Positions 1-64,000 of a stretch of 64,000 nt of DNA are shown one piece after another. The DNA lies in assembly GCA_016191145.1 (NCBI GenBank), contig JACPPD010000003.1, positions 1 to 64,000 on the forward strand, written 5' to 3'. Numbering within the stretch: position 1 is the stretch's first letter; each line of letters begins with the position of its first letter. A program made the position numbers and the translations under genes. The stretch is from Ignavibacteria bacterium (GTDB lineage: Bacteria; Bacteroidota; Ignavibacteria; Kapaibacteriales; Kapaibacteriaceae). The notes beneath the pieces were generated by a model. It searched no databases. It worked only from the letters and a program-made list of their open reading frames with translations, and was not told the origin of the DNA.

Positions 1-108
1 TTCTCTCGCTGGTTGCGCCTTCGATTTATCTGGATTCTCAAGCACAACTCGTACTACTTCTCTCTTGAAATCCGGATCATTCTTACGCCTGACTCCTTGT
101 GAACCCAT
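1..108 (-). CDS. IS3-family transposase OrfA, N-terminal part
   Basis: The 36 visible codons start at an ATG (108-106) preceded by GGAG at good spacing and run off the left edge. The peptide has the layout of the OrfA / COG2963 helix-turn-helix: a basic start, the DPDFKREVVRVVLENPDKSK segment, then QPARE, which matches the usual 'F K R E . V R L V L E ... A R E' pattern. In IS3 elements OrfA binds the terminal repeats and is fused to the OrfB integrase domain by frameshifting. Only the start is seen, so the IS group cannot be assigned and it cannot be judged whether the copy is intact. Confidence 0.6.
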   Translation of the reverse strand, partial: MGSQGVRRKNDPDFKREVVRVVLENPDKSKAQPARE

Positions 109-178
109 GTTCTATACTCCTTCAGTTAATGGTTAAAATTATCCTTAACTTTCTGTACCTCAATTCAAGCCGGGATCA
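1..178 (-). mobile_element. End of an IS3-like insertion sequence (partial)
   Basis: This stretch carries the first codons of a transposase OrfA reading out of the window. Read on the minus strand, a possible element tip TGATCCCGG lies at 178-170, followed by leader DNA up to the OrfA start at 108. IS3-family tips often begin with TGA, so 178 is a plausible outer end, but the other end and the target duplication are outside the window. If correct, the IS ends about 70 bp before the OLD nuclease gene and could affect its transcription. The boundary is inference. Confidence 0.4.
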
Positions 179-248
179 GCTGAAAATCTTATCGGATTCA
201 TGACTACACGAATTGACAATGTCCTTAACAGTATTTGGGGGAGCTGAC

Positions 249-2069
249 ATGAAATTAATTTCTGTTACAATCAAGAACTTCCGCTGTTTTCGTCAAGAAG
301 TTAAGTGTGGAGTTGGAGACATTACAACGTTCGTTGGCAAGAATGACATTGGTAAATCGACAATCCTGGAAGCATTGGAAATATTTTTCAATAACGACCT
401 TGTGAAAATTGACGCCACGGACGTGAATGTCTATAACAAAAGTGAATCAATCACGATAGTCTGTGAGTTTGACGATTTGCCTGAAGGGCTTACTCTGGAT
501 GCCGGGGCTACAACTAATCTCCGTGACGAATTTTTGGTTTCTGCTAAGGGGACACTTATCGTAAGGAAGTCATTCGATTTTTCGAAAGCAAAAGTCAGCG
601 AAGAAGTTGAGATTTTAGCCTTGCACCCAACAGCCGAAGGTGTTGCGAATCTATTAGAACTGAAAGAAAAGGACTTGCAGGCCATCGCTAAAGAAAGAAA
701 GCTTGACGTTTCGCTGAAAGGCAATCCGACAATGCGTCAAGCTATATGGAATAGCGTAGAGGATCTAGACTTGCGTGAAGTTGCAATTAAAGTAGGTGGT
801 GCTCGCGATGAAAGGAAGGAGATCTGGGATCAAATTGAAAGTCAATTACCCATATATGCACTGTTTCAAAGTGATCGCAGTAGTAGGGATTCGGACGATG
901 AGGTTCAAAATCCGATGAAACATGCCATTACTACCGCCATTTCAGAAGTGCAGAAAGAAATTGATGAAATACAACGAAAAGTCAAGGAGAAAGTCGAAGA
1001 CATTGCACGAAAAACGCATGAAGCGCTTAAAACGATCGATGAACGATTAGCCAAGCAACTTACTCCTCAATTCAAGCCTCCCGCAATTGGAAAATGGTCA
1101 GGACTTTTTTCGGTCAGTCTGGATACAGAGGATGGAATTCCTCTAAACAAGCGTGGGAGCGGAATTAGACGAATGATTCTAGTGAGCTTTTTCAAAGCAG
1201 AGGCAGAACGAAATCTTACCGTTGATAGTCGTCGTGGTATAATCTATGCCATCGAAGAACCGGAAACTTCACAGCATCCAAATAACCAAAGAATTCTGAT
1301 TGAAGCATTCAAAACTCTGTCTCAGGGACCTCATTGTCAAGTGTTGCTAACAACACATAGTCCAGGACTAGCTTCAGAGTTACCAGCCGAGAGCATTCGG
1401 TTTGTAAAGTTGAAAGACGAAGAGCACACAATCGAGTCTGGTGTCGATGTGTTTGGCGAGGTTGTTGAAACGTTGGGTTTGATTCCGGATAGTCGAGTGC
1501 GCGTCCTGTTTTGTGTTGAAGGACCGACCGATGTCGATGCGATGAAATGTTTGAGTAAAGCTTTGCATGTTAACAACAACGAACTCCCAGATCTAAGCAC
1601 GAGTGAGAGCGTCGCGTTCATCGTCGCAGGAGGATCAACGTTAAAACATTGGGTCAATGAACATTACTTGCGGAACCTCAGACTGCCAGAAGTCCACATT
1701 TATGACAGTGACGTTCAAACTTATGCTGAGTATGTGACGCGGGTCAATCAGCGAGGCGACGGTTCGTGGGCTGCGTTAACTCAAAAATTCGAGATCGAGA
1801 ATTACCTACATGAAGACGCTATTAAGGATGCGTTTGATGTTCAAGTAACGGTTAACGACCATCCAGCTACGGTTGAGGAGCAAGTTCCTAGAGCATTTGC
1901 TATTGTTTACTCGGCGATGATGGGACTAGGTGGTGTGTTACGCGATGAGAAGGCAAAAATCAAACTAGCAGAGAAGGCATTTCCCAAAATGACTGCTGAG
2001 CGTATTCGACAGCGTGATCCAAATGGTGAAGTTGAGGGGTGGTTTCAGAAAATACAAGAAATGCTTTAA
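249..2069 (+). CDS. OLD-family ATP-dependent endonuclease (AAA ATPase + TOPRIM)
   Basis: OLD-family proteins couple an ABC/SMC-type ATPase to a TOPRIM nuclease; GajA of Gabija and phage P2 OLD are examples. In this 606-residue protein the Walker A (GKNDIGKST) is at 30-38, the SGIR signature near 304, Walker B (IYAIEEPE) near 332-339 and the H-loop histidine near 370. The TOPRIM domain follows, with CVEGPTD at 422-428, DSD at 486-488 and KFEIENYL near 513-520. A coiled-coil stretch around 232-270 separates the ATPase halves. I chose ATG 249 because GGGGGAG lies 5 bp upstream; an in-frame TTG at 213 has no such support. It is 68 bp upstream of the STAND gene on the same strand, suggesting co-transcription. 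There is no UvrD-like helicase beside it, so it is not a Gabija pair. A defence role is inferred from family and context. Confidence 0.88.
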   Translation: MKLISVTIKNFRCFRQEVKCGVGDITTFVGKNDIGKSTILEALEIFFNNDLVKIDATDVNVYNKSESITIVCEFDDLPEGLTLDAGATTNLRDEFLVSAKGTLIVRKSFDFSKAKVSEEVEILALHPTAEGVANLLELKEKDLQAIAKERKLDVSLKGNPTMRQAIWNSVEDLDLREVAIKVGGARDERKEIWDQIESQLPIYALFQSDRSSRDSDDEVQNPMKHAITTAISEVQKEIDEIQRKVKEKVEDIARKTHEALKTIDERLAKQLTPQFKPPAIGKWSGLFSVSLDTEDGIPLNKRGSGIRRMILVSFFKAEAERNLTVDSRRGIIYAIEEPETSQHPNNQRILIEAFKTLSQGPHCQVLLTTHSPGLASELPAESIRFVKLKDEEHTIESGVDVFGEVVETLGLIPDSRVRVLFCVEGPTDVDAMKCLSKALHVNNNELPDLSTSESVAFIVAGGSTLKHWVNEHYLRNLRLPEVHIYDSDVQTYAEYVTRVNQRGDGSWAALTQKFEIENYLHEDAIKDAFDVQVTVNDHPATVEEQVPRAFAIVYSAMMGLGGVLRDEKAKIKLAEKAFPKMTAERIRQRDPNGEVEGWFQKIQEML

Positions 2070-2137
2070 TTAGAAATGCAGGTCGTATTGGTAAAGAAAC
2101 CACCAGCAGCCGAGAGAAGTCCGAGTAGAAATTTCAT

Positions 2138-4408
2138 ATGATATTCAAGCTTCATGCACTAGGGTGGAATAATTTTCAACAGTTGTGTCTAACGATCACA
2201 ACTGAATTGCTAGGCCAAACGGTAGAATCTTTTCTCGATTCAAACGACGGTGGCAGAGATGGTGCATTCACCGGAATATGGACAGCGAAAGGTGAAGAAA
2301 ATCTCAACGGCACATTCGTCATTCAATGTAAATACAGTAGTAGAGAAGATTACAATCTGAAGTGGGCAGATCTACAGGATGAACTTGATAAGCTTTGTAG
2401 GCTCAAAGAGCGAAACTTGTGTGATGTGTATGTACTAATGACGAATGCAGGAGTAACAGGAAAGTTTGCAAACAGATTCGCCTCCGAATTGAAATCGATC
2501 GGGATTATTCAGACTCGAATTTTTGGTTCAACATGGATAAGGCAACTGATTACTGAGAACAAACGCCTTCGAATGTTAGTCCCTCGCTTGTACGGTTTAG
2601 GCGATTTGAGTCAAATATTGGATGAACGGGCCTATTTGCAGGCTCGTACTGTTCTGGAAACAATGAGGGAGGATTTGGCAAAAGTGGTTGTCACCGATGC
2701 ATATAGAAAGGCAATTCGCTCGATTAATGATCATGGATTTGTACTGCTCATTGGTGAACCAGCGGCAGGCAAATCGACCATCTCTTCGATGCTAGCTGTA
2801 GCTACGATAGATCAATGGGATGCAACAACACTAAAACTTGACGATCCGAGCAGCGTTGTCAAACATTGGAACCCTGACGAACCGTCCCAATTCTTTTGGT
2901 TGGATGACGCCTTTGGCGTATCTCAGTATGAGAGTGAACTAGTGCGAGGATGGAATCACGTGTTTCCACAAGTTCTAACAATGATTCACAGAGGGGCCAA
3001 GATCGTGATGACATCGCGCGATTACATATACAATCGGGCACGTAGTGAACTGAAAATGAGTGCATTCCCGATGTTGGAGGAAAGCAAAGTTGTAATTGAC
3101 GTCCAGAATCTTACCGATGATGAGCGCCGACGAATTCTATACAATCACCTCAAACTAGGTCGGCAACCGCGTTCGTTCTTAACCGAAGTCAAACCATTTC
3201 TGGAGAGTATAGCGACAAATCCACGATTCATCCCAGAGACGGCCAGACGCTTGGGTGATCCTTTGTTCACAAGGCGATTGCAAATCAGTAAGTATTACGT
3301 TAATCAATTTGTGGAACAGCGCGAACAACTACTACAAGAGATAATTCAAGGCCTCGACGACGATTGCAAATCTGCGTTAGCATTAATACACATGAGAAAT
3401 GGTCGACTACATAGTCCGATTCAAATGTTAGAAGCCGAACAACTCGCTACTGAGCGACTTGGCAGCAGTCTTGGAGGCTGTGTCAAAGCTCTCAACTCAC
3501 TCCAAAACAGCCTAGTGATGTTGATGCAGCACGGTAGTGAGAAGGAGTGGCATTTCAAACACCCCACAATTGGAGACGCTTTTTCCAAGTTGCTGATGCA
3601 AAATTCCGAGTATCTTGACATATTCATCAGGGGAAATAGTGCCGAGAATTTGGTCGGACAAATTACTTGCGGCGATGTCGGGCTAGAGACGGCAATTGTA
3701 ATCCCGACTACATTGTTTTCGTTGGTGATTGACAAGTTGGATGGATTGTCGAAGTCCGATGAATACAAATCGGGTTGGCTGTCCGAGTGGAGTGCTCGAG
3801 GGAAGCGGATGAATTTCTTGGCTCGTAGATGCACCAAAGAATTCCTTACCACTTACATGCGGTTGCATACAGAACTTCTTGATGTGGTGTCAGAACCGGG
3901 AATGTACTTGGATTCGGTTCCTGAAGTCAGTTTGGCGAATCGATTGTACGAATACGGGATGCTTCCTGAAGTGAATAGAAAGAAGTTTTCTGAAACCGCA
4001 ATAAGGTATGCAGTTGAAGATCACGATTCTGGTGCATTTTACGATGACGATGTCAAGGAACTGATAACACAGGAAGAACAAGCACAATTGACTGAACAGT
4101 TGCGAGCGAAAGTGATTCCCAATTTGGATGAATTGCGAAGAACGTGGCAATCTAACTTCAATGGGGAAGAGCCTGCTGATGACTACATGCAGCAGTACAT
4201 TTCATACTTAGAACGTCTTCAAGTGTTTTTTGATAGCGAAGTGACGATTGCCAACACAATTGCAAGACAGGTAGAGAAAATAAATAGTTGGGTGAACGAG
4301 AATGCGCAACAAGAGTCCGTGGTCTTGGATAGAAGTTTGGCAGAAATGTCTGTTCAAATGGAGAATCAGAGTGAGCGTAGTATGTTTGATGACATTGATC
4401 TGCATTAA
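2138..4408 (+). CDS. Restriction endonuclease-like / STAND NTPase fusion (putative defence protein)
   Basis: This 756-residue protein has an N-terminal Mrr/PD-(D/E)xK-type nuclease domain, with GGRDG at 38-42 and the core strand FVIQCKYS at 60-67 (Q63-x-K65). It is followed by a STAND-type NTPase: Walker A GEPAAGKST at 206-214, Walker B FFWLDDAFG at 252-260 and the sensor-like segment VMTSRDYIYNRAR near 290-302. The Walker B wording is typical of the class called nSTAND3. The last 350 residues are helical without an obvious TPR array, so it is much shorter than Avs proteins, which use long C-terminal sensor regions. In this family NTP-dependent activation by a bound trigger is thought to unleash the effector domain; here that would be DNA cleavage. 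It lies directly behind the OLD nuclease gene on the island. No Shine-Dalgarno is seen before the ATG. Confidence 0.8.
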   Translation: MIFKLHALGWNNFQQLCLTITTELLGQTVESFLDSNDGGRDGAFTGIWTAKGEENLNGTFVIQCKYSSREDYNLKWADLQDELDKLCRLKERNLCDVYVLMTNAGVTGKFANRFASELKSIGIIQTRIFGSTWIRQLITENKRLRMLVPRLYGLGDLSQILDERAYLQARTVLETMREDLAKVVVTDAYRKAIRSINDHGFVLLIGEPAAGKSTISSMLAVATIDQWDATTLKLDDPSSVVKHWNPDEPSQFFWLDDAFGVSQYESELVRGWNHVFPQVLTMIHRGAKIVMTSRDYIYNRARSELKMSAFPMLEESKVVIDVQNLTDDERRRILYNHLKLGRQPRSFLTEVKPFLESIATNPRFIPETARRLGDPLFTRRLQISKYYVNQFVEQREQLLQEIIQGLDDDCKSALALIHMRNGRLHSPIQMLEAEQLATERLGSSLGGCVKALNSLQNSLVMLMQHGSEKEWHFKHPTIGDAFSKLLMQNSEYLDIFIRGNSAENLVGQITCGDVGLETAIVIPTTLFSLVIDKLDGLSKSDEYKSGWLSEWSARGKRMNFLARRCTKEFLTTYMRLHTELLDVVSEPGMYLDSVPEVSLANRLYEYGMLPEVNRKKFSETAIRYAVEDHDSGAFYDDDVKELITQEEQAQLTEQLRAKVIPNLDELRRTWQSNFNGEEPADDYMQQYISYLERLQVFFDSEVTIANTIARQVEKINSWVNENAQQESVVLDRSLAEMSVQMENQSERSMFDDIDLH

Positions 4409-4472
4409 GACAACATTTGTCCTGCTTCCGAGCGAACCTTCGCAGAAGAGCACAATTCCGACTGTCGCCTCC

Positions 4473-4715
4473 TCACTTCCTTGAGTCTGACTCGTTTATT
4501 CGTGCTTTTGCCTTTTCCAGCGCGATTGCAAACATGTTTTCGCCAAGCATTGCTTTTAGCGCATTCACGTACCGCAAAGGCACTTCAGTGCGGTAGTAGC
4601 TGAGCATGTTGCTGACAAAACTTGTCGACATGCGGATGAATCTGGAAAATTGTGCTTGTGTGTAACCAGTTACCTTCAACACTTCGCGAAATTCGCGCAC
4701 TGTTAGCGTCTCCAT
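4473..4715 (-). CDS. Small XRE-type helix-turn-helix protein
   Basis: An 80-residue protein whose middle reads as a lambda-repressor-like HTH: TGYTQAQFSRFIRMSTSFVS matches 'G.TQ..FS..I..S...VS', with the recognition helix after it. ATG 4715 is preferred because AGGAAGG lies 6 bp upstream; an in-frame TTG at 4745 lacks support. It is convergent with the STAND gene (64 bp between stops) and oriented like the primase operon, so it sits between defence cargo and replication genes. It probably regulates the island. It could also be an antitoxin-like protein, but no toxin partner is visible. Confidence 0.65.
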   Translation of the reverse strand: METLTVREFREVLKVTGYTQAQFSRFIRMSTSFVSNMLSYYRTEVPLRYVNALKAMLGENMFAIALEKAKARINESDSRK

Positions 4716-4745
4716 GATGTACCTTCCTGTTTGAAGTGGAATCAA

Positions 4746-5116
4746 ATTGATGTTTGTGAATGATTGTGGCTAGATGCGAACACGTTTGGGTGGAGCACTG
4801 TACAGGTGTGGACGGAAGCGCATGCGGGTGGATGTTCAAACTCAATCGTGCACAAATGCGTATGAAAGCATACGAATTGGCGCGAATTGACTGTTAAATG
4901 AACGCTCATCAATTGTTTTTCACCTCGTCTACGCTGTTGAATACATGGCGTCAGAATTTGTGGAGGCTTCTTTGGAGGGCTCGTTGTCCAAAATTGTCCT
5001 CGCAGCACGCCAATCAGCTAAGCGATAAGAGGATTGGCTGTGGCACAATGGCACATTGACACCTTCAAGTTGTTGTGCATGTGCAGGCACAGTGTGTGAG
5101 AGCGTTAGTGGATGAG
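4746..5116. other. 371-bp non-coding gap in the island
   Basis: No convincing gene is seen between the XRE gene and the end of the primase gene. It contains an imperfect long-range inverted repeat, listed separately, and several short GTG-rich stretches around 4775-4815. Being next to a replication protein it could hold an origin or packaging site, but no iteron set is recognisable. Confidence 0.4.
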
Positions 5117-5134
5117 TCATTGTGTCATTGTGCC
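5042..5134. repeat. Imperfect inverted repeat GGCACAATG(G/A)CACA beside primase end
   Basis: The 14-mer at 5042-5055 and the reverse complement of 5121-5134 agree at 13 of 14 positions. The right arm overlaps the last codons and stop of the primase gene, and about 65 bp separate the arms. It may be a terminator-like structure or a protein-binding site of the element. Function unknown. Confidence 0.45.
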
Positions 5135-6997
5135 ATAGATGCACTTTCGATACTGACCCTGAGACAGCCGTTCAAACAAGCGACTATCTTTTAAGTATCG
5201 CATGATCGTTCGAACTGGAATTGCAAGCGATGCACCTGCGACGGTAGCTTGCTTTGTGCTAAACGTTTCTGGTAGCATTTCGTACCACATTGCCTTGCGT
5301 GGTGGCTCGCCCCCCACAACCTCAAGTGTAATCGAAGGAATCAGTTTGAGTACAGAGCGTGCTGTAGCGTTGAAGTATCTGCTAAGTGCGAGTACCACAC
5401 GAAATACGTTGTCCGGAACAGAAATCGTTGCATGAGAGGTTAGGAGGCTAGCGTTGCAATCCCAAGCGTCGAGCACTGAGAGAATTGTTGCAAGTCTTCC
5501 GAGAACGATTGACATTCGACGATTGGCAGCTTGCAGTGCTTCGCTGTCCTCCGTCAGGAGTTCATTGGTTTGCAAATAGTCAAAAAGGATCTTTCTTTGC
5601 TCACCTGTGAACTTGACCAGCAGTGAATCTTTGTCAACTATCTTGAGTGCATCATGAATCGCCTTAACGGTGCGGGAGAAGTGTTGTGCAGCGCCATATA
5701 TCGGCTTCGCTTGTTTCTCGAATAGATCTCGAAAAGGCGATGGTGAGACAATCTCATGGAAGAGAAACCGCGAAACCAAACCGTTCTCCGTTGTTTTGAG
5801 AAGTGTGCGAACCTGAAACGGTGTTCCGCACAATAACAGTGATAAACGTGGCCGGTCATGCACTATGAATAGGTTCTCGCGTTTTCGTGCGTGCTTTAGA
5901 CTCTCATGTTGCCAAGCTGATCGCAGCAACGGCGAAGCGTCACCGTACTCGCTTCGAAGGAGAGCATCCAAAGTATCTGCTTCAGTTTCACTTATGAGGA
6001 TGCTTTCGTTCGCAGCAAGGGCTGAAGCCAGAATGGGAAGTGTAGAGTCACCCGGGATAATGAGAGTTTTTCTATCTGGAAGTGGTATCAAGTCGGCGGA
6101 ATGTTTCTTACTGTTTGTCGATTCAGATACAGAGAGTTTGTGTTTTTCAAGCTCGGCTTGATACGTCGCATGGCGAGATGCTTGAATCAGCGCTACCACA
6201 ACGTCTGCATATTTCGCAATGCCTTTTCCAGTTCCAGCCCTTCCAACAATGAAGAGAAACAAGTCTGGGCAATAGAAAGTGCCGTCGATTTCCATTCCAA
6301 CGTTTGGAAAGCAACTACCTATAGCGACCAAAGTCGATGTAAGTAGTGTTGCTCGATCGGTGTCGTTCTGAGCTGAAGCTATCAAGGCACGAAGAGAATG
6401 TGGCAATAGATCAAACACGTGAGTCGGGAACACAGGTTTGCCGTGTGTCGTGCACAGGTTCTCAGCGTGATCGTAAGCTTCAAGGAGCATTTCGACTGTT
6501 CCGCCCCTTTCAAAAAAAGTGCTTACGTCGCCCTTCGGTGGAAGATCTAGATCCAGTTGCAAGAGATCGATTACTCTTACATCCGTTGTATCGGCATGCT
6601 CGATCAATGATGCTACGACTTGTTGGACATGGAGTCTTCCAGCGTCGTCATTGTCACCAATCACGGCAAATTTTCCGCCACTCAACTGTTGTGAATTTTC
6701 TTCGGTCCAATGGCCAGCACCCATCGCGTTAGTTGTCCCAACTAGACCACTTTGTTCTAAACTCAAAACATCCTTTTCGCCTTCAACAACCCAAACCAAT
6801 GTGTCATTTGCAATCGCTTCCAAGCATTCAGGTAATCGGAAAACAACACGGCGCGTATTGTTCAATCCAATTGTCCAAGTACCATTCTCGAAACTCTCAA
6901 CGCGAACTCTCTTCGGTGCATCTTCGAAGCGATCTATAACAACTCGGAACAGTGGTTTGTTCTCCTCGTCGTTGTATGGATAGATCGAAGTATTCAT
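5117..6997 (-). CDS. TOPRIM/helicase-type replication primase of a mobile element (DUF3987-like)
   Basis: The 626-residue protein has an N-terminal TOPRIM fold: VVEGEKD at 70-76, NAMGAG near 90-95 and GDNDDAG at 114-120 supply the acidic metal-binding residues. An ATPase domain follows with a P-loop GRAGTGKG at 252-259, as in DUF3987-type helicase domains of phage and satellite primases. Such proteins prime and unwind replication of integrated elements and plasmids. The usual N-terminal zinc ribbon is missing here and is encoded by the preceding small gene, whose TGA stop overlaps this ATG (ATGA). The C-terminus, with ATVAGASLAIPVRTIMRYLK, looks like a winged-helix. Assignment to a specific Pfam family is from memory of the pattern. 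Confidence 0.75.
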   Translation of the reverse strand: MNTSIYPYNDEENKPLFRVVIDRFEDAPKRVRVESFENGTWTIGLNNTRRVVFRLPECLEAIANDTLVWVVEGEKDVLSLEQSGLVGTTNAMGAGHWTEENSQQLSGGKFAVIGDNDDAGRLHVQQVVASLIEHADTTDVRVIDLLQLDLDLPPKGDVSTFFERGGTVEMLLEAYDHAENLCTTHGKPVFPTHVFDLLPHSLRALIASAQNDTDRATLLTSTLVAIGSCFPNVGMEIDGTFYCPDLFLFIVGRAGTGKGIAKYADVVVALIQASRHATYQAELEKHKLSVSESTNSKKHSADLIPLPDRKTLIIPGDSTLPILASALAANESILISETEADTLDALLRSEYGDASPLLRSAWQHESLKHARKRENLFIVHDRPRLSLLLCGTPFQVRTLLKTTENGLVSRFLFHEIVSPSPFRDLFEKQAKPIYGAAQHFSRTVKAIHDALKIVDKDSLLVKFTGEQRKILFDYLQTNELLTEDSEALQAANRRMSIVLGRLATILSVLDAWDCNASLLTSHATISVPDNVFRVVLALSRYFNATARSVLKLIPSITLEVVGGEPPRKAMWYEMLPETFSTKQATVAGASLAIPVRTIMRYLKDSRLFERLSQGQYRKCIYGTMTQ

Positions 6998-7206
6998 AGA
7001 TCTCTCCGTGAAGAGCTAGTACGTAAGCGACTGCGATTAATCTTAGTTGTGAGACTTGGTTGTATGAATCGCTGACCACAATGCGTTGACCAACATTTGC
7101 CCCCGTTTGTAGGAACACCCATTTCGTCAACTAGAGGGCAGAATTTGTTTGAGAGTCCGCAGGGGCAGTTTTGCTTGGGACCGAACTTGTTTCCCCTTTT
7201 ATCCAT
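6994..7206 (-). CDS. Small zinc-ribbon protein, split-off N-terminus of the primase
   Basis: This 70-residue protein has the cysteine pattern CPCG at 14-17, C23, then GGKC at 35-38 and HCG at 42-44. It resembles the CHC2-like ribbon at the start of TOPRIM primases of Bacteroidota elements, which reads 'CP.CG...F.P..DE.G...GKC...CG..F.P'. It overlaps the HTH gene by 8 bp and the primase by 4 bp (ATGA), so all three are probably translationally coupled. GGAGG lies just upstream of its ATG. Either it works in trans as the template-binding ribbon, or an ancestral single gene has been split by a frameshift. Confidence 0.6.
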   Translation of the reverse strand: MDKRGNKFGPKQNCPCGLSNKFCPLVDEMGVPTNGGKCWSTHCGQRFIQPSLTTKINRSRLRTSSSRRDL

Positions 7207-7513
7207 TTGTTCCTCCCTCCTGTGATTCTAGGTACACACTCAAGGCGCTTGCATTCACAAGGACTCGACGACGAATCCTCACAAAAGCAAGTTGGCCCGA
7301 TTTGAACAAGGCATTGACCGTTTGGACACTTATCGCTAGACGTTTGGCTACTTCCTTTCTAGAAAGCAGTACGTCGCTAGCTTGACCAACAATTTGTGCC
7401 GACTCAGCAACCATTTCACGTAGAATGCTCCTGAGCACTGGCCTTAATTCGGTCTTCAACACATCAACTACAACCTCGCTGATGTGCTGAATGTCATCGA
7501 ATCGTTTGTGCAT
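7199..7513 (-). CDS. Helix-turn-helix DNA-binding protein, excisionase / AlpA-like
   Basis: The 104-residue protein has an amphipathic helical N-terminal half (about 8-50) and a MerR/excisionase-type winged HTH near 56-95: LLSRKEVAKRLAISVQTVNA followed by FKSGQLAFVRIRRRVLV. Proteins of this type sit in integrative elements and satellites, where they direct excision or control replication genes. It is the first gene of the coupled HTH, zinc-ribbon, primase set. ATG 7513 has GAGG 6 bp upstream and is preferred over the in-frame TTG at 7528. The inverted repeat at 7584-7616 lies upstream and may be its operator. Confidence 0.7.
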   Translation of the reverse strand: MHKRFDDIQHISEVVVDVLKTELRPVLRSILREMVAESAQIVGQASDVLLSRKEVAKRLAISVQTVNALFKSGQLAFVRIRRRVLVNASALSVYLESQEGGTNG

Positions 7514-7583
7514 GAGAAACCTCGGCAAGTATTAAATGATACTTACAAGTTGCTGAGGTTGTGAGGTGAAAAACGGACTTAGG

Positions 7584-7616
7584 AAATACGTTTCGTAACG
7601 TATGTCAAACGTATTT
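7584..7616 (-). promoter_or_regulatory. Palindromic operator/promoter candidate before the HTH-primase genes
   Basis: AAATACGTTT (7584-7593) and AAACGTATTT (7607-7616) form a perfect 10-bp inverted repeat around a 13-bp spacer that itself contains another AACGTA. Read on the minus strand it includes TACGTTTG (7613-7606), which fits the Bacteroidota TAnnTTTG promoter element. The site overlaps the stop of the upstream gene and precedes the HTH gene by about 70 bp, as expected for an autoregulatory operator. It could also act as a weak transcription terminator. Confidence 0.45.
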
Positions 7617-8436
7617 ATGAAAGCTTGGCAATACTTTTCAAATTCATTGTAAGAACACTTACTATCGGTTGCATCTCATTGTGAATCTTTGGCCCAGCCT
7701 TTTTTACGGCATCATGAAAGACATTATTAAAACTTGGTGGTCTGCGCCACGTATAAGCAACATCGCTACCATGAAGAAAGACTTCAATTCCGCTCAGATC
7801 AATTGGTTGGTAACCAAGTCCATTGCGAATAGCCTCAAGAATGAACGAAGCTTTGTTTAGTCTACCGGAAGACATTGTGAGTTGACCAGTCCTTTCAACG
7901 AATACACGGTATATCTCATCAGCCTTCTTGTTGACAAAATGATCCTCGACCACAGCCAGTGCCTTAACATTTGAGTCAGAAACATCAGCAGGTATTCTGC
8001 GATGAACTTTCAACGTTGATTCGTCGAGGCTCAGTTCCAGTATTAAAACATCGACCCATTGAATCAGCAGATCCAAATTTTTGACCGCTGAAACAAGCCA
8101 CTTTTCTGGGTCATATCCTTCGAATTCAATGAAATCCGGGCCTTCCTTTTTAACACCATCGACTTCATATTCATTCCGGAACAAAGGAGCTGACTTACCA
8201 TGACCCTCTGGGCCAACGGAGACATATAACGCCATTGAATGTTCTTCGGGAAGAATGATTCTCCAGCCCTCTAACACCTTCTTGTGATCTGTTAAGTAGG
8301 TGAGCATGAGCCCAGCATTATCCGGATTCTCTCTGACTAGAGTGCGGATTGAGTCAGCCCAATATCTCGGCCTCGCAGCTGCAAGGCGTGATAGAGCTTC
8401 CTTCTGCTCAAGTGAAAATGAAATGCACTTTGACAT
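7615..8436 (-). CDS. Unknown protein next to the island's tRNA boundary
   Basis: I do not recognise this 273-residue protein. It is soluble, mostly helical and acidic in the middle, with no signal peptide, no membrane segment, and no recombinase tyrosine or serine motif that I can see, so it does not look like the element's integrase. The C-terminal part has the segment VAYTWRRPPSFNNVFHDAVK. ATG 8436 is used; an in-frame TTG at 8451 is the alternative, and neither has a clear ribosome site. It is the outermost island gene, about 115 bp from the tRNA-fMet 3' end. Confidence 0.55.
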   Translation of the reverse strand: MSKCISFSLEQKEALSRLAAARPRYWADSIRTLVRENPDNAGLMLTYLTDHKKVLEGWRIILPEEHSMALYVSVGPEGHGKSAPLFRNEYEVDGVKKEGPDFIEFEGYDPEKWLVSAVKNLDLLIQWVDVLILELSLDESTLKVHRRIPADVSDSNVKALAVVEDHFVNKKADEIYRVFVERTGQLTMSSGRLNKASFILEAIRNGLGYQPIDLSGIEVFLHGSDVAYTWRRPPSFNNVFHDAVKKAGPKIHNEMQPIVSVLTMNLKSIAKLS

Positions 8437-8473
8437 ATTAGCGCTTCGCAAGTTGGTTGATAGCTCGGATTTT

Positions 8474-8540
8474 AGTGAGCCAAACAGTGAGCCAGAAACT
8501 TATAAGCCCCCGCAACTCTATGAATTACAAGGGCTTATAA
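8474..8540. repeat. Direct and inverted repeats at the island/tRNA junction (candidate att region)
   Basis: AGTGAGCCA occurs at 8474-8482 and 8486-8494 with a 12-bp period. Next, TTATAAGCCC (8500-8509) and GGGCTTATAA (8531-8540) form a perfect 10-bp inverted repeat. In addition GCCCCCGC (8507-8514) is the inverse of GCGGGGGC (8553-8560) inside the tRNA 3' end, so two mutually exclusive pairings exist. Spaced direct repeats beside a tRNA 3' end are what integrase and excisionase arm sites look like. A role as tRNA terminator is the alternative. Confidence 0.45.
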
Positions 8541-8550
8541 TATAACTAAG

Positions 8551-8623
<73 letters not shown>

Positions 8624-8633
8624 GTGTAGAAAA

Positions 8634-8641
8634 CAAAGATA
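8634..8641 (-). promoter_or_regulatory. TAnnTTTG promoter element of tRNA-fMet
   Basis: TATCTTTG on the minus strand lies 10 bp before the tRNA 5' end and matches the Bacteroidota -7 consensus. The -33 TTTG is not evident; that region is occupied by the GTGCCA repeat array. Confidence 0.5.
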
Positions 8642-8651
8642 CGAATTTATT

Positions 8652-8723
8652 CGTGCCATGTGCCAGGTGCCACGTGTCCTTCGGAGTGCCACGTGCCAGG
8701 TGCCAAGTAGCATGTGATATGTG
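8652..8723. repeat. Degenerate heptamer array NGTGCCA
   Basis: Six exact NGTGCCA heptamers in two runs of three, plus decayed copies (CGTGTCC, AGTAGCA, TGTGATA), follow one another with 7-bp periodicity, broken once by TTCGG near 8680. The array lies between the divergent tRNA-fMet and pheT promoters. No function can be assigned. Confidence 0.6.
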
Positions 8724-8770
8724 TTCCTAAATGTGTATAACTACGAATGCTAGCCCCCTTCCATAAAAAG

Positions 8771-8778
8771 TATTTTTG
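8771..8778 (+). promoter_or_regulatory. pheT: TAnnTTTG promoter element candidate for pheT
   Basis: TATTTTTG lies 28 bp upstream of the pheT ATG and matches the Bacteroidota -7 element. No clear -33 TTTG is seen. Confidence 0.35.
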
Positions 8779-8805
8779 CCTGTCTATCCTGTAATCACCA
8801 GGTAT

Positions 8806-11505
8806 ATGAAAATTGTTCATGGGTGGGTGTCGGAGTTCGTCGATTTGGACCCGACAATATGGAGGCCGGAACGGGTGGCTGATGTGCTCACAGACTTGGG
8901 TCTGGAGGTGGAGCATATCGAACATCGTTCTGCTGCCCTAAACCGGTTCGTTGTTGGTTTGGTTCTCGAATGTGAGCGCCATCCTAATGCCGATAAGCTC
9001 TCTGTGTGCCTGGTTGATGTTGGTGAATCCCTGCCACGTACGATTGTCTGCGGAGCCGCGAATGTGGCCGCCGGTCAGTTTGTTCCCGTTGCCCTCGATG
9101 GCGCAGTTGTCCCGAATGGAGGCTTTGCCATAGGGAAGAGAATGGTAAGGGGCGTGCAATCGAATGGGATGATTTGTAGCAGAGAGGAATTGGGTAGAGA
9201 TGATGAGATGGGTACAGCAGACCAAAAGGAAGATGCCGGGATTTGGGTTCTTGGGTCTTCTGGGGATTCTGAACTGACACCGGGTAGAGCTCTGGCAGAA
9301 GTTATCGGCCAGACGGAAATTGTATATGATGTGGCCGTGACGCCTAACCGCGCTGATTGTCTGTCCCACATCGGGATTGCACGGGAATTACAGGCGTACC
9401 AAATTGTACATGGTAAAGAAATTGAGCAAAACGGAAAAGCAGTTACGGGGACGGGAAAAGAGAACGAAGAAAAGGGCTTGGCAGGCAAGGAGCAGCAGGT
9501 AGAAAACCCGACAGGGCTGATACACAGCATCGATGAACATCTGGCTCCGTTCTATGCTTTGCAGAAAATAACGAATGTTACTATCGGCCCCTCGCCTAAG
9601 TGGCTTCAGGATCGGCTTACGGCATGCGGGCTGCGTCCGCGTAATGTAATCGTCGATATTACGAATTACGTTAACATGGAGCTCGGACAGCCTCTGCATG
9701 CCTTTGATTTTGCGAAGGTTCGGGGTTCACAGTTCAATGTTCAGGGTTCCGAGGGTTCACAGTTCAGGGTTCAGGGTTCCAGGGGTTCACAGTTCAATGT
9801 TCAGGGTTCCATGGGTTCCAGGGGTTCACAGTTCAATGTTCAGGGTTCGAGGGGTTCACAGTTCAATGTTCAGGGTTCCAAGGGTTCACAGTTCAATGTT
9901 CAGGGTTCCAGGGATGACGATGAACACGGAACCATGAACTTTGAACGATTTGTGACTCTCGATGGCAAGGAACGCACGCTGCCACTACATACTCTGATGA
10001 TCTGCGATATGGAAGGGAGCATTGCCATAGCAGGCGTAATGGGCGGTGAGAATTCGGAGATCGATGTCAGCACCACCGACATCGTACTCGAAAGCGCCTA
10101 TTTCGATCCGGCGAGCATCCGGCGGACGGCAAAGGTTCTGGGTCTCTCTTCCGATGCGTCGTACAGGTTTGAACGAGGTGTCGACCCAGGTAATGTTCTG
10201 AATGCACTCGACAGGGCAACAAATCTTATCCTGAGTCTCATCCCTGGGTCGAGCGCCGCTGAGCGTGACGTTTCAGGACCAGGCAGTTTACTTGAGCCTC
10301 GCACGATTAAGGTACGGTTCGGAAGAATCCGAAGTATTCTTGGCACTCAGGTGTTAAACGACGAGATGATAAACATCTTTACTGCCCTTGGATGTGTGGT
10401 TTCTGACGTCACCACAGATTCATGTGTGGTAGAGCCCCCTACCTGGAGGGCCGACCTGAAAGAAGAGATCGACTTTTCGGAAGAGGTGATGCGCTTCTAT
10501 GGCATCAACAACATCAACGATGCGGCGTCGGCAGTCATCAGTCTTCAGATGCCGGTGAGCAAACCATCCGATGCCACAGGTGAACGGTTCCGTGTATTTG
10601 GAAGCAGTGTGGCAACGCACCGTAACCTGCGCATGCTGCTGGTTGCGCGTGGTTATTCCGATTGTTTAACAACGGTGCTTACGAGTCCGGAGAACGCTGA
10701 GCTAACGGGCACGGGCATCGTGAAGGTAAAAAATCCGTTGGGAGTGGAATTTAGCGCACTGAGAACGTCGCTGGTGCCATCGCTGCTAACAGTAGCATCG
10801 TTAAACATACGGCACGACGCCGGCACCATTCGGCTATGCGAAATCGGAAACGTGTTTACATGGAATACCAACGTTATCCAACGCGAACATCTTGCAGTGT
10901 TGATAACTGGTGAATATGAACAGCACTGGAGCGCACCCGAACGTGAGTTGGATTTGTTTGATTTGTTGGGCGACGTTGGGATACTTGGACCATTGGCAAC
11001 ACGGCCGGCAAAATCTCAGGGCATCTGGTCTGCGAACACTGTAGAAGTGCTTGCAAATGCCGAAGTTATTGGCATGGCAGGGTTGGTGGATCCGGAAGTA
11101 GCGGCGCTATTTGGAATAGACGCCGCCGTATTTGCCGCAGAGATTTCTCTCAAGGAACTCGATGCAGTATTTGCGGCAACGCAAGCTCAACGAGTTTATA
11201 ATAAAATTGGGCAATTTCCGAGTGTGAGGAGGGATCTTGCACTCATTGTTGACGAAGAAATTCCCGCCGGGCGAATTGTTTCGATTATTCGGGCAGCAGC
11301 GCCGGCAACATGCAGGGATGTGCGTGTTTTTGATGTGTATCGCGATGTTGAGTCGATAGGAAGGGGCCGGAAGAGCGTGGCAGTGGGGCTAACGTTCCGA
11401 AGTGACGTGAAAACGCTTATCGACGAAGAGATCGAGGATTCTTTGAATGTTATCATCCGAGCTATAGAGCAGGAGCTCGGTGCACTTATTCGGGGAAGCA
11501 GGTAG
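8806..11505 (+). CDS. pheT: Phenylalanyl-tRNA synthetase beta subunit
   Basis: PheT forms the alpha2-beta2 enzyme that charges tRNA-Phe and contributes tRNA binding and B3/4 editing. Visible are the EMAP/OB tRNA-binding domain (ECERHPNADKLSVCLVDVG near 51-69), the B3/4 domain with GQPLHAFDFAKV just before residue 306, AGVMGGENSEI shortly after the insertion, the B5 domain (about 500-575) and the C-terminal anticodon-binding domain (about 800-899). At 899 residues it is about 100 longer than usual, owing to an in-frame 30-bp repeat insertion at about 306-368 and a Lys/Glu-rich low-complexity stretch near 205-235. ATG 8806 starts at the conserved MKI(V)..W N-terminus; the upstream codons look untranslated. 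pheS is not adjacent, unlike the common pheST order. Confidence 0.95.
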   Translation: MKIVHGWVSEFVDLDPTIWRPERVADVLTDLGLEVEHIEHRSAALNRFVVGLVLECERHPNADKLSVCLVDVGESLPRTIVCGAANVAAGQFVPVALDGAVVPNGGFAIGKRMVRGVQSNGMICSREELGRDDEMGTADQKEDAGIWVLGSSGDSELTPGRALAEVIGQTEIVYDVAVTPNRADCLSHIGIARELQAYQIVHGKEIEQNGKAVTGTGKENEEKGLAGKEQQVENPTGLIHSIDEHLAPFYALQKITNVTIGPSPKWLQDRLTACGLRPRNVIVDITNYVNMELGQPLHAFDFAKVRGSQFNVQGSEGSQFRVQGSRGSQFNVQGSMGSRGSQFNVQGSRGSQFNVQGSKGSQFNVQGSRDDDEHGTMNFERFVTLDGKERTLPLHTLMICDMEGSIAIAGVMGGENSEIDVSTTDIVLESAYFDPASIRRTAKVLGLSSDASYRFERGVDPGNVLNALDRATNLILSLIPGSSAAERDVSGPGSLLEPRTIKVRFGRIRSILGTQVLNDEMINIFTALGCVVSDVTTDSCVVEPPTWRADLKEEIDFSEEVMRFYGINNINDAASAVISLQMPVSKPSDATGERFRVFGSSVATHRNLRMLLVARGYSDCLTTVLTSPENAELTGTGIVKVKNPLGVEFSALRTSLVPSLLTVASLNIRHDAGTIRLCEIGNVFTWNTNVIQREHLAVLITGEYEQHWSAPERELDLFDLLGDVGILGPLATRPAKSQGIWSANTVEVLANAEVIGMAGLVDPEVAALFGIDAAVFAAEISLKELDAVFAATQAQRVYNKIGQFPSVRRDLALIVDEEIPAGRIVSIIRAAAPATCRDVRVFDVYRDVESIGRGRKSVAVGLTFRSDVKTLIDEEIEDSLNVIIRAIEQELGALIRGSR
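9721..9909 (+). repeat. pheT: Six-copy 30-bp tandem repeat inside pheT
   Basis: Copies begin at 9721, 9751, 9781, 9820, 9850 and 9880, with one 9-bp partial unit (ATGGGTTCC) at 9811-9819. Each encodes a decapeptide of the type GSQFNVQGS(x). Copy 2 differs by a local change (AGGGTT for AATGTT). All copies are multiples of three, so the pheT frame is kept. Near identity of the copies implies recent expansion. Confidence 0.95.
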
Positions 11506-11508
11506 AGC

Positions 11509-12084
11509 ATGGCACAGCAATCACCAGAGAGACCGAACATACCTCCTCACGGAGATCCGGCGGATAGGCCGTATGATATGCCCGACAGCGATCGGCCGGA
11601 GCTGCGTGAAGGAATAGAAGCTTCGATGAAGCAGATGTGGGAGATAGTGCGCAAGAGCACGGACGTTATTGTTGCATTGCGCGAAGAAAATGCGATATTG
11701 AGATCAGAGCTATCTGCGCTGCGTAAGTCGGAACGGCAGATGCACGACAGGTTGGAAGAATTTCTGCAGCGCATTGCAACACTTGAAGAGCAGCGTGCCA
11801 GGCCCGAGATGGCAGAGGCTCCAAACACGGTGTCGATAGATCGGTTAGAAGACAAAGTTGTTGAACTTCCAGGAGATTTTTCCGATTCAGGGGAGGCGCA
11901 AAAGGATCGGAAGGCAGGAAAGGTATTGGCAGTACCATCGCAGGTACCCAGGAACATCACGATAACAGTAACGATCCGAGACGACGAGCGCTCCGTTGGA
12001 GCGGATCAGGTGGATTCAACGGTTCGATCGATTGTGGCCGCAGCCACAACTGCCCTTGGGGCGCTATCTCCGGGTAGCCGATGA
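11509..12084 (+). CDS. Coiled-coil protein A between pheT and zapA
   Basis: This 191-residue protein has a Pro/Asp-rich N-terminus, a coiled coil at about 35-95 with the core MKQMWEIVRKSTDVIVALRE, a short motif SIDRLEDKVVEL near 112-123, and a less structured tail. The same coiled coil and SIDRLEDK motif recur in the next gene, so the two are paralogues. It begins 3 bp after the pheT stop. Position before zapA suggests a cell-division accessory of ZapB-like type, but that is inference from context and coiled-coil character only. No enzyme motif is seen. Confidence 0.6.
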   Translation: MAQQSPERPNIPPHGDPADRPYDMPDSDRPELREGIEASMKQMWEIVRKSTDVIVALREENAILRSELSALRKSERQMHDRLEEFLQRIATLEEQRARPEMAEAPNTVSIDRLEDKVVELPGDFSDSGEAQKDRKAGKVLAVPSQVPRNITITVTIRDDERSVGADQVDSTVRSIVAAATTALGALSPGSR

Positions 12085-12119
12085 ACCGGAAACCGCTGAT
12101 TCACTGAGGGGAGATTTGA

Positions 12120-12863
12120 ATGGCGCAACAAATACAACCGCAACAGGAACAGCAACAAGAGGGAAGCCCGCTGCAGGATGCGGCAATGCAGTCGTCCGTT
12201 TCGGGACGTCCGAGCGAAGGCGTAAGCCTTGCCGTGCAGCGCATGTGGGAAGTTGTGAGGAAGGGCGCGGATGTAATCGTCACTCTCAGGCAGGAAAACT
12301 CCCAGCTTCAGATGCAGATGGCACAGTTGCGGAGGAGTGAGGCAGACCTGCAGGAGCGCGTGGATAACTTTGTTGAAAGAATCGCACTTCTTGAGGAAAA
12401 AAACGTGATGCCGGGTATCAATGATACTCGGCATCGAGGTTCGATTGATCGGCTGGAGGACAAAATTGTTGCCCTCGAAGCCGATTTGGCCGAAGCCCAC
12501 ACTCGCCTTGCCGAGCACGCCGATCTGTCCCAGCAGTTGATGCAACTGCGCCTGGAACTCGAAACTCGCACACAGCTTTTCCAGGAACTCCAGGATAATT
12601 TCGAGGATCGGCCGGCAGCACCATCCGCCGTCGAGGAGGAACGGGATAAGCTTCAGGCAGAGCTGGATAAGACACTGTCCATTATTGAGCGCTACCGCAC
12701 TGCGGGGCTCAGACACATCGAAGATCCGGCAGGGCAGGACCAGTTAACACTCTTTATTCCTTCGGAAGGGGGCGTTAGCATGTCGGCAGAAGAAATACGA
12801 ATTCTGGCCAACAGACTGGAGTCAGTTGCAATTCAGCTCGATGAGCTCGCAAAACTTTCGTAA
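12120..12863 (+). CDS. Coiled-coil protein B, paralogue of the preceding gene
   Basis: The 247-residue protein starts with a Gln-rich stretch, then the shared coiled coil (VQRMWEVVRKGADVIVTLRQ near 39-58, followed by heptads to about 90), SIDRLEDKIVALEADL near 108-123, and a further long coiled coil to about 195. The C-terminal 45 residues contain ISMSAEEIRILANRLESVA-like text and are not shared with its neighbour. GGGGAG precedes the ATG. It stands 40 bp before zapA and is likely co-transcribed. A divisome-associated structural role is plausible, but not shown by the sequence. Confidence 0.6.
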   Translation: MAQQIQPQQEQQQEGSPLQDAAMQSSVSGRPSEGVSLAVQRMWEVVRKGADVIVTLRQENSQLQMQMAQLRRSEADLQERVDNFVERIALLEEKNVMPGINDTRHRGSIDRLEDKIVALEADLAEAHTRLAEHADLSQQLMQLRLELETRTQLFQELQDNFEDRPAAPSAVEEERDKLQAELDKTLSIIERYRTAGLRHIEDPAGQDQLTLFIPSEGGVSMSAEEIRILANRLESVAIQLDELAKLS

Positions 12864-12903
12864 TTTTTGTATTAACAAACAGCGACGAACGCTGAACTAG
12901 CGC

Positions 12904-13194
12904 ATGTCGAAAGCGATTAGAGTAACAATTGGTGGAAAAGACCTGACCCTTCGTGGAGAAGACGAAGAGTCGATCAAAAAGTCAGTACGTGAAGTCAACC
13001 TTCAAATCCAAACGCTATCGCAGTCATTACGGGAGCAGTCTACACCGACGCTGTCGCTACTGGCTGCCCTCAATTTGGCAGAACGATGTCTAAATGCAGA
13101 AGAAGGGCGGGAGCGCGATATGCGCTACCTTCTCTCTGAACTCGAAAAGATGACGTCGTATTTCGAACGAGCGTGGAACCAACCGGTGGTGTAA
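12904..13194 (+). CDS. zapA: Cell division protein ZapA
   Basis: ZapA is a small protein that bundles FtsZ protofilaments at mid-cell. This 96-residue product has the usual layout: a beta-rich N-terminal head (KAIRVTIGGKDLTLRGEDEE), then helices with the conserved 'LAALNLAERCLNAE' segment at about 55-68 and a C-terminal coiled coil. The length fits the family. It follows the two coiled-coil genes and precedes a structured intergenic region and rny, an order that I recall as common in Bacteroidota. Confidence 0.85.
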   Translation: MSKAIRVTIGGKDLTLRGEDEESIKKSVREVNLQIQTLSQSLREQSTPTLSLLAALNLAERCLNAEEGRERDMRYLLSELEKMTSYFERAWNQPVV

Positions 13195-13214
13195 TGTCCG
13201 GACATATCTGACGG

Positions 13215-13530
13215 GTGCAAGCCCCTTTCCCGATTAATCTAGTCCTTCGCATCGCTTTTTCAGAGGAAAGCGTAGCCGCATTCCGCTGCTCGACGCACGC
13301 TTGAAAAAGAACCAAACAAGTTTTTTCAACCAGGGAATCAGGCTCTGTCCATCAATGGCAGGCCTCGCCCGGATTAACGGGAATGGTGTGGCGGCTGTGC
13401 CGTCATGGCGGTAACGCAACCATTCAGTGGACGTCAGCGATGGTCAGGATGGTACCCACCGTGCGGTATTGAGGTTCTTTTGGCAACCAGAACGGGGTAA
13501 CCCCGTGGCAGTGGGATGCGGCTCTTTATT
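13215..13530 (+). ncRNA. ssrS: Structured zapA-rny intergenic RNA, candidate 6S RNA
   Basis: The 395-bp space between zapA and rny has no credible gene but several good stems: TTGAAAAA/TTTTTCAA (13301-13308 / 13322-13329), GAATGGT/ACCATTC (13381-13387 / 13419-13425) and ACGGGG/CCCCGT around TAA (13492-13506). In many bacteria 6S RNA lies directly downstream of zapA, so synteny favours that identity. I cannot confirm the central bubble of 6S from the sequence alone, and the ends given are approximate. The alternative is a long structured leader of rny. Confidence 0.4.
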
Positions 13531-13589
13531 ACATGTTACGCGCACTGGCGTGCAGCCGCCGGATGCAGCATAAAAAAGGAGCTGGCAAA

Positions 13590-15155
13590 ATGGATAATTC
13601 CATGGTGGGAATCGTAATCATTGTTGGGGGTGCGGTTCTCGGTTTTCTGATAACATATTTCACCGGTAGAAAAGCAGCAGCGAAAGCAGTTGCAGAGGCT
13701 GAAGAAAAGTCAAAGAATATTATCGACCTTGCACAAAAAGAAGCCAATGCCATTAAGAAAGAGAAGATCTTTGAGTCAAAGGAAGAAATAGCAAAGGAGC
13801 GGCGTCGGTACGAAAGCGACCGCGACTCGAAAGAGGCAAAAATCCGAAGCCTCGAAAAAGATATTCGCAGAAGAGAAGAAGGCGTCAACGAAAAGTTTGA
13901 GACTATTTCGCGAAAAGAAAAACAGATGTCGCAGGCCGATGCCGAGATCTCCCGTAAACAGGCATCGATAGATAGTAAGATTAAGGAAATCGATCTGGTA
14001 GTACAGGAGCAAACAGCCCGCCTGGAACGCATAACAGGAATGAGCCGCGAAGACGCAAAAAAATTCCTCATGGACAACATGGTGAACGATGCGAAAGCCG
14101 ACGCAGCTCAGCGGGTAAAGGATGTGCGCGACGAAGCAAAGCTCAATGCCCGCAAAGAAGCTCAGCGCATTGTGCTCATGGCAATACAACGAACGGCATC
14201 CGACCATTGCGTAGAGAGTACTGTCTCTGTTGTAAACCTACAGTCGGATGAAATGAAGGGGCGAATCATCGGCAAGGAAGGACGCAACATCCGCGCCTTC
14301 GAGGCGGCTACTGGCGTCGACTTAATTATCGACGACACTCCGGAAGCAGTAGTAGTATCGGGTTTCGATCCTTTCCGCAGAGAAGTTGCCCGCGTTTCGC
14401 TCGAGCGTTTGATGGGAGACGGACGCATTCATCCGGCACGTATCGAAGAAGTTGTCGAGAAAGTGCAGAAAGAGCTGGAAGAGGAAATCGTTCGCGTTGG
14501 CGAGAATGCCCTGATGGAGCTTGGCATTCACAACATTCATCCGGAAATGGTCAGATACATTGGCAAGATGAAGTATCGTTCGTCGTATGGCCAGAACCTC
14601 CTTGCCCACAGTATCGAAGTTGGATTCCTCACAGGAATCATGGCTAACGAATTAAACCTCGACGTAAATATGGCAAAGAGAGCCGGCTTGCTGCACGACA
14701 TTGGCAAATGCATAGACAGAGATCTCGAAGGGCCACATGCTCTGTTAGGGATGGAGCTTGCAAAGAAGTATAAGGAGCACCCTCTTGTAGTGAACGCCAT
14801 TGGCGCGCACCACGACGACATCGAGATGGAATCGCCGATAGCTGTGCTGGTGCAGTCTGCCGACTCGATTTCCGGATCACGTCCGGGTGCACGTAGGGAA
14901 TCACTTGAAAACTACATCAAGCGATTGCAGCAGCTCGAAGAGATTGCAACTTCCTTCGACGGTGTTACTAAGACCTATGCCATACAGGCCGGCAGGGAAG
15001 TGCGGGTCATGATAGAACCTGACCGGATCGATGACTTGCGCGCAGACCAAATTGCGAACGACATTGCGGGACGGATCGAATCGGAAATGGAGTATCCGGG
15101 ACAGATAAAGGTAACGGTGATTCGAGAGCGAAGAAGCGTGGCGATAGCGAAATAA
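13590..15155 (+). CDS. rny: Ribonuclease Y
   Basis: RNase Y is a membrane-anchored endonuclease that starts mRNA decay. The 521-residue protein shows all parts: an N-terminal membrane helix (MVGIVIIVGGAVLGFLITYF, residues 5-24), a long Lys/Glu-rich coiled coil (about 30-190), a KH domain with GRIIGKEGRNIRAFE near 224-238 and an HD domain with the LLHDIGK motif near 368-374. ATG 13590 is preferred since AAGGAG is 9 bp upstream and the membrane helix then sits at the start; codons upstream to 13533 read unlike the family. The gene ends at a strong inverted-repeat terminator. Confidence 0.95.
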   Translation: MDNSMVGIVIIVGGAVLGFLITYFTGRKAAAKAVAEAEEKSKNIIDLAQKEANAIKKEKIFESKEEIAKERRRYESDRDSKEAKIRSLEKDIRRREEGVNEKFETISRKEKQMSQADAEISRKQASIDSKIKEIDLVVQEQTARLERITGMSREDAKKFLMDNMVNDAKADAAQRVKDVRDEAKLNARKEAQRIVLMAIQRTASDHCVESTVSVVNLQSDEMKGRIIGKEGRNIRAFEAATGVDLIIDDTPEAVVVSGFDPFRREVARVSLERLMGDGRIHPARIEEVVEKVQKELEEEIVRVGENALMELGIHNIHPEMVRYIGKMKYRSSYGQNLLAHSIEVGFLTGIMANELNLDVNMAKRAGLLHDIGKCIDRDLEGPHALLGMELAKKYKEHPLVVNAIGAHHDDIEMESPIAVLVQSADSISGSRPGARRESLENYIKRLQQLEEIATSFDGVTKTYAIQAGREVRVMIEPDRIDDLRADQIANDIAGRIESEMEYPGQIKVTVIRERRSVAIAK

Positions 15156-15168
15156 AAAAACGAACTAC

Positions 15169-15217
15169 ATTGCCGGGAGAAACGCCGGGAGTTTCTCCCG
15201 GCGTTTCTCCCGGCAAT
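15169..15217. terminator. Perfect 23-bp hairpin between rny and the DMT gene
   Basis: Arms 15169-15191 and 15195-15217 are exact complements around a TTT loop. Each arm is built of two 12-bp units of the CTCCCGGCGTTT type. It lies between convergent genes and should end transcription in both directions. The same unit recurs at 39583-39618. Confidence 0.75.
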
Positions 15218-15227
15218 TCTCTGTCTC

Positions 15228-16208
15228 TCAACCGGAATAGATCAGGATGAGCACTCCACTAACAGCTATCGCAGCGCCAAAGATTGCCGTCGGCCTCAGT
15301 TTTTCGTGCTGCCGAACGGCAGCCGTTGCCAGGATTACAAACGGGACGAGAGAAAAAATGGTCTGCGCTGTTCCAGCTTCGAGTACTGAGACGGCATAGA
15401 GAGACAGCGCTACGCCCGTCACCGGACCGAAAAGCGTTCCCCAAAACATTGCACGACGGCCAGCCTTGTCTGCAAAAGCCTCCGATAAGGGACGAAAACG
15501 ATCCCTGCGCACAAAGTCCATCACGTATGTGCTGAGAAAGGCAATGCTCAAACGCATAAAATTTGCGTGAAGCGGCGGGATACTATACGCCTGATGAGCT
15601 GCCGTAAAAATGTGCACGCTCCCCGTCATGCCAACCTTTGCACAGACAAGCCCAATGCCCTGACATGCCGCGCCGCCGATGGCCATCATGGCGCCCGCAG
15701 TGTATGAACCATAACCATCTTTATGAACTTCGTGACGATCCTCAGAGCTGCCCATCGCCCACATGACTCCGATAATAGACATCGCCATGCCACCCATTCC
15801 GATGAACGACAGGTGCTCGTCGAGCAGCAGAAAGCCACCCGTGGCCGCAAAGGCTGGAGAGATGGTGCCAACAACGCTCTGACGTCGAGCGCCCAAAATC
15901 CGGAGGGCTGAAAATCCGAAGAAATCGCCGATGGTAAACCCAACAACTCCGGACAACCCCAGCCAGAACCATTGCTGAACCGATGGAAGCAGGATCAGTT
16001 GGTGTGGAAGTATTCCCTGGATGAGACATGCAGCAACAGCCGTGATGCCAAGAGCAATCAATATCCGCGTACGATTGAGCAACGCGGGCGGAATGATTCT
16101 TGCCGCCGTGAGAAACGTGAAGGTACCTGCCGACCATGCGAAAACTGTAGCCAGAGCAGCTATAATTCCCAGCGTCACCGTACCACAGTTGGGAAAGTTA
16201 GCATCCAC
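15228..16208 (-). CDS. DMT-superfamily (EamA-type) transporter
   Basis: The 326-residue protein is almost wholly hydrophobic with about ten predicted membrane helices arranged as two EamA-like halves; the second half (from about 170) repeats the hydrophobic pattern of the first. Conserved features include 'GVVGFTIGDFFGFSALRILG' in the first half and 'LFGPVTGVALSLYAVSVLEA' in the second. Members export amino acids, nucleosides or other metabolites; the substrate cannot be read from the sequence. Its start overlaps the end of the upstream membrane-protein gene by 34 bp, so the two are likely co-expressed. It ends next to the bidirectional hairpin. Confidence 0.82.
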   Translation of the reverse strand: MDANFPNCGTVTLGIIAALATVFAWSAGTFTFLTAARIIPPALLNRTRILIALGITAVAACLIQGILPHQLILLPSVQQWFWLGLSGVVGFTIGDFFGFSALRILGARRQSVVGTISPAFAATGGFLLLDEHLSFIGMGGMAMSIIGVMWAMGSSEDRHEVHKDGYGSYTAGAMMAIGGAACQGIGLVCAKVGMTGSVHIFTAAHQAYSIPPLHANFMRLSIAFLSTYVMDFVRRDRFRPLSEAFADKAGRRAMFWGTLFGPVTGVALSLYAVSVLEAGTAQTIFSLVPFVILATAAVRQHEKLRPTAIFGAAIAVSGVLILIYSG

Positions 16209-16819
16209 GCAACAGCGCTCAGGAGGAGTATTGTGCTGCCGATAACGATAGAAGTTTTTGTTGACAGCGATCCGATATTGCTGGTTATACCGCCAAAGAA
16301 CATAACACTAGCAAAAATTACAGTTAGCAAAACGTAGTGTTCACTGTGTGCATTGGATTCCGAAGCAGTCTTGAACATCCCCTTGTACTCGCTCTGTAAA
16401 CTGTCGGCACGCAGCGTTTCCGGAACCCTATATTCTTTCATCAAGAATGGTGTTAAGGGGGCGCTCGGATTAGTGCCAGGCTTGAGGGCTACCCATGCGT
16501 TGAATGCCGGCAGCATACGCACAGGAAATCGTTTCTGATAAAAACTCGCCAACGAATCTTCGTCTTTTGCCACAGCATTCAGATAATTGATGAATGCCAA
16601 AACGTCGATCGTTGTCTTTTGCATCGACAGTGTGCGCAGCGCCTGCACTTCGAGATACACAGTGTCTGCATCATGCAACTGATATTCCTGCACACTGCTC
16701 CAAACTGTACTCTGATAAGCACACCATGCTGTGGCTACAGTGGCCAGAGCAAGCAGCACGGTAGCAATGCGCTCGAGTAAATGATGCCGCTTGTTTGAAT
16801 GATCTACGTGATGCTCCAT
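16175..16819 (-). CDS. Membrane protein, possibly DUF4337-like
   Basis: The 214-residue protein has one membrane helix near the start (about 16-36, LERIATVLLALATVATAWCA) and two more near the end (about 163-183 and 190-209), with a soluble central region of about 125 residues. The motif 'ATAWCAYQSTVWSSVQ' after the first helix resembles the DUF4337 family of unknown function. It overlaps the transporter gene by 34 bp. The middle contains several Arg/Lys residues and no recognised catalytic motif. Confidence 0.6.
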   Translation of the reverse strand: MEHHVDHSNKRHHLLERIATVLLALATVATAWCAYQSTVWSSVQEYQLHDADTVYLEVQALRTLSMQKTTIDVLAFINYLNAVAKDEDSLASFYQKRFPVRMLPAFNAWVALKPGTNPSAPLTPFLMKEYRVPETLRADSLQSEYKGMFKTASESNAHSEHYVLLTVIFASVMFFGGITSNIGSLSTKTSIVIGSTILLLSAVAWMLTFPTVVR

Positions 16820-16856
16820 GAAAAATCCATTCGATGGTTGACTGGCAATATGTGAA

Positions 16857-16886
16857 AAAGGGAACGTGATTTAACAAGTTCCCTTT
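16857..16886 (-). terminator. Rho-independent terminator of the HU-TPR-mini-protein operon
   Basis: AAAGGGAAC (16857-16865) pairs perfectly with GTTCCCTTT (16878-16886) around a 12-nt loop. Read on the minus strand the stem is followed by a T-run, directly after the mini-protein stop. Confidence 0.7.
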
Positions 16887-16890
16887 CATT

Positions 16891-16986
16891 CTACCTGATC
16901 TTTTTCTTGTGACGATTCTTCCGCAAGCGTTTCTTCCGCTTGTGAGTCGCCATCTTATGCCGCTTTCGCTTCTTTCCGCATGGCAT
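16891..16986 (-). CDS. AURKAIP1/COX24-domain ribosomal mini-protein (31 aa)
   Basis: The 31-residue, very basic product begins MPCGKKRKRHKMATHKRKKR and continues with LRKNRHKKK. This is the AURKAIP1/COX24-type (mitoribosomal mS38-like) mini-protein pattern known in Bacteroidota, thought to be a small-subunit ribosomal component. ATG 16986 has GGAG 6 bp upstream, and this ribosome site overlaps the end of the TPR gene, whose TAA stop ends at 16988, one base away. A terminator follows its stop. It is short enough to be missed by length-filtered gene calling. Confidence 0.82.
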   Translation of the reverse strand: MPCGKKRKRHKMATHKRKKRLRKNRHKKKIR

Positions 16987-16987
16987 G

Positions 16988-17623
16988 TTAATCTCCAGTT
17001 GATGATGATGATAAAATTGCGTTTGCTTGCCGGCCCAGTTGGCTGTTGGGGTCGGCGTCTTTACATTTCTTTATCCACGTTTTCGCAAGCTCACGTTTAC
17101 CCGACTGTTCGTAGACGTATGCAAGATTGAACATGGCCATTTGGTTCTTCGGGTCCTTCCTTATCACACTGCGAAGCATGGACGCAGCCGTTTCGGCGTC
17201 ACCGTTTCGGAAGGTAACATAGGCAAGGTCGATTTTCGCCATGACGTTCTGCTTGTCGATCTTGTCCAGAAACATCCGATAGTAACGTTCCGCTTTATCA
17301 AATTTTTCAAGATCGTAGGCAGTGTTCGCTGCCGAGATAATCAGCATGCTGTCCGCCGGGCGCTTCTCCAACTCTTGTTCAATGATGTTCAATAAATTTT
17401 CAAGTGTGTCCCTGTGGGCTGCCAAACGTTTCTTATCAAGTTTTTCCTCGCCCGATGCTATCCTGATGCTGTCGCGTTTTGCAATGGCAGGAGCAGCCTG
17501 CTCGATGGCACGGTCGATCAGGTGACGGTGCACACCAAATGTTGCGCCGGAAATTGCAACAACAGCAACAAGTGCTGCATACCACCACAGCAATGGTGTG
17601 TGGCTGACGCGATCTCCTGACAT
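16988..17623 (-). CDS. Membrane-anchored TPR protein
   Basis: A 211-residue protein with one N-terminal membrane helix (about 10-30, LLWWYAALVAVVAISGATFG), then a charged linker and about three tetratricopeptide repeats from about 75 to 195 (for example AKIDLAYVTFRNGDAETAAS and MAMFNLAYVYEQSGKRELAK). Such proteins are scaffolds; the partner is unknown. The ATG at 17623 follows the HU stop almost directly (a GTG at 17626 is the alternative). It lies between the HU gene and the ribosomal mini-protein on one apparent operon. Confidence 0.72.
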   Translation of the reverse strand: MSGDRVSHTPLLWWYAALVAVVAISGATFGVHRHLIDRAIEQAAPAIAKRDSIRIASGEEKLDKKRLAAHRDTLENLLNIIEQELEKRPADSMLIISAANTAYDLEKFDKAERYYRMFLDKIDKQNVMAKIDLAYVTFRNGDAETAASMLRSVIRKDPKNQMAMFNLAYVYEQSGKRELAKTWIKKCKDADPNSQLGRQANAILSSSSTGD

Positions 17624-17626
17624 CAC

Positions 17627-17947
17627 CTAGAGAACGTTCCGCTCCGGAGCTCCATCAGTATGGAGTTTACCGTGGACTTTTTCCTGGAATTCCGACGATA
17701 CTTTGAACGTCGGAATGAAGCGTTCCTCGAGCGGTACCGGGTCGCCAGTTCGAGGGTTGCGCGCCATGCGCGGCTTGCGGCTCTTAACGCTGAACACACC
17801 AAAGCCTCGAAGCTCTATGCGCTTTCCTTCGGCAAGGGCGTCAATGATACTCAATAAGAAACCATCCACCACAGCCTTGGTCTCAAACTTTGTTAAGCCA
17901 GTCTGGGTGGCAATCTTTTCTACGATGTCTGCTTTCGTAACGTTCAA
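17627..17947 (-). CDS. HU/IHF-family DNA-binding protein
   Basis: HU-type proteins bend and compact DNA. The product has the family core: KADIVEKIATQTGLTKFETK at the start, the beta-arm signature 'IELRGFGVFSVKSRKPRMARNPRTGDP' region split by the usual RNP triplet, and a C-terminal helix with an extra tail (106 residues rather than about 95). I chose the TTG start at 17947, which gives the normal HU N-terminus and has AGAGG upstream. A longer reading from 18049 would add an unrelated Cys-containing stretch and would begin upstream of the promoter element at 18019-18026. Confidence 0.88.
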   Translation of the reverse strand: MNVTKADIVEKIATQTGLTKFETKAVVDGFLLSIIDALAEGKRIELRGFGVFSVKSRKPRMARNPRTGDPVPLEERFIPTFKVSSEFQEKVHGKLHTDGAPERNVL

Positions 17948-18018
17948 TCGTGCCTCTGGTTCACAATACTTGGATGATGCACACGTGCCATTTCGGAACA
18001 TGCCGAATGTATGAACGG

Positions 18019-18050
18019 CAAATCTACGAAAGCCCTTGTCTTTCCACAAG
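18019..18050 (-). promoter_or_regulatory. Bacteroidota-type promoter for the HU operon
   Basis: On the minus strand CTTG (18050-18047) is followed after 20 bp by TAGATTTG (18026-18019). This fits the -33 TTTG / -7 TAnnTTTG arrangement with one mismatch. It would give a leader of about 65 nt before the TTG start. Confidence 0.45.
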
Positions 18051-18092
18051 CTTAGCGACGTTTATGCCAGGGGAGAAATAGAGAGAAGGAAT

Positions 18093-18125
18093 CTTGCTGT
18101 GGTTTTTGTGACAGTGGTATCTTTG
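18093..18125 (+). promoter_or_regulatory. Bacteroidota-type promoter for the uppS-bamA-lpx cluster
   Basis: CTTG (18093-18096), 21 bp, then TATCTTTG (18118-18125), 26 bp before the uppS start. This is the same arrangement as the divergent HU promoter and the tRNA-fMet -7 element. Confidence 0.45.
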
Positions 18126-18151
18126 CCATTTTGGAATGAGGTAACACAGAC

Positions 18152-18994
18152 GTGAGTTGGACTAGCGAACGGATATCTCACGACGAGAAGTCCATACGGA
18201 ACGCACTGCAGGGGTGCGGAAGAATCCCACGCCACGTTGGAATTATTATGGACGGCAACGGCAGGTGGGCTGAGGATAGAAAGTTCCCAAGGGTAGAGGG
18301 ACACCGCGTGGGAATGGAATCGGTAAGGGATGTTGTAAAGGTGGCGTCTCAACTTGGCGTACGCTATTTAACGCTGTACGCGTTCTCGCTGGAGAACTGG
18401 AAGCGGCCAGTCATGGAAGTCCGATTTCTGATGTCGCTTTTGGAAAGTTACCTGCGTCAGGAAATCGACGAACTCCACGCCAACAAAGTCCGCATTCGTT
18501 CCATCGGCAAAGTCAATGCATTACCAAGGGGCGTTCAACACATGCTGAAGAGAGCGATGGACTTAACAGAGCACAACGATGGGCTTACTCTTACGCTTGC
18601 TCTGAGTTATGGATCGCGCTGGGATATTCTCAGGTCTGTACAAATGCTTTCGCTTGATGTGAGAAGGGGCAAGGTTAGTCCCGAAGACATCACAGAAGAA
18701 ACATTCCGCAATTATTTACAAACGTCGTTCTTACCCGAACCGGATCTCATTATTCGAACAAGCGGTGAAATGCGACTCAGCAATTTCCTGATGTGGGAAT
18801 CTGCGTATGCCGAAATCTATGTTACACAACGGCTTTGGCCAGAATTCCGAAGAATGGATTTTTATAAGGCGTTAGCTGATTATGCGCGGCGTGAACGCCG
18901 ATTCGGTTGCACATCTTCGCAGATTGGTGAACAAGTATCTGAACACGCCGACCATCTGTCTACCCTGGAACATATCCTCAATGCGCTTCATTAG
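18152..18994 (+). CDS. uppS: Isoprenyl transferase / undecaprenyl diphosphate synthase
   Basis: UppS makes the C55 lipid carrier for peptidoglycan and O-antigen from farnesyl and isopentenyl diphosphates. The 280-residue product has the cis-prenyltransferase signature HVGIIMDGNGRWA at 28-40, with catalytic Asp34, plus 'YLTLYAFSLENWKRP' and the C-terminal 'DLIIRTSGEMRLSNFLMWES' region that binds substrate. The start is GTG 18152 with GAGG upstream. The N-terminus is about 20 residues longer than many homologues. Its end overlaps bamA by 14 bp, opening an envelope-biogenesis cluster. Confidence 0.95.
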   Translation: MSWTSERISHDEKSIRNALQGCGRIPRHVGIIMDGNGRWAEDRKFPRVEGHRVGMESVRDVVKVASQLGVRYLTLYAFSLENWKRPVMEVRFLMSLLESYLRQEIDELHANKVRIRSIGKVNALPRGVQHMLKRAMDLTEHNDGLTLTLALSYGSRWDILRSVQMLSLDVRRGKVSPEDITEETFRNYLQTSFLPEPDLIIRTSGEMRLSNFLMWESAYAEIYVTQRLWPEFRRMDFYKALADYARRERRFGCTSSQIGEQVSEHADHLSTLEHILNALH

Positions 18995-21338
18995 CGGCAG
19001 TCTTCCTCTGATAATCATTTTATTTAGTGTTGTCGCTGCCCCCTCCCAGCAAGCGCAGCGGTATCCCGTTATTGCAGGAATATCTGTGGACGGACTCACG
19101 CAAGGCGAAGACATGCAGACTGTGATTGCTTATTCGGGGCTGCGGGTTGGAGCTGAGGCACGTCCCGAAGAATTGGTAAATGCAATCAAGAATCTTTGGA
19201 ACAGAAGAACGTTTAGCGACGTGCGCATAGAGAGAGAACGCGAGACGGCTCTGGGTGTGTTCATTTTAATCAAAGTTACACCTGCGCCACGACTGCGAAA
19301 TATTGGTATTGTAGGAAATGATGCGCTGTCGGCAGAAGAGATAATGAAGGCTGCAGATAAGCGGAATGGCGACATCATTGGAGCGTATGAATTGTATCAG
19401 GTCCGCAGCGCAGTCAAGAATGCCTACACAAAAGAGGGTAAGCTGTTTGCAAAAGTCGAGACAGAGCTGTCCTCGGCAGACTCCGCAAATTTTTACGATT
19501 TAATGGTGAAGGTTACCGAAGGAGTTGAATACAGTGTAGGCTCAATTGAGTTTGAAGGAAACGTTCTCTTTTCGGATAAAGATCTTGCCTCTGCGTTCGA
19601 GGAAACCAGCACGCGCTCGTGGTATGAATTTTGGTCGTCGAATGATTTCGATTTAGAGAAGTATAAAAAAGATTTGGATAAGCTGAGAGAGTGGTTTCTT
19701 GAACACGGTCTTCTCGACGCGGAAATTGTTGATGATACAGTTATTTACAATGAAGCCAACGAGAAGGTAAATATTCGCATCACGGTGAATGAAGGCAAGC
19801 CTATTTACATTAGAAAAGTCAAATTCATCGGCAATACAGTCTATCCCGAAGATGTTCTTCTCGCCCGTTTGGATATCGTTGAAGGAGAGCTGTATAACCA
19901 GAAAAAGATAACTGCTAATCTTACAGTGAATGAAGCTCAAACGGATGCAACGTCGTTGTATGCCGATCACGGCTATCTGAGTGCGTCCCTGGCGCCTGAA
20001 TTGATTCGTATAGGGACCGATAGCGTAGACATTACGATTAAGGTTATCGAAGGCGATCGATACACCATCAGGAAGGTTGAGGTTGCCGGTAATACAAAGA
20101 CACGCGATAGAGTTATACGTCGGGAACTTTACACTCGTCCGGGCGATTATTTCAACCGCTCTGCAGTAATTCGCAGCCTGCGGGGACTTGGAGTGCTAAA
20201 TTTCTTTAATCCTGAATCATTGAAGCCTGACGTATTGCCTGCCGACAAAACAAAGGTTGATCTGGTATACAAGGTAGAGGAGCGAAGTACCGACACCTTC
20301 AATGCCTCAGTAGGTTTTGCCGGCGCCTTCGGTTTAACCGGATCGATAGGCGTTACATTAAATAATTTTGACATCTCTGAACCGCTACGGGGCGGCGCCG
20401 GACAGATACTATCGTTCCAGTGGGAGTTTGGTCAGCAGTCGCGTGTGCGAACATTCCAAATCTCTTTTACAGAACCCTGGCTGTTTGGACAGCCTACTAC
20501 GGTAGGTTTCAACATCTTTGATACTCGTCAGAATTATAACATCAGCATTCGGCGCACGGGAGCTCAGCTAAACATTGGACGTCGTTTCAGATTCCCCGAC
20601 GATTTCTTCCGCGGCGACTGGTCGGTGTCGTTCGAACGGCAGGAATCCAACACATCGAGCATTTTTTATCGTCGGGGCGTCTACACTGCGTTTACTCTTT
20701 CTCAAACTATTTCGCGCACGAGTTACGACAACTTAATTTTTCCCACCAGTGGTTCTCGCCTCTCATTATCGTTGCGCGGCACCACTGCATTTCTCGGAAT
20801 TGGAACTACCGACTTCGGCAAGGTTGGTTTTTACTTCGACATGGTGAATCCGCTGTTATCGATCCATGGCAATCCGCGGCTTGTAATGCTCGTTGGTTCA
20901 GAACTCGGATACGTGGACGGACTAAAATCCGACACGTTGATTCCTCCACAGGAACTGTATTATATGGGCGGTAATGGTCTTGGCGGTTTTGCAATAACGC
21001 CGTTGCGCGGCTATCGCGACAATTCTATCGGCCCCCTTGCACCAAATGGTCGGAACCTCGGTGGAAGAATCCTTGCACGGTTCCTCACCGAAGTCCGATT
21101 TGCTGTCTCACTCAATCCCTTCCCGATCTATTTGCTTAGTTTCGCTGAGGCTGGAAACGTGTGGGCAAATATTCGCACGGTAGACCCCTTTGGACTCTAT
21201 AGAGCAGCAGGTTTTGGTTTACGCTTACTGCTGAACCCCATCGGTCTTATTGGCTTCGACGTGGGGTATGGCTTTGATCCCGACCCATTAACTGGTCAAC
21301 GGTCTGGCTGGCGGTTCCACTTCCAGTTTGGACGCTGA
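18981..21338 (+). CDS. bamA: Outer membrane assembly factor BamA
   Basis: BamA (Omp85) inserts beta-barrel proteins into the outer membrane. The 785-residue product has a signal peptide (about 1-21, hydrophobic LPLIIILFSVVAA), five POTRA-like repeats to about residue 400 (recognisable as VEGVEYSVGSIEFEG-, EGKPIYIRKVKFIGN- and EGDRYTIRKVEVAGN-type strands) and a C-terminal 16-strand barrel ending in WRFHFQFGR. ATG 18981 is chosen because it gives a normal signal peptide; it overlaps the uppS 3' end. The last residue is Arg rather than the usual Phe. Two chaperone genes follow. Confidence 0.95.
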   Translation: MRFISGSLPLIIILFSVVAAPSQQAQRYPVIAGISVDGLTQGEDMQTVIAYSGLRVGAEARPEELVNAIKNLWNRRTFSDVRIERERETALGVFILIKVTPAPRLRNIGIVGNDALSAEEIMKAADKRNGDIIGAYELYQVRSAVKNAYTKEGKLFAKVETELSSADSANFYDLMVKVTEGVEYSVGSIEFEGNVLFSDKDLASAFEETSTRSWYEFWSSNDFDLEKYKKDLDKLREWFLEHGLLDAEIVDDTVIYNEANEKVNIRITVNEGKPIYIRKVKFIGNTVYPEDVLLARLDIVEGELYNQKKITANLTVNEAQTDATSLYADHGYLSASLAPELIRIGTDSVDITIKVIEGDRYTIRKVEVAGNTKTRDRVIRRELYTRPGDYFNRSAVIRSLRGLGVLNFFNPESLKPDVLPADKTKVDLVYKVEERSTDTFNASVGFAGAFGLTGSIGVTLNNFDISEPLRGGAGQILSFQWEFGQQSRVRTFQISFTEPWLFGQPTTVGFNIFDTRQNYNISIRRTGAQLNIGRRFRFPDDFFRGDWSVSFERQESNTSSIFYRRGVYTAFTLSQTISRTSYDNLIFPTSGSRLSLSLRGTTAFLGIGTTDFGKVGFYFDMVNPLLSIHGNPRLVMLVGSELGYVDGLKSDTLIPPQELYYMGGNGLGGFAITPLRGYRDNSIGPLAPNGRNLGGRILARFLTEVRFAVSLNPFPIYLLSFAEAGNVWANIRTVDPFGLYRAAGFGLRLLLNPIGLIGFDVGYGFDPDPLTGQRSGWRFHFQFGR

Positions 21339-21389
21339 CCGTTTTCTTCAGGAACAACCCTAACATTTCAAACAACCATGGTAACGTAC

Positions 21390-21905
21390 ATGAAATACAG
21401 CGTTATTGCGCTCATCACATTTTTCTGTGCCGCCGGAACAGTTGCTACTGCGCAGGTGTTCAAGGCAGCTTTTGTTAACTCAGAAACCATCATGAAGGAA
21501 CTTCCCGAAGCGCAGGGGGCGATGAAGAAAATCGAAGATCTGACGCTGAAGGTACGTGACACACTCCAGATGATGCAGAAAGATTTTGAATCTCGCTTTG
21601 AAGCCTATCGCAAGCAGGAAGCGATGATGAGCGCCGAGGCAAAGCGTAAGGAAGAGGAAACACTCAACGGTTTGAGAACGCGCTTTCTACAATACCAAGA
21701 GGAAAAAACCGCCGAAATGAGACAGGTACAGGAAGCTTTTCTTAAGCCCATCCGTGAAAAGGTGCAGGCTGCTATTGCAGTTATTGCTAAAGAAGAAAAG
21801 ATCAATATGGTACTCGACAAAGTTGCAGGTTTTGTTCTTTTTTCCGAAGACAAATCCGATATCACGTATAAAGTGTTGGACAGGATGAAACGAGGTGATA
21901 AGTAA
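21390..21905 (+). CDS. Skp/OmpH-family periplasmic chaperone 1
   Basis: Skp-like trimers shield unfolded outer-membrane proteins between the Sec exit and BamA. This 171-residue protein has a signal peptide (MKYSVIALITFFCAAGTVAT, then AQ), a beta segment 'VFKAAFVNSETIMKELPEAQ' typical of OmpH, a long charged helical hairpin (about 45-130) and a closing segment 'INMVLDKVAGFVLFSEDKSDI'. ATG 21390 is preferred for the signal peptide; ATG 21378 is in frame just upstream. It lies 51 bp behind bamA and directly before a second homologue. Confidence 0.87.
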   Translation: MKYSVIALITFFCAAGTVATAQVFKAAFVNSETIMKELPEAQGAMKKIEDLTLKVRDTLQMMQKDFESRFEAYRKQEAMMSAEAKRKEEETLNGLRTRFLQYQEEKTAEMRQVQEAFLKPIREKVQAAIAVIAKEEKINMVLDKVAGFVLFSEDKSDITYKVLDRMKRGDK

Positions 21906-21917
21906 AGGTTGAATGTA

Positions 21918-22712
21918 ATGCGCACCATAAGAAATATTTTTAGTAACTGCATCGTGGTGTGCATCGTTTTTTTATTCGCCGGCATCGGCCTCTCTGCACA
22001 AAAAATAGGCTACGTCTCCACTGAAACGATTAAGAAGCAGTACGACCCTTATATCCAGGCCGAGGCGAGACTAAATGTGATGGTGGAAGAATGGAAGGCT
22101 GAACTTAGCCAGATGAAAAAGGATATTGACGATCTAGAGCTTGAAATGCGTAAGAACAGGCTGATATGGACAGATGCTGAACGGCAGCAAAAGGAGCTTG
22201 ATATAGCAGACAAAAGACGCAAACGCGAAGAATTTGCTTCCGAAAAATTTGCGCCGGGCGGAGAACACGACCAACAGGCTGAGTCGCTGTTTAAAGCGAT
22301 TTGGGAAAAAATTTATCTGGCCATACAAAAAATTTCTGCAGAAGACGGCTACGATATTGTATGGGACAAGAGCGTTCAGCCACTGGTTTATGTGAATGCA
22401 AAGTATGATATCACGGTAAGGGTGATGAAACAGCTCGGAATCGATGCCGAGTCTTTGGCAAAGAAACAACAAGAAGTTATCGATGCTGATCCCCGTAACA
22501 AGAAACTGGAAGAGCGGAGACAATCACGCACCCGACGCAGGTCTACGTCACCTTCAGATCCAAGCCAGGATACGGTGCAAAATCCTACGCCGGATGGATT
22601 GGCGCAGCCCCGCTCGCCGAGCAACCTTCCGCCACCGATGATTCCAATGGATAATCCGCCGCCACCGCCCGCAGATACCACGCGTCCGCGAGAGGAAGAG
22701 GTTCCCCGATGA
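21918..22712 (+). CDS. Skp/OmpH-family periplasmic chaperone 2, with proline-rich tail
   Basis: The first 185 of 264 residues match the Skp layout: signal peptide ending at GLSAQ, then 'KIGYVSTETIKKQYDPYIQA', a long coiled-coil arm with many Lys/Glu/Arg residues, and 'DGYDIVWDKSVQPLVYVNAK'. It differs from its neighbour by an extra disordered C-terminus of about 75 residues, basic at first (RRQSRTRRRS) and then proline-rich (NPPPPPAD). That tail may reach the cell wall or a partner. ATG 21918 is used; an in-frame TTG lies at 21909. The stop overlaps the lpxD start (ATGA). Confidence 0.83.
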   Translation: MRTIRNIFSNCIVVCIVFLFAGIGLSAQKIGYVSTETIKKQYDPYIQAEARLNVMVEEWKAELSQMKKDIDDLELEMRKNRLIWTDAERQQKELDIADKRRKREEFASEKFAPGGEHDQQAESLFKAIWEKIYLAIQKISAEDGYDIVWDKSVQPLVYVNAKYDITVRVMKQLGIDAESLAKKQQEVIDADPRNKKLEERRQSRTRRRSTSPSDPSQDTVQNPTPDGLAQPRSPSNLPPPMIPMDNPPPPPADTTRPREEEVPR

Positions 22713-23770
22713 ACCATCCTGCTGCGTCGCCCTCATACAGAGTCGCTGAACTTGCTTCATTAGTTGGCGGAGTTGTTATAGGCAATACTGATGCGCCTAT
22801 CACTGGCATTAACCGCATAGACTCTGCACAGTCTGGTGAAGCCACATTTTTGTCGACCGACAAATACTCAAAATTTTTAGCATTAACTAAAGCAGCCTGT
22901 GTTATAACTACTGCGGAACTCGCAGGCAGTGCTCCGATAGGCCTTACGCTGATCATCGTTCCCGATGCCTATCGCGCATTTGTTCAGGTAATGCAGCGCT
23001 TCTATCCGCCGTTTATTATGAGCAGAGGAATGCGCCACGCCACTGCAGTTATTGAGGAAGGTGCTCAGGTCGATGACTCTGCTTCGATCGGCCCTGGATG
23101 CGTGATCAATGAGGGATGCATCGTTGGACCGAATGTTCAGCTCGTTGCAAATGTTGTTTTGTATAGGAATGTGTCGGTCGATGCCGATACTATCATCCAT
23201 GCAAATGTTTCGGTTGGACAAGGAACACACATCGGCAAACGCTGTATCATTCATGCAGGCGCTGTTATCGGTGCCGACGGTTTTGGATTTTTGGAGAATT
23301 CCGATGGGTCGTTTGAGAAAATTCCTCAGGTTGGAATTGTAATTATTGGTGATGATGTTGAAGTAGGAGCGAATACAACCATCGACCGCGCCGCCGTAGG
23401 AGCAACCATCATTTCGTCCGGGGTTAAGCTCGACAATCTCATTCACATTGCTCACGGCGTGAGCATCGGACAAGACACGGCAATTGCAGCACAGGCTGGT
23501 GTGTCGGGTTCAACTGCCTTGGGTAAACGCAATCGAATCGCCGGACAGGTTGGGCTTATTGGCCACATTCAGACAGCCGATGATGTTATTGTTGAGGCAC
23601 AGTCCGGCGTCTCAAAATCAATTACGCTTCCGGGACACTATTTTGGGTCGCCAGCCAAGGAACACCGCACCGCATTAAGGATGGAAGCGGCTCTGCGCCG
23701 GCTTCCAGACCTGCTTCACGAATTTCGCGAGTTGCAAAAAATAGTTGCAGAGTTAACAGAAAGTAAATGA
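22709..23770 (+). CDS. lpxD: UDP-3-O-acylglucosamine N-acyltransferase LpxD
   Basis: LpxD adds the N-linked acyl chain in the third step of lipid A synthesis. The 353-residue protein has an N-terminal uridine-binding domain (about 1-100) and a left-handed beta-helix of hexapeptide repeats from about 105 to 315, for example IGPGCVINEGCIVGPNVQLV. The segment 'LDNLIHIAHGVSIG' holds the catalytic His region, and GADGFGF binds the nucleotide sugar. Starts and stops overlap both neighbours by ATGA, so the Lpx proteins are made together. Confidence 0.95.
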   Translation: MNHPAASPSYRVAELASLVGGVVIGNTDAPITGINRIDSAQSGEATFLSTDKYSKFLALTKAACVITTAELAGSAPIGLTLIIVPDAYRAFVQVMQRFYPPFIMSRGMRHATAVIEEGAQVDDSASIGPGCVINEGCIVGPNVQLVANVVLYRNVSVDADTIIHANVSVGQGTHIGKRCIIHAGAVIGADGFGFLENSDGSFEKIPQVGIVIIGDDVEVGANTTIDRAAVGATIISSGVKLDNLIHIAHGVSIGQDTAIAAQAGVSGSTALGKRNRIAGQVGLIGHIQTADDVIVEAQSGVSKSITLPGHYFGSPAKEHRTALRMEAALRRLPDLLHEFRELQKIVAELTESK

Positions 23771-25173
23771 CGACAAAGAAACAACGCACCATCGGGCACG
23801 AGGTATCGATGTCTGGTGTAGGGCTCCACACAGGCAACATCACTACGATGACCTTTAAGCCCGCAGCAGAAAATTCGGGCTATCGGTTTCTGCGCGCAGA
23901 CCTTGAAGGCTCGCCAGAAATAATTGCTATTGTCGACAACGTAGTTGATAATGAAAGGGGCACCACCATTGCAAACGGTGATGCTCGCGTTCATACTGTT
24001 GAGCACGTGCTTGCCGCCATGGTTGGTATGGGCATAGACAATTGCACCATCGAACTAACGAATAACGAACCGCCAGTAGGCGACGGCTCATCGCTGCCGT
24101 ATGTAGAGATGATTCAGAAGGCTGGAGTTATAGAGCAGGATGCGGAGCGTCAGGAAGTGATTGTCGAAGATACAGTTCGTTATCTCGACGAGTCGCGCGG
24201 AACCGAAATCGTTGCCTTACCGAACGACGAGTACCGCGTAACGGTAATGGTAGATTACAAGAATCCGGCATTAGGAAGCCAGCACACTGGCTTATTTAAT
24301 CTCGAAAGAGAATTTGTAAGCGAGTTTGCTCCAGCCCGAACGTTCTGCTTCCTGAATGAACTGGAAACGCTTTGGAAGCAAGGGTTGATTAGAGGAGGCA
24401 ATCTCGAAAATGCAATCGTTATCGTCGACACCGAGATGACTACCGACGAGCTGGCGGAGAAACTAAACAAATTTGGTATCATGGAGAATGCTGTTCTTGG
24501 ATCCAATGGCATCCTCAACGACAGGCTGTTACGTTTTAAGAATGAACCTGCACGGCATAAGCTGCTCGACATGATTGGCGACCTTGCACTCATCGGCGTA
24601 CGTATTCGGGCACAGGTTCTCGCGGCGCGCCCAGGCCATGCCAGCAACATCGAGTTTGCCCGTAAGGTGAGGAAGCTTTACGAACAACAGCAAAAAGTCA
24701 GGCGTTACATGCCCCATACAGAAGGGGTTGTTTATGATATCCAGCAAATCTTGCAATTGATGCCGCACCGATATCCGTTTTTATTAGTAGACCGGATTAC
24801 CAAGATTGATGTTGAGCACAACAAGATATTTGGGTTGAAAAATGTGACGGCCAATGAACCTCAATTCATGGGGCACTTTCCCGGACGGCCACTCTTTCCG
24901 GGAATGCTGATTTTGGAAGCTATGGCGCAAACGGGTTGCATCCTGCTAACCTTGAAAGGTGTTGATGCAAAAACAAAAATTGCATTGTTTACATCGGTGA
25001 CCAATGCCAAGTTCCGGCGCGCAGTAAAGCCCGGCGACCAATTAGTTATGGAACTGGAATTAGTCAGGTTCCGATTTAACATAGCACAGCTTCATGGCAA
25101 GGCTTACGTTGATGGCCAGCTTGTGGCCGAATCGGAAATGTCTGCCGCAGTTGTAGACCGGGAGGGTTCTTGA
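23767..25173 (+). CDS. lpxC-fabZ: Bifunctional LpxC deacetylase / FabZ dehydratase
   Basis: The 468-residue protein fuses two enzymes. Residues 1 to about 310 are LpxC, the zinc UDP-3-O-acyl-GlcNAc deacetylase that commits to lipid A synthesis; zinc ligands lie in TVEHVLAAM (near 78-86) and in HKLLDMIGD. Residues from about 320 are FabZ, the beta-hydroxyacyl-ACP dehydratase, with LMPHRYPFLLVDRI and GHFPGRPLFPGMLILEAMAQ. This fusion is known from Bacteroidota and Chlorobi relatives and supports the taxonomic reading. It overlaps lpxD and lpxA by 4 bp each. Confidence 0.96.
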   Translation: MTTKKQRTIGHEVSMSGVGLHTGNITTMTFKPAAENSGYRFLRADLEGSPEIIAIVDNVVDNERGTTIANGDARVHTVEHVLAAMVGMGIDNCTIELTNNEPPVGDGSSLPYVEMIQKAGVIEQDAERQEVIVEDTVRYLDESRGTEIVALPNDEYRVTVMVDYKNPALGSQHTGLFNLEREFVSEFAPARTFCFLNELETLWKQGLIRGGNLENAIVIVDTEMTTDELAEKLNKFGIMENAVLGSNGILNDRLLRFKNEPARHKLLDMIGDLALIGVRIRAQVLAARPGHASNIEFARKVRKLYEQQQKVRRYMPHTEGVVYDIQQILQLMPHRYPFLLVDRITKIDVEHNKIFGLKNVTANEPQFMGHFPGRPLFPGMLILEAMAQTGCILLTLKGVDAKTKIALFTSVTNAKFRRAVKPGDQLVMELELVRFRFNIAQLHGKAYVDGQLVAESEMSAAVVDREGS

Positions 25174-25976
25174 GCGTAGAGATACACCCAAGCTCAGTTA
25201 TTTCCAAGAATGCACGAATTTCTGACGGAGTTAGCGTCGGGCCTTTCTGCGTTATTGAGAGCGACGTCGAGATCGGGCAAGGTACAGTGCTGATGTCGAA
25301 TGTTTTCATCAGCAACGGCTCGAGAATCGGAACCGATGTTCGCATTCATCCTGGTGTAGTAGTGGGCACGCAGCCACAGGACTTAAAGTATGCAGGGCAG
25401 GGAACGTTGGTATTTGTCGGAGACCGCACGGTTTTGCGTGAGTACACTACAGTCAATCGAGGAACTGTAGCGACGGGCAGAACGGTGGTTGGTTCGGATT
25501 GTTTGTTGATGGCGTATTCGCATGTTGCTCACGACTGTGTTGTTGGCAACAATGTTATTCTTGCAAACTCGGTAAACCTTGGAGGGCACGTCGAAGTACA
25601 CGATTGGGGCATCGTAGGCGGCGTGAGCGGAATTCACCAGTTTACACGTATTGGCGCGCACTCCATGATTGCCGGATGCTCTCGTATTGTGCAGGACGTG
25701 CCGCCGTATACGCTTGCGGCACGCGAACCACTCATCATTGAAGGTCTCAACTTAATCGGACTGCGACGCCGTGGATTTACACCCCAAACCATCAAGAGTA
25801 TCGAAGAATTCTACGATATCCTGTATACATCGCAGCTCAATACCACTGATGCTCTGGAGTACTATGAATCGGCTGTTACTAATCCCATTGCAGAGGTTCA
25901 GGTTATCATTGACTTTATACGCAGTTCTAAACGAGGGTTTTGCAGGAAGTACGTCGCGCGATCAACCTCGGATTAG
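25170..25976 (+). CDS. lpxA: UDP-N-acetylglucosamine acyltransferase LpxA
   Basis: LpxA performs the first acylation of lipid A synthesis. The 268-residue protein is a left-handed beta-helix of hexapeptide repeats (residues 3-185) with the catalytic-histidine segment LMAYSHVAHDCVVGNN, followed by a helical C-terminal domain with GLNLIGLRRRGF. It starts at TTG 25170, with GGAGGG upstream inside the end of lpxC-fabZ. The 3' end overlaps the next open frame, so the outer-membrane protein gene behind it is probably in the same unit. Confidence 0.95.
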   Translation: MSVEIHPSSVISKNARISDGVSVGPFCVIESDVEIGQGTVLMSNVFISNGSRIGTDVRIHPGVVVGTQPQDLKYAGQGTLVFVGDRTVLREYTTVNRGTVATGRTVVGSDCLLMAYSHVAHDCVVGNNVILANSVNLGGHVEVHDWGIVGGVSGIHQFTRIGAHSMIAGCSRIVQDVPPYTLAAREPLIIEGLNLIGLRRRGFTPQTIKSIEEFYDILYTSQLNTTDALEYYESAVTNPIAEVQVIIDFIRSSKRGFCRKYVARSTSD

Positions 25977-26757
25977 CATTGTAATTTTTTTGATTTTAGC
26001 ATCCTTTAGCGTATCACTAGGACAAACAAGCCCCTTTCCAACGCCAATAGCTAATCCCTTCGAAGCCAGGATTGGCTCGATGGTCCAGTTCGGCGAACGG
26101 AAGCTTCGCCTCGATATCGGTGTACCTGTAACCCTCGGAGAGCCAGTGCATAGCGATTCGGATGGATGGCTGCGGTATGGAGCTGAGCTCATGACGTGGA
26201 CGCGCCTCCGATCTGAGGGCAATTTTAAATTCCCCGTAGAGACAATCGATTACTGGTTTGGCTTATACGCTTCATTTAAACTAATGCCAATTGGCATCGA
26301 GTCGCGTCTGCGAGTAGCTCATATTTCGTCGCACCTGGTAGACGGACTGGCGGACACCGGCGGAACACTTTCACGCAAACCATTTGTGTACAGCCGCGAA
26401 TTTGCAGAGCTCTTGTTTGGATACACTGCGGGCTGGTTCAGGCCGTATGCGGGAGCAACAGCGATTTGGGCAACACAACCCGATAATCCAAATCCGTTTG
26501 TTCCACAAGTGGGGTTAGACATTCAGATTCCGCTGAGTGCACGGTGGGCCTTTAGAGGCGGTTACGATGTTAAGCTCATCGGAATCGATGGAACATACGC
26601 TGCCTCCAATGCGGCACAGGCCGGAGTGTTCTATGCAATGATGGATGGCCGAGGCATACTCATCAATTTGTATGGATACAGTGGCCGAAGCATGCACGGC
26701 ATGTTTTACACTTCAGGCGATCAGTATCTTGCTGCAGGATTTCAGCTCATCCTGTAA
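25909..26757 (+). CDS. Outer-membrane beta-barrel protein, possibly DUF1207-like
   Basis: After a hydrophobic export signal (ISIVIFLILASFSVSLGQ) this protein alternates polar and aromatic residues in short amphipathic strands, as in barrels, and ends in YLAAGFQLIL. The segment 'LRVAHISSHLVDGL' resembles the 'H.S.H..D' region of DUF1207 outer-membrane proteins. The start is uncertain: the gene overlaps lpxA and has no ATG at the right place. TTG 25909 (about 282 residues) is the best in-frame candidate I find. It closes the envelope cluster and is convergent with the next gene. Confidence 0.6.
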   Translation: MTLYAVLNEGFAGSTSRDQPRISIVIFLILASFSVSLGQTSPFPTPIANPFEARIGSMVQFGERKLRLDIGVPVTLGEPVHSDSDGWLRYGAELMTWTRLRSEGNFKFPVETIDYWFGLYASFKLMPIGIESRLRVAHISSHLVDGLADTGGTLSRKPFVYSREFAELLFGYTAGWFRPYAGATAIWATQPDNPNPFVPQVGLDIQIPLSARWAFRGGYDVKLIGIDGTYAASNAAQAGVFYAMMDGRGILINLYGYSGRSMHGMFYTSGDQYLAAGFQLIL

Positions 26758-26759
26758 CG

Positions 26760-27851
26760 TCAGCGCATAATCATCACTAGAAATACAATCGGCGGACACT
26801 GTCTGCTGGGACAGTCTCCTTCAATCACAAGACTGTACACTCCGGAACTAGTGTTGGGAATGGAAACTCTCCACGAGTTCAATCCTACCATTGTAGCCTG
26901 AGGCGACGAAATGCGCTGTCCGCTTACGTCAATCAGGGATACCGTTAGAGGTTCAAACGGAAGGTCGTTGATGAACAGCACATTATCGAAAACGGGGTTG
27001 GGAAATATAGAACTATGCTGATATTCATCATCTACACTATTTGGAGCTGTAGTATCCCACTGCTGAGCACGTACAGAGGTAGTCAGCACAGGCTGTCCAA
27101 CAGGAATACCATTCCGCCTTGTAGTTACCCTTGATGCTGCTATTTCGAGCAATATTTCGTTGCTCGTAGAAGGCAGCCACGTAGAAGTTGTGGTTTGAGT
27201 AGTAGTAACTAACACATTCGGGCCTTGCAGAACCGTATCCGACGTGGTTGATTTTCGCGTAAGGCGCGCAACATTGGTGAATGGAAGTTGCTTTGGAAGC
27301 ACAAGTGTGCCGATGCCATCGTAGACAACGGTGTCATTGCCAATTCTCTTTGGATTAGTTCCTCCGCTTTTTGGCCAGATCGAGGCGCGCCACGAATCAA
27401 CAAATGGTTCGTTAAATGTTAGTTCGGTAGGCCGCGTATCATACGGGTCCATGTACGAAACGGTAAGATTAGCCTGCGATGAAGAACTTCCGAGCATCCT
27501 GAACGTTGTGCCTTGAGTCATGTAGGCAGTAGTGACTGTGCCATCCACAATGCCTACCTGGGCTTGTGGAAACGAGTCGCGCAATTCGGGAGGGAATTCC
27601 TGAACAGCGATATAGCGAATTGATCCATCTCGAGGCATTAACTGACGCACCTTAAGCTCACCGAAAGACCACAGCATATCAACACCTCCAGGTCCGGGCC
27701 TGACGCCAGTTGTATCGCAGTAAAACAAGAGTACTGCTTTAGCAGGAGCTGGCAGGGTTCTGGAATCGAGTAACGGCTGCGCATCGGCTTCCTGTCTAGC
27801 AAGGGAGGCAAAGAACAAACAGGCTACTATCAAGCAGATAATGCATTTCAT
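26760..27851 (-). CDS. Secreted protein with T9SS type A sorting-like C-terminus
   Basis: The 363-residue protein has a signal peptide (MKCIICLIVACLFFASLA) and a soluble middle of about 240 residues that I do not recognise. The C-terminal domain starting at SIFPNPVFDNVLF near 280, with 'VSLIDVSGQRI' and 'SGVYSLVIEG', has the type A sorting-domain pattern of T9SS cargo. Unusually the end carries an extra Cys-Pro stretch (CPSRQCPP) and a hydrophobic finish. ATG 27851 has GGAGG 7 bp upstream, better than ATG 27869. Confidence 0.72.
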   Translation of the reverse strand: MKCIICLIVACLFFASLARQEADAQPLLDSRTLPAPAKAVLLFYCDTTGVRPGPGGVDMLWSFGELKVRQLMPRDGSIRYIAVQEFPPELRDSFPQAQVGIVDGTVTTAYMTQGTTFRMLGSSSSQANLTVSYMDPYDTRPTELTFNEPFVDSWRASIWPKSGGTNPKRIGNDTVVYDGIGTLVLPKQLPFTNVARLTRKSTTSDTVLQGPNVLVTTTQTTTSTWLPSTSNEILLEIAASRVTTRRNGIPVGQPVLTTSVRAQQWDTTAPNSVDDEYQHSSIFPNPVFDNVLFINDLPFEPLTVSLIDVSGQRISSPQATMVGLNSWRVSIPNTSSGVYSLVIEGDCPSRQCPPIVFLVMIMR

Positions 27852-27946
27852 CGTTGTGCCTCCATTCATTTTTTCAAACTTCGAAAATTTTTTGATACAA
27901 TCAGCCTAAACAAAAACTATATCGGAATAGTGAGTATTTTCGAATT

Positions 27947-29743
27947 ATGCAGATTCCAGAAGAAATTCAGGGAAAATTCCGAGAGTTGAAATCGTACAGA
28001 GGTTCCAGTTCAAGAATTAATTATTTACTTGATAGGTGCAGAGAACTCCAGTACGTCGAGCCTCATCTCGCATTTTATTTTTCCGATGCAGCACGGCGTA
28101 TTGCTCGAGATTCAAAGCTGCCGGATCAGGAAACATTTTGTCTGCGCATGAATGGTATTTGCAAGTTTGCCGCACATGAATACACCGAAGCAATTCAAAT
28201 ATTTCATAAAGCGCTTTCAAGGTATGTGCGAGCAAAGGATTGGTTGGGAGAAGCTAAAGCGCATCAGAATATTGGCGCAGCCTACCGCGCTATGGGGCAG
28301 GTAGACAAAGCCGAAATAGAATATCGCCTGACGGAAGCATATGCCCGTGATGAGGGCGACAAAGAATTGCTGATGACCGTGTTGAATAACCTGGGAACAT
28401 TGTTTACCACTCTCAACCGCTCAAAGGAAGCATTAGAAGCATACTCTGAGTGCTTATCGATTGCGGAAAGGCTTGATAACGCAGTAATTCGCGCAAGGAT
28501 AACTGAAAATATTGCAGAGATATATGCATTCCTCGGCGACGAAGAAACCGGAATCAGTTGGTCGCAACGGAGTCTTGCATTGCACCGGCTGAATGGCGAT
28601 ACAATGGGCATTGCACTTACACTTTCGAACCTTGGAAGAATTTATCGGAGCCGTGGCGACATCGACGATGCTCTCGAAATGCTAACAGAATCATTAAATG
28701 TCATGTCCAGGCTGAAAGACGATCATTCATCTGCTCGCATCATGTCCGATCTGGGTCTGGCTCTTTTGGAAAAGGGGCATGTAAAACAGGCACATACTAT
28801 TGTAAATAAGGCTGTTTCGATTTTTCGTAAATCAAACGACGTTGAACGCGAGATACGATGCATCGTTTCACTTGCAGACATTTCAAGAAAGATGGGTAAT
28901 CAACAACAGTCGCTGAAACACTTGCTCTATGCCAAAGAGCAGACTAAGAAAATTCAAAATCCAGTTTTGTTAGTCGACGTCGAACAGAAGCTGGCAGATG
29001 CAGCGAACGATTCGAATCAGCGGGCAAAGGCTATTGAACATCTTCAAACTGCTGTTCAGCTTGCAAGTACAAATCTCCTGCATGATTTAACAGCACAACT
29101 ACACAGACATTTATCGGATGCCTATTCTCGTATAGGTGATTGGGAAAATGCACTGGTTCACGAAAGGATGGCATCGGAAGCACAGAGGACTTTTGATGCA
29201 GAAATCAGAGCGAATCATGCCAAAGTCCTTCAGATTCAACTGGATCTGGAGCGGTTATCACGAGAACGAGAGCGGACTGAGCGGAAGAATGAAAGTCTTC
29301 AGCAGTCTCTTGAACAAAAAGAAGGAGCGATGAATGTTAACATAATTGCCCTTACTGAGAAGAATGAATTACTAGCGGAGTTAATGAATGAAATTAATGC
29401 TATTCTTTCCGCGCCATCGCGCAACCGCACTCAGTTGCTGATAACCACTCTGAGCAGAATGGAACTTCGGCTGCGCCGAGGTAACGAATTAAGTAATCTA
29501 TCGAATCAGCTTGTGGAAGTTCGAGACAGCCAGTTAAAAAATCTCACACAAAAGTTCCCAACAATTACTGCAAATGAAATAAAGTTAGTAAAATTATTAC
29601 GCCTTAATCTTCATTCAAAACAGATCTCCGAACTGTTAAACATTGGTGTTCACTCCGCGGAAATTTACCGGTATCGCTTGCGTAAAAAACTGAATATCCC
29701 GCCGAAAATGTCAATCGTTACCTACCTGCAATTGCTGGATTAG
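27947..29743 (+). CDS. TPR-repeat transcriptional regulator with LuxR-type HTH
   Basis: This 598-residue protein has about ten tetratricopeptide repeats from 45 to 410 (for example AKAHQNIGAAYRAMGQVDKA and ALTLSNLGRIYRSRGDIDDA), a coiled coil at about 420-480, and a C-terminal GerE/LuxR-type HTH near 540-598 ('ITANEIKLVKLL...HSKQISELLNIGVHSAEIYRYR'). The layout is common in Bacteroidota, where TPRs sense a partner and the HTH binds DNA. No membrane helix or signal is seen. Its neighbours on both sides encode exported proteins, so these are candidate targets. Confidence 0.83.
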   Translation: MQIPEEIQGKFRELKSYRGSSSRINYLLDRCRELQYVEPHLAFYFSDAARRIARDSKLPDQETFCLRMNGICKFAAHEYTEAIQIFHKALSRYVRAKDWLGEAKAHQNIGAAYRAMGQVDKAEIEYRLTEAYARDEGDKELLMTVLNNLGTLFTTLNRSKEALEAYSECLSIAERLDNAVIRARITENIAEIYAFLGDEETGISWSQRSLALHRLNGDTMGIALTLSNLGRIYRSRGDIDDALEMLTESLNVMSRLKDDHSSARIMSDLGLALLEKGHVKQAHTIVNKAVSIFRKSNDVEREIRCIVSLADISRKMGNQQQSLKHLLYAKEQTKKIQNPVLLVDVEQKLADAANDSNQRAKAIEHLQTAVQLASTNLLHDLTAQLHRHLSDAYSRIGDWENALVHERMASEAQRTFDAEIRANHAKVLQIQLDLERLSRERERTERKNESLQQSLEQKEGAMNVNIIALTEKNELLAELMNEINAILSAPSRNRTQLLITTLSRMELRLRRGNELSNLSNQLVEVRDSQLKNLTQKFPTITANEIKLVKLLRLNLHSKQISELLNIGVHSAEIYRYRLRKKLNIPPKMSIVTYLQLLD

Positions 29744-29790
29744 CGGTTTTTGTTGTTGATTATTTGTATAGGTGCGCCGCATTAAAATAT

Positions 29791-29819
29791 ACGATATGTT
29801 GCCTGAAACAACATATCGT
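29791..29819. promoter_or_regulatory. Perfect 11-bp inverted repeat before the VIT/VWA gene
   Basis: ACGATATGTTG (29791-29801) and CAACATATCGT (29809-29819) flank a 7-bp loop, 22 bp upstream of the ATG. It follows the regulator gene by 47 bp. It could be an operator for that regulator, a leader hairpin, or a weak terminator; there is no T-run. Confidence 0.5.
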
Positions 29820-29841
29820 CAACCTTTGTGTGGTGAACCGT

Positions 29842-31908
29842 ATGACTTTCAAACTTCTAACTACGTGCGCAGTCATTGTATGCGCTGCAGCACAGGCATT
29901 TTCCATTGGAGCGCTGTTTGTACGGCCGCTGAACTCCAACGTCACGTACGATGCCATCGCAATCCTTACCTACGATGCCAAGGTGGCTATTCAGGACCAC
30001 GTAGCCACGACGATGGTGGATCAGACATTTTACAACGAACTGAACGCTCAGGTAGAGTCGACGTTCATTTTTCCGCTGCCGCCCGGTGCCATCATTACAT
30101 CGATGGCCTACTGGGTGAATGGTGTGAAGGTAACTGCATCTGTCCGAGAGCGGGCCGACGCACAAGCGTCGTACGACAACAAGATCCGCGTTCGCATAGA
30201 TCCGGCGCTGTTGCAGGAAATAGGCGACAACGTGTTCAAGATGAACATCGCACCCATAAATGCGAAAAGCCCGGTCAGATTCGAGATTACCTATACAGAA
30301 ATTCTTGACTACTCGCTCGGAGTTACCTCCTACAAGCATTTCCTTAAAACAAATGGGTTGTCTCCCAAGCCCCTTGAAAGAATTTCACTCACAATTCAAG
30401 TACGGTCTGCCCTTGAACTGCTCGATGTTTCTTCGCCGAGTTTCGGCCAACAGCCAGCTCATAAAATCGAATTTATTTCTCCTAACGAAGCGCGTGTGAC
30501 GTTTGGCGATGAGAACTACACTCCAACAAAAAACTACATTCTAAACATCGTTGCAAAACGCCTCGATGTTGATATGGGAACACTAACCTATGTGCCCGTC
30601 GAAGAAGATTCGTTTGGGATGGAACCATTCTTTCTCACGTGGGTAGTTCCGCCAGACAAAGACGTGAGACCATTGCCGCGCTCAGTGGTGTTCGTAGCAG
30701 ATGTCTCGTCGAGCATGGAGGGCAGGCGAATTAATCAGGTGCGCGAAGCAATGGAGCAGTTCCTGAATGAGCTGAAGCCGGAAGATAGATTTAACATTAT
30801 TACGTTCTCTACAAATGTGATTGGCTTTCGGGAATCCTTCGTCGATGCTTCTACAGAAAACATTGATTTAGCACGCGTGTTCATACGCAGCCGTACCGCC
30901 CTTGGGTTAACGAACATTTCTGAAGCCATGCATATGGCCCTCACCCAGGATTACCTCCCGCAAACTGCAAACGTCACCATCTTCCTCACCGATGGCGAAC
31001 CGTCGTGGGGTGAATTGAACACAAGCATCATCCTCGACTCGGTAAGGCAATGGAATACAAACTCCGTTCGCATTTATCCGGTAACCGTTGGAGAGGAAAC
31101 AAGCATTGGTCTGATGCGAGACATAGCACAAATCTCCGGCGGCTATCTCACAGAAATTGCAAACGACGAAGACATTGCAATTGCTGTTCAAGATCAGCTA
31201 ACGCGTATCTCAATGCCAAATCTGAACAATCCCCAAATCACATACGGAACTCTTATCACAAAGGATGTTCTGCCAAGTGTGCTTCCAAATGTTGCAGTGG
31301 GTGGACGCTTAGTTCAAACAGGACGTTACGAGGTAGGGGGCATTTATCCCGTTACTCTCAGCGGTCTTATGACGGGTGTAGCATATTCTAAGACAAAGGA
31401 TGTGTTGTTCGGAGACCCCGCTACAAACAACAAGGCTGTTGCGCGGCTTTGGGCAAACGAAAAGATAAATGAATTGCTTGATGAGATAGAGCGCGTCGGC
31501 GAAAAAAAGGAGCTGGTTGATGCCGTCATCGACCTTAGCATTCGGTTCGGCATTCTAACAAAGTACACTGCTCTGTATGCAGACCCAGATGATAATCCAA
31601 CTGGAGTGCCCACTGATCAACGGCCAGTGGAACTAACAGAAATTACTATTGCACCAATGCCGGCAACACGTCAGTCAATCGTCACGGTTACCATTGATGC
31701 AAAATATGCGGGACAGCGGCTAATTATCAGCGTTGTAGATCTCTTTGGCAGGGAGTTGTATGTGCTCTTCGATGGTGCTTCTGCCATTGGACCGATTGAG
31801 TTAAAGCTGTTCGGCGACAACGATCAGCCACTTGCACTCGGGACGTACTTCATTGTGTCTCGAGTTGCAGACCGGCAGTGGACGAAATCGATAATCATCG
31901 TGGAATAG
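29842..31908 (+). CDS. Exported VIT/VWA-domain protein with T9SS sorting-like C-terminus
   Basis: The 688-residue protein has a signal peptide (MTFKLLTTCAVIVCAAAQAFS), a VIT domain (about 30-165, including 'VDQTFYNELNAQVESTFIFP') and a von Willebrand A domain from about 282 with the MIDAS motif DVSSS at 287-291 and 'IFLTDGEPSWGE'. The last 85 residues ('IAPMPATRQSIVTV', 'SVVDLFGRELYVLF', 'LGTYFIVSRV') match the T9SS type A sorting pattern. VIT-VWA proteins bind ligands or matrix through a metal ion. ATG 29842 gives a proper signal peptide; codons upstream do not. Confidence 0.82.
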   Translation: MTFKLLTTCAVIVCAAAQAFSIGALFVRPLNSNVTYDAIAILTYDAKVAIQDHVATTMVDQTFYNELNAQVESTFIFPLPPGAIITSMAYWVNGVKVTASVRERADAQASYDNKIRVRIDPALLQEIGDNVFKMNIAPINAKSPVRFEITYTEILDYSLGVTSYKHFLKTNGLSPKPLERISLTIQVRSALELLDVSSPSFGQQPAHKIEFISPNEARVTFGDENYTPTKNYILNIVAKRLDVDMGTLTYVPVEEDSFGMEPFFLTWVVPPDKDVRPLPRSVVFVADVSSSMEGRRINQVREAMEQFLNELKPEDRFNIITFSTNVIGFRESFVDASTENIDLARVFIRSRTALGLTNISEAMHMALTQDYLPQTANVTIFLTDGEPSWGELNTSIILDSVRQWNTNSVRIYPVTVGEETSIGLMRDIAQISGGYLTEIANDEDIAIAVQDQLTRISMPNLNNPQITYGTLITKDVLPSVLPNVAVGGRLVQTGRYEVGGIYPVTLSGLMTGVAYSKTKDVLFGDPATNNKAVARLWANEKINELLDEIERVGEKKELVDAVIDLSIRFGILTKYTALYADPDDNPTGVPTDQRPVELTEITIAPMPATRQSIVTVTIDAKYAGQRLIISVVDLFGRELYVLFDGASAIGPIELKLFGDNDQPLALGTYFIVSRVADRQWTKSIIIVE

Positions 31909-32080
31909 CAGCTGGAAGATGCAATGATATTATCGGGATTGTTATCTGCTGCATTCACGGTTCGCGGTCAACGTTCAGCCGCACGGGTGTCCGTGGTTCG
32001 CCGATAACTTCCCAAATACAGGGGCCCTGCTCAGTACCAGTCTCCCGGCACGGCAGGGCTCCGTCGTATTTTCGCGCCCC

Positions 32081-33175
32081 ATGGCTATTGCATGCGGTAT
32101 CGTCGGATTACCCAACGTCGGGAAGTCAACACTCTTCAACGCTCTAACTGCTAACGAAGCAGATGCAGCGAATTATCCATTCTGCACCATCGATCCCAAT
32201 GTTGGAGTGGTGGAAGTTCCTGACCCACGGCTGCGAACTCTTGCGCAAGCATATCAGACAGACAGACAGGTTCCCACTACTGTGGAATTCGTAGATATCG
32301 CTGGTCTCGTCAAGGGTGCATCCAAGGGCGAAGGGTTGGGAAACCAGTTCCTCGGCAACATTCGAGCATGCGATGCTATAGCCCATGTTGTTCGGTGCTT
32401 CGAAGAAGAAAACGTTGTGCATGTTCACGGAAAAGTTGATCCGATACACGACATCGACATTATTGAAACAGAGCTAATTCTTAAAGATGTTGAGGGTGTG
32501 GGAAAGCGCATAGATTCTGTGCAGAAAAAAGTGCGCGCCAACGACAAGGATGCTAAAGAAGAACTTTCCGTACTGGAAGCATTGGGATCGCATCTTAACA
32601 ACGGCCATCCGGCGCGCACGTTTATACGCGATGCAAAAATTGCGACAATGATAGGCCCCCTTCAGTTATTGACTGACAAAGCAGTTATGTACATCGCTAA
32701 CTCAAACGAAGAGGGAGCTAAGCATGGTAATGCTTACATTCAGGCAGTGCGCGAAAGAGCGGAAAGGGAAGGCGCCGAGGTAATTCCTATCTGTGCTAAA
32801 ATTGAAAGCGAAATTGCGCAGCTTGAAGAGTCCGATAGGAATTTGTTTTTGCACGATCTGGGAATGGATGAGCCGGGACTGGATAAAGTAATTCATTCCG
32901 CCTACAGATTGTTGGGATTAATAACTTTTTTTACTGCCGGAAAAAAGGAAACGAGGGCATGGACGGTTCGGAAGGGTAGTACGGCTCCGCAAGCAGCAGG
33001 TGAAATTCACACAGATTTCGAAAAAGGCTTCATTCGTGCCGAAGTAATGTCGTACGACGATTGGAATAGATTGGGTAGCGAGCAAGCAGTGAAAGAGGCC
33101 GGCTTGTACCGTATCGAGGGGAAAGACTACATTGTAAAGGATGGCGACATCATGTACTTCAGGTTTAACGTATAG
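32081..33175 (+). CDS. ychF: Obg-like GTPase/ATPase YchF
   Basis: YchF is a conserved ATP-hydrolysing member of the Obg family that binds ribosomes and affects stress responses. The 364-residue protein has the G1 loop GLPNVGKST (9-17), '[24 protein letters not shown]' with the G3 region, the NSNEE segment in place of the usual NKxD, and a C-terminal TGS-like domain ('[20 protein letters not shown]'). The change at NKxD explains ATP preference in this family. It has 172 bp of non-coding DNA upstream with a GCCCTGC/GCAGGGC stem. Confidence 0.95.
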
Positions 33176-33176
33176 T

Positions 33177-33899
33177 ATGGCATTCCTTGGCTATAGTGTG
33201 CGCATTGTTGTTTCGTCGGATAACATCCATCGCTCCGTGCACTCCTGGTCTGGTTTGGGTTTCGACGTGCAAGGTGAGTCTGCAGGGCGCGTGCGCCTCT
33301 CCGATGGTCAGATATTGCTGACGTTGATGCCCGATCACTGTTTATCTCCAACACTTGCGTATTTCCATCACGACGTCAGTGCTCTGATGAAGGAATGTTT
33401 CAAGGCAGGTCTCGACGTTGCTGATTGCAGCAATCGGTCCAGCAAAGCCATTAGTACGCTGCGTATTACAGTTCCCGAATGCGGAGAGATTTATGTGCAC
33501 GAACACAGCGACCTTACGATTACCTCGGCAAGTAAGGAACAAAGCCCGTTACTTGGATATTTCGATTCATTGGTTCTTGGAGTACCCAAAATTGAAAGCG
33601 TAAAAATTTGGGCAGAGCATGCGGGCTACTTCATTCAGGAGGAATGGCGTGAACCGTTCCCACAAGTGGATGTGACGGACGGTCTGGCAGCTTTGTCTTT
33701 CCGAAAGATGCATCCTCAAAGGTTTCTTTCGTATTCTGCAGACCTCGATCGAATGTATCTGGAAGAAATTGGCAGTGTATGCGAAGAACTTGCTGTCGAG
33801 TGCGTCGTTGTAAATGCCGATCTGATTAAACTTACAATGCCAGAAGGAACGGTTATCATGATTTCAAACGATATGATAAGTGAAAGGGGCTTGGAATGA
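33177..33899 (+). CDS. VOC (glyoxalase-like) superfamily protein, tentative
   Basis: A 240-residue protein whose first 120 residues read like a vicinal-oxygen-chelate module: 'RIVVSSDNIHRSVHSWSGLG', 'VRLSDGQILLTLMP', 'SPTLAYFHHDVSALMKECFKAGL'. A second half of similar length starts near 130 ('SLVLGVPKIESVKIWAEHAG'), suggesting two modules. I cannot confirm metal ligands, so enzymatic activity is open. ATG 33177 follows the ychF stop directly; the end overlaps the HAD gene by 4 bp (ATGA). Confidence 0.55.
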   Translation: MAFLGYSVRIVVSSDNIHRSVHSWSGLGFDVQGESAGRVRLSDGQILLTLMPDHCLSPTLAYFHHDVSALMKECFKAGLDVADCSNRSSKAISTLRITVPECGEIYVHEHSDLTITSASKEQSPLLGYFDSLVLGVPKIESVKIWAEHAGYFIQEEWREPFPQVDVTDGLAALSFRKMHPQRFLSYSADLDRMYLEEIGSVCEELAVECVVVNADLIKLTMPEGTVIMISNDMISERGLE

Positions 33900-34558
33900 C
33901 TCCGCGGTTAGTCATGTTTGATCTGGACGGGACGCTCATCGATTCTCGAAGTGGTATTGAGCACTCTCTTCGGTTGACGTTAAAAGAATTTAACGTTGCA
34001 ATGGAGGAGGGCCACGACTTTACATGGTGTATCGGAGGTTCGCTGTGGACAATCTTTGAACACTACCTACAGACATCCGATGTACACACTATCGATTCGG
34101 CAGTAGCAAAGTATCGGCATATTTATCGCGACGGTCCAATGTTTGAGTATAAGGTATACCAGGGAGTCCCCGAAGCATTAATGGAACTGTCGGCGTTGGG
34201 ATCAAAGATTGTAGTAGCAACGGCAAAGGCGCATGAGTATGCACGCGAAGTTGTTTCGACAACTCCCTTCGCACTGGTTGTCGCACACGTTTATGGTTCT
34301 GAATTTGACGGTACCAATGTTGCAAAGCGCGACCTCATACATCACATTCTCAAAGAAGAAAATTTTGAGCCGGACGGCGTTCTAATGGTAGGAGACCGTC
34401 ATCACGACGTAGATGGCGCCCTTGCCAACGGAGTAGGCACTATTGGGGCAGCGTATGGCTACGGAACAAGAGACGAGCTTCATCGTGCCGTTGCGATAAT
34501 CGACGCGGCAAGCGATTTGGTTGATTGCGTCCAGCATCTAAGGCTAGAACCTCGGTAG
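33896..34558 (+). CDS. HAD-superfamily phosphatase, phosphoglycolate phosphatase-like
   Basis: This 220-residue hydrolase shows the HAD motifs: MFDLDGTLID at 6-15 with the nucleophile Asp, 'KIVVATAKAHEYA' for motif II, a Lys in 'NVAKRDLIHHIL' for motif III, and 'VLMVGDRHHDVDGALANG' for motif IV. The helical cap (about 18-90) is of the Gph type. Substrates of this group include phosphoglycolate and pyrophosphate; the exact one is unknown. It starts within the end of the preceding gene (ATGA overlap). Confidence 0.85.
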   Translation: MTPRLVMFDLDGTLIDSRSGIEHSLRLTLKEFNVAMEEGHDFTWCIGGSLWTIFEHYLQTSDVHTIDSAVAKYRHIYRDGPMFEYKVYQGVPEALMELSALGSKIVVATAKAHEYAREVVSTTPFALVVAHVYGSEFDGTNVAKRDLIHHILKEENFEPDGVLMVGDRHHDVDGALANGVGTIGAAYGYGTRDELHRAVAIIDAASDLVDCVQHLRLEPR

Positions 34559-34638
34559 CACACGATGCTTGCATTCGCACAAGGATCGGATAAACAAGGT
34601 GTTGAAGCGAGATGCAATAGAGATACATACTTCGCCAC

Positions 34639-35586
34639 ATGAACAGATCCGACGCAGCAGCTGCAATTAAATCGGCAGCCCTACGCATCGGCTTCGATGC
34701 TGTTGGCATTGCGGAAGCGTTACCGTTAGTTGATCCCATAAATCGTTACAAGGAATGGCTGGGAAATGGATTCCATGGAATGATGTCGTATCTCGAGCGC
34801 AACAACGAAGCGCGGGCAGATGTTGGCAAGTTACTCGAAGGGGCACGTAGTGTTGTTGTGGTTGCTAAAAATTATTACACACCCTATCATCACGAAAAAC
34901 AAAACGTTGGGAAAATATCCCGATATGCATGGGGAGATGATTACCACACAGTGATGAATGCGCTTCTCGATACTCTGGGCTCAGAATTAATTTCAGTTGT
35001 GCCAGGATCGGCAATTCGGAGATACACCGATACAGGGGCTATTATGGAAAAGGAGTGGGCTGTGCGTTCAGGCATAGCATGGCAGGGAAAACACAGCAAT
35101 GTTTTGCGAAGAGACATTGGGTCGTGGTTTTTTCTCGGAGTACTCATAACAACTGCCGATCTGGAAGCAGACTCTCCGATGGACGATTATTGCGGAACAT
35201 GCACAGCATGTATAGACGCTTGTCCAACGAGTGCAATCACTCAGCCGATGGTTGTCGATGCAACAAAGTGTCTGTCGTACTGGACAATTGAAGTAAAACC
35301 CGAACACAATATTCCTGACGACATCTCTAAATCAATGGATGGATGGTTATTTGGCTGCGATGTTTGCCAGGATGTTTGTCCGTGGAATCGCTTCCAAACA
35401 TCATGTAACGATTCGCACTTTATGCCTCGCAATAACGTCATCGCACTCTCGCCGGAAGCAGTCGTTAATTTGCAGCCTTCTGAATTCATTCTGCATTTCA
35501 GAAATAGTCCGTTGAAACGACCAAAGCTTGAAGGCCTGAAGCGTAACGCACGAGCGCTCTTGGCAACTGTTGGTTGGAAGAAATAG
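34639..35586 (+). CDS. queG: Epoxyqueuosine reductase QueG
   Basis: QueG carries out the last step of queuosine synthesis in tRNA using cobalamin and two [4Fe-4S] clusters. The 315-residue product has the N-terminal cobalamin-binding region ('NGFHGMMSYLERNNEARADV'), the catalytic 'RYTDTGAIMEKEWAVRSG' segment, and two ferredoxin-like cysteine sets, 'CGTCTACIDACPTSAI' and 'CDVCQDVCPWN'. It is of the short form without a C-terminal HEAT-repeat extension. Its 3' end is 16 bp before the trxB ATG. Confidence 0.95.
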   Translation: MNRSDAAAAIKSAALRIGFDAVGIAEALPLVDPINRYKEWLGNGFHGMMSYLERNNEARADVGKLLEGARSVVVVAKNYYTPYHHEKQNVGKISRYAWGDDYHTVMNALLDTLGSELISVVPGSAIRRYTDTGAIMEKEWAVRSGIAWQGKHSNVLRRDIGSWFFLGVLITTADLEADSPMDDYCGTCTACIDACPTSAITQPMVVDATKCLSYWTIEVKPEHNIPDDISKSMDGWLFGCDVCQDVCPWNRFQTSCNDSHFMPRNNVIALSPEAVVNLQPSEFILHFRNSPLKRPKLEGLKRNARALLATVGWKK

Positions 35587-35602
35587 GAAGACGAATAAAT
35601 AC

Positions 35603-36562
35603 ATGCATAAACACATAGCAATTATTGGGTCGGGTCCTGCAGGATTTACAGCAGCGCTCTATGCTAGCAGAGCGGGTTTGGGAGTTGTAATCTTCGAAGG
35701 ATTACAACCTGGTGGACAGCTTACCATAACTACCGAAGTTGAAAACTATCCCGGTTTCGTTGAAGGAATTCAAGGTCCGGAGCTGATGGAAATCTTTCGT
35801 AAACAAGCGCACAAGTTTGGCGCAGTATCGAGGTATGAGACTATTGCAAAAGTCGACGTTTCAGAGCGTCCCTTTCAGTTGTGGAATGAGCGCGGAGAGC
35901 GCTATACTGCAGATGCTTTGATTATCGCCACAGGGGCCTCGGCAAAGCTGCTTGGTGTGCCGGGTGAATCGGACTTCATGGGTTTCGGAGTTAGCGCGTG
36001 CGCAACATGCGACGGATTTTTTTTCAGGGGGCTGAACGTATACGTTGTTGGTGGAGGTGATACTGCTATGGAGGAAGCCACCTACCTCACACGTTATGTA
36101 AGTTCAGTTACCATCGTACATAGGAGAGAAGAATTCCGTGCATCGAATTATATGATTGAACGGGCTAAGTCGAATCCTAAAATAAAATTTATGATTAATA
36201 CGGTTGTTGAAGAGTATATCGGTACGAATGTAGATAACATTAAAAAACTTACGCACCTGCGCCTTCGCAATGCTGTAACGGATGAAGTGACGACGGTAGA
36301 GGCTGACGGTGCTTTTGTGGCTATCGGCCACGAACCCAACACGAGTCTGTTCAAAGAAGTTCTCGATATGGATGAAGTTGGATACATCGAAACTAAGAAT
36401 AGGAGTACCTACACAAACGTTGAAGGTGTTTTTGCATGCGGCGATGCACAAGACAGCACGTATCGTCAGGCAGTTACAGCCGCCGGAAGCGGCTGCATGG
36501 CAGCAATAGATGCTGAGCGGTGGTTGGAAACAACGCACCATGCGCAGCACGCCCATGTCTGA
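35603..36562 (+). CDS. trxB: Thioredoxin reductase
   Basis: TrxB passes electrons from NADPH through FAD to thioredoxin. The 319-residue protein has the FAD loop GSGPAG near 8-13, the redox pair CATC in 'SACATCDGFFFRG', the NADPH loop GGGDTAMEEA, and the C-terminal 'GVFACGDAQDSTYRQAVTAAGSGCMAA' FAD motif. ATG 35603 is the family-like start; 11 codons upstream belong to the queG end region. It is convergent with the VWA-OmpA-SPOR gene, 39 bp between stops, with no clear terminator. Confidence 0.95.
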   Translation: MHKHIAIIGSGPAGFTAALYASRAGLGVVIFEGLQPGGQLTITTEVENYPGFVEGIQGPELMEIFRKQAHKFGAVSRYETIAKVDVSERPFQLWNERGERYTADALIIATGASAKLLGVPGESDFMGFGVSACATCDGFFFRGLNVYVVGGGDTAMEEATYLTRYVSSVTIVHRREEFRASNYMIERAKSNPKIKFMINTVVEEYIGTNVDNIKKLTHLRLRNAVTDEVTTVEADGAFVAIGHEPNTSLFKEVLDMDEVGYIETKNRSTYTNVEGVFACGDAQDSTYRQAVTAAGSGCMAAIDAERWLETTHHAQHAHV

Positions 36563-36601
36563 CGGGAGCAATCTTCGATACTAACGATGTTTATTAACAG
36601 G

Positions 36602-38206
36602 CTACTCAATGAAAACGGTGGTCTTGACAAGCTTCCGGACGGACGACATGGCTTTTTCCGCCTCAGATCTGTTGCGATAACCCCACAATTTGAGACGATA
36701 TGCAGGAACTCGCTTCAAAACTATAGGTTCGAAGTAGGCTTTATAGCCGCGCGTTTCCCATGATTCCACACCCTTGATTGCCTGTTCCTCCGATGCAAAC
36801 TGATCAACAACGATGGTATACGGGAAATCATCTTCACTAATGAAGTACGCTTCTACGCGGTTGTTCATGAGCCGCTGTGTGCCATCGAGCTGCAGATAAT
36901 ACACTGGTTTTCTGTTGCCGTTGGACGAAAGGCTAATCTGGTTTTCCTTTACACCGTAAGCCTTTAAAAAATCGGCCACATATCCAGCTCTTTCCAGAGC
37001 TCTCTTATCGGCATCGCCCTTGAGATCGGCGCTAACATGACCAACCAGTTGCAGTTGCTTTGCAGGGTCAGACATGAGTTCTTCGGCCAGTGCAGTGAGG
37101 ATCGGGTAATAATCCTGCAGCCCTTTATCTGTGGTATCGTTAAACATTGCTACGATGCTTCGTCCTGAGTAAAAATTCTTTTCTCTTCTTGGCACGAGTA
37201 TCGTATCGGCAAATACATCAGATGTGCCTTCTATTCCTGCAGATATTTTTATCAGAAGGTCGTCGCACTCCGCGGGTATCATAGGTACTGGAATCGTTAC
37301 CTCGAAATGCTGCTTTGAACCATACGTTATTTCCCTTATGATGTCTGCCACTTCGCCGACGTTCTCTGAAGCAATTGAGTACAATCGTCCTCCCGATGCC
37401 GCTGCTATATATCTGTATATGTAACCCTGAACAGATGAGCCAATCTTGATTACATGTATTGTAGCACGAATCTCATTGGCTTTCCGAATTACGTTTGTGA
37501 GCATTGATGGAAGAGAGGCGACATCGTTCGACGCAGTAACAACCACAAGAATATTGCTGGCGTGCTTGTGATCTTCGAGTTTTTTCAAAGCCGTAAACAT
37601 GGTTGTGTACGTTGCCGCAAGCCCGCCTGGCTGGTTAGTAGCGTTAGGATCGATTGCTGAGCTTGCATCTAAATATGATGCTATCGGAGTTATTTCGTCG
37701 AAGATGTGAGAATAGGTTATGATGCCGATACTATCACGCCCGGCAAATCCGGGAAGCTTATCTCGCAGTGAGCGCAGGATTGGTGTTGCAATTCCGTCGG
37801 ACGTCAGTGAGTTGTCGATAATAACTTCTAATAGTGTCGGAGTGGTGATAGAACGCCACACTTGCTCATTCACTGCAGGAGATACGGAGGTAGACATTGG
37901 TTCGCGCCTGCAGCCATACATAGATGTCCACACCAGCGTGCGATCGGCATTCCGAATAAAATTTCCTCTCTTGTCAAGCACAACAACTTGAGCGACAACC
38001 GATCCCATGGTGGAACGAGCTCCGAGAATGCGCAGGCGTACAGGTTCAACTGCACTGTCGGCATTCAATCCTCGGAGGTATATGCTTTCGTTGTCGTTGA
38101 GAGTGAGAGGATCTGGCCCTGTAGAAACATTATCCTGCGCGCAGACCGATAGATTCACCAGAGCAAACAAACACGCTGTTTGCAGCCATCGCATAAACCG
38201 ATGCAT
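36602..38206 (-). CDS. Exported VWA - OmpA - SPOR multidomain protein
   Basis: This 534-residue protein combines a signal peptide (to SVCAQ near 24), a VWA-like domain (about 125-290; 'LLEVIIDNSLTSDGIATPIL', 'ILVVVTASNDVASLPSMLT'), an OmpA-C-like peptidoglycan-binding domain (about 345-455; 'LQLVGHVSADLKGDADKRAL', 'RLMNNRVEAYF') and a C-terminal SPOR domain (about 460-534; 'YTIVVDQFASEEQAIKGVES'). OmpA-C binds diaminopimelate in peptidoglycan and SPOR binds denuded glycan at division sites. The VWA MIDAS seems altered (DNSLTS). It is 12 bp behind the ClpB-like gene. ATG 38206 or 38212. Confidence 0.75.
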   Translation of the reverse strand: MHRFMRWLQTACLFALVNLSVCAQDNVSTGPDPLTLNDNESIYLRGLNADSAVEPVRLRILGARSTMGSVVAQVVVLDKRGNFIRNADRTLVWTSMYGCRREPMSTSVSPAVNEQVWRSITTPTLLEVIIDNSLTSDGIATPILRSLRDKLPGFAGRDSIGIITYSHIFDEITPIASYLDASSAIDPNATNQPGGLAATYTTMFTALKKLEDHKHASNILVVVTASNDVASLPSMLTNVIRKANEIRATIHVIKIGSSVQGYIYRYIAAASGGRLYSIASENVGEVADIIREITYGSKQHFEVTIPVPMIPAECDDLLIKISAGIEGTSDVFADTILVPRREKNFYSGRSIVAMFNDTTDKGLQDYYPILTALAEELMSDPAKQLQLVGHVSADLKGDADKRALERAGYVADFLKAYGVKENQISLSSNGNRKPVYYLQLDGTQRLMNNRVEAYFISEDDFPYTIVVDQFASEEQAIKGVESWETRGYKAYFEPIVLKRVPAYRLKLWGYRNRSEAEKAMSSVRKLVKTTVFIE

Positions 38207-38223
38207 AGTCATACCTATTTTTC

Positions 38224-39567
38224 TCAGCTATTGTTAACAGGTGATTCGACTTTGAATGTTACCTGCCCCTTATCATCACAATCAACGATGACGCTATCGC
38301 CTGATGAGATTTCGGCGGCAAGGATTTTTTGAGCAAGCGGATCCGAAACATATCGCTGAACCACTCTTTTCAGCGGGCGAGCGCCGAACTGTACATCGTA
38401 ACCTCGTTTACCAAGCCACTCAATGCAATCGTCGGTTATGCGCATGATGATCCCCAGATCTTTCAGCCGCTGTCTAACGGCATCAAGCTGTATGCCTGCA
38501 ATGCGCTGTACTTCACTCGCCAGCAATGGCTTAAACAAAATTACTTCATCTATGCGGTTTAGAAATTCCGGACGCAATCGCTTTCTAAGAAGCTCGAGCA
38601 TTTTGATTCTCAATTCGCTTATGACGTCGTCGCGGTTGTCGTCTGTGATTTCGAGCAGACGTTCCTGAAGTATTTCCGCACCGAGATTCGACGTCATGAT
38701 TACAATGCTGTTTTTGAAGTCGACAACGCGCCCCTGCCCGTCGGTAAGCCTTCCATCATCGAGTACCTGCAGCAGCAGGTTAAACACATCGGAGTGAGCT
38801 TTTTCAATCTCGTCGAAGAGGACTACGCAATACGGTTTTCTTCTCACGGCTTCGGTTAACTGTCCACCCTCTTCATAACCAACATATCCCGGAGGCGCAC
38901 CGATTAGCCTCGAGACTGCAAACTTCTCCATGTACTCGCTCATGTCGATGCGAATCAGTGCGCCTTCATCGTCGAACAAAAACTCTGCGAGGGAGCGTGC
39001 CATTTCTGTTTTCCCAACACCGGTGGAGCCGAGAAAGATGAAAGAACCAATGGGACGTTTTGCATCCTGCAATCCAGCGCGCGATCGTCTGATGGCGTTT
39101 GACACAGCGGTGACAGCTTCATCCTGACCGATGATGCGATCGTGCAGCCGATCTTCCATTTTCAGAAGCTTTGTGCGTTCGGATTCGAGCATTCGCTGAA
39201 CTGGAATTCCCGTCCATTTTGCAACAATCTCCGCAATGTCGGCGCTGTCGATCTCTTCTTTCAGCAAGGCCGTACCCTGCTGCAGAGCCACAAGCTGTTT
39301 GTTTGCTTCTTGCAGCTTCCGTTCTGCATCCCGGAGTGTGCCATAGCGCAGTTCTGCCACGCGTCCATAGTCGCCGTTTCGCTCTGCCTCGGCTGCCTCC
39401 TGCTTGACTTCTTCGATTTGACTCTTCAGTGTTCGTATTGTCTGAATATGCAGTTTTTCGGTCTCCCATTTCGACCGAAGGTCTTCGCGCTCTGCTTGCA
39501 ACGATGCCAGCTCACGCTCAATTTCTTCGAGGCGCTTACGCGTGGTTCGAATCGTATCGTTAGTCAT
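38224..39567 (-). CDS. clpB: N-terminally truncated ClpB-like protein (M-domain part + NBD2 only)
   Basis: ClpB disaggregases are normally about 860 residues with N-domain, NBD1, M-domain and NBD2. This 447-residue reading begins inside the M-domain coiled coil ('GDYGRVAELRYG' near 65-76) and continues with a complete NBD2: Walker A GSTGVGKTE, pore-loop GYVGYEEGGQL, Walker B VVLFDEIEKAH, sensor 1 IVIMTSN, Arg-finger region RPEFLNRIDE and sensor 2 GARPLKR. No NBD1 coding is found upstream in any frame; instead a 12-bp repeat cluster and then plsY on the other strand follow. It may be a truncated copy, a working single-ring protein, or one half of a split gene. It is 12 bp upstream of the VWA-OmpA-SPOR gene. 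Confidence 0.85.
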   Translation of the reverse strand: MTNDTIRTTRKRLEEIERELASLQAEREDLRSKWETEKLHIQTIRTLKSQIEEVKQEAAEAERNGDYGRVAELRYGTLRDAERKLQEANKQLVALQQGTALLKEEIDSADIAEIVAKWTGIPVQRMLESERTKLLKMEDRLHDRIIGQDEAVTAVSNAIRRSRAGLQDAKRPIGSFIFLGSTGVGKTEMARSLAEFLFDDEGALIRIDMSEYMEKFAVSRLIGAPPGYVGYEEGGQLTEAVRRKPYCVVLFDEIEKAHSDVFNLLLQVLDDGRLTDGQGRVVDFKNSIVIMTSNLGAEILQERLLEITDDNRDDVISELRIKMLELLRKRLRPEFLNRIDEVILFKPLLASEVQRIAGIQLDAVRQRLKDLGIIMRITDDCIEWLGKRGYDVQFGARPLKRVVQRYVSDPLAQKILAAEISSGDSVIVDCDDKGQVTFKVESPVNNS

Positions 39568-39582
39568 ATCGGTGCAATGAAC

Positions 39583-39618
39583 ATTCTCCCGGCGTTTCTC
39601 CCGGCGTTTCTCCCGGCA
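39583..39618. repeat. Three tandem TTTCTCCCGGCG units upstream of the truncated clpB
   Basis: Units end at 39594, 39606 and 39618 (the last ends in A). The 24 bp at 39595-39618 are identical to 15192-15215 in the rny terminator, so this 12-mer is a dispersed element. It lies exactly where the missing clpB 5' half would begin. Confidence 0.8.
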
Positions 39619-39670
39619 AGATCGATTCCGTAAATTGCGTTGTTATGTTTAAAATGAGCTAACAAGGACC

Positions 39671-40357
39671 ATGGACCCGCTATTACGCCTTATCCTCATC
39701 GTTGTACAAAGCTACCTTATTGGATCGATTCCGACGGCGTTATTAATCAGCAAAAAGTTTTTTGGGAAAGACATCCGTAACCTGGGAAGCGGTAATGTTG
39801 GAAGCACAAACGTATTCAGAACCCTCGGTTGGCAGTGGGGGATTGTCGTCCAGGTCGTCGATATTATCAAGGGCTTCGTGGCAGTAGGTCTGGTGGCATA
39901 TTTCTTTGATACACAGATGCCGTTTGTTAATCGCACACCGTTCGAAGATGCAACGGTTGTAAAACTCATCGCGGGTTTGTGCGCCGTAGTTGGACACATC
40001 TGGTCTGTATTTGCAGGGTTCAGAGGTGGCAAGGGAATTAACACATCGGTTGGAATACTGATTGCACTTGCCCCGGTTGAATTTGGCGTTGCCGTTGGAA
40101 TATTTATGCTCCTGCTGTTTGCCAGCGGATATGTTTCACTGGGATCGATCATTGCAGCGGCATCGGTGCCGGGGACGATGGCAATCCGACATAACATCCT
40201 TGGTGTTCAGATTGAAGGTTATCAGGTGATGGTACACGCATTTATAGTTTTGGCACTCATCGTTACCTACGCCCATCGTTCAAACATTGCGCGATTGTTG
40301 CGCGGCACGGAAAATCGATTTGCCAAGCTTCAGTTGTTCAGGCGTGTGTCACGCTGA
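39671..40357 (+). CDS. plsY: Acyl-phosphate:glycerol-3-phosphate acyltransferase PlsY
   Basis: PlsY transfers an acyl chain from acyl-phosphate to glycerol-3-phosphate, the first step of phospholipid synthesis, in the inner membrane. The 228-residue protein has about five to six membrane helices and the three family motifs: 'SYLIGSIPTALLI', 'NLGSGNVGSTNVFRTLGWQWG', and 'FAGFRGGKGINTSVGILI'. The stop overlaps the gpsA start (TGATG type), so substrate-producing and -using enzymes are coupled. The C-terminal tail is a little longer than usual. Confidence 0.95.
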   Translation: MDPLLRLILIVVQSYLIGSIPTALLISKKFFGKDIRNLGSGNVGSTNVFRTLGWQWGIVVQVVDIIKGFVAVGLVAYFFDTQMPFVNRTPFEDATVVKLIAGLCAVVGHIWSVFAGFRGGKGINTSVGILIALAPVEFGVAVGIFMLLLFASGYVSLGSIIAAASVPGTMAIRHNILGVQIEGYQVMVHAFIVLALIVTYAHRSNIARLLRGTENRFAKLQLFRRVSR

Positions 40358-41358
40358 TGCATGTTGGCATCATCGGAGCCGGTGCATGGGGTACGGCGCT
40401 TTCCGCTGTGTGTACCGATGCTGGTCACTCCGTTATCATGTTGGCACACGAAGCCGAAGTAGCCAGCGAAATAAATTCCTCCCATACTAATCAGCGCTTT
40501 CTGCCTTCGGCAAAACTCGACGCAGGTGTTCGAGCTGCTACCGATGTTCGTGCACTCGAAGGATGCGGCTTCATCATCTGCGCAACACCAACGCAGTTTA
40601 TTCGATCGGTACTCAAGGATGTTGTGCATAATGCTCCGGAGCACCTCTTCAACCAGAACATCCCTTTCGTAAACGTCGCCAAGGGTATCGAAACTGGTAC
40701 TCATTTCAGAGTGTCGCAAATTGTGCACGAGGCAGCCCCCTCCCTCACTTCGTATGCGGTTTTAAGCGGACCGAGTCATGCAGAGGAAGTTATCCAGCGT
40801 ATGCCGACAACCGTTGTATGCGCAAGCGTCGGCAATGCAACTGCGGTGCGTGTTCAGGAAACACTAAGCACGGAGAGTTTTCGCATCTATACATCTACCG
40901 ATGTTACTGGCGTTGAAATATGCAGCTCGTTGAAGAACGTCATTGCCATCGCTGCGGGAATCGTCGATGGCGTCGGACTCGGCGATAACACCAAGGCTGC
41001 ACTGATAACGCGCGGTCTTGCCGAAATAGCACGCCTTGGTACTGCCCTGGGAGCCGATACTCAAACTTTTTACGGATTGGCTGGTATGGGAGACCTAATT
41101 GTAACGTGCAGCTCGGGACATTCGCGCAATAGGTATGTTGGTGAACAAATTGGTAGGGGGCGCTCCATCGGCGACGTAACTGCACAGATGTCTGCAGTGG
41201 CTGAAGGTGTTGCCACAACCAAGGCTGCATTGGAACTGGCCAACGAAGCCGGCGTTGAAGTACCAATCACTCGCAAGGTGGCCGATATTTTGTTCGAGGG
41301 CGAAGATCCAATACACGCTATTCGAACACTGATGCTCAGACCTGCTAAGGCGGAGTGA
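40357..41358 (+). CDS. gpsA: Glycerol-3-phosphate dehydrogenase [NAD(P)+]
   Basis: GpsA reduces dihydroxyacetone phosphate to glycerol-3-phosphate, the substrate of PlsY encoded just upstream. The 333-residue product has the Rossmann loop GAGAWGTAL near 6-14, 'FVNVAKGIE', 'SGPSHAEEV' and the catalytic-lysine region 'CSSLKNVIAIAAGIVDGVGLGDN', all as in the family. Its last 14 bp overlap the end of xseB on the other strand. Confidence 0.96.
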   Translation: MHVGIIGAGAWGTALSAVCTDAGHSVIMLAHEAEVASEINSSHTNQRFLPSAKLDAGVRAATDVRALEGCGFIICATPTQFIRSVLKDVVHNAPEHLFNQNIPFVNVAKGIETGTHFRVSQIVHEAAPSLTSYAVLSGPSHAEEVIQRMPTTVVCASVGNATAVRVQETLSTESFRIYTSTDVTGVEICSSLKNVIAIAAGIVDGVGLGDNTKAALITRGLAEIARLGTALGADTQTFYGLAGMGDLIVTCSSGHSRNRYVGEQIGRGRSIGDVTAQMSAVAEGVATTKAALELANEAGVEVPITRKVADILFEGEDPIHAIRTLMLRPAKAE

Positions 41359-41551
41359 GAGGCTCGCCTGATAGCGAACGCACTTTTAGTTCGGCCTGCT
41401 GCAAATACGTTCGACACTCCTCCGCAAGCTTCATGCCCTCGGCAAACAGCGCAAGCTGCTCATCGATTGCTTTGTCTCCCCGATCAAGCATCTGTGAAAT
41501 TTCTTCGAGCCTCTTGAGCTTTCCTTCAAGCGTCTGGTTGCTCTTGCCCAT
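41345..41551 (-). CDS. xseB: Exodeoxyribonuclease VII small subunit
   Basis: The 68-residue helical protein has the XseB pattern 'TLEGKLKRLEEISQMLDRGD...DEQLALFAEGMKLAEECRTYLQQAELKV'. Several copies bind each large subunit and keep the single-strand exonuclease stable. ATG 41551 lies inside the 3' end of xseA, 26 bp overlap, so both subunits are coupled. It is convergent with gpsA. Confidence 0.92.
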   Translation of the reverse strand: MGKSNQTLEGKLKRLEEISQMLDRGDKAIDEQLALFAEGMKLAEECRTYLQQAELKVRSLSGEPLTPP

Positions 41552-42767
41552 AATCGTTATCCTCAATAAATTTAGTATTCAGAATTTCGGCTGTTGCTCT
41601 CTGATGGGATCGCACAAGTTCTACAGTGTCGCCTGCACCTAACTCATCAGCAGCTCTAAGCACATGTCCCGCCCGTTCGATAATCGCGTAACCCAGCCGC
41701 AGCGGCCTGTACGGGTGCAGTGCGCTGAGTTGCGAATTTACCTGCGTGAGTCTGTGCCGGAGATTTTCAATCGCGTGAGCCATCGACCTGGAAACGCGAA
41801 GGTGCAGTTCGTCTGTTCTCTGCACCCTATTCATGATGCGCTCAAGCACTCGCCGTGCTGCAGTGCCATCAAGGAAGCTTTCAGCCATGGTTTGCAGCTC
41901 CGACACATTTTCCTGCATAGAATCTATCAGCCGCGAACGGAACTCCTCAACGAACAGCAGCAGGTCGGTTTTTGTAAACGGTGTAACGAGTTCTGCAGCA
42001 GCCGTGGGAGTAGCTGCCCGTACATCGGCAACAAAGTCTGCTATGGTAAAATCCGTTTCATGGCCCACGGCAGATATTATAGGAATTGAAGATTCATAGA
42101 TGGCTTTGGCAACTGCTTCGGTATTAAAACACCAGAGGTCTTCGATAGAACCGCCGCCACGGCCAACGATAATCACGTCTACATCGGCGGACTGCAATTC
42201 CCTAATTGCATTTACAATGTCGGCGGCAGCCTCGGCGCCTTGCACTACCGTAGGGCGAAAAACAACATCGAGCGGCGGGTATCGGCGCTGAATTGTAGAA
42301 AACATATCATGGGCGGCGGCGCCAGTTCCCGATGTTGCAATGCCAACAGAGGTTGGCAGACGTGGCAGCGGCTTCTTACCAAGAGCGTCGAACCAGCCCC
42401 TCTGCTCAAGGTCGGCCTTCAGTTTTGCGAATGCTGCATAGAGATCGCCGATGCCTTCCGGACGAACTGTTACGCAGTCTATCTGATAATTCCCTCGTGC
42501 CGGATACACCGTTAGCCTTCCGCTAACTACAACACGCATTCCGTCCGCAGGTGCGAAACCAAGCCTCCTCGTCTTCCACATAACGCATTGTATCTGTGCC
42601 TCGCCATCCTTGAGGGTAAAGTATCGGTGTCCCGAAGTGTGGGTTTTGAAGTTCGAGATCTCACCAACAACAAGCACCTCGCCGATGCCTTCTTCAAGCA
42701 GCATCCGAATCTGCTGCGTCAGTTCGGCAACACTGCATATTTCAGCGTCGATATTGGGTATTTTCAT
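41526..42767 (-). CDS. xseA: Exodeoxyribonuclease VII large subunit
   Basis: XseA is the catalytic subunit that trims single-stranded DNA. The 413-residue product has the N-terminal OB fold (about 10-100; 'LVVGEISNFKTHTSGHRYFTLKD'), the catalytic domain with 'VGIATSGTGAAAHDMFSTI', 'VIIVGRGGGSIEDLWCFNTE' and 'PIISAVGHETDFTIADFVAD', then a coiled coil. ATG 42767 is the family-like start; reading back to 43049 gives unrelated residues that overlap ispF antisense. The two genes xseA and ispF diverge with 29 bp between starts. Confidence 0.95.
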   Translation of the reverse strand: MKIPNIDAEICSVAELTQQIRMLLEEGIGEVLVVGEISNFKTHTSGHRYFTLKDGEAQIQCVMWKTRRLGFAPADGMRVVVSGRLTVYPARGNYQIDCVTVRPEGIGDLYAAFAKLKADLEQRGWFDALGKKPLPRLPTSVGIATSGTGAAAHDMFSTIQRRYPPLDVVFRPTVVQGAEAAADIVNAIRELQSADVDVIIVGRGGGSIEDLWCFNTEAVAKAIYESSIPIISAVGHETDFTIADFVADVRAATPTAAAELVTPFTKTDLLLFVEEFRSRLIDSMQENVSELQTMAESFLDGTAARRVLERIMNRVQRTDELHLRVSRSMAHAIENLRHRLTQVNSQLSALHPYRPLRLGYAIIERAGHVLRAADELGAGDTVELVRSHQRATAEILNTKFIEDNDYGQEQPDA

Positions 42768-42796
42768 GCTTCTGGAATTCCGGGGAATCAGCAAAT

Positions 42797-43267
42797 ATGG
42801 TTGGATTTGGTTTCGATGTGCATCGGCTCGCTGCAAACGAGAGGTTGGTTCTCGGCGGTGTGGAGATTCAATCGGATGTTGGAACTGTTGCACACAGCGA
42901 TGGCGATGTTGTTCTGCATGCACTCGTAGATGCATTGCTTGGTTCGCTTGCTCTTGGCGATATCGGAGAACATTTTCCTGATTCCGATCCATCATGGAAG
43001 GGGGCAAGTAGCACGGTGTTTGTTGAGCACGCGTTAAATATGGTAACAAATCAAGGATTTCGCGTCGTTAACGTCGATGCAACAATCGTCCTTGAACAAC
43101 CAAAACTAGCCCCCTACAAAAATCAAATGCGTAAGCACATTGCAGCAATATGTTCTTTACCGGTTAAACGCGTGAGTATCAAGGCCACCACGTCGGAGCA
43201 TCTTGGATTTGTTGGAAGAGGAGAAGGAGTTCAAGCGTGGGTGATTTGCGAGGTGCAACCACAATGA
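42797..43267 (+). CDS. ispF: 2-C-methyl-D-erythritol 2,4-cyclodiphosphate synthase
   Basis: IspF forms the cyclic diphosphate in the non-mevalonate isoprenoid pathway. The 156-residue protein has the metal ligands in FDVHR (Asp7, His9) and HALVDALLG (His41), the AHSDGD loop at 32-37, and 'KATTSEHLGFVGRGEG' near the end. Isoprenoids made here feed UppS elsewhere in the window. The stop overlaps the histidine kinase start (ATGA). Confidence 0.95.
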   Translation: MVGFGFDVHRLAANERLVLGGVEIQSDVGTVAHSDGDVVLHALVDALLGSLALGDIGEHFPDSDPSWKGASSTVFVEHALNMVTNQGFRVVNVDATIVLEQPKLAPYKNQMRKHIAAICSLPVKRVSIKATTSEHLGFVGRGEGVQAWVICEVQPQ

Positions 43268-45540
43268 ACCGCTGTGGTGCATTGCTGCTGATGTTTGCAG
43301 CCATGTGCGTGCAACTGCACGCCGATGACTCCGATCCGCTGACGTATCGTGTGTATACCACCTGGAACGGCGCCATTACGGTGCTGACCAATCCTCCTGC
43401 GTATGTCCTTCACCGCTCCCAGCCTGCATGGATGTCGGCAACTCCACCAATCAGTATTCTGAGGAGCGACGGGCAGACGGAGAGAACAGGCATGACGCAG
43501 GAAGACATTCGGAATGTTGTTCCGTGGAACGACAAACTGTTAATTGTCCGCTCCGATTCTGTTGGCTGCAGAGTTGATCTCACTACGCGAAAGATTGAAT
43601 CTCTGCGCTCATGGACAATGAACCTTGGCGCGCGAATTGAACCGGGGATCGATATTGATGTGCATTGTAGTGATACATCTCCGATAGCTTTTGTTCGCAT
43701 TGGTTCTTCTCTATGGACATTTAACCTCTCCGATACATCTGGTAAAAGTTCACTTGTCGAAGACCGGGTACGCGGAAGCGCCTTGCTTGAAAACGGTCCG
43801 GGGCGTGTTGCAGTTGTGCACGACATCGGACGTATAGCCTATCTGAGTATCATCGATTCCCTGATGCGCCGTGTTGCAACTCCCTCCGTACCGCTGGCGC
43901 CAATGGCTCGCATCGAAGTAGCCAACAACATGGTGCTCATTGTATCGCCAATTGATGCCGAACGCGGAACACAGATAACATTAGTAAACACGTTGAATTC
44001 GGGTACGCGAACTATGTCGGTCCAGGCGGCATCCGACCTCATCGACGCGTTCGCGGTAAATGGAGGCGTTTCTATAGCAATGCTTTCGCAGCGGACCGGA
44101 CGCTTCGAGCTCGTAACTGCTCGTCCAGAAGAAATCGGCGAGGAAAATTTCGAAGGAACCATTTTGCCGGGCGAGTATGGGCGTCCACTTGCCTTGCGTG
44201 TTATAAAAAAGGTGATTGTCGTTCTCTTTTCAGGGGGCATTGTAACCGCTGATTCAAACGGCAACATCATTAGCAGAAATGCTCACCGATTTGATGTTGA
44301 TCCGGCAACACTAAAAATTTATAGTATTCAAAACGGCTTGCTGGTGTCGAGCAAACGCGGATCGGCATTGTTGTATGCAACGGCACAGCCCTTATGGTGG
44401 ATGATCCGATTCATTAATTCCGCAGGAAAATATCTCATTCCAATAGTCTTTATTCTCATTGTACTGACGTTATTCCTGCAATTAAGAAGGCAGCGAAGAA
44501 TATTGGATGCCATGTTGGAGATGCCCGGATCGGGCCTTGTATTTATGGTTGATGCTGCAGGACGGCTTCTGAGAACTAACGAGAGAGGAGCCAAACTCCT
44601 GCGCATTTCAAAGAACATTCCAATGCGCAGAGTGTTTCATGCATATATGCGTCACGATGGTGTTGCAGGTGTGCATGCATATATCAGACAGGCACTGGCG
44701 GAACGGAAACCCCTTTCAGAAAAAGTTGTTGTCGACGACGGCGATGAACAACGTGAATATGTGTTTACTGCAATGCCGCTGTGGGGAACAGTAGGGCGAT
44801 TGCGCAGTATTGTGATTAGAGCAGTCGACATCACTGAAGCGCTGGAACGCAAGCGTCTGGTTAACTGGGCACAGCTTGCACACGATATGCAGACCAATCT
44901 TTCTACAATCCGCCTGAATGCAGAACAGCTCGAAGTGGATGAGTCGGGAGGTAATAAGGAACGGCTGCGCAGAATTCTGTTTCAAACAAGCGTGCTGATA
45001 CAGCGTGTGCGCGACCTTGTGAGCGTAGGCAGAACGGAAGAACTGTCGCGGTCGCCAGTTCACAGCGCTGAGTTCTGTACACAGATACGGCATGAATTTG
45101 ATCCGCTGATGTTTCCAAACGTATCGTTTCAAATGAAGCTCCGCGGCACCATGATGAACGTAGATCGGCTAAAGCTTTCTCGTGCAGTGAGAAATGCAGT
45201 CGAAAACGCTATCAAATCTCTCCGAGGTGTTGATGGCATCGTTGAAATTGCTACGTGGTTCGACCGTATTAACGTGTTCATTAGAATTTCCGATACCGGC
45301 GTTGGAATGGATACGCTAACACTTGAAAACATGATGAAGCCATACTTCACTACGTCGAAGGATGGCTCGGGTACTGGTATCGGAACAATGATAATGCAGC
45401 ATGTAACCTATTTACATGGGGGTACATTGCGAATTGCCAGTGATCCAGGAGTAGGAACGCAGGTGATTTTTAGAATCCCGCACCACATGACTTCGGATAT
45501 TTATGCCGCTAAACTGACATCTGAAGGAGTCGGTGTTTGA
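43264..45540 (+). CDS. Orphan membrane sensor histidine kinase
   Basis: The 758-residue protein has a signal peptide (MNRCGALLLMFAAMCVQLHA), an extracytoplasmic sensor region of about 360 residues with repeated beta-strand pattern resembling a propeller, one membrane helix at about 388-408, a PAS-like domain ('GSGLVFMVDAAGRLLRTNER'), a HisKA segment with LAHDMQTNL (His540) and an HATPase domain with 'NAVENAIKSL' (N box), 'DTGVGM' at 677-682 and 'GSGTGIGTMI'. No response regulator gene is nearby. ATG 43264 overlaps the ispF stop and has GAGG upstream. The ligand is unknown. Confidence 0.85.
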   Translation: MNRCGALLLMFAAMCVQLHADDSDPLTYRVYTTWNGAITVLTNPPAYVLHRSQPAWMSATPPISILRSDGQTERTGMTQEDIRNVVPWNDKLLIVRSDSVGCRVDLTTRKIESLRSWTMNLGARIEPGIDIDVHCSDTSPIAFVRIGSSLWTFNLSDTSGKSSLVEDRVRGSALLENGPGRVAVVHDIGRIAYLSIIDSLMRRVATPSVPLAPMARIEVANNMVLIVSPIDAERGTQITLVNTLNSGTRTMSVQAASDLIDAFAVNGGVSIAMLSQRTGRFELVTARPEEIGEENFEGTILPGEYGRPLALRVIKKVIVVLFSGGIVTADSNGNIISRNAHRFDVDPATLKIYSIQNGLLVSSKRGSALLYATAQPLWWMIRFINSAGKYLIPIVFILIVLTLFLQLRRQRRILDAMLEMPGSGLVFMVDAAGRLLRTNERGAKLLRISKNIPMRRVFHAYMRHDGVAGVHAYIRQALAERKPLSEKVVVDDGDEQREYVFTAMPLWGTVGRLRSIVIRAVDITEALERKRLVNWAQLAHDMQTNLSTIRLNAEQLEVDESGGNKERLRRILFQTSVLIQRVRDLVSVGRTEELSRSPVHSAEFCTQIRHEFDPLMFPNVSFQMKLRGTMMNVDRLKLSRAVRNAVENAIKSLRGVDGIVEIATWFDRINVFIRISDTGVGMDTLTLENMMKPYFTTSKDGSGTGIGTMIMQHVTYLHGGTLRIASDPGVGTQVIFRIPHHMTSDIYAAKLTSEGVGV

Positions 45541-45977
45541 CGTACGACAAAGACTTGTTGCTTGGCAAGAGGATAGCTGCCATTGATTATGGTGAAGCGA
45601 GGATTGGCGTTGCCGTCTGCGATGAACGGCATATTGTTGTCAGCACCCGACCAGTAATCACCAACGATGAAAAGGTGTGGGAGGCGCTGGCTTCCAGAAT
45701 GGACACTGACAGGATAGATGTGGTACTCGTTGGAGTGCCGCGCAGACTCGATGATTCCTCGTCGGACATTATTAAACATATTGAGCAATTCATCCTAGAG
45801 CTTCGTCGCAGAATTTTTTTGCCTGTGTTCGAGGTCGATGAATCATTTTCTACAATGAAAGCCAGGGAACTCATGCTGTCGGTTGGAGTGAAAAAGAAGC
45901 GCAGATCCGCCAAAGGAACAAAGGATGCAATGGCTGCCGCAGTTATACTAAGCGATGTACTGGAGGAGCTCGGTTAA
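45537..45977 (+). CDS. ruvX: Putative pre-16S rRNA nuclease / Holliday junction resolvase YqgF
   Basis: The 146-residue RNase H-like protein has 'IAAIDYGEARIGVAVCD' with the first catalytic Asp near 17, 'VVLVGVPRRLDDSSSD', 'FEVDESFSTMKAREL' with the central acidic residue and 'KGTKDAMAAAVILSDVLEE' with the last Asp. YqgF matures the 5' end of 16S rRNA in E. coli. It starts at TTG 45537 with GGAG 7 bp upstream, overlapping the kinase stop; the stop overlaps the next ATG (TAATG). Confidence 0.92.
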   Translation: MTYDKDLLLGKRIAAIDYGEARIGVAVCDERHIVVSTRPVITNDEKVWEALASRMDTDRIDVVLVGVPRRLDDSSSDIIKHIEQFILELRRRIFLPVFEVDESFSTMKARELMLSVGVKKKRRSAKGTKDAMAAAVILSDVLEELG

Positions 45978-47356
45978 TGAACACCTTGCGATTGTTTCTG
46001 TTTGTGATTTATACTACCGTGATTTTTTCGGAAGCTTTGAGTGCCCAACCGAAAAGTATCGTTGATAAAACGATTTTTATAGATTACGGCGACCGATTCT
46101 ACGCTGATGCATACGTTGTTCCCACAAGTAATCCCGATACCGCTCAAGTATTTGTAATGTTTAGAATGGCTAACGATTTTCTCTCATTTACGCAGGTTAC
46201 AGACAGATCTGACGTCGGCGGAAATTTTAGAGCAGACATGGCGGTAAGCGCAGAAGTGCGCGATACTCTCAGCGTAATACGGCAACGGTTACGGTGGGCT
46301 GGCGTTGCGTATACAAATGTATTTGAGGAGACGCATAACAAAAACCTATTCCATTTTGGATGGTTTTCGTTTAACATAGGAAGTGGCACCTACGACATTA
46401 CGTTGGAAATTCTGGCTCAAAGAGAAACCAATCAAAAAAGGATCACAATTCGCGGTGTGTCGTTTACCCCGAAACGTCCATTGCGCCAACTCACACCCCC
46501 GCTATTCGCAGAGCCCGAATATCGTGATGGCGTTGAGCTGCTTAAACCCTACATCTTTACTGGTAACGTACCGTTTGGCTCTAAGGATGCGCGTGCCCTC
46601 ATCCTGCTCAGCGATTCAGTGCCTGTTGATTACGACTTTACGATAAAGCAGGTAGCATGGGAGGGTCGAGACATTCGGTGGTGGCTGGTGAGCGACATCA
46701 TTGGAACCACTACATCGAGTAAAACACGATTCCCGCGGTTGTCTTCGTTGGCAACAACCGAAGCCCCCTACCTTGAAATTCAAGAGGAAGCAGACCTGAA
46801 GCTGCCAGTAGCGTTGGTTGAAATTCCTGTGCCCCTTACGGCTCTTGTACCGGGCAAGTATGAAATCATCCTCGCGCGGACTGGAACTACTGACACCATT
46901 AGAATTCCGTTTAGAATTGTATGGGAACTGATGCCGTTATCGCTCCGCAACATCGATTATGCAATCAGTTCGATGAAGTTTATCGTGACAGATGACATTC
47001 TTGATTCGCTCGACGAAGGGTCGGATGCAGAACGCCGGGAACGATTAATGGGGTGGTGGAGGATGCAGGACCCAACCGAAACCACAACATATAACGAACG
47101 GATGGCAGAGTATTTCAAAAGATTAGATCAGGCCTTTTTTGCATTCAGCACAATTCAAGAGCCCGATGGTGCTAAATCTGAAAGAGGTAAGGTTTATGTG
47201 CTCTATGGACCGCCAACCGAAATCTCTAAAAATTTGAAAACCGAAGGTGAATCGTTAGAGATCTGGAGGTATTCAAACAAGGTAGGAAAAAAATTTACAT
47301 TCTTAATTGACGATAGGGGAATCTATCGGTTAAAAGCAGTTGAGCCGACGCAGTAA
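45977..47356 (+). CDS. Exported GWxTD-domain protein
   Basis: This 459-residue protein has a signal peptide (to LSAQ near 24) and a beta-rich body. The C-terminal 100 residues match the GWxTD domain of Bacteroidota/Acidobacteriota-type proteins: 'GWWRMQDPTETTTYNERMAE' (so WWRMQDPT rather than strict GWxTD), 'GKVYVLYGPPTEIS' and 'EIWRYSNKVGKKFTFLIDD'. Function of the domain is unknown. It is translated in coupling with ruvX. It ends 7 bp before the stop of the opposite-strand Cys-rich membrane protein. Confidence 0.8.
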   Translation: MNTLRLFLFVIYTTVIFSEALSAQPKSIVDKTIFIDYGDRFYADAYVVPTSNPDTAQVFVMFRMANDFLSFTQVTDRSDVGGNFRADMAVSAEVRDTLSVIRQRLRWAGVAYTNVFEETHNKNLFHFGWFSFNIGSGTYDITLEILAQRETNQKRITIRGVSFTPKRPLRQLTPPLFAEPEYRDGVELLKPYIFTGNVPFGSKDARALILLSDSVPVDYDFTIKQVAWEGRDIRWWLVSDIIGTTTSSKTRFPRLSSLATTEAPYLEIQEEADLKLPVALVEIPVPLTALVPGKYEIILARTGTTDTIRIPFRIVWELMPLSLRNIDYAISSMKFIVTDDILDSLDEGSDAERRERLMGWWRMQDPTETTTYNERMAEYFKRLDQAFFAFSTIQEPDGAKSERGKVYVLYGPPTEISKNLKTEGESLEIWRYSNKVGKKFTFLIDDRGIYRLKAVEPTQ

Positions 47357-47362
47357 TTTATG

Positions 47363-47767
47363 CTAACGTGGTTCCCACGCTTCGCCTTCGCATGGAGGCT
47401 TCTCAGTGGTTACGTGCTCGTCGAGAACCATACATAGTTGATTAGTCGGATTGAAATGTTTGCACGAACCACACAGTGTTCCGTGATGAAGCTCCTGAAC
47501 ATGATCGTTGAATTTTTTGTACTGAACCCATGCCGGATAAGCGCCCAGAGACCAGAATGCAAATAATACCAGCGTCCACCACCAACTGGAAGACTCAAAT
47601 TGTGCATTGAGCAAAAACGCGACCGTAGCTATCACTGCAACGCGAAGAAGCCCAGCGGCAACAATGTTACCAGTTGTGTAGTACGGCTGATCTGCAGCAT
47701 AGTCGGGCGGATTCATCCGCAGCAAAAACAGATCGAGAATTTGCTCTGTGGTAGTTGGTGTTCTCAT
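47363..47767 (-). CDS. Membrane protein with C-terminal cysteine cluster
   Basis: I do not recognise this 134-residue protein. It has two adjacent membrane helices (about 37-57 and 62-82) and a cytoplasmic-looking tail with CGSC, then C and C spaced as 'CGSCKHFNPTNQLCMVLDEH' and 'PPCEGEAWEP', which could bind a metal or an Fe-S cluster. ATG 47767 is chosen because the next codons (MRTPTTTEQI) read as a normal soluble start; a longer reading would overlap the mutL start. It is divergent from mutL with 34 bp between. Confidence 0.5.
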   Translation of the reverse strand: MRTPTTTEQILDLFLLRMNPPDYAADQPYYTTGNIVAAGLLRVAVIATVAFLLNAQFESSSWWWTLVLFAFWSLGAYPAWVQYKKFNDHVQELHHGTLCGSCKHFNPTNQLCMVLDEHVTTEKPPCEGEAWEPR

Positions 47768-47801
47768 CGCGGCTTCTACAGACGAAATTTGCACTGTCAT
47801 C

Positions 47802-49571
47802 ATGCCTGATACAACGATACGCATACTGCCGGAACACCTTGCAAATCAAATTGCAGCAGGTGAAGTGGTTCAGCGCCCGGAGTCCATTGTTAAGGAACTT
47901 GTCGAAAACTCCATCGACTCAGGCGCCGCATCGATTTCAGTAGTTGTTCGCGAGGCTGGCAAACAGATGATTCACGTGATTGATGATGGTGGGGGCATGA
48001 GCAGGAGCGATCTCGAAATGTGCACTGTCCGACATGCCACCAGCAAAATTGTATCGGAAGATGATTTGCACTCTATCAAGACACTTGGATTTCGCGGAGA
48101 AGCTCTCTCATCGGTAGCCGCTGTTGCCGATGTTGAAATTCGAACCAAACGCAGTGCCGATGAACATGCTTGGACGTTAACATCTCGGCCGGGCGCAAAC
48201 GTCGATGTTCGCGCATCGAGCTCTGATAACGGCACACAGGTGCTCGTGAGAAATTTATTTTACAATGTGCCGGCACGCAGAAAATTTCTCAAGTCGGATC
48301 TGACGGAGTTCCGGCACATCAGCGAGACGATGCAGAAATTAGCGCTGTCGAGGCCCGACCTCCGTTTTACATTTCATGATGGCGACACATTAGTTTTTAA
48401 TGTCAGGTCTACAGATGTAAAGAAACGGATTATGGAAATTTTGGCAATCGACGTCCCTAAAAATCTTGTACACATTGAAGGGTCGGAAGGTGGTGTCTCG
48501 ATAGAGGGATTTGTTGGATTGCCTTCCATGGCCAGACAAAGCCGAAGCGGACAGTATCTATTTTTAAATAACAGACCAATCTTTAGTAGATCGCTGAGTC
48601 ATGCAATTTCTGCTGCTTACGAACACCTGCTGAATAGCGGACAGCATTCAGTATTTGTGGTTTACATCACGATTGATCCGCAAAACGTTGACGTGAATGT
48701 TCATCCGCAGAAGCATGAAGTAAAATTCGAAGATGAGCGTTCAGTTTACCTTCTGCTACAGCACGTTGTAACGAATGCTCTGAGCAAGGCCAACGTGATT
48801 CCGTCGTTTATCGGCGACGTTCCGCTTTCTACTCGCCCCCTTCAGTCATTGCCTATGCAGTCGGGAGCCGGACCAACAATCGTAAATAGGCTCACAGGTG
48901 AAATTCTGCCCGCCGGATCGGCGTGGACTTCTTCGAGCTTCCACGCAGAGTCAATATCGCGTAGTGAGCGGGCTGGCGTAGAAGAATTGTTTGCAAGGTC
49001 TAACGTCGGCGGACCCGATGTGATGCAAATCGGCATGCAATACATGGTTACAACATCGGCTGAAGGACTTGTTGTGATTGATCAGCATGCTGCACATGAA
49101 CGAATTATTTTTGAGCGCGTGATTCAACAGCAGACGCAGGAAGTACATCAGGGTCAGGCTCTGTTGTTTTCTGTGCGCATACGCCTTGCCCCAACGCATT
49201 TCGCTTTGTTGAGAGAATACCTTGAAGAGCTAACATCTCTTGGATTTCGCATCGACGCAGATAATAGTTCTGCAGTGGAGATCCATGCCGTACCGAACGA
49301 TGTAAAACCCGGCAACGAAGAAAGTGTGCTTGCTGAAATTCTTCAGTCGCTGGAAGATCAGGGTCGACTTCCAAAGGAGCATAGAATTGAAGGTATCGCC
49401 GCTGCTTTTGCCTCCAGGCAAGCCGTGAAACGCGGTGAAAGTCTTAACAGCGATGAACTGAAGTCGTTGGTACGCGATCTCTTTCAATGCAGCGTGCCTC
49501 ACCTGACACCCGATGGACGCCCAACCTACATTGTTGTACCATTCGACGAACTTGTACAGAGATTTCGCTAA
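47802..49571 (+). CDS. mutL: DNA mismatch repair protein MutL
   Basis: MutL couples mismatch recognition by MutS to strand incision. The 589-residue protein has the GHKL ATPase motifs 'VQRPESIVKELVENSIDSG', 'DDGGGM' and 'LGFRGEALSSVAAV' in the first third, a linker at about 335-400, and a C-terminal dimerisation domain with DQHAAHERIIFE, which fits the metal-binding endonuclease motif DQHA(x)2E(x)4E. 'PHLTPDGRPTYI' near the end fits the companion GRP motif. This suggests a self-nicking MutL as in bacteria without MutH. Confidence 0.96.
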   Translation: MPDTTIRILPEHLANQIAAGEVVQRPESIVKELVENSIDSGAASISVVVREAGKQMIHVIDDGGGMSRSDLEMCTVRHATSKIVSEDDLHSIKTLGFRGEALSSVAAVADVEIRTKRSADEHAWTLTSRPGANVDVRASSSDNGTQVLVRNLFYNVPARRKFLKSDLTEFRHISETMQKLALSRPDLRFTFHDGDTLVFNVRSTDVKKRIMEILAIDVPKNLVHIEGSEGGVSIEGFVGLPSMARQSRSGQYLFLNNRPIFSRSLSHAISAAYEHLLNSGQHSVFVVYITIDPQNVDVNVHPQKHEVKFEDERSVYLLLQHVVTNALSKANVIPSFIGDVPLSTRPLQSLPMQSGAGPTIVNRLTGEILPAGSAWTSSSFHAESISRSERAGVEELFARSNVGGPDVMQIGMQYMVTTSAEGLVVIDQHAAHERIIFERVIQQQTQEVHQGQALLFSVRIRLAPTHFALLREYLEELTSLGFRIDADNSSAVEIHAVPNDVKPGNEESVLAEILQSLEDQGRLPKEHRIEGIAAAFASRQAVKRGESLNSDELKSLVRDLFQCSVPHLTPDGRPTYIVVPFDELVQRFR

Positions 49572-49573
49572 TC

Positions 49574-50218
49574 ATGATAAGAATCTGTGTAATGAATGTA
49601 AGGATATTGATTATTGTCTTCGCAGTACTTTCAATCCCGCAGTGTCTGTTTGGAAAGCCGTTAGGGGGCACAACAAACGAGGATCTCGATTCATTGCTGA
49701 AATGGACGGAAGGGACATTTTCGAATTCTATACAAGCAAGAGTTGATTCCTCTTATGACAACGTTACAATTTCGTCGAGGAGAATATGGAGATCAAGAAC
49801 TCCGGGTGGATGGTTGATCGTCAGTACTATTAGGCACGATAGTTTATCGGCTAAAATGGTGTCGAAGTATGTGTATCACATCAGGAGTGTAGAAGAAGGC
49901 ATGTTTGAGATTACCATTTTTTCCGTGAGTGAAGCGATGGCGAAAGCTGATGAGATGCATGAAGACATCGAACATTTTTCTGAGAGGGATCTCACGCAGC
50001 GAAGCGGTTGTGAACTGTACCTTCAGGCGGCCGATCGCACATTCATTGGCGGAACTCATGGAACGGCATGTCCTGGTTCTATACCGGAGGCATCGTATTC
50101 GACAACTGAACTGCTGATTTCACCTCGAGGATTATGGTGGCTGGAGTTGATATACAGTCCCGGCGGCGAGGCTATAGGCAGAGCGCAGAAAGGTGCCTAC
50201 GCTCTTATACGGCAATAG
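49574..50218 (+). CDS. Secreted protein of unknown function
   Basis: I do not recognise this 214-residue protein. It has a signal-peptide-like N-terminus (VRILIIVFAVLSIPQCLFG) and a mixed soluble body with two Cys ('SGCELYLQ', 'GTACPGSIPE') that could form a disulfide. There are no transmembrane helices after the signal. ATG 49574 (3 bp after the mutL stop) and ATG 49592 are both possible starts. It is likely co-transcribed with mutL, but no functional link is evident. Confidence 0.5.
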   Translation: MIRICVMNVRILIIVFAVLSIPQCLFGKPLGGTTNEDLDSLLKWTEGTFSNSIQARVDSSYDNVTISSRRIWRSRTPGGWLIVSTIRHDSLSAKMVSKYVYHIRSVEEGMFEITIFSVSEAMAKADEMHEDIEHFSERDLTQRSGCELYLQAADRTFIGGTHGTACPGSIPEASYSTTELLISPRGLWWLELIYSPGGEAIGRAQKGAYALIRQ

Positions 50219-50281
50219 CAGGGATGATTTGCTATGAGTGGGCTAACTTTGCCCTTCTTCTTATTCAACAACTTACTTTAC

Positions 50282-51097
50282 ATGGCAAACAGGAATGAAT
50301 ACGCCTTAGTCCTTGGTGCGTCGAGCGGTTTTGGAAGATCCAGCGCCATTGCTCTTGCACGAGAAGGTTATCACATCTTTGGCGTGCATCTCGACAGAGC
50401 CGCCGGACTCAAGCAGGTAGAGGAGATGCGGCAGCAATTATCGGATTGTGGAGTGAGACATCACTTCTATAACGTGAATGCGGCAGATCCAGCGCGCAGG
50501 GCAGAGCTGATGCAAGAGATGAAGAACGAAATGTCGAAGCATCCGGATTCGCGTGTCAAGATGATGCTGCATTCGCTCGCATTTGGTACACTGAAACAAT
50601 TTGTATCCAACGAAGGCGCCGACGTTATTACACAAAAAAATCTCGAGATGACACTTGATGTGATGGCTAACACATTGGTGTACTATACCCAGGATTTGGT
50701 AACGAACGGTTTGATGAAGGAGGGAGGCCGTATCGTTTGTCTTACGTCGGCGGGTGCTACAAGAGTGTTACCGATGTATGGTGCTGTTTCTGCTGCCAAG
50801 GCCGCAATGGAATCGTATTGTCGGCAGCTTGCGCTCGAACTTGCCCCTTTCAGGATTAACGTAAATGCTATTAGAGCTGGTGTTACAAACACTCCTGCTC
50901 TTTCAAAGATTCCGGGAAGCGACGTTATTATGGCGAACGCTCACATGAGGAATCCCTATCATCGTTTAACAACTCCGGAAGATGTTGCCAATGTGCTCAC
51001 GCTGCTGGTGAAGGATGAGGCAGCCTGGATAAATGGAGTAATTCTTGGCGTCGATGGCGGTGAGGATTCAGTAGACCTAACGTGGTGGAAGCCTTAA
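50282..51097 (+). CDS. Enoyl-ACP reductase of the SDR type (FabL/FabI-like)
   Basis: The 271-residue protein is a short-chain dehydrogenase with the cofactor loop LGASSGFGRS near 11-20 and a divergent catalytic pair: Tyr166 and Lys173 are six residues apart (Y-x6-K in MYGAVSAAKAA), as in FabI and FabL, not the Y-x3-K of ordinary SDRs. 'MLHSLAFGTLKQF' resembles the HSIAFA region of FabI. It would reduce enoyl-ACP in fatty-acid elongation. ATG 50282 is preferred; upstream codons are hydrophobic and unlike the family. It overlaps the opposite-strand CBS gene end by 4 bp. FabL versus FabI cannot be settled here. Confidence 0.75.
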   Translation: MANRNEYALVLGASSGFGRSSAIALAREGYHIFGVHLDRAAGLKQVEEMRQQLSDCGVRHHFYNVNAADPARRAELMQEMKNEMSKHPDSRVKMMLHSLAFGTLKQFVSNEGADVITQKNLEMTLDVMANTLVYYTQDLVTNGLMKEGGRIVCLTSAGATRVLPMYGAVSAAKAAMESYCRQLALELAPFRINVNAIRAGVTNTPALSKIPGSDVIMANAHMRNPYHRLTTPEDVANVLTLLVKDEAAWINGVILGVDGGEDSVDLTWWKP

Positions 51098-52458
51098 AGG
51101 TATTCCAGAACGTCGTGCCGTGTTAACACACCTGCAGGTTTTCCAAATTCCGATATTACAACTAGCGGAACTGTGCGCAGCCGCTGAATTGCTTCGGAGA
51201 TATCCTTGTGTCCGTCGAGAACCGGCGGAGGATCTTCCATAAAACGGACGATGTTGGATTCAAGCACGAGCCTATCATCAATGACGGCTGCCATCAGCTT
51301 GTTTTCGCGAAGAGTGCCAACAACTTCGTCGTTGTTCACCACAGGCAAGTCACTAACTTCATGAGCGCTCATGAGCGAGAGCGCTTCCTGAACAGTGGCA
51401 TCCTTGGATGCTGCAACAAGTGCAGGCAGCGAGCCGCGTGTATGCTTTGCTGAGACAACATCGCGCAGAAGGAATCGGTCAGACGCATCGAAGAGATCCT
51501 TTTCCTTTAGCCACTCATCGCTGTGATGCTTGGTGAGGTACCGCTCGCCCGTATCGCAGACAATTGCAACAACTGTTGCCGACGGCGGCAGCATGTGAGC
51601 GACACGCAACGCCGCCGCCACAATCATTCCTGATGATCCCCCTGCAAAAATTCCTTCGTCGCGTGCCAGGGCTCGAGCCGTATGGAACGACTCCTTATCG
51701 CTGATGTTAATGATTTCATCAATAATGTTAACATCGAGATTCTGCGGGATGCGTTCCTGCCCAACACCTTCTACGAGGTATGGCAGCGCTTCTACAAGGC
51801 GTCCGGTATCTTTAAATGTTTTTGTTGATGACCCAATAGGATCGGCTCCGATGACTCTGATATCGGGATTCTGTCGCTTAAGAAATCTGGCTGTACCAGT
51901 AATTGTGCCGCCAGTACCGATGCCGGAAACGAAGTGTGTAATTGTACCGTCGGTGTCGTCCCAAATCTCCGGACCTGTTGTACGCTCATGAATACCCGGA
52001 TTGGCCGGATTATCATATTGGTTAAGGAAGACTGCATTGGGAAGTTCTTCGCTGAGTCGCTTAGCTGTGTTCCAGTAATATTCCGGTGCCGACATTTTAG
52101 CTGCACTGCTTACAACCAATACATCGGCTCCGAGAGCTTTCAGATACCGCACACGTTCTTGCGAAGCCTTATCCGTCATCACAAACAGGCATTCATATCC
52201 TTTGAGCCGTGCTGCAAGAGCCAGTCCTATTCCAGTATTGCCGCTCGTTGGCTCTATAATCAGATCTCCGCGTTTAAGTCTTCCCTCGCGTTCGGCAGCT
52301 TCAATCATGGCAACGCCAATCCTGTCCTTCACCGATCCGCCGGGATTTCTACTCTCCAGTTTTATCAGCACCGTAGCGCTGATGCCTGCAGTCAGCTTAT
52401 TAAGTTTTATTAGCGGTGTACGTCCAATGATTTCAAGAATGGAATTGAAAACTCTCAC
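51094..52458 (-). CDS. PLP-dependent cysteine/cystathionine beta-synthase with CBS pair
   Basis: The 454-residue protein has the O-acetylserine sulfhydrylase / cystathionine beta-synthase fold: 'NPGGSVKDRIG' with the PLP lysine near 44, 'EPTSGNTGIGLAL' and 'GIGTGGTITGTARFL'. Residues from about 335 form two CBS domains ('DATVQEALSLMSAHEVSDLP' and 'DISEAIQRLRTVPLVV') that could bind adenosyl ligands. This architecture is usual for bacterial cystathionine beta-synthases. It is the last gene of an overlapping minus-strand operon after the ABC exporter (ATGA overlap). Confidence 0.9.
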   Translation of the reverse strand: MRVFNSILEIIGRTPLIKLNKLTAGISATVLIKLESRNPGGSVKDRIGVAMIEAAEREGRLKRGDLIIEPTSGNTGIGLALAARLKGYECLFVMTDKASQERVRYLKALGADVLVVSSAAKMSAPEYYWNTAKRLSEELPNAVFLNQYDNPANPGIHERTTGPEIWDDTDGTITHFVSGIGTGGTITGTARFLKRQNPDIRVIGADPIGSSTKTFKDTGRLVEALPYLVEGVGQERIPQNLDVNIIDEIINISDKESFHTARALARDEGIFAGGSSGMIVAAALRVAHMLPPSATVVAIVCDTGERYLTKHHSDEWLKEKDLFDASDRFLLRDVVSAKHTRGSLPALVAASKDATVQEALSLMSAHEVSDLPVVNNDEVVGTLRENKLMAAVIDDRLVLESNIVRFMEDPPPVLDGHKDISEAIQRLRTVPLVVISEFGKPAGVLTRHDVLEYL

Positions 52459-54224
52459 GAGATTTCCTGTTCAAGTAACTGGCGTTCGTACGTTTCTGCG
52501 TAGCGTCCGTCTAATGCAATCAGCTCGGCATGGGTACCTTCTTCGGCTACTGCACCTTTGTGGAGGACAATTACCCGATCGCAGTGTTTTAATGTGCTTA
52601 TGCGATGCGAGATTACAATCGTCGTCCGTCCCTTCATCACATCGCGCAGTCCCATGAGTATCCGTTCTTCAGTGTCGGTATCGACCGCTGAAAGGGAATC
52701 ATCGAGAATTAATATGGAGGGGGCGCATAGAATGGCACGGGCGAGCGCTGTCCGCTGTTTTTGTCCGCCCGACAGTGTTATTCCGCGTTCGCCGACAACT
52801 GTATCCAAGCCCTTAGGCATTTGTTCAATATCTTTATCAAGTTGCGCGCAGGCGGCAGCGAAACGCACTTGTTCGGCCGTTGCATCGGGGCGGCCAAAGC
52901 TGACGTTATTCCGAATCGAATCGCTAAACAGAAAACTCTCCTGCGGGACTACGGCAACATCTCGGCGCAGCACTTCTATCGGAATTGTCCGCACATCATG
53001 TTCATCAATCATTACACCACCTCCTGTAGCGTCGTACAGCCGAGGGATCAGATTTATGGCAGAACTCTTTCCCGAACCAACAGAGCCAAGAATACCAAGC
53101 GATCCACCTGACGGAATCTCAAAGGAAATTTTATTCAGGACTAATGAGTTAAATCCCGGGTTGTAGGAAAGCGACACGTTGTTGAAACGCACCTGACCGC
53201 GGAGGGTCCTGATTGAATGATCGGTGACTTCGGTATTGCGTATTGCAGGAATTGAGTCGAGGATAATCCCCAGTCTTCCCATCGATGCGGCTCCACGCTG
53301 TATCATGCCGGTTACCCAGCCTATGGCAGCAATGGGCCACAGAAGCTGATTGAGATAGATGAAAAACTGCGTCAACTGTCCCACGCTCAGCATTTCCTTC
53401 ATCACCTGGTATCCGCCGATCGAGATGACAACGATGTACGACAGGTTAAACAGAACCGTCATTCCAGGCATCATGATGGACTGAATGCGGGCAAGCTGCA
53501 TGTTCTTTGCATAGTAGTCCCTGCTGATCTCGCCGAACCTCTCGCCTTCATTGTGTTCACGTGCAAACGCACGCACAACGCGCACACCCGAGAACGTTTC
53601 CTGCGAGTGCGTTGTTACGTGTTCGTACTGTTCCTGAACCGTTTTATAACGATCGTGAATTTTTTTACCAAGTGTGTACGTAACCCATGCCACGAAGGGC
53701 ACAGGAACAAGAATGGCAACTGTGAGCAGACCGTTAATGGAGATCATCCACGACACCACGAAGAGAAATGTGGTGACTGTATTTGCCGTATACATGATTG
53801 CAGGACCGATGAATTCACGAACTGAAGCGATATCGTTGGTAAAGTGCGCAAGCAGCGATCCGGTCGACCTGTCGTGATAAAATTGTTGAGCCTGCAATTG
53901 AATTGCTGCAAGAAAATCGTTGCGAAGATCTTCTTCGACAAAGCGGCTCATTACGATGATTGTACGTCGGGTTGCGAACATGCCCAAGCCACTGCCTACT
54001 GTGAGTAAGAGTATCTTGGCAATCAGCCCCCAAATATCACCTTCGCTGTATTTAGACGCCTGAATGGTATCGACCGTAATTCCAACCATGTGCGGAATGG
54101 TTGTGCTGCAGATGTTCGATATGGTGATGAATATCAAACCCCAAACGATTCTGGAGCGATATCGCCTGAAGTAGGGGAATAATCTTCGCAGTTCCGAAAG
54201 CGAACGTGTTGTTGATACTGCCAT
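52455..54224 (-). CDS. ABC-type exporter, fused membrane and ATPase domains
   Basis: The 589-residue half-transporter has six membrane helices in residues 15-320 and a nucleotide-binding domain with Walker A GSVGSGKSSAI, 'PQESFLFSDSIRNNVSFG' Q-loop region, signature LSGGQKQR, Walker B ILILDDSLSAVD and the H-loop 'VISHRISTL'. It should work as a dimer. The family includes MsbA- and multidrug-type exporters, and the cargo is not readable from the sequence. It overlaps fbaB upstream (TAATG) and the CBS gene downstream (ATGA). Confidence 0.92.
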   Translation of the reverse strand: MAVSTTRSLSELRRLFPYFRRYRSRIVWGLIFITISNICSTTIPHMVGITVDTIQASKYSEGDIWGLIAKILLLTVGSGLGMFATRRTIIVMSRFVEEDLRNDFLAAIQLQAQQFYHDRSTGSLLAHFTNDIASVREFIGPAIMYTANTVTTFLFVVSWMISINGLLTVAILVPVPFVAWVTYTLGKKIHDRYKTVQEQYEHVTTHSQETFSGVRVVRAFAREHNEGERFGEISRDYYAKNMQLARIQSIMMPGMTVLFNLSYIVVISIGGYQVMKEMLSVGQLTQFFIYLNQLLWPIAAIGWVTGMIQRGAASMGRLGIILDSIPAIRNTEVTDHSIRTLRGQVRFNNVSLSYNPGFNSLVLNKISFEIPSGGSLGILGSVGSGKSSAINLIPRLYDATGGGVMIDEHDVRTIPIEVLRRDVAVVPQESFLFSDSIRNNVSFGRPDATAEQVRFAAACAQLDKDIEQMPKGLDTVVGERGITLSGGQKQRTALARAILCAPSILILDDSLSAVDTDTEERILMGLRDVMKGRTTIVISHRISTLKHCDRVIVLHKGAVAEEGTHAELIALDGRYAETYERQLLEQEIS

Positions 54225-55288
54225 TAAGCAACTGTTACTTCTTTACACAGATACACATCTTGAATGGCGTTAAGAAGTTTAACACCTTCTTTCATTGGAC
54301 GTTGAAATGCCTTTCGCCCACTGATCAGCCCCATGCCACCAGCGCGCTTGTTGATGACGGCTGTTGTTACGGCTTCGGAAAAATCATTTGCACCAGAGGC
54401 GCCGCCGGAATTAATGAGACCAATACGGCCCATATAGCAGTTGGCGACTTGATACCTGCATAAATCGATCGGGTGATCGGAAGACAACTGCGTGTACATT
54501 CTGTCGTCGAGCTTGCCGTACGTCGATCCTCCCATGTTCAGCGCCTTAAACCCGCCATTGTTTTCGGGCAGCTTCTGTTTGATGATGTCGGCTTGAATGG
54601 TTACGCCCAAGTGATTTGCCTGACCCGTGAGATCGGCAGAAAAATGATAGTCCTTGTCCTTCTTAAAGGCACTGTTGCGCAAATAGCACCAGAGAATTGT
54701 GGCCATTCCCAATTCGTGTGCCAAAGCAAATGCTTCTGAAATTTCTATGATCTGACGCGAACTTTCTTCAGAGCCAAAGTAAATAGTAGCTCCAATGGCT
54801 GCAGCGCCCATATCTAAAGCTTGTTCTACAGTTCCAAATAGAATCTGGTCGTGTGTATTTGGATAGCTGAGCAATTGATTGTGATTGATCTTCACAACAA
54901 ATGGAATCTTATGCGAATATTTACGAGAAATAGATCCAAGCACTCCAAACGTTGATGCAACAGCGTTACAGCCCCCTTCAATACTGAGCTGCACAATTTT
55001 TTCTGGATCGAAGTATGCAGGATTCTTTGCGAACGAAGCGCCCGCACTGTGCTCAATTCCCTGATCGACAGGCAGAATGGATACATAGCCTGTTCCAGCC
55101 AACCGACCTGAGTCAAGAATCCATTGAAGGTTTCTCAAAACACTATTGCTGCGGTCTGAATTCATGAAGATAGTATCAACACTGTCTGGTCCCGGAAGAT
55201 GCAAATCATCCTTGGGAATGGTGGTGCACACGTGACGTAAATAGTACTCCGATTTATCAGCGAGCGCTTCAACGATGCGATCAATCAT
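54224..55288 (-). CDS. fbaB: Class I fructose-bisphosphate aldolase
   Basis: This 354-residue protein belongs to the archaeal/DhnA-type class I aldolases that cleave fructose-1,6-bisphosphate through a Schiff base. Recognised segments are '[20 protein letters not shown]', '[12 protein letters not shown]', '[15 protein letters not shown]' and '[20 protein letters not shown]', the phosphate-binding glycine loop. ATG 55288 gives the family-like N-terminus [15 protein letters not shown] 55336 is in frame upstream. It opens the fbaB, ABC, CBS operon. A strong terminator of the preceding gene lies just before it. Confidence 0.9.
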
Positions 55289-55343
55289 AGGAATTCCGAT
55301 GCTGACGTTAGTGGTTGATCCTTCTGCTGGCAGCAAAAATAGG

Positions 55344-55375
55344 AAAGGGGTTTCGGCACAGGCTGAAACCCCTTT
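55344..55375 (-). terminator. Rho-independent terminator of the 1577-residue surface protein gene
   Basis: AAAGGGGTTTC (55344-55354) pairs with GAAACCCCTTT (55365-55375); two more pairs extend the stem. Read on the minus strand it is followed by CCTATTTTTG, a T-run, 28 bp after the gene's stop. Confidence 0.85.
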
Positions 55376-55402
55376 GAAATCATTGTCTTTCAGACAATGC
55401 GT

Positions 55403-58400
55403 TTACTTCACAATAGAGATCACTCTGGCCTCGACGAATGGACCACTCGTCATTCTGATAACGTACAAGCCGCTTCCCAGCCGCGATACGTCGAGGTCCA
55501 GTTGGTAAATACCTGAAGGCTGAATAGGTGTTGAGATTGTTTCTACAAGATTGCCAACACCATCAACGATTTCGAATATCGTTGACAGGCCTATTCCGGT
55601 CGAATACATTACTTCTACAACATCCGAAGCGGGGTTTGGCTTTGGAGGTTCAATGCCAAAGGAGGCATTACCAAGTTTGACAAGACGCAAGACTCCCGAA
55701 CATACTTCCTGAACGGAAATATCTGTATTGTCGCCTGTGCCGATAACGCACGTTGGATCAACTTCGGCTGTGAAGGACAGGGACACCAGGGAATTTGGCG
55801 CAAGGAACACCTGGAACGTCGGCGTAACGAATGCCCCATTCACGAGATTTGCGCCAGGATCTGCAGTTGCATCGACGACAATGCGACCGAGAACGGAAGC
55901 ATCGGGATTGAATGTCCAGCCTATCTGCTGTGGCTGATCGAAACCGTTAAACGAAAGATAATTTGGATCGAAGGTAAATGTTAGCCTAACGTTCGTTACG
56001 GTAACAGTATCAAGCATCCCTACAGTAACATTAATTGGCGTAGCCGCCGTCTGGCCCACGATGCCGGTAATCACATTGTTGAACGCGAAATTTGCAGGTG
56101 TGGTAACGCCGTTTCCATTGGCGCTGACGCTTAACGACAGTCCCTGATTGTTCGCAAATGTCCACGTTACCGTATGGTTCCCGATCGCAGTTGGAGCGTA
56201 CACTACAGAAATATCTCTGGAACCGCCTTTGGGAATAACGAAAGCCGACGATGGCGAGATGCTAAACATCGTTAAATCTCCAGTCCCGACGGCTACATCC
56301 ACCTCGAGTTCTTCATCGGTGTTCGGATTTACAAGCGTAACCACTACTGTTTTGGTTGCACATGTTAAAACGTCGCCCATCTCAATCGGCGGGATTACTG
56401 ATGGTTCTACGCCCGTTCCCCGCACAGTACAGGATGCAATGGCATACGGAGGAATCGGCCCTGGTCCGGTTTTGGCATCATGCTCAACAAGAACGTTGAC
56501 GGTTCTTAAACCGACAGCCTGAGGTGTGAATTCCAAGGGAATCAACAAGCTGTCGCCACCCACAAGCGTAACAGGGAATGCAGGCATAGCGCCACCTACC
56601 CAGTTAAAATCTGCAGATAGTGTTTCAAAGTACACCGTATCAATGTACAGATCAGTTGTGGGTTCGGTGTTAAATATCTTTACATAGCCTGGGTTGGTGA
56701 ACTTCTGCCCTACTGTCCACGACGGAAATGTCCAACACGTTACACTGATTTCCGGCAAGAAACCTGTGCCGCGTGCTTCGCCCGCAAGTTGTCCCGCCTG
56801 ACCCTGCACGGTAACAAATACTGAATCGATGTGTGTTCCTCGCGCTTGCGGATTGTACCGCACCGGAATCTCAATAACGTCGTTCGGAGCGAGTGTAATC
56901 GGCGGCGGAATCGTCGGAGTGGTGAACTGCAAACTAGGGTTGCTGCGGTTGGAGGTAGTGAGCGACGTTAAAGTTGCAGGCTCCGTTGCAAGATTTGTGA
57001 TGCGAATGGTATCGTAAACAATGTTACCAACTCGTGTCGGGGCAAAGCTTACGTTTGTGATTGTAACACGCGGTTCAACAATTTCAATACTGATGTTCGT
57101 GAGTGGAACACCGCATTCGGCCGCCAACCCGTAGTTGAGAACTATGCTTTTGTTTCCTGCAGAAGTGGGATTTACGTCAACTGTTATATCAAGGCAGGCG
57201 TTAGGGGCCAGATTAAACGGACCAAGGGGCGACACGGTCATTTCCGCAGATCCACCCGTAAGGGTTCCCTGCAAACTGATTGGTCCGGTATTCCGGAACA
57301 CACATGTAATTTGGTATTGTCGGGACTGACCTAGCGGAAGCTTTCCTAAATCTATTGAGGATTTAACGTCGTACACACACGGCGCCAAGCCTTCACCTTC
57401 GAGTTCCACACTTGTTGGGTTCCCGCAAGATCCTTCAACAATGAGGATGGCCGAACGCCGACCGATGCCCGACGGCACAAATTCAAATTCAAGCGAAATA
57501 CATTGCCCCTTATTTAATCGAACCCCGATAAGGTTATCAATTAATCTGAAGTCTGATGGATACGTGCCAGCCATCAGGGTTTTTGTAATCGTAATCGGAA
57601 AGTCGCCTGTATTGCACAGAATCCCGGTAAAGGACTTGCTGGAAGACTGTCCCTGTGCCGTAGAGTCGAGCGTTGCTCTTGTGATTGTAAATGATAATAC
57701 CGGAGACTTAACAACGAATGGTGCATCGGACATATCGTTGCTCGAAGGAATGGAGCCGATCTTACTCACGTACACGTCTGTTCCGCCAAGATTCGGAAGT
57801 GTTATTCCAGGAGACGGTGGAGTAAAAGTTTTCGACCCAGTGTACTTTCCTGTCTCGTAAGTAAAACCGGTTTTGTCTGTAGACTTCATCACCTGATAGC
57901 GGTATCCGGAAGGGGCTGTGCCGTTGTTGAACGAGACTGCATTGCCGAGACCATCATAGATGGCGTAATATGGTCGTATTGTGTTGTTGTTATACCTCGG
58001 CGATTCTTCCCAATTGCCGCTGGAATTAAGGCCTATGCGCACGTATCGTGAATAAGTGCCAACAACAACGATCAGCGGGTAGCCGTTAACATCGTACCGA
58101 ATGCCTACAGAGTCTGCGCCGGCAGTTGTAACTGAAACGTTATCACCTTCGCCATATCGCGCCCAAACCATCGAACCGTTCTTATCGAACTTGTAGATGA
58201 ACATGTTCTTTTTGTCGAGCGTTTGCAGACTCAGATTAAGTGAACCGAAGCTGGCATTAGGACTCGAATAGTAGCCAACCACATAGAGATTGCATGCAGA
58301 ATCCGTAATAGCGCCAACAACCCTATCGTCGTACGAGCCGCTTCCTTTGAGAATTGTCACTTTCACCAGGATGCCGTCCGGATCAAACTCTGCAAGGTAG

Positions 58401-60136
58401 CCATCGGTGTTGTCGGTTGTAATGTTTTCAACAACAGAACCAATGCGGGTAGGACCAGTGTAATAACCCGTGGTAAACACCTGCAGATCGTCGCATGAGA
58501 GCGCCACCGATGTAGGCGCTTCGTTCCCGCTGCCTCCAATCTGCCTGGCCCACTGATACTGCGGTGCGGGAGATACCGACACCCTAATTCTATATCGTGA
58601 ACCTGCATTTGGAGGAAGCCATTTATACTTTAATCCAGAAGCGACCTGAGTTATCAGAGACCATGTTGCACCATCGTCGCTGGAGTATTCCAGGGTGACT
58701 AGCTGACTTGGCAATACTCCTGCCCACGAGATGGTAACCGTGTCGCACGTCGAATACAACTCACCGCCGTTAGGAGATGTGATGAGCACGAATCCCTGTC
58801 CACCAACAAGGTTGATTTCCGGAGGACATGGAGCACCGGTAAACCGGAGCTTGGCCTGACGGAATGTCTGCGGAGTACCCTGCCTAAACTGAACACGTAA
58901 GATCCTCTTCTGACCTGCGGGAATAACAAACGGTGCGAATGTTGCCTGCGCGTTGGGATAATTCCAATCGACGACTGTGAAATATGTTGCCGGAGTAATA
59001 GTGTAACTGTCAATTTGCAAGGGTGAGTTTGCAGCAGTCAATGTATCCAATCCATACGAAACCTGTGTTGGCGGTGGGTCGCCGGTGTACAGAGTCGGGC
59101 TCGATAGAATCACACGGGCAAGGCTGGTAGGGGGCGAAACATACGTGGTAACATATTTGGGGTTGGACCCTTGGAGCAGAGTAATTGTAACTGTGCGTGT
59201 CTGAGCTTCCGATGAACAAACGAATGGGGCAATCCACGAAATTTTGCAGGAATACTGCGTCTGGATTTCCAGAGCAAGAAGGGAAAAAAGATCAACAAGT
59301 TTATCTTCAGTTGTTAGAATAGACTTCCCACCCGTCTGTCGGGCAATTTCCTGTATAGTCCAGTGTGTTTCGGGAACGTTAATTGAAACAGCAAAGAACC
59401 GCGCGCCTTGTGCCTGAAATTTCAGAACGGTCTCATCAACAAATTTCTGTTCGGCTGCCAACGAACCGTTGGGACTTCCGATTACGGGATTGGGCTGACC
59501 GTCTGTGAGGAAGAAGACATACTTGGGGATGTTGGGCGGACGCTGCTTCAGCAAGTCAAACACGTTGATACCCGGCTGCGAAAACGGGAGCTCATAATTG
59601 GTGGAGCCGGAAGGATTAAGTTTGTTCAGCGTATCATAAATAATTTGAGCGTTGTTTGTCCAATCGACTTTCAGCTCGTAGTTGCCAGAAAAAATTGTTA
59701 ATGCCACACGAGTTTCGCCCACAAACTTGATCTTTGAAACAAATGCCTTGATGGCATCAACAGCATATTTGAAACGTGTCTGCCCATTCACAACATCATA
59801 CATCGAATTGGATCGGTCGAGAACGATTACAATGCTGGCTTCCGGAAGAGGTGCAGATGCGTCGCATCCCTGTGTTACCGTTGCCGACAGATCCTGAACA
59901 GCGCCGCCGGTTGGCTGCTCTTGTACGCGGAAATCATTTTTGTTGAGTGTTTCCGATATGGGATTCCCAGCATAATCGAACGCAACATAATCTGCAGTGA
60001 CTTTAGGAAACTCACTGGAATTGATGTTATAGATGCTAAGGGACTGACCGCTGAGTGTTATACTCAATGCGATGAACATCACCGCAATACGGGCAAAAGT
60101 CCCGTGCCATACATAAGAAAGTAACGTTGGATTCAT
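55403..60136 (-). CDS. Giant exported VWA / ASH-repeat protein with T9SS sorting-like C-terminus
   Basis: The 1577-residue protein has a signal peptide (to about 30), a VWA domain at about 100-290 with the MIDAS motif DRSNS (107-111) and 'VFFLTDGQPNPV', a Gly-rich propeller-like region at about 545-760 ('WARQIGGSGNEAPTSVALSC', SBBP-like), and several Ig-like ASH / choice-of-anchor domains at about 830-1390 ('ISLEFEFVPSGIGRRSAILI', 'IEIPVRYNPQARGTHIDSVF'). A cohesin-like stretch precedes the last 80 residues ('PKPNPASDVVEVMYS', 'GLYVIRMTSGP'), which match a T9SS type A sorting domain. Probably a surface adhesin or matrix protein. Confidence 0.82.
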   Translation of the reverse strand: MNPTLLSYVWHGTFARIAVMFIALSITLSGQSLSIYNINSSEFPKVTADYVAFDYAGNPISETLNKNDFRVQEQPTGGAVQDLSATVTQGCDASAPLPEASIVIVLDRSNSMYDVVNGQTRFKYAVDAIKAFVSKIKFVGETRVALTIFSGNYELKVDWTNNAQIIYDTLNKLNPSGSTNYELPFSQPGINVFDLLKQRPPNIPKYVFFLTDGQPNPVIGSPNGSLAAEQKFVDETVLKFQAQGARFFAVSINVPETHWTIQEIARQTGGKSILTTEDKLVDLFSLLALEIQTQYSCKISWIAPFVCSSEAQTRTVTITLLQGSNPKYVTTYVSPPTSLARVILSSPTLYTGDPPPTQVSYGLDTLTAANSPLQIDSYTITPATYFTVVDWNYPNAQATFAPFVIPAGQKRILRVQFRQGTPQTFRQAKLRFTGAPCPPEINLVGGQGFVLITSPNGGELYSTCDTVTISWAGVLPSQLVTLEYSSDDGATWSLITQVASGLKYKWLPPNAGSRYRIRVSVSPAPQYQWARQIGGSGNEAPTSVALSCDDLQVFTTGYYTGPTRIGSVVENITTDNTDGYLAEFDPDGILVKVTILKGSGSYDDRVVGAITDSACNLYVVGYYSSPNASFGSLNLSLQTLDKKNMFIYKFDKNGSMVWARYGEGDNVSVTTAGADSVGIRYDVNGYPLIVVVGTYSRYVRIGLNSSGNWEESPRYNNNTIRPYYAIYDGLGNAVSFNNGTAPSGYRYQVMKSTDKTGFTYETGKYTGSKTFTPPSPGITLPNLGGTDVYVSKIGSIPSSNDMSDAPFVVKSPVLSFTITRATLDSTAQGQSSSKSFTGILCNTGDFPITITKTLMAGTYPSDFRLIDNLIGVRLNKGQCISLEFEFVPSGIGRRSAILIVEGSCGNPTSVELEGEGLAPCVYDVKSSIDLGKLPLGQSRQYQITCVFRNTGPISLQGTLTGGSAEMTVSPLGPFNLAPNACLDITVDVNPTSAGNKSIVLNYGLAAECGVPLTNISIEIVEPRVTITNVSFAPTRVGNIVYDTIRITNLATEPATLTSLTTSNRSNPSLQFTTPTIPPPITLAPNDVIEIPVRYNPQARGTHIDSVFVTVQGQAGQLAGEARGTGFLPEISVTCWTFPSWTVGQKFTNPGYVKIFNTEPTTDLYIDTVYFETLSADFNWVGGAMPAFPVTLVGGDSLLIPLEFTPQAVGLRTVNVLVEHDAKTGPGPIPPYAIASCTVRGTGVEPSVIPPIEMGDVLTCATKTVVVTLVNPNTDEELEVDVAVGTGDLTMFSISPSSAFVIPKGGSRDISVVYAPTAIGNHTVTWTFANNQGLSLSVSANGNGVTTPANFAFNNVITGIVGQTAATPINVTVGMLDTVTVTNVRLTFTFDPNYLSFNGFDQPQQIGWTFNPDASVLGRIVVDATADPGANLVNGAFVTPTFQVFLAPNSLVSLSFTAEVDPTCVIGTGDNTDISVQEVCSGVLRLVKLGNASFGIEPPKPNPASDVVEVMYSTGIGLSTIFEIVDGVGNLVETISTPIQPSGIYQLDLDVSRLGSGLYVIRMTSGPFVEARVISIVK

Positions 60137-60163
60137 GCTGTTAGAAAATTCATTTTTCAGTAG

Positions 60164-61252
60164 TTAGGTTACCGCAACACTTAGAAAACGGAGAGATTTC
60201 TTCGAAGCATCGATTTCTGCCTCAATTCCAATTGGAAGTGTAAGCTTGCTGCGCACGTGGCCAAAAGGCAATCCGTAGACAACCGGAATGCCGAGATCTC
60301 CGGTTCGCTGCTCAATGACCTGCTGCAGAGTGAACGAAGGCCCGGTAATTGACAATCCTTTTGCCTCGCAGTTACGGAAGTTACCCATTACAATTCCCTT
60401 GCAGGTCTGAAGTTTCCCAGCAAGCCAGAGTTGTGTGAGCATCCGATCGATGCGGAACGGCTCTTCATTGATTTCTTCGAGAAACAGAATTGCATTCGTG
60501 GTGTCGATCTCATATTTCGTGCCCAGCGTGCTCACAATCATCGAGAGATTACCACCCGTGAGTCGCCCCCTTCCCAATCCGCCCGAAAACGTTGTAATCC
60601 TATCGTCCTGAAATATGAAGGGGGCAGGTACAGCGTCGGCGGAATGGGCTGCCATCTGAACAATCGACGGCATCACAACTTTTGTAAATCCATTGATAGT
60701 AAATTCATCGAAGGTTGACGACGCTACAGGACCGTGGAATGTGACGATACCAGAGAGTTGGTTGGCGGCAATCAGCAGCGCAGTGATATCGCTGAATCCC
60801 ATAATCACTTTTCCTGCGTGCCGAATGGCTGAGTAATCGAGCATTGGCAGTATGCGCATTACGCCATAGCCACCGCGTGCGCACACGATGGCATGTACAG
60901 AGGCATCGTCGACGAATTCCATCAACTCGTCGGCTCTATCCTGATCCGACGCCGAGAGGTATCCGCTACGTTTATTGATATTCCTGCCAAGTACCGGAGT
61001 GAGTCCCTGAGCCAGACATAGTTGGACGAACCCTTCGAGCTCCTGTGTTGTTGCGCTGCTGGAGGGGCAGGCAATTCCGATTTTCGAGCCTCGCTGAATT
61101 TGGGTTGGGAGCACGACGGCAGCCGAGCTGGCCGAAGCTGCAACGTACGAGGCTTCTGCGGCCGATGATGCCGCAAAAGAACTCTTAACCACAAGCGGAG
61201 CAACGGCTGCGGTGGCTACAGAAGACATGAATCGACGCCGTTTAATAGGCAT
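60164..61252 (-). CDS. S66-family LD-carboxypeptidase with Tat-type signal
   Basis: S66 peptidases trim the terminal D-Ala from peptidoglycan tetrapeptides. The 362-residue protein has the nucleophile region 'GKVIMGFSDITALLIA', 'ARGGYGVMRILP', 'ILFLEEINEEPFRIDRML' and the histidine segment 'GLPFGHVRSKLTLPIG', the Ser-Glu-His set of the family. The N-terminus KRRRFMSSVATAAVAPLVV is a twin-arginine signal, followed by an Ala/Ser-rich linker to about 50. Most LD-carboxypeptidases are cytoplasmic, so export is notable. The gene is 27 bp upstream of the giant surface protein gene. Confidence 0.85.
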   Translation of the reverse strand: MPIKRRRFMSSVATAAVAPLVVKSSFAASSAAEASYVAASASSAAVVLPTQIQRGSKIGIACPSSSATTQELEGFVQLCLAQGLTPVLGRNINKRSGYLSASDQDRADELMEFVDDASVHAIVCARGGYGVMRILPMLDYSAIRHAGKVIMGFSDITALLIAANQLSGIVTFHGPVASSTFDEFTINGFTKVVMPSIVQMAAHSADAVPAPFIFQDDRITTFSGGLGRGRLTGGNLSMIVSTLGTKYEIDTTNAILFLEEINEEPFRIDRMLTQLWLAGKLQTCKGIVMGNFRNCEAKGLSITGPSFTLQQVIEQRTGDLGIPVVYGLPFGHVRSKLTLPIGIEAEIDASKKSLRFLSVAVT

Positions 61253-61377
61253 AGAACAACTTCCGGTCGTTGAACAGATCGGCAGGTAAAGTTACGGAAA
61301 CATTCGGTTCACGCCAATGCCTTCAGATTGTGTATCTAAGCTCATAACCTTGCCTATTCAAAGAGGTTACGCAGGCG

Positions 61378-61385
61378 TATATTTG
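61378..61385 (+). promoter_or_regulatory. TAnnTTTG promoter element of tRNA-Ser
   Basis: TATATTTG lies 7 bp before the tRNA 5' end, where a Bacteroidota -7 element is expected. A matching -33 TTTG at the usual spacing is not obvious. Confidence 0.55.
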
Positions 61386-61392
61386 TGCCACT

Positions 61393-61479
61393 GGAAAGGT
61401 GCAAGAGTGGTTTAATTGGCACGCCTGGAAAGCGTGTGTACCGGTAACGGTACCGCGGGTTCGAATCCCGCCCTTTCCG
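61393..61479 (+). tRNA. tRNA-Ser (GGA)
   Basis: An 87-nt class II cloverleaf: acceptor GGAAAGG pairs with CCTTTCC (61472-61478), discriminator G. The anticodon loop CTGGAAA (anticodon GGA) is closed by CACGC/GCGTG. The long variable arm GTACCGGTAACGGTAC is typical of serine tRNAs. The T-loop is TTCGAAT. CCA is not encoded. Confidence 0.95.
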
Positions 61480-61510
61480 CTCACCAATCGCGGAGTATCA
61501 GCAACGCATT

Positions 61511-62152
61511 ATGACGGAAACGAAGCCGAGTGCGCAAGAATCATCGGCAGAGGATGCTCAGATCATCCGTGAAGTTCTCGCTGGGAACACCAATGCATTT
61601 GCTGAACTGGAACGTAAATACAGGCGAATTGTCTCGTTTCTTATTCGGAAAATGATTAGGAATGAAGAAGACGTCGCCGATTTGACACAGGATACCTTCG
61701 TAAGAGCCTTCGCTGCCCTGCAATCGTTCAAATTCGAATTTGCGTTCTCGGGCTGGCTGTTTAAAATTGCCTCTAATCGCTGTATCGATCACCTTCGACG
61801 CAAGCGCTTCCAAATGTTGTCGATTGATCAGCCAATTACTACACGCGAGGGTAGCGAGCGTACCATGGACCCCGCCGATAAAGGTCCGCACGCAGATGAG
61901 ATTTTGTTGGCAAAAGAACGAGCAGCAATGCTGAAGCAGGCTTTGGAAACGCTGCCGGACAAATATCGGACGGTAATCCGCATGCGCCACGAAGAGGATC
62001 TTGATTATAACGAAATTGCCCAACAGCTTGGACACCCGTTAGGAACTGTTAAAGCGCATTTATTTCGTGCACGGAAATTGCTATACAAGAAGCTGTTACG
62101 ACATGGCACACACTTCGATGAGTATTGGTTAGATGATGAGGTTAGCGAGTGA
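61511..62152 (+). CDS. ECF-type RNA polymerase sigma factor
   Basis: The 213-residue sigma-70 family member has region 2 ('AFAELERKYRRIVSFLIRKM', 'DLTQDTFVRAFAALQSF', 'FSGWLFKIASNRCIDHLRRK') and region 4 ('ALETLPDKYRTVIRMRHEED', 'NEIAQQLGHPLGTVKAHLFR'), with no regions 1.1 or 3. This fits RpoE/SigW-like group 4 factors. No anti-sigma gene is recognised; instead a membrane protein gene overlaps its stop (GTGA). It lies 31 bp behind tRNA-Ser. Confidence 0.93.
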   Translation: MTETKPSAQESSAEDAQIIREVLAGNTNAFAELERKYRRIVSFLIRKMIRNEEDVADLTQDTFVRAFAALQSFKFEFAFSGWLFKIASNRCIDHLRRKRFQMLSIDQPITTREGSERTMDPADKGPHADEILLAKERAAMLKQALETLPDKYRTVIRMRHEEDLDYNEIAQQLGHPLGTVKAHLFRARKLLYKKLLRHGTHFDEYWLDDEVSE

Positions 62153-62583
62153 AGGCGAGCCTCGGAGTTTGGTGGTGGGTTGCCATCGGACTGATGGGGT
62201 TGGCTGCAGCAGCATTACTAACTTCATTTATTATCCGAATGTTAAACCCACCCGTGGAGCCTACTGTTGAGGAAAGGGGCGTTCTTACGGCTATCCAGGT
62301 TGAAGTCGTCAACAGCTCCGGCGTTGCCGGAGCAGGACGCATGACTATGCGGTATTTAAGGGAACGAGGGTTTGATGTTGTTGAGTTATCAACACTGCCT
62401 ACTAAATCCTCAAAGTCCATGATCATCGACCGCGTGGGAGATCGCATTTCAGCGCTCAAAGTGGCAAAGGTACTGGGGATAGCCGATACTTTGGTTGTGA
62501 GTGATATCGACTCGATGCGGTTTGTTCGGTCTAGTGTCGTTCTAGGCACCGATCTTCAACAACTCGATCCATTCTCCGATTAA
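62149..62583 (+). CDS. Membrane-anchored LytR C-terminal domain protein
   Basis: The 144-residue protein has one N-terminal membrane helix (about 8-31, WWWVAIGLMGLAAAALLTSF) and an extracytoplasmic LytR_C-like domain ('IQVEVVNSSGVAGAGRMTMR', 'RGFDVVELSTLP', 'AKVLGIADTLVVSD'). LytR_C is found in wall-associated proteins and often next to rsfS, as here. It starts at GTG 62149, overlapping the sigma factor stop, so it is translated with it and could act on that sigma factor; that link is inference. Confidence 0.75.
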   Translation: MKASLGVWWWVAIGLMGLAAAALLTSFIIRMLNPPVEPTVEERGVLTAIQVEVVNSSGVAGAGRMTMRYLRERGFDVVELSTLPTKSSKSMIIDRVGDRISALKVAKVLGIADTLVVSDIDSMRFVRSSVVLGTDLQQLDPFSD

Positions 62584-62605
62584 TCTGTTTTGAAAGGAAT
62601 GTGTA

Positions 62606-63022
62606 TTGGCTAAGATTTCGAAACCCCGCTCCGAGAAAGGATGGGCAGTGTTATGCGCCCGCCTGGCACAGGAGAAGCAAGCACAAGATTTGCTTGTTAT
62701 GGATCTTTCCGAAATAGAATCTTCGCCGGCTGAATATTTTGTTATTGTAACAGTATTTAGCGATGCCCAAATGAGAGCTGTCTGTGAGTCTATACAGGTT
62801 GGCCTGAAATCGATGGGGCTGGGTCTGCCAAAGGTGGAAGGTAAGGGGAAATCATCGTGGACAATTCTCGATTATTTCGACGTTGTTGTGCACGTTATGC
62901 TTCCCGATGCACGAGAATTCTATAAGCTTGAACGACTGTGGGGCGATGCCAAGCTGTACCTGATTACACCTGCCGGTGCAGCCAAGGCTGTAAGTTCGCT
63001 TCCAAGGATGACTGCGAACTGA
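62606..63022 (+). CDS. rsfS: Ribosomal silencing factor RsfS
   Basis: RsfS binds L14 and blocks subunit joining in stationary phase. The 138-residue product has the DUF143 core: 'DLLVMDLSEIESSPAEYFVI', 'VTVFSDAQMRAVCESI', 'KVEGKGKSSWTILDYFDVVV' and 'HVMLPDAREFYKLERLWGDAK'. It starts at TTG 62606 with AAAGGA about 9 bp upstream. The C-terminus is about 15 residues longer than usual. argS follows after 1 bp. Confidence 0.93.
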   Translation: MAKISKPRSEKGWAVLCARLAQEKQAQDLLVMDLSEIESSPAEYFVIVTVFSDAQMRAVCESIQVGLKSMGLGLPKVEGKGKSSWTILDYFDVVVHVMLPDAREFYKLERLWGDAKLYLITPAGAAKAVSSLPRMTAN

Positions 63023-63023
63023 T

Positions 63024-64000
63024 ATGATGATGAAACAATTTGTGGAGCCGTACATACGTGCGGCGCTTGGAGAGATTGGCACTGATCCGAACCATGACGT
63101 CAGCTTCGAAGTTCCCCGACAGGAAGGGTTCGGTCACCTTTCAACAACCGTAGCCCTTGCGCTTGCAAAGCCCCTTCGCAAATCGCCCAAAACTATTGCC
63201 GAACAGATTGTGGCATCGTTGGGTAAGATGCCAATGGTTTCCTCTGTCGACGTAGCAGGACCAGGCTTTATCAACTTCACCTTTGAACCGGCAGCGTTTC
63301 ATTCAATCCTCAAAGATTTAGCTGCAGAGGAATTGAATATTGGCCGAAGTGAGATTGGCGAGGGCAAACGAGTAAACGTTGAATATGTAAGCGCAAATCC
63401 AACCGGGCCTCTCCATGCAGGCCATGGCAGAAACTGCGCCATTGGCGATACGATAGCCAACATATATGAGTGGTGCGGCTATCATGTCACACGGGAATAC
63501 TACTTCAACAACGCGGGCAACCAGATGAACAAGCTGGGAGAGTCCATTGCCTCGAGAATACTCGAACTCCACGGCAAGTCCGAGCTTATTCCATTCCCTG
63601 CCGACGGGTATCACGGTGAGTATATCAGACTCATCGCTCAAGCAAATGCCAACGATGAAGAACTGCGAAGACTCGAAACGTTGTTGAGTCAGAATCGCAA
63701 TGAATCAGGTAGTATAATAAATGAAAAATATATCAATGAATTTAAAAAGAGATGTTCTAAACTGGGAGAGAAATGGTGCTTCGAGTCCATTCAGAGAACA
63801 TTGGAATCGCTGGGGATACACCACGAAGTGTTTTTCAACGAAGACACGCTGTATGCCGATGGAAAGATAGAGGCAACTATTGCCCTGTTGAAAGCAAAGG
63901 ATCTTGTTTACGAGCGTGATGGGGCTCTGTGGTTTGCATTGGAAAAACTTGGTAATCCGCAGGACAAGGTAATCGTTAAATCCACGGGTGAACCTACGTA
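63024..64000 (+). CDS. argS: Arginyl-tRNA synthetase, N-terminal part (runs off the window)
   Basis: About 325 codons are visible without a stop. The start is one of three consecutive ATGs at 63024-63032. The N-terminal Arg-tRNA domain (about 1-85) is followed by the class I core 'VEYVSANPTGPLHAGHGRNC', in which HAGH is the HIGH signature, and 'YYFNNAGNQMNKLGESIASR'. The KMSK loop lies beyond the right edge. It charges tRNA-Arg. Confidence 0.93.
   Translation, partial: MMMKQFVEPYIRAALGEIGTDPNHDVSFEVPRQEGFGHLSTTVALALAKPLRKSPKTIAEQIVASLGKMPMVSSVDVAGPGFINFTFEPAAFHSILKDLAAEELNIGRSEIGEGKRVNVEYVSANPTGPLHAGHGRNCAIGDTIANIYEWCGYHVTREYYFNNAGNQMNKLGESIASRILELHGKSELIPFPADGYHGEYIRLIAQANANDEELRRLETLLSQNRNESGSIINEKYINEFKKRCSKLGEKWCFESIQRTLESLGIHHEVFFNEDTLYADGKIEATIALLKAKDLVYERDGALWFALEKLGNPQDKVIVKSTGEPT

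What the first reader, a model, noticed from the sequence alone, without database searches (positions are those of the whole stretch)
9721..9909. 30-bp tandem repeat expanding inside an essential tRNA synthetase gene
Six nearly identical 30-bp copies add about 63 residues (GSQFNVQGS units) to the B3/4 editing domain of PheT, at a surface hairpin between GQPLHAFDF and the TLDG strand. The unit length keeps the frame. The repeat resembles intergenic short repeats and seems to have invaded coding DNA. Copy-number change could tune editing or only be tolerated.
Basis: seen in the sequence. Interest (0 to 1): 0.6.

Follow-up and report, generated by a model that had tools for sequence, protein, structure and literature searches.

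The report
Repeat array inside tRNA-synthetase gene
A short repeat related to ones that normally sit between genes in this bacterium has multiplied, in frame, inside the essential gene pheT, adding about 54 residues to a loop beside the proofreading pocket; it is real and unusual, but most likely tolerated rather than useful.

Summary
pheT (8806-11505, +) carries six tandem copies of a 30-bp unit at 9723-9911; one copy is 39 bp. The frame stays open, and the editing-pocket residues are kept apart from one conservative change (Thr to Ser). The 30-mer is four GTTCNNN heptads spaced 7+7+7+9. The same genome has 12 long GTTCNNN arrays (401 heptads), all outside recognised genes and stepping by 7; pheT is the only coding case. 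None of 59 other genomes of the order has this insertion. The closest, G001, lacks the tandem (842 versus 899 aa), but its pheT has five of seven GTTC heptads in phase at the same site, so a short heptad array probably predates the split. The pheT heptads GTTCACA and GTTCAAT never occur in the intergenic arrays. This favours growth in situ from a local seed over recent transfer. Most likely mechanism: slippage or unequal recombination amplified a frame-compatible unit in a tolerant surface hairpin. No evidence supports tuning of editing. Closest precedents are Rickettsia palindromic elements inside genes and heptamer repeats in Xanthomonas and Nostoc. In passing: at the tRNA-Cys locus, G001 carries a GTGCCAN array where this genome carries GTTCNNN.

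The parts
8806..11505 (+). pheT, phenylalanine--tRNA ligase beta subunit, 899 aa from ATG 8806
   Evidence: TIGR00472 663 bits; Pfam tRNA_bind, B3_4, B5, tRNA_synthFbeta, FDX-ACB
9688..9708 (+). QPLHAFD motif (aa 295-301), holds the editing-site His (E. coli His265 equivalent), just upstream of the insertion
   Evidence: sequence and alignment to 3pco
9718..9911 (+). array of 26 GTTCNNN heptads with steps of 7 (19x) and 9 (6x)
9723..9752 (+). 30-bp unit 1
9753..9782 (+). 30-bp unit 2 (GTTCAGG in place of GTTCAAT)
9783..9821 (+). unit 3, 39 bp (9 bp longer)
9822..9851 (+). 30-bp unit 4
9852..9881 (+). 30-bp unit 5
9882..9911 (+). 30-bp unit 6
9922..9946 (-). four heptads of the same kind on the opposite strand (GAACNNN x4), the only such run of four in the window

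Best explanation
It is an intragenic, in-frame expansion of a lineage-specific heptamer repeat (GTTCNNN). A short heptad array was present in the B3/4 hairpin of pheT in the common ancestor of this genome and its closest relative (inferred from G001). In the present lineage a 30-bp higher-order unit of four heptads, whose length is a multiple of three, was multiplied six times by replication slippage or unequal recombination (inferred from unit homogeneity). The sense strand of GTTCNNN arrays has no stop codon in any frame, whereas the antisense strand has TGA in every frame, and a 30-bp step keeps the frame, so growth could be tolerated in a surface hairpin away from the editing residues. The extra 54 residues are most likely neutral or mildly costly.
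For: Genome-wide family: all 343 runs of five GTTC heptads in the genome are accounted for by 12 arrays plus one match in pheT. All 12 lie outside recognised genes, most of them directly beside gene ends. 0 of 389 intergenic steps are 9 bp, 6 of 25 in pheT are (the six are probably copies of one event, so the Fisher p value overstates). Sense strand open, antisense stopped. Insertion absent from the other 59 genomes; G001 is 162 bp shorter, a multiple of 3, with a degenerate in-phase heptad remnant. Heptads GTTCACA and GTTCAAT are private to pheT (11 of 26 versus 0 of 401), while G001 keeps an in-phase GCTCAAT GTTCGGG at the site. Editing-pocket residues His265, Gly318, Glu334 and Ala356 (E. 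coli numbering) are conserved, Thr354 is Ser (alignment; the roles of these residues are from general knowledge).
Against: No outgroup lies between G001 and genomes with about 50% PheT identity, so expansion here versus contraction in G001 is not polarised except by unit homogeneity. G001's 21-bp remnant is no more similar to the pheT unit (17/21) than many intergenic 21-mers are (up to 19/21), so transfer from an intergenic array into a pre-existing seed is not excluded. No read data for copy number. G001 is a fragmented assembly (about 300 contigs, 80% complete) in which long arrays may be lost. The surface location and tolerance rest on homology; no usable structure model was obtained.
Confidence: 0.72

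Rival explanations
1. Transfer: a piece of an intergenic GTTC array was copied into pheT (gene conversion, template switching or insertion), then adjusted to frame.
For: Same heptad family, 75-81% identity to intergenic arrays; GTTCAGG and GTTCCAG units are shared.
Against: Pre-existing heptads at the site in G001; private heptads GTTCACA/GTTCAAT.
Confidence: 0.15
2. Adaptive: the repeat changes the B3/4 domain and copy number tunes Tyr-tRNA(Phe) editing or subunit contacts.
For: Lies within the editing domain next to the QPLH motif; units encode an alternating polar/nonpolar pattern QFNVQ like the native strand (IVVR in relatives).
Against: Units are homogeneous and lineage-specific; editing residues intact; heptads of this family encode such patterns in any frame; no variation data.
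Confidence: 0.07
3. Assembly artefact: the true allele has another copy number or no array.
For: Tandem repeats are error-prone in assemblies; reads not available here.
Against: Units carry distinct junction codons and one unit is 9 bp longer; a contig of 501 kb runs through with the frame intact; the sister has a remnant.
Confidence: 0.06

Closest known systems
Rickettsia palindromic elements (RPE) and similar coding repeats (PMC2229807, citing Ogata 2000)
   Same: A repeat family dispersed between genes that also lies in frame inside conserved protein genes and is tolerated (guanylate kinase with an RPE is active, per that review).
   Different: RPEs are about 105-146 bp palindromic single insertions at many genes; here a tandem heptad array in one gene, probably grown in place.
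Heptamer repeats GGGAATC / GGGGA(C/T)T of Xanthomonas and Nostoc (PMC4692102)
   Same: Heptanucleotide tandem arrays, mostly intergenic and close to gene ends, variable in length and sequence between close relatives, a minority intragenic.
   Different: Different unit; no G-quadruplex motif in the pheT array; intergenic arrays here have 22-50 heptads; the coding array has a 30-bp frame-keeping period.
TAACTGA direct repeats of Beggiatoaceae, Cyanobacteria and some Bacteroidetes (PMC4679880)
   Same: Lineage-patchy heptamer arrays, mostly intergenic.
   Different: TAACTGA carries stops in the forward sense, so it ends coding sequence there; GTTCNNN is open in the sense direction.
PARCELs, intragenic palindromic tandem coding repeats (PMC2996958)
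   Same: Variable-number coding tandem repeats.
   Different: 25-residue units in ORFs of unassigned function, thought to be spread horizontally; unrelated sequence.

Membership tests
PheT (bacterial phenylalanine--tRNA ligase beta) | full domain set tRNA_bind, B3/4, B5, CLM, FDX-ACB in one frame | tested here: met
PheT (bacterial phenylalanine--tRNA ligase beta) | editing-pocket residues conserved | tested here: met
   His265, Gly318, Glu334, Ala356 equivalents identical; Thr354 is Ser (alignment)
Genome-wide GTTCNNN heptamer array family of this genome | tandem GTTC at 7-bp steps | tested here: met
   26 GTTC, 19 of 25 steps are 7 bp
Genome-wide GTTCNNN heptamer array family of this genome | uninterrupted 7-bp period, intergenic position | tested here: not met
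   6 steps of 9 bp, inside a CDS; so a coding derivative, not a typical member
RPE-like palindromic coding element | long palindrome with terminal inverted repeats, same element at several genes | tested here: not met
   direct repeats; only a 4-heptad inverted stretch at 9922-9946; a single genic site
G-quadruplex heptamer repeats (Xanthomonas/Nostoc) | four consecutive G3+ tracts with short loops | tested here: not met
   0 motifs in the pheT array
Phase-variable / copy-number-variable locus | copy number differs among strains | not testable with these tools
   one genome per species is held; the sister species differs, but that is not strain variation

The most novel reading that the evidence does not exclude
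The lineage has a general heptamer-array process: arrays sit at conserved gene-edge sites while the unit sequence is replaced between sister species (GTTCNNN here, GTGCCAN in G001 at the same tRNA-Cys site), and pheT shows such an array turned into coding sequence by a shift to a frame-compatible 30-bp period.
Probability: 0.25. Interest if true: 0.5.

Novelty: new member of a known kind. Interest (0 to 1): 0.3.

Why it matters
It is a clean natural example of how a simple repeat, normally kept out of genes, can add residues to an essential enzyme without breaking it, with a sister genome that shows a likely earlier state. It also points to heptamer arrays whose unit turns over between close relatives at the same locus.

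Tried and rejected
AlphaFold2 with the only admissible two-row alignment gave mean pLDDT 29, so no structural claim is made; the short strands it draws in the repeat are not used. The G-quadruplex reading was tested and rejected for the pheT array. A mobile insertion with inverted ends was considered because three intergenic loci (C3, C7, C8) have opposed arrays around a conserved core of about 330 bp, but pheT lacks that core. A 21-mer similarity test for local origin was inconclusive. Literature searches found no report of this repeat or of such a PheT insertion, in an open-access library only.

Full report
Observation. The window holds pheT at 8806-11505 (+), 899 aa, with all expected domains. 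TRF reports a 30-bp tandem, 6.1 copies, at 9723-9913. Six units start at 9723, 9753, 9783, 9822, 9852 and 9882; the third is 39 bp. Over their first 28 bp the units differ at 0-3 positions. The frame runs through as repeats of (R/E/K)GSQFNVQGS. Shuffled versions of the CDS never gave five contiguous GTTC heptads (0 of 1000).

What the unit is. Each 30-mer is four heptads, GTTCACA GTTCAAT GTTCAGG GTTCCNNGG, spaced 7, 7, 7, 9. The genome has long arrays of GTTCNNN on both strands. The search for five contiguous heptads gave 224 forward and 119 reverse matches; these numbers are reproduced by adding up the 12 arrays read from loci L028-L034 (C2 x2, C3 x2, C5, C7 x3, C8 x2, C10, C19) plus one match in pheT. 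The 12 arrays hold 401 heptads with 385 steps of 7 bp, three of 14 and one of 8; none of 9. They lie outside recognised genes, mostly within about 40 bp of a gene end. pheT is the only array within a recognised gene.

Why it can sit in a gene. The sense strand of these heptads is free of stop codons in all three frames, and the antisense strand has TGA in every frame for the GTTCA-type heptads and for the pheT array itself. A period of 28 would shift the frame; the period of 30 does not, nor does the 39-bp unit. The six 9-bp steps are probably copies of a single event, so the small Fisher p value should not be read as independent evidence for selection.

Comparison with relatives. Sixty genomes, including this one, were searched with the protein. 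In none of the other 59 is there a comparable insertion: the DNA between the two matched halves is at most about 50 bp. G003 is split by a contig end just before the site; its hairpin is read and is ordinary. The closest relative, G001 (same genus; contig of the same length and sequence as L035, JAGVJW010000053.1, titled 'MAG: bacterium isolate SW_29'), has about 86% DNA identity in pheT and 89% protein identity, and is 162 bp shorter at this site. Its hairpin reads GTTCGCG GTTCGCG CATAAGG GTTCATC GTTCGAA GCTCAAT GTTCGGG: five of seven positions in a single heptad phase carry GTTC, whereas nowhere in the rest of the window and in none of the other family pheT stretches are three reached. In the whole G001 assembly no run of three GTTC heptads exists, with the caution that it is fragmented and 80% complete. 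I infer that a short heptad array existed at this site before the two lineages split.

Growth in place or invasion. The two heptads that characterise the pheT unit, GTTCACA and GTTCAAT, make up 11 of 26 heptads there and 0 of 401 in the intergenic arrays. G001 retains GCTCAAT GTTCGGG in phase at the site. This favours local amplification. A similarity test of whole 21-mers did not discriminate, so copying from an intergenic array is kept as a rival.

Effect on the protein. By alignment to solved structures the insertion falls in the hairpin after QPMHAFD of E. coli PheT, about residues 277-285. The residues that form the editing pocket (from general knowledge) are conserved, with Thr354 replaced by Ser. 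Structure prediction failed for lack of an admissible deep alignment. No evidence was found that copy number changes or that editing is tuned; tolerance is the economical reading. RPE insertions in Rickettsia enzymes are a precedent: a guanylate kinase carrying one is active (PMC2229807).

A wider pattern. At the junction before tRNA-Cys where this genome has 35 GTTC heptads, G001 has an array of a different heptamer, GTGCCAN, beginning within a few bases of the same stop codon. Runs of three GTGCCAN heptads are found only in this genome and G001 among 40 genomes, and other family members have other GTTC-type units (GTTCGCT in G016 and G017). Similar gene-edge placement and variation between close relatives are described for Xanthomonas heptamers (PMC4692102). 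This is a lead, not a result.

Noticed in passing
L031:2354-3236, L030:2421-3285, L032:2527-3280: Pairs of GTTC arrays in opposite orientation flank a conserved core of about 330 bp (three near-identical copies; the end of the core also follows the array at L030:5030-5221). Looks like a dispersed element with array-like ends.
   Followed up: partly
L033:2636-3622: Opposed GTTC arrays flank a small gene of the 23S rRNA-intervening sequence protein family (PF05635) instead of the 330-bp core.
   Followed up: no
L029:2116-2494 and L123 (G001:C233): Upstream of tRNA-Cys the site is occupied by GTTCNNN heptads in this genome but by a GTGCCAN array with palindromes in the sister genome.
   Followed up: partly
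window 8653-8705: Short GTGCCAN heptamer array just upstream of pheT, shared with G001.
   Followed up: partly
window 39584-39617: Perfect 12-bp tandem repeat TTCTCCCGGCGT, 2.8 copies, between a ClpB-like ORF (38224-39567, -) and a PlsY-like ORF (39671-40357, +); names by eye, not tested.
   Followed up: no
window 9922-9946: Four GTTC-type heptads on the minus strand directly after the pheT array, the only run of four GAACNNN in the window.
   Followed up: partly
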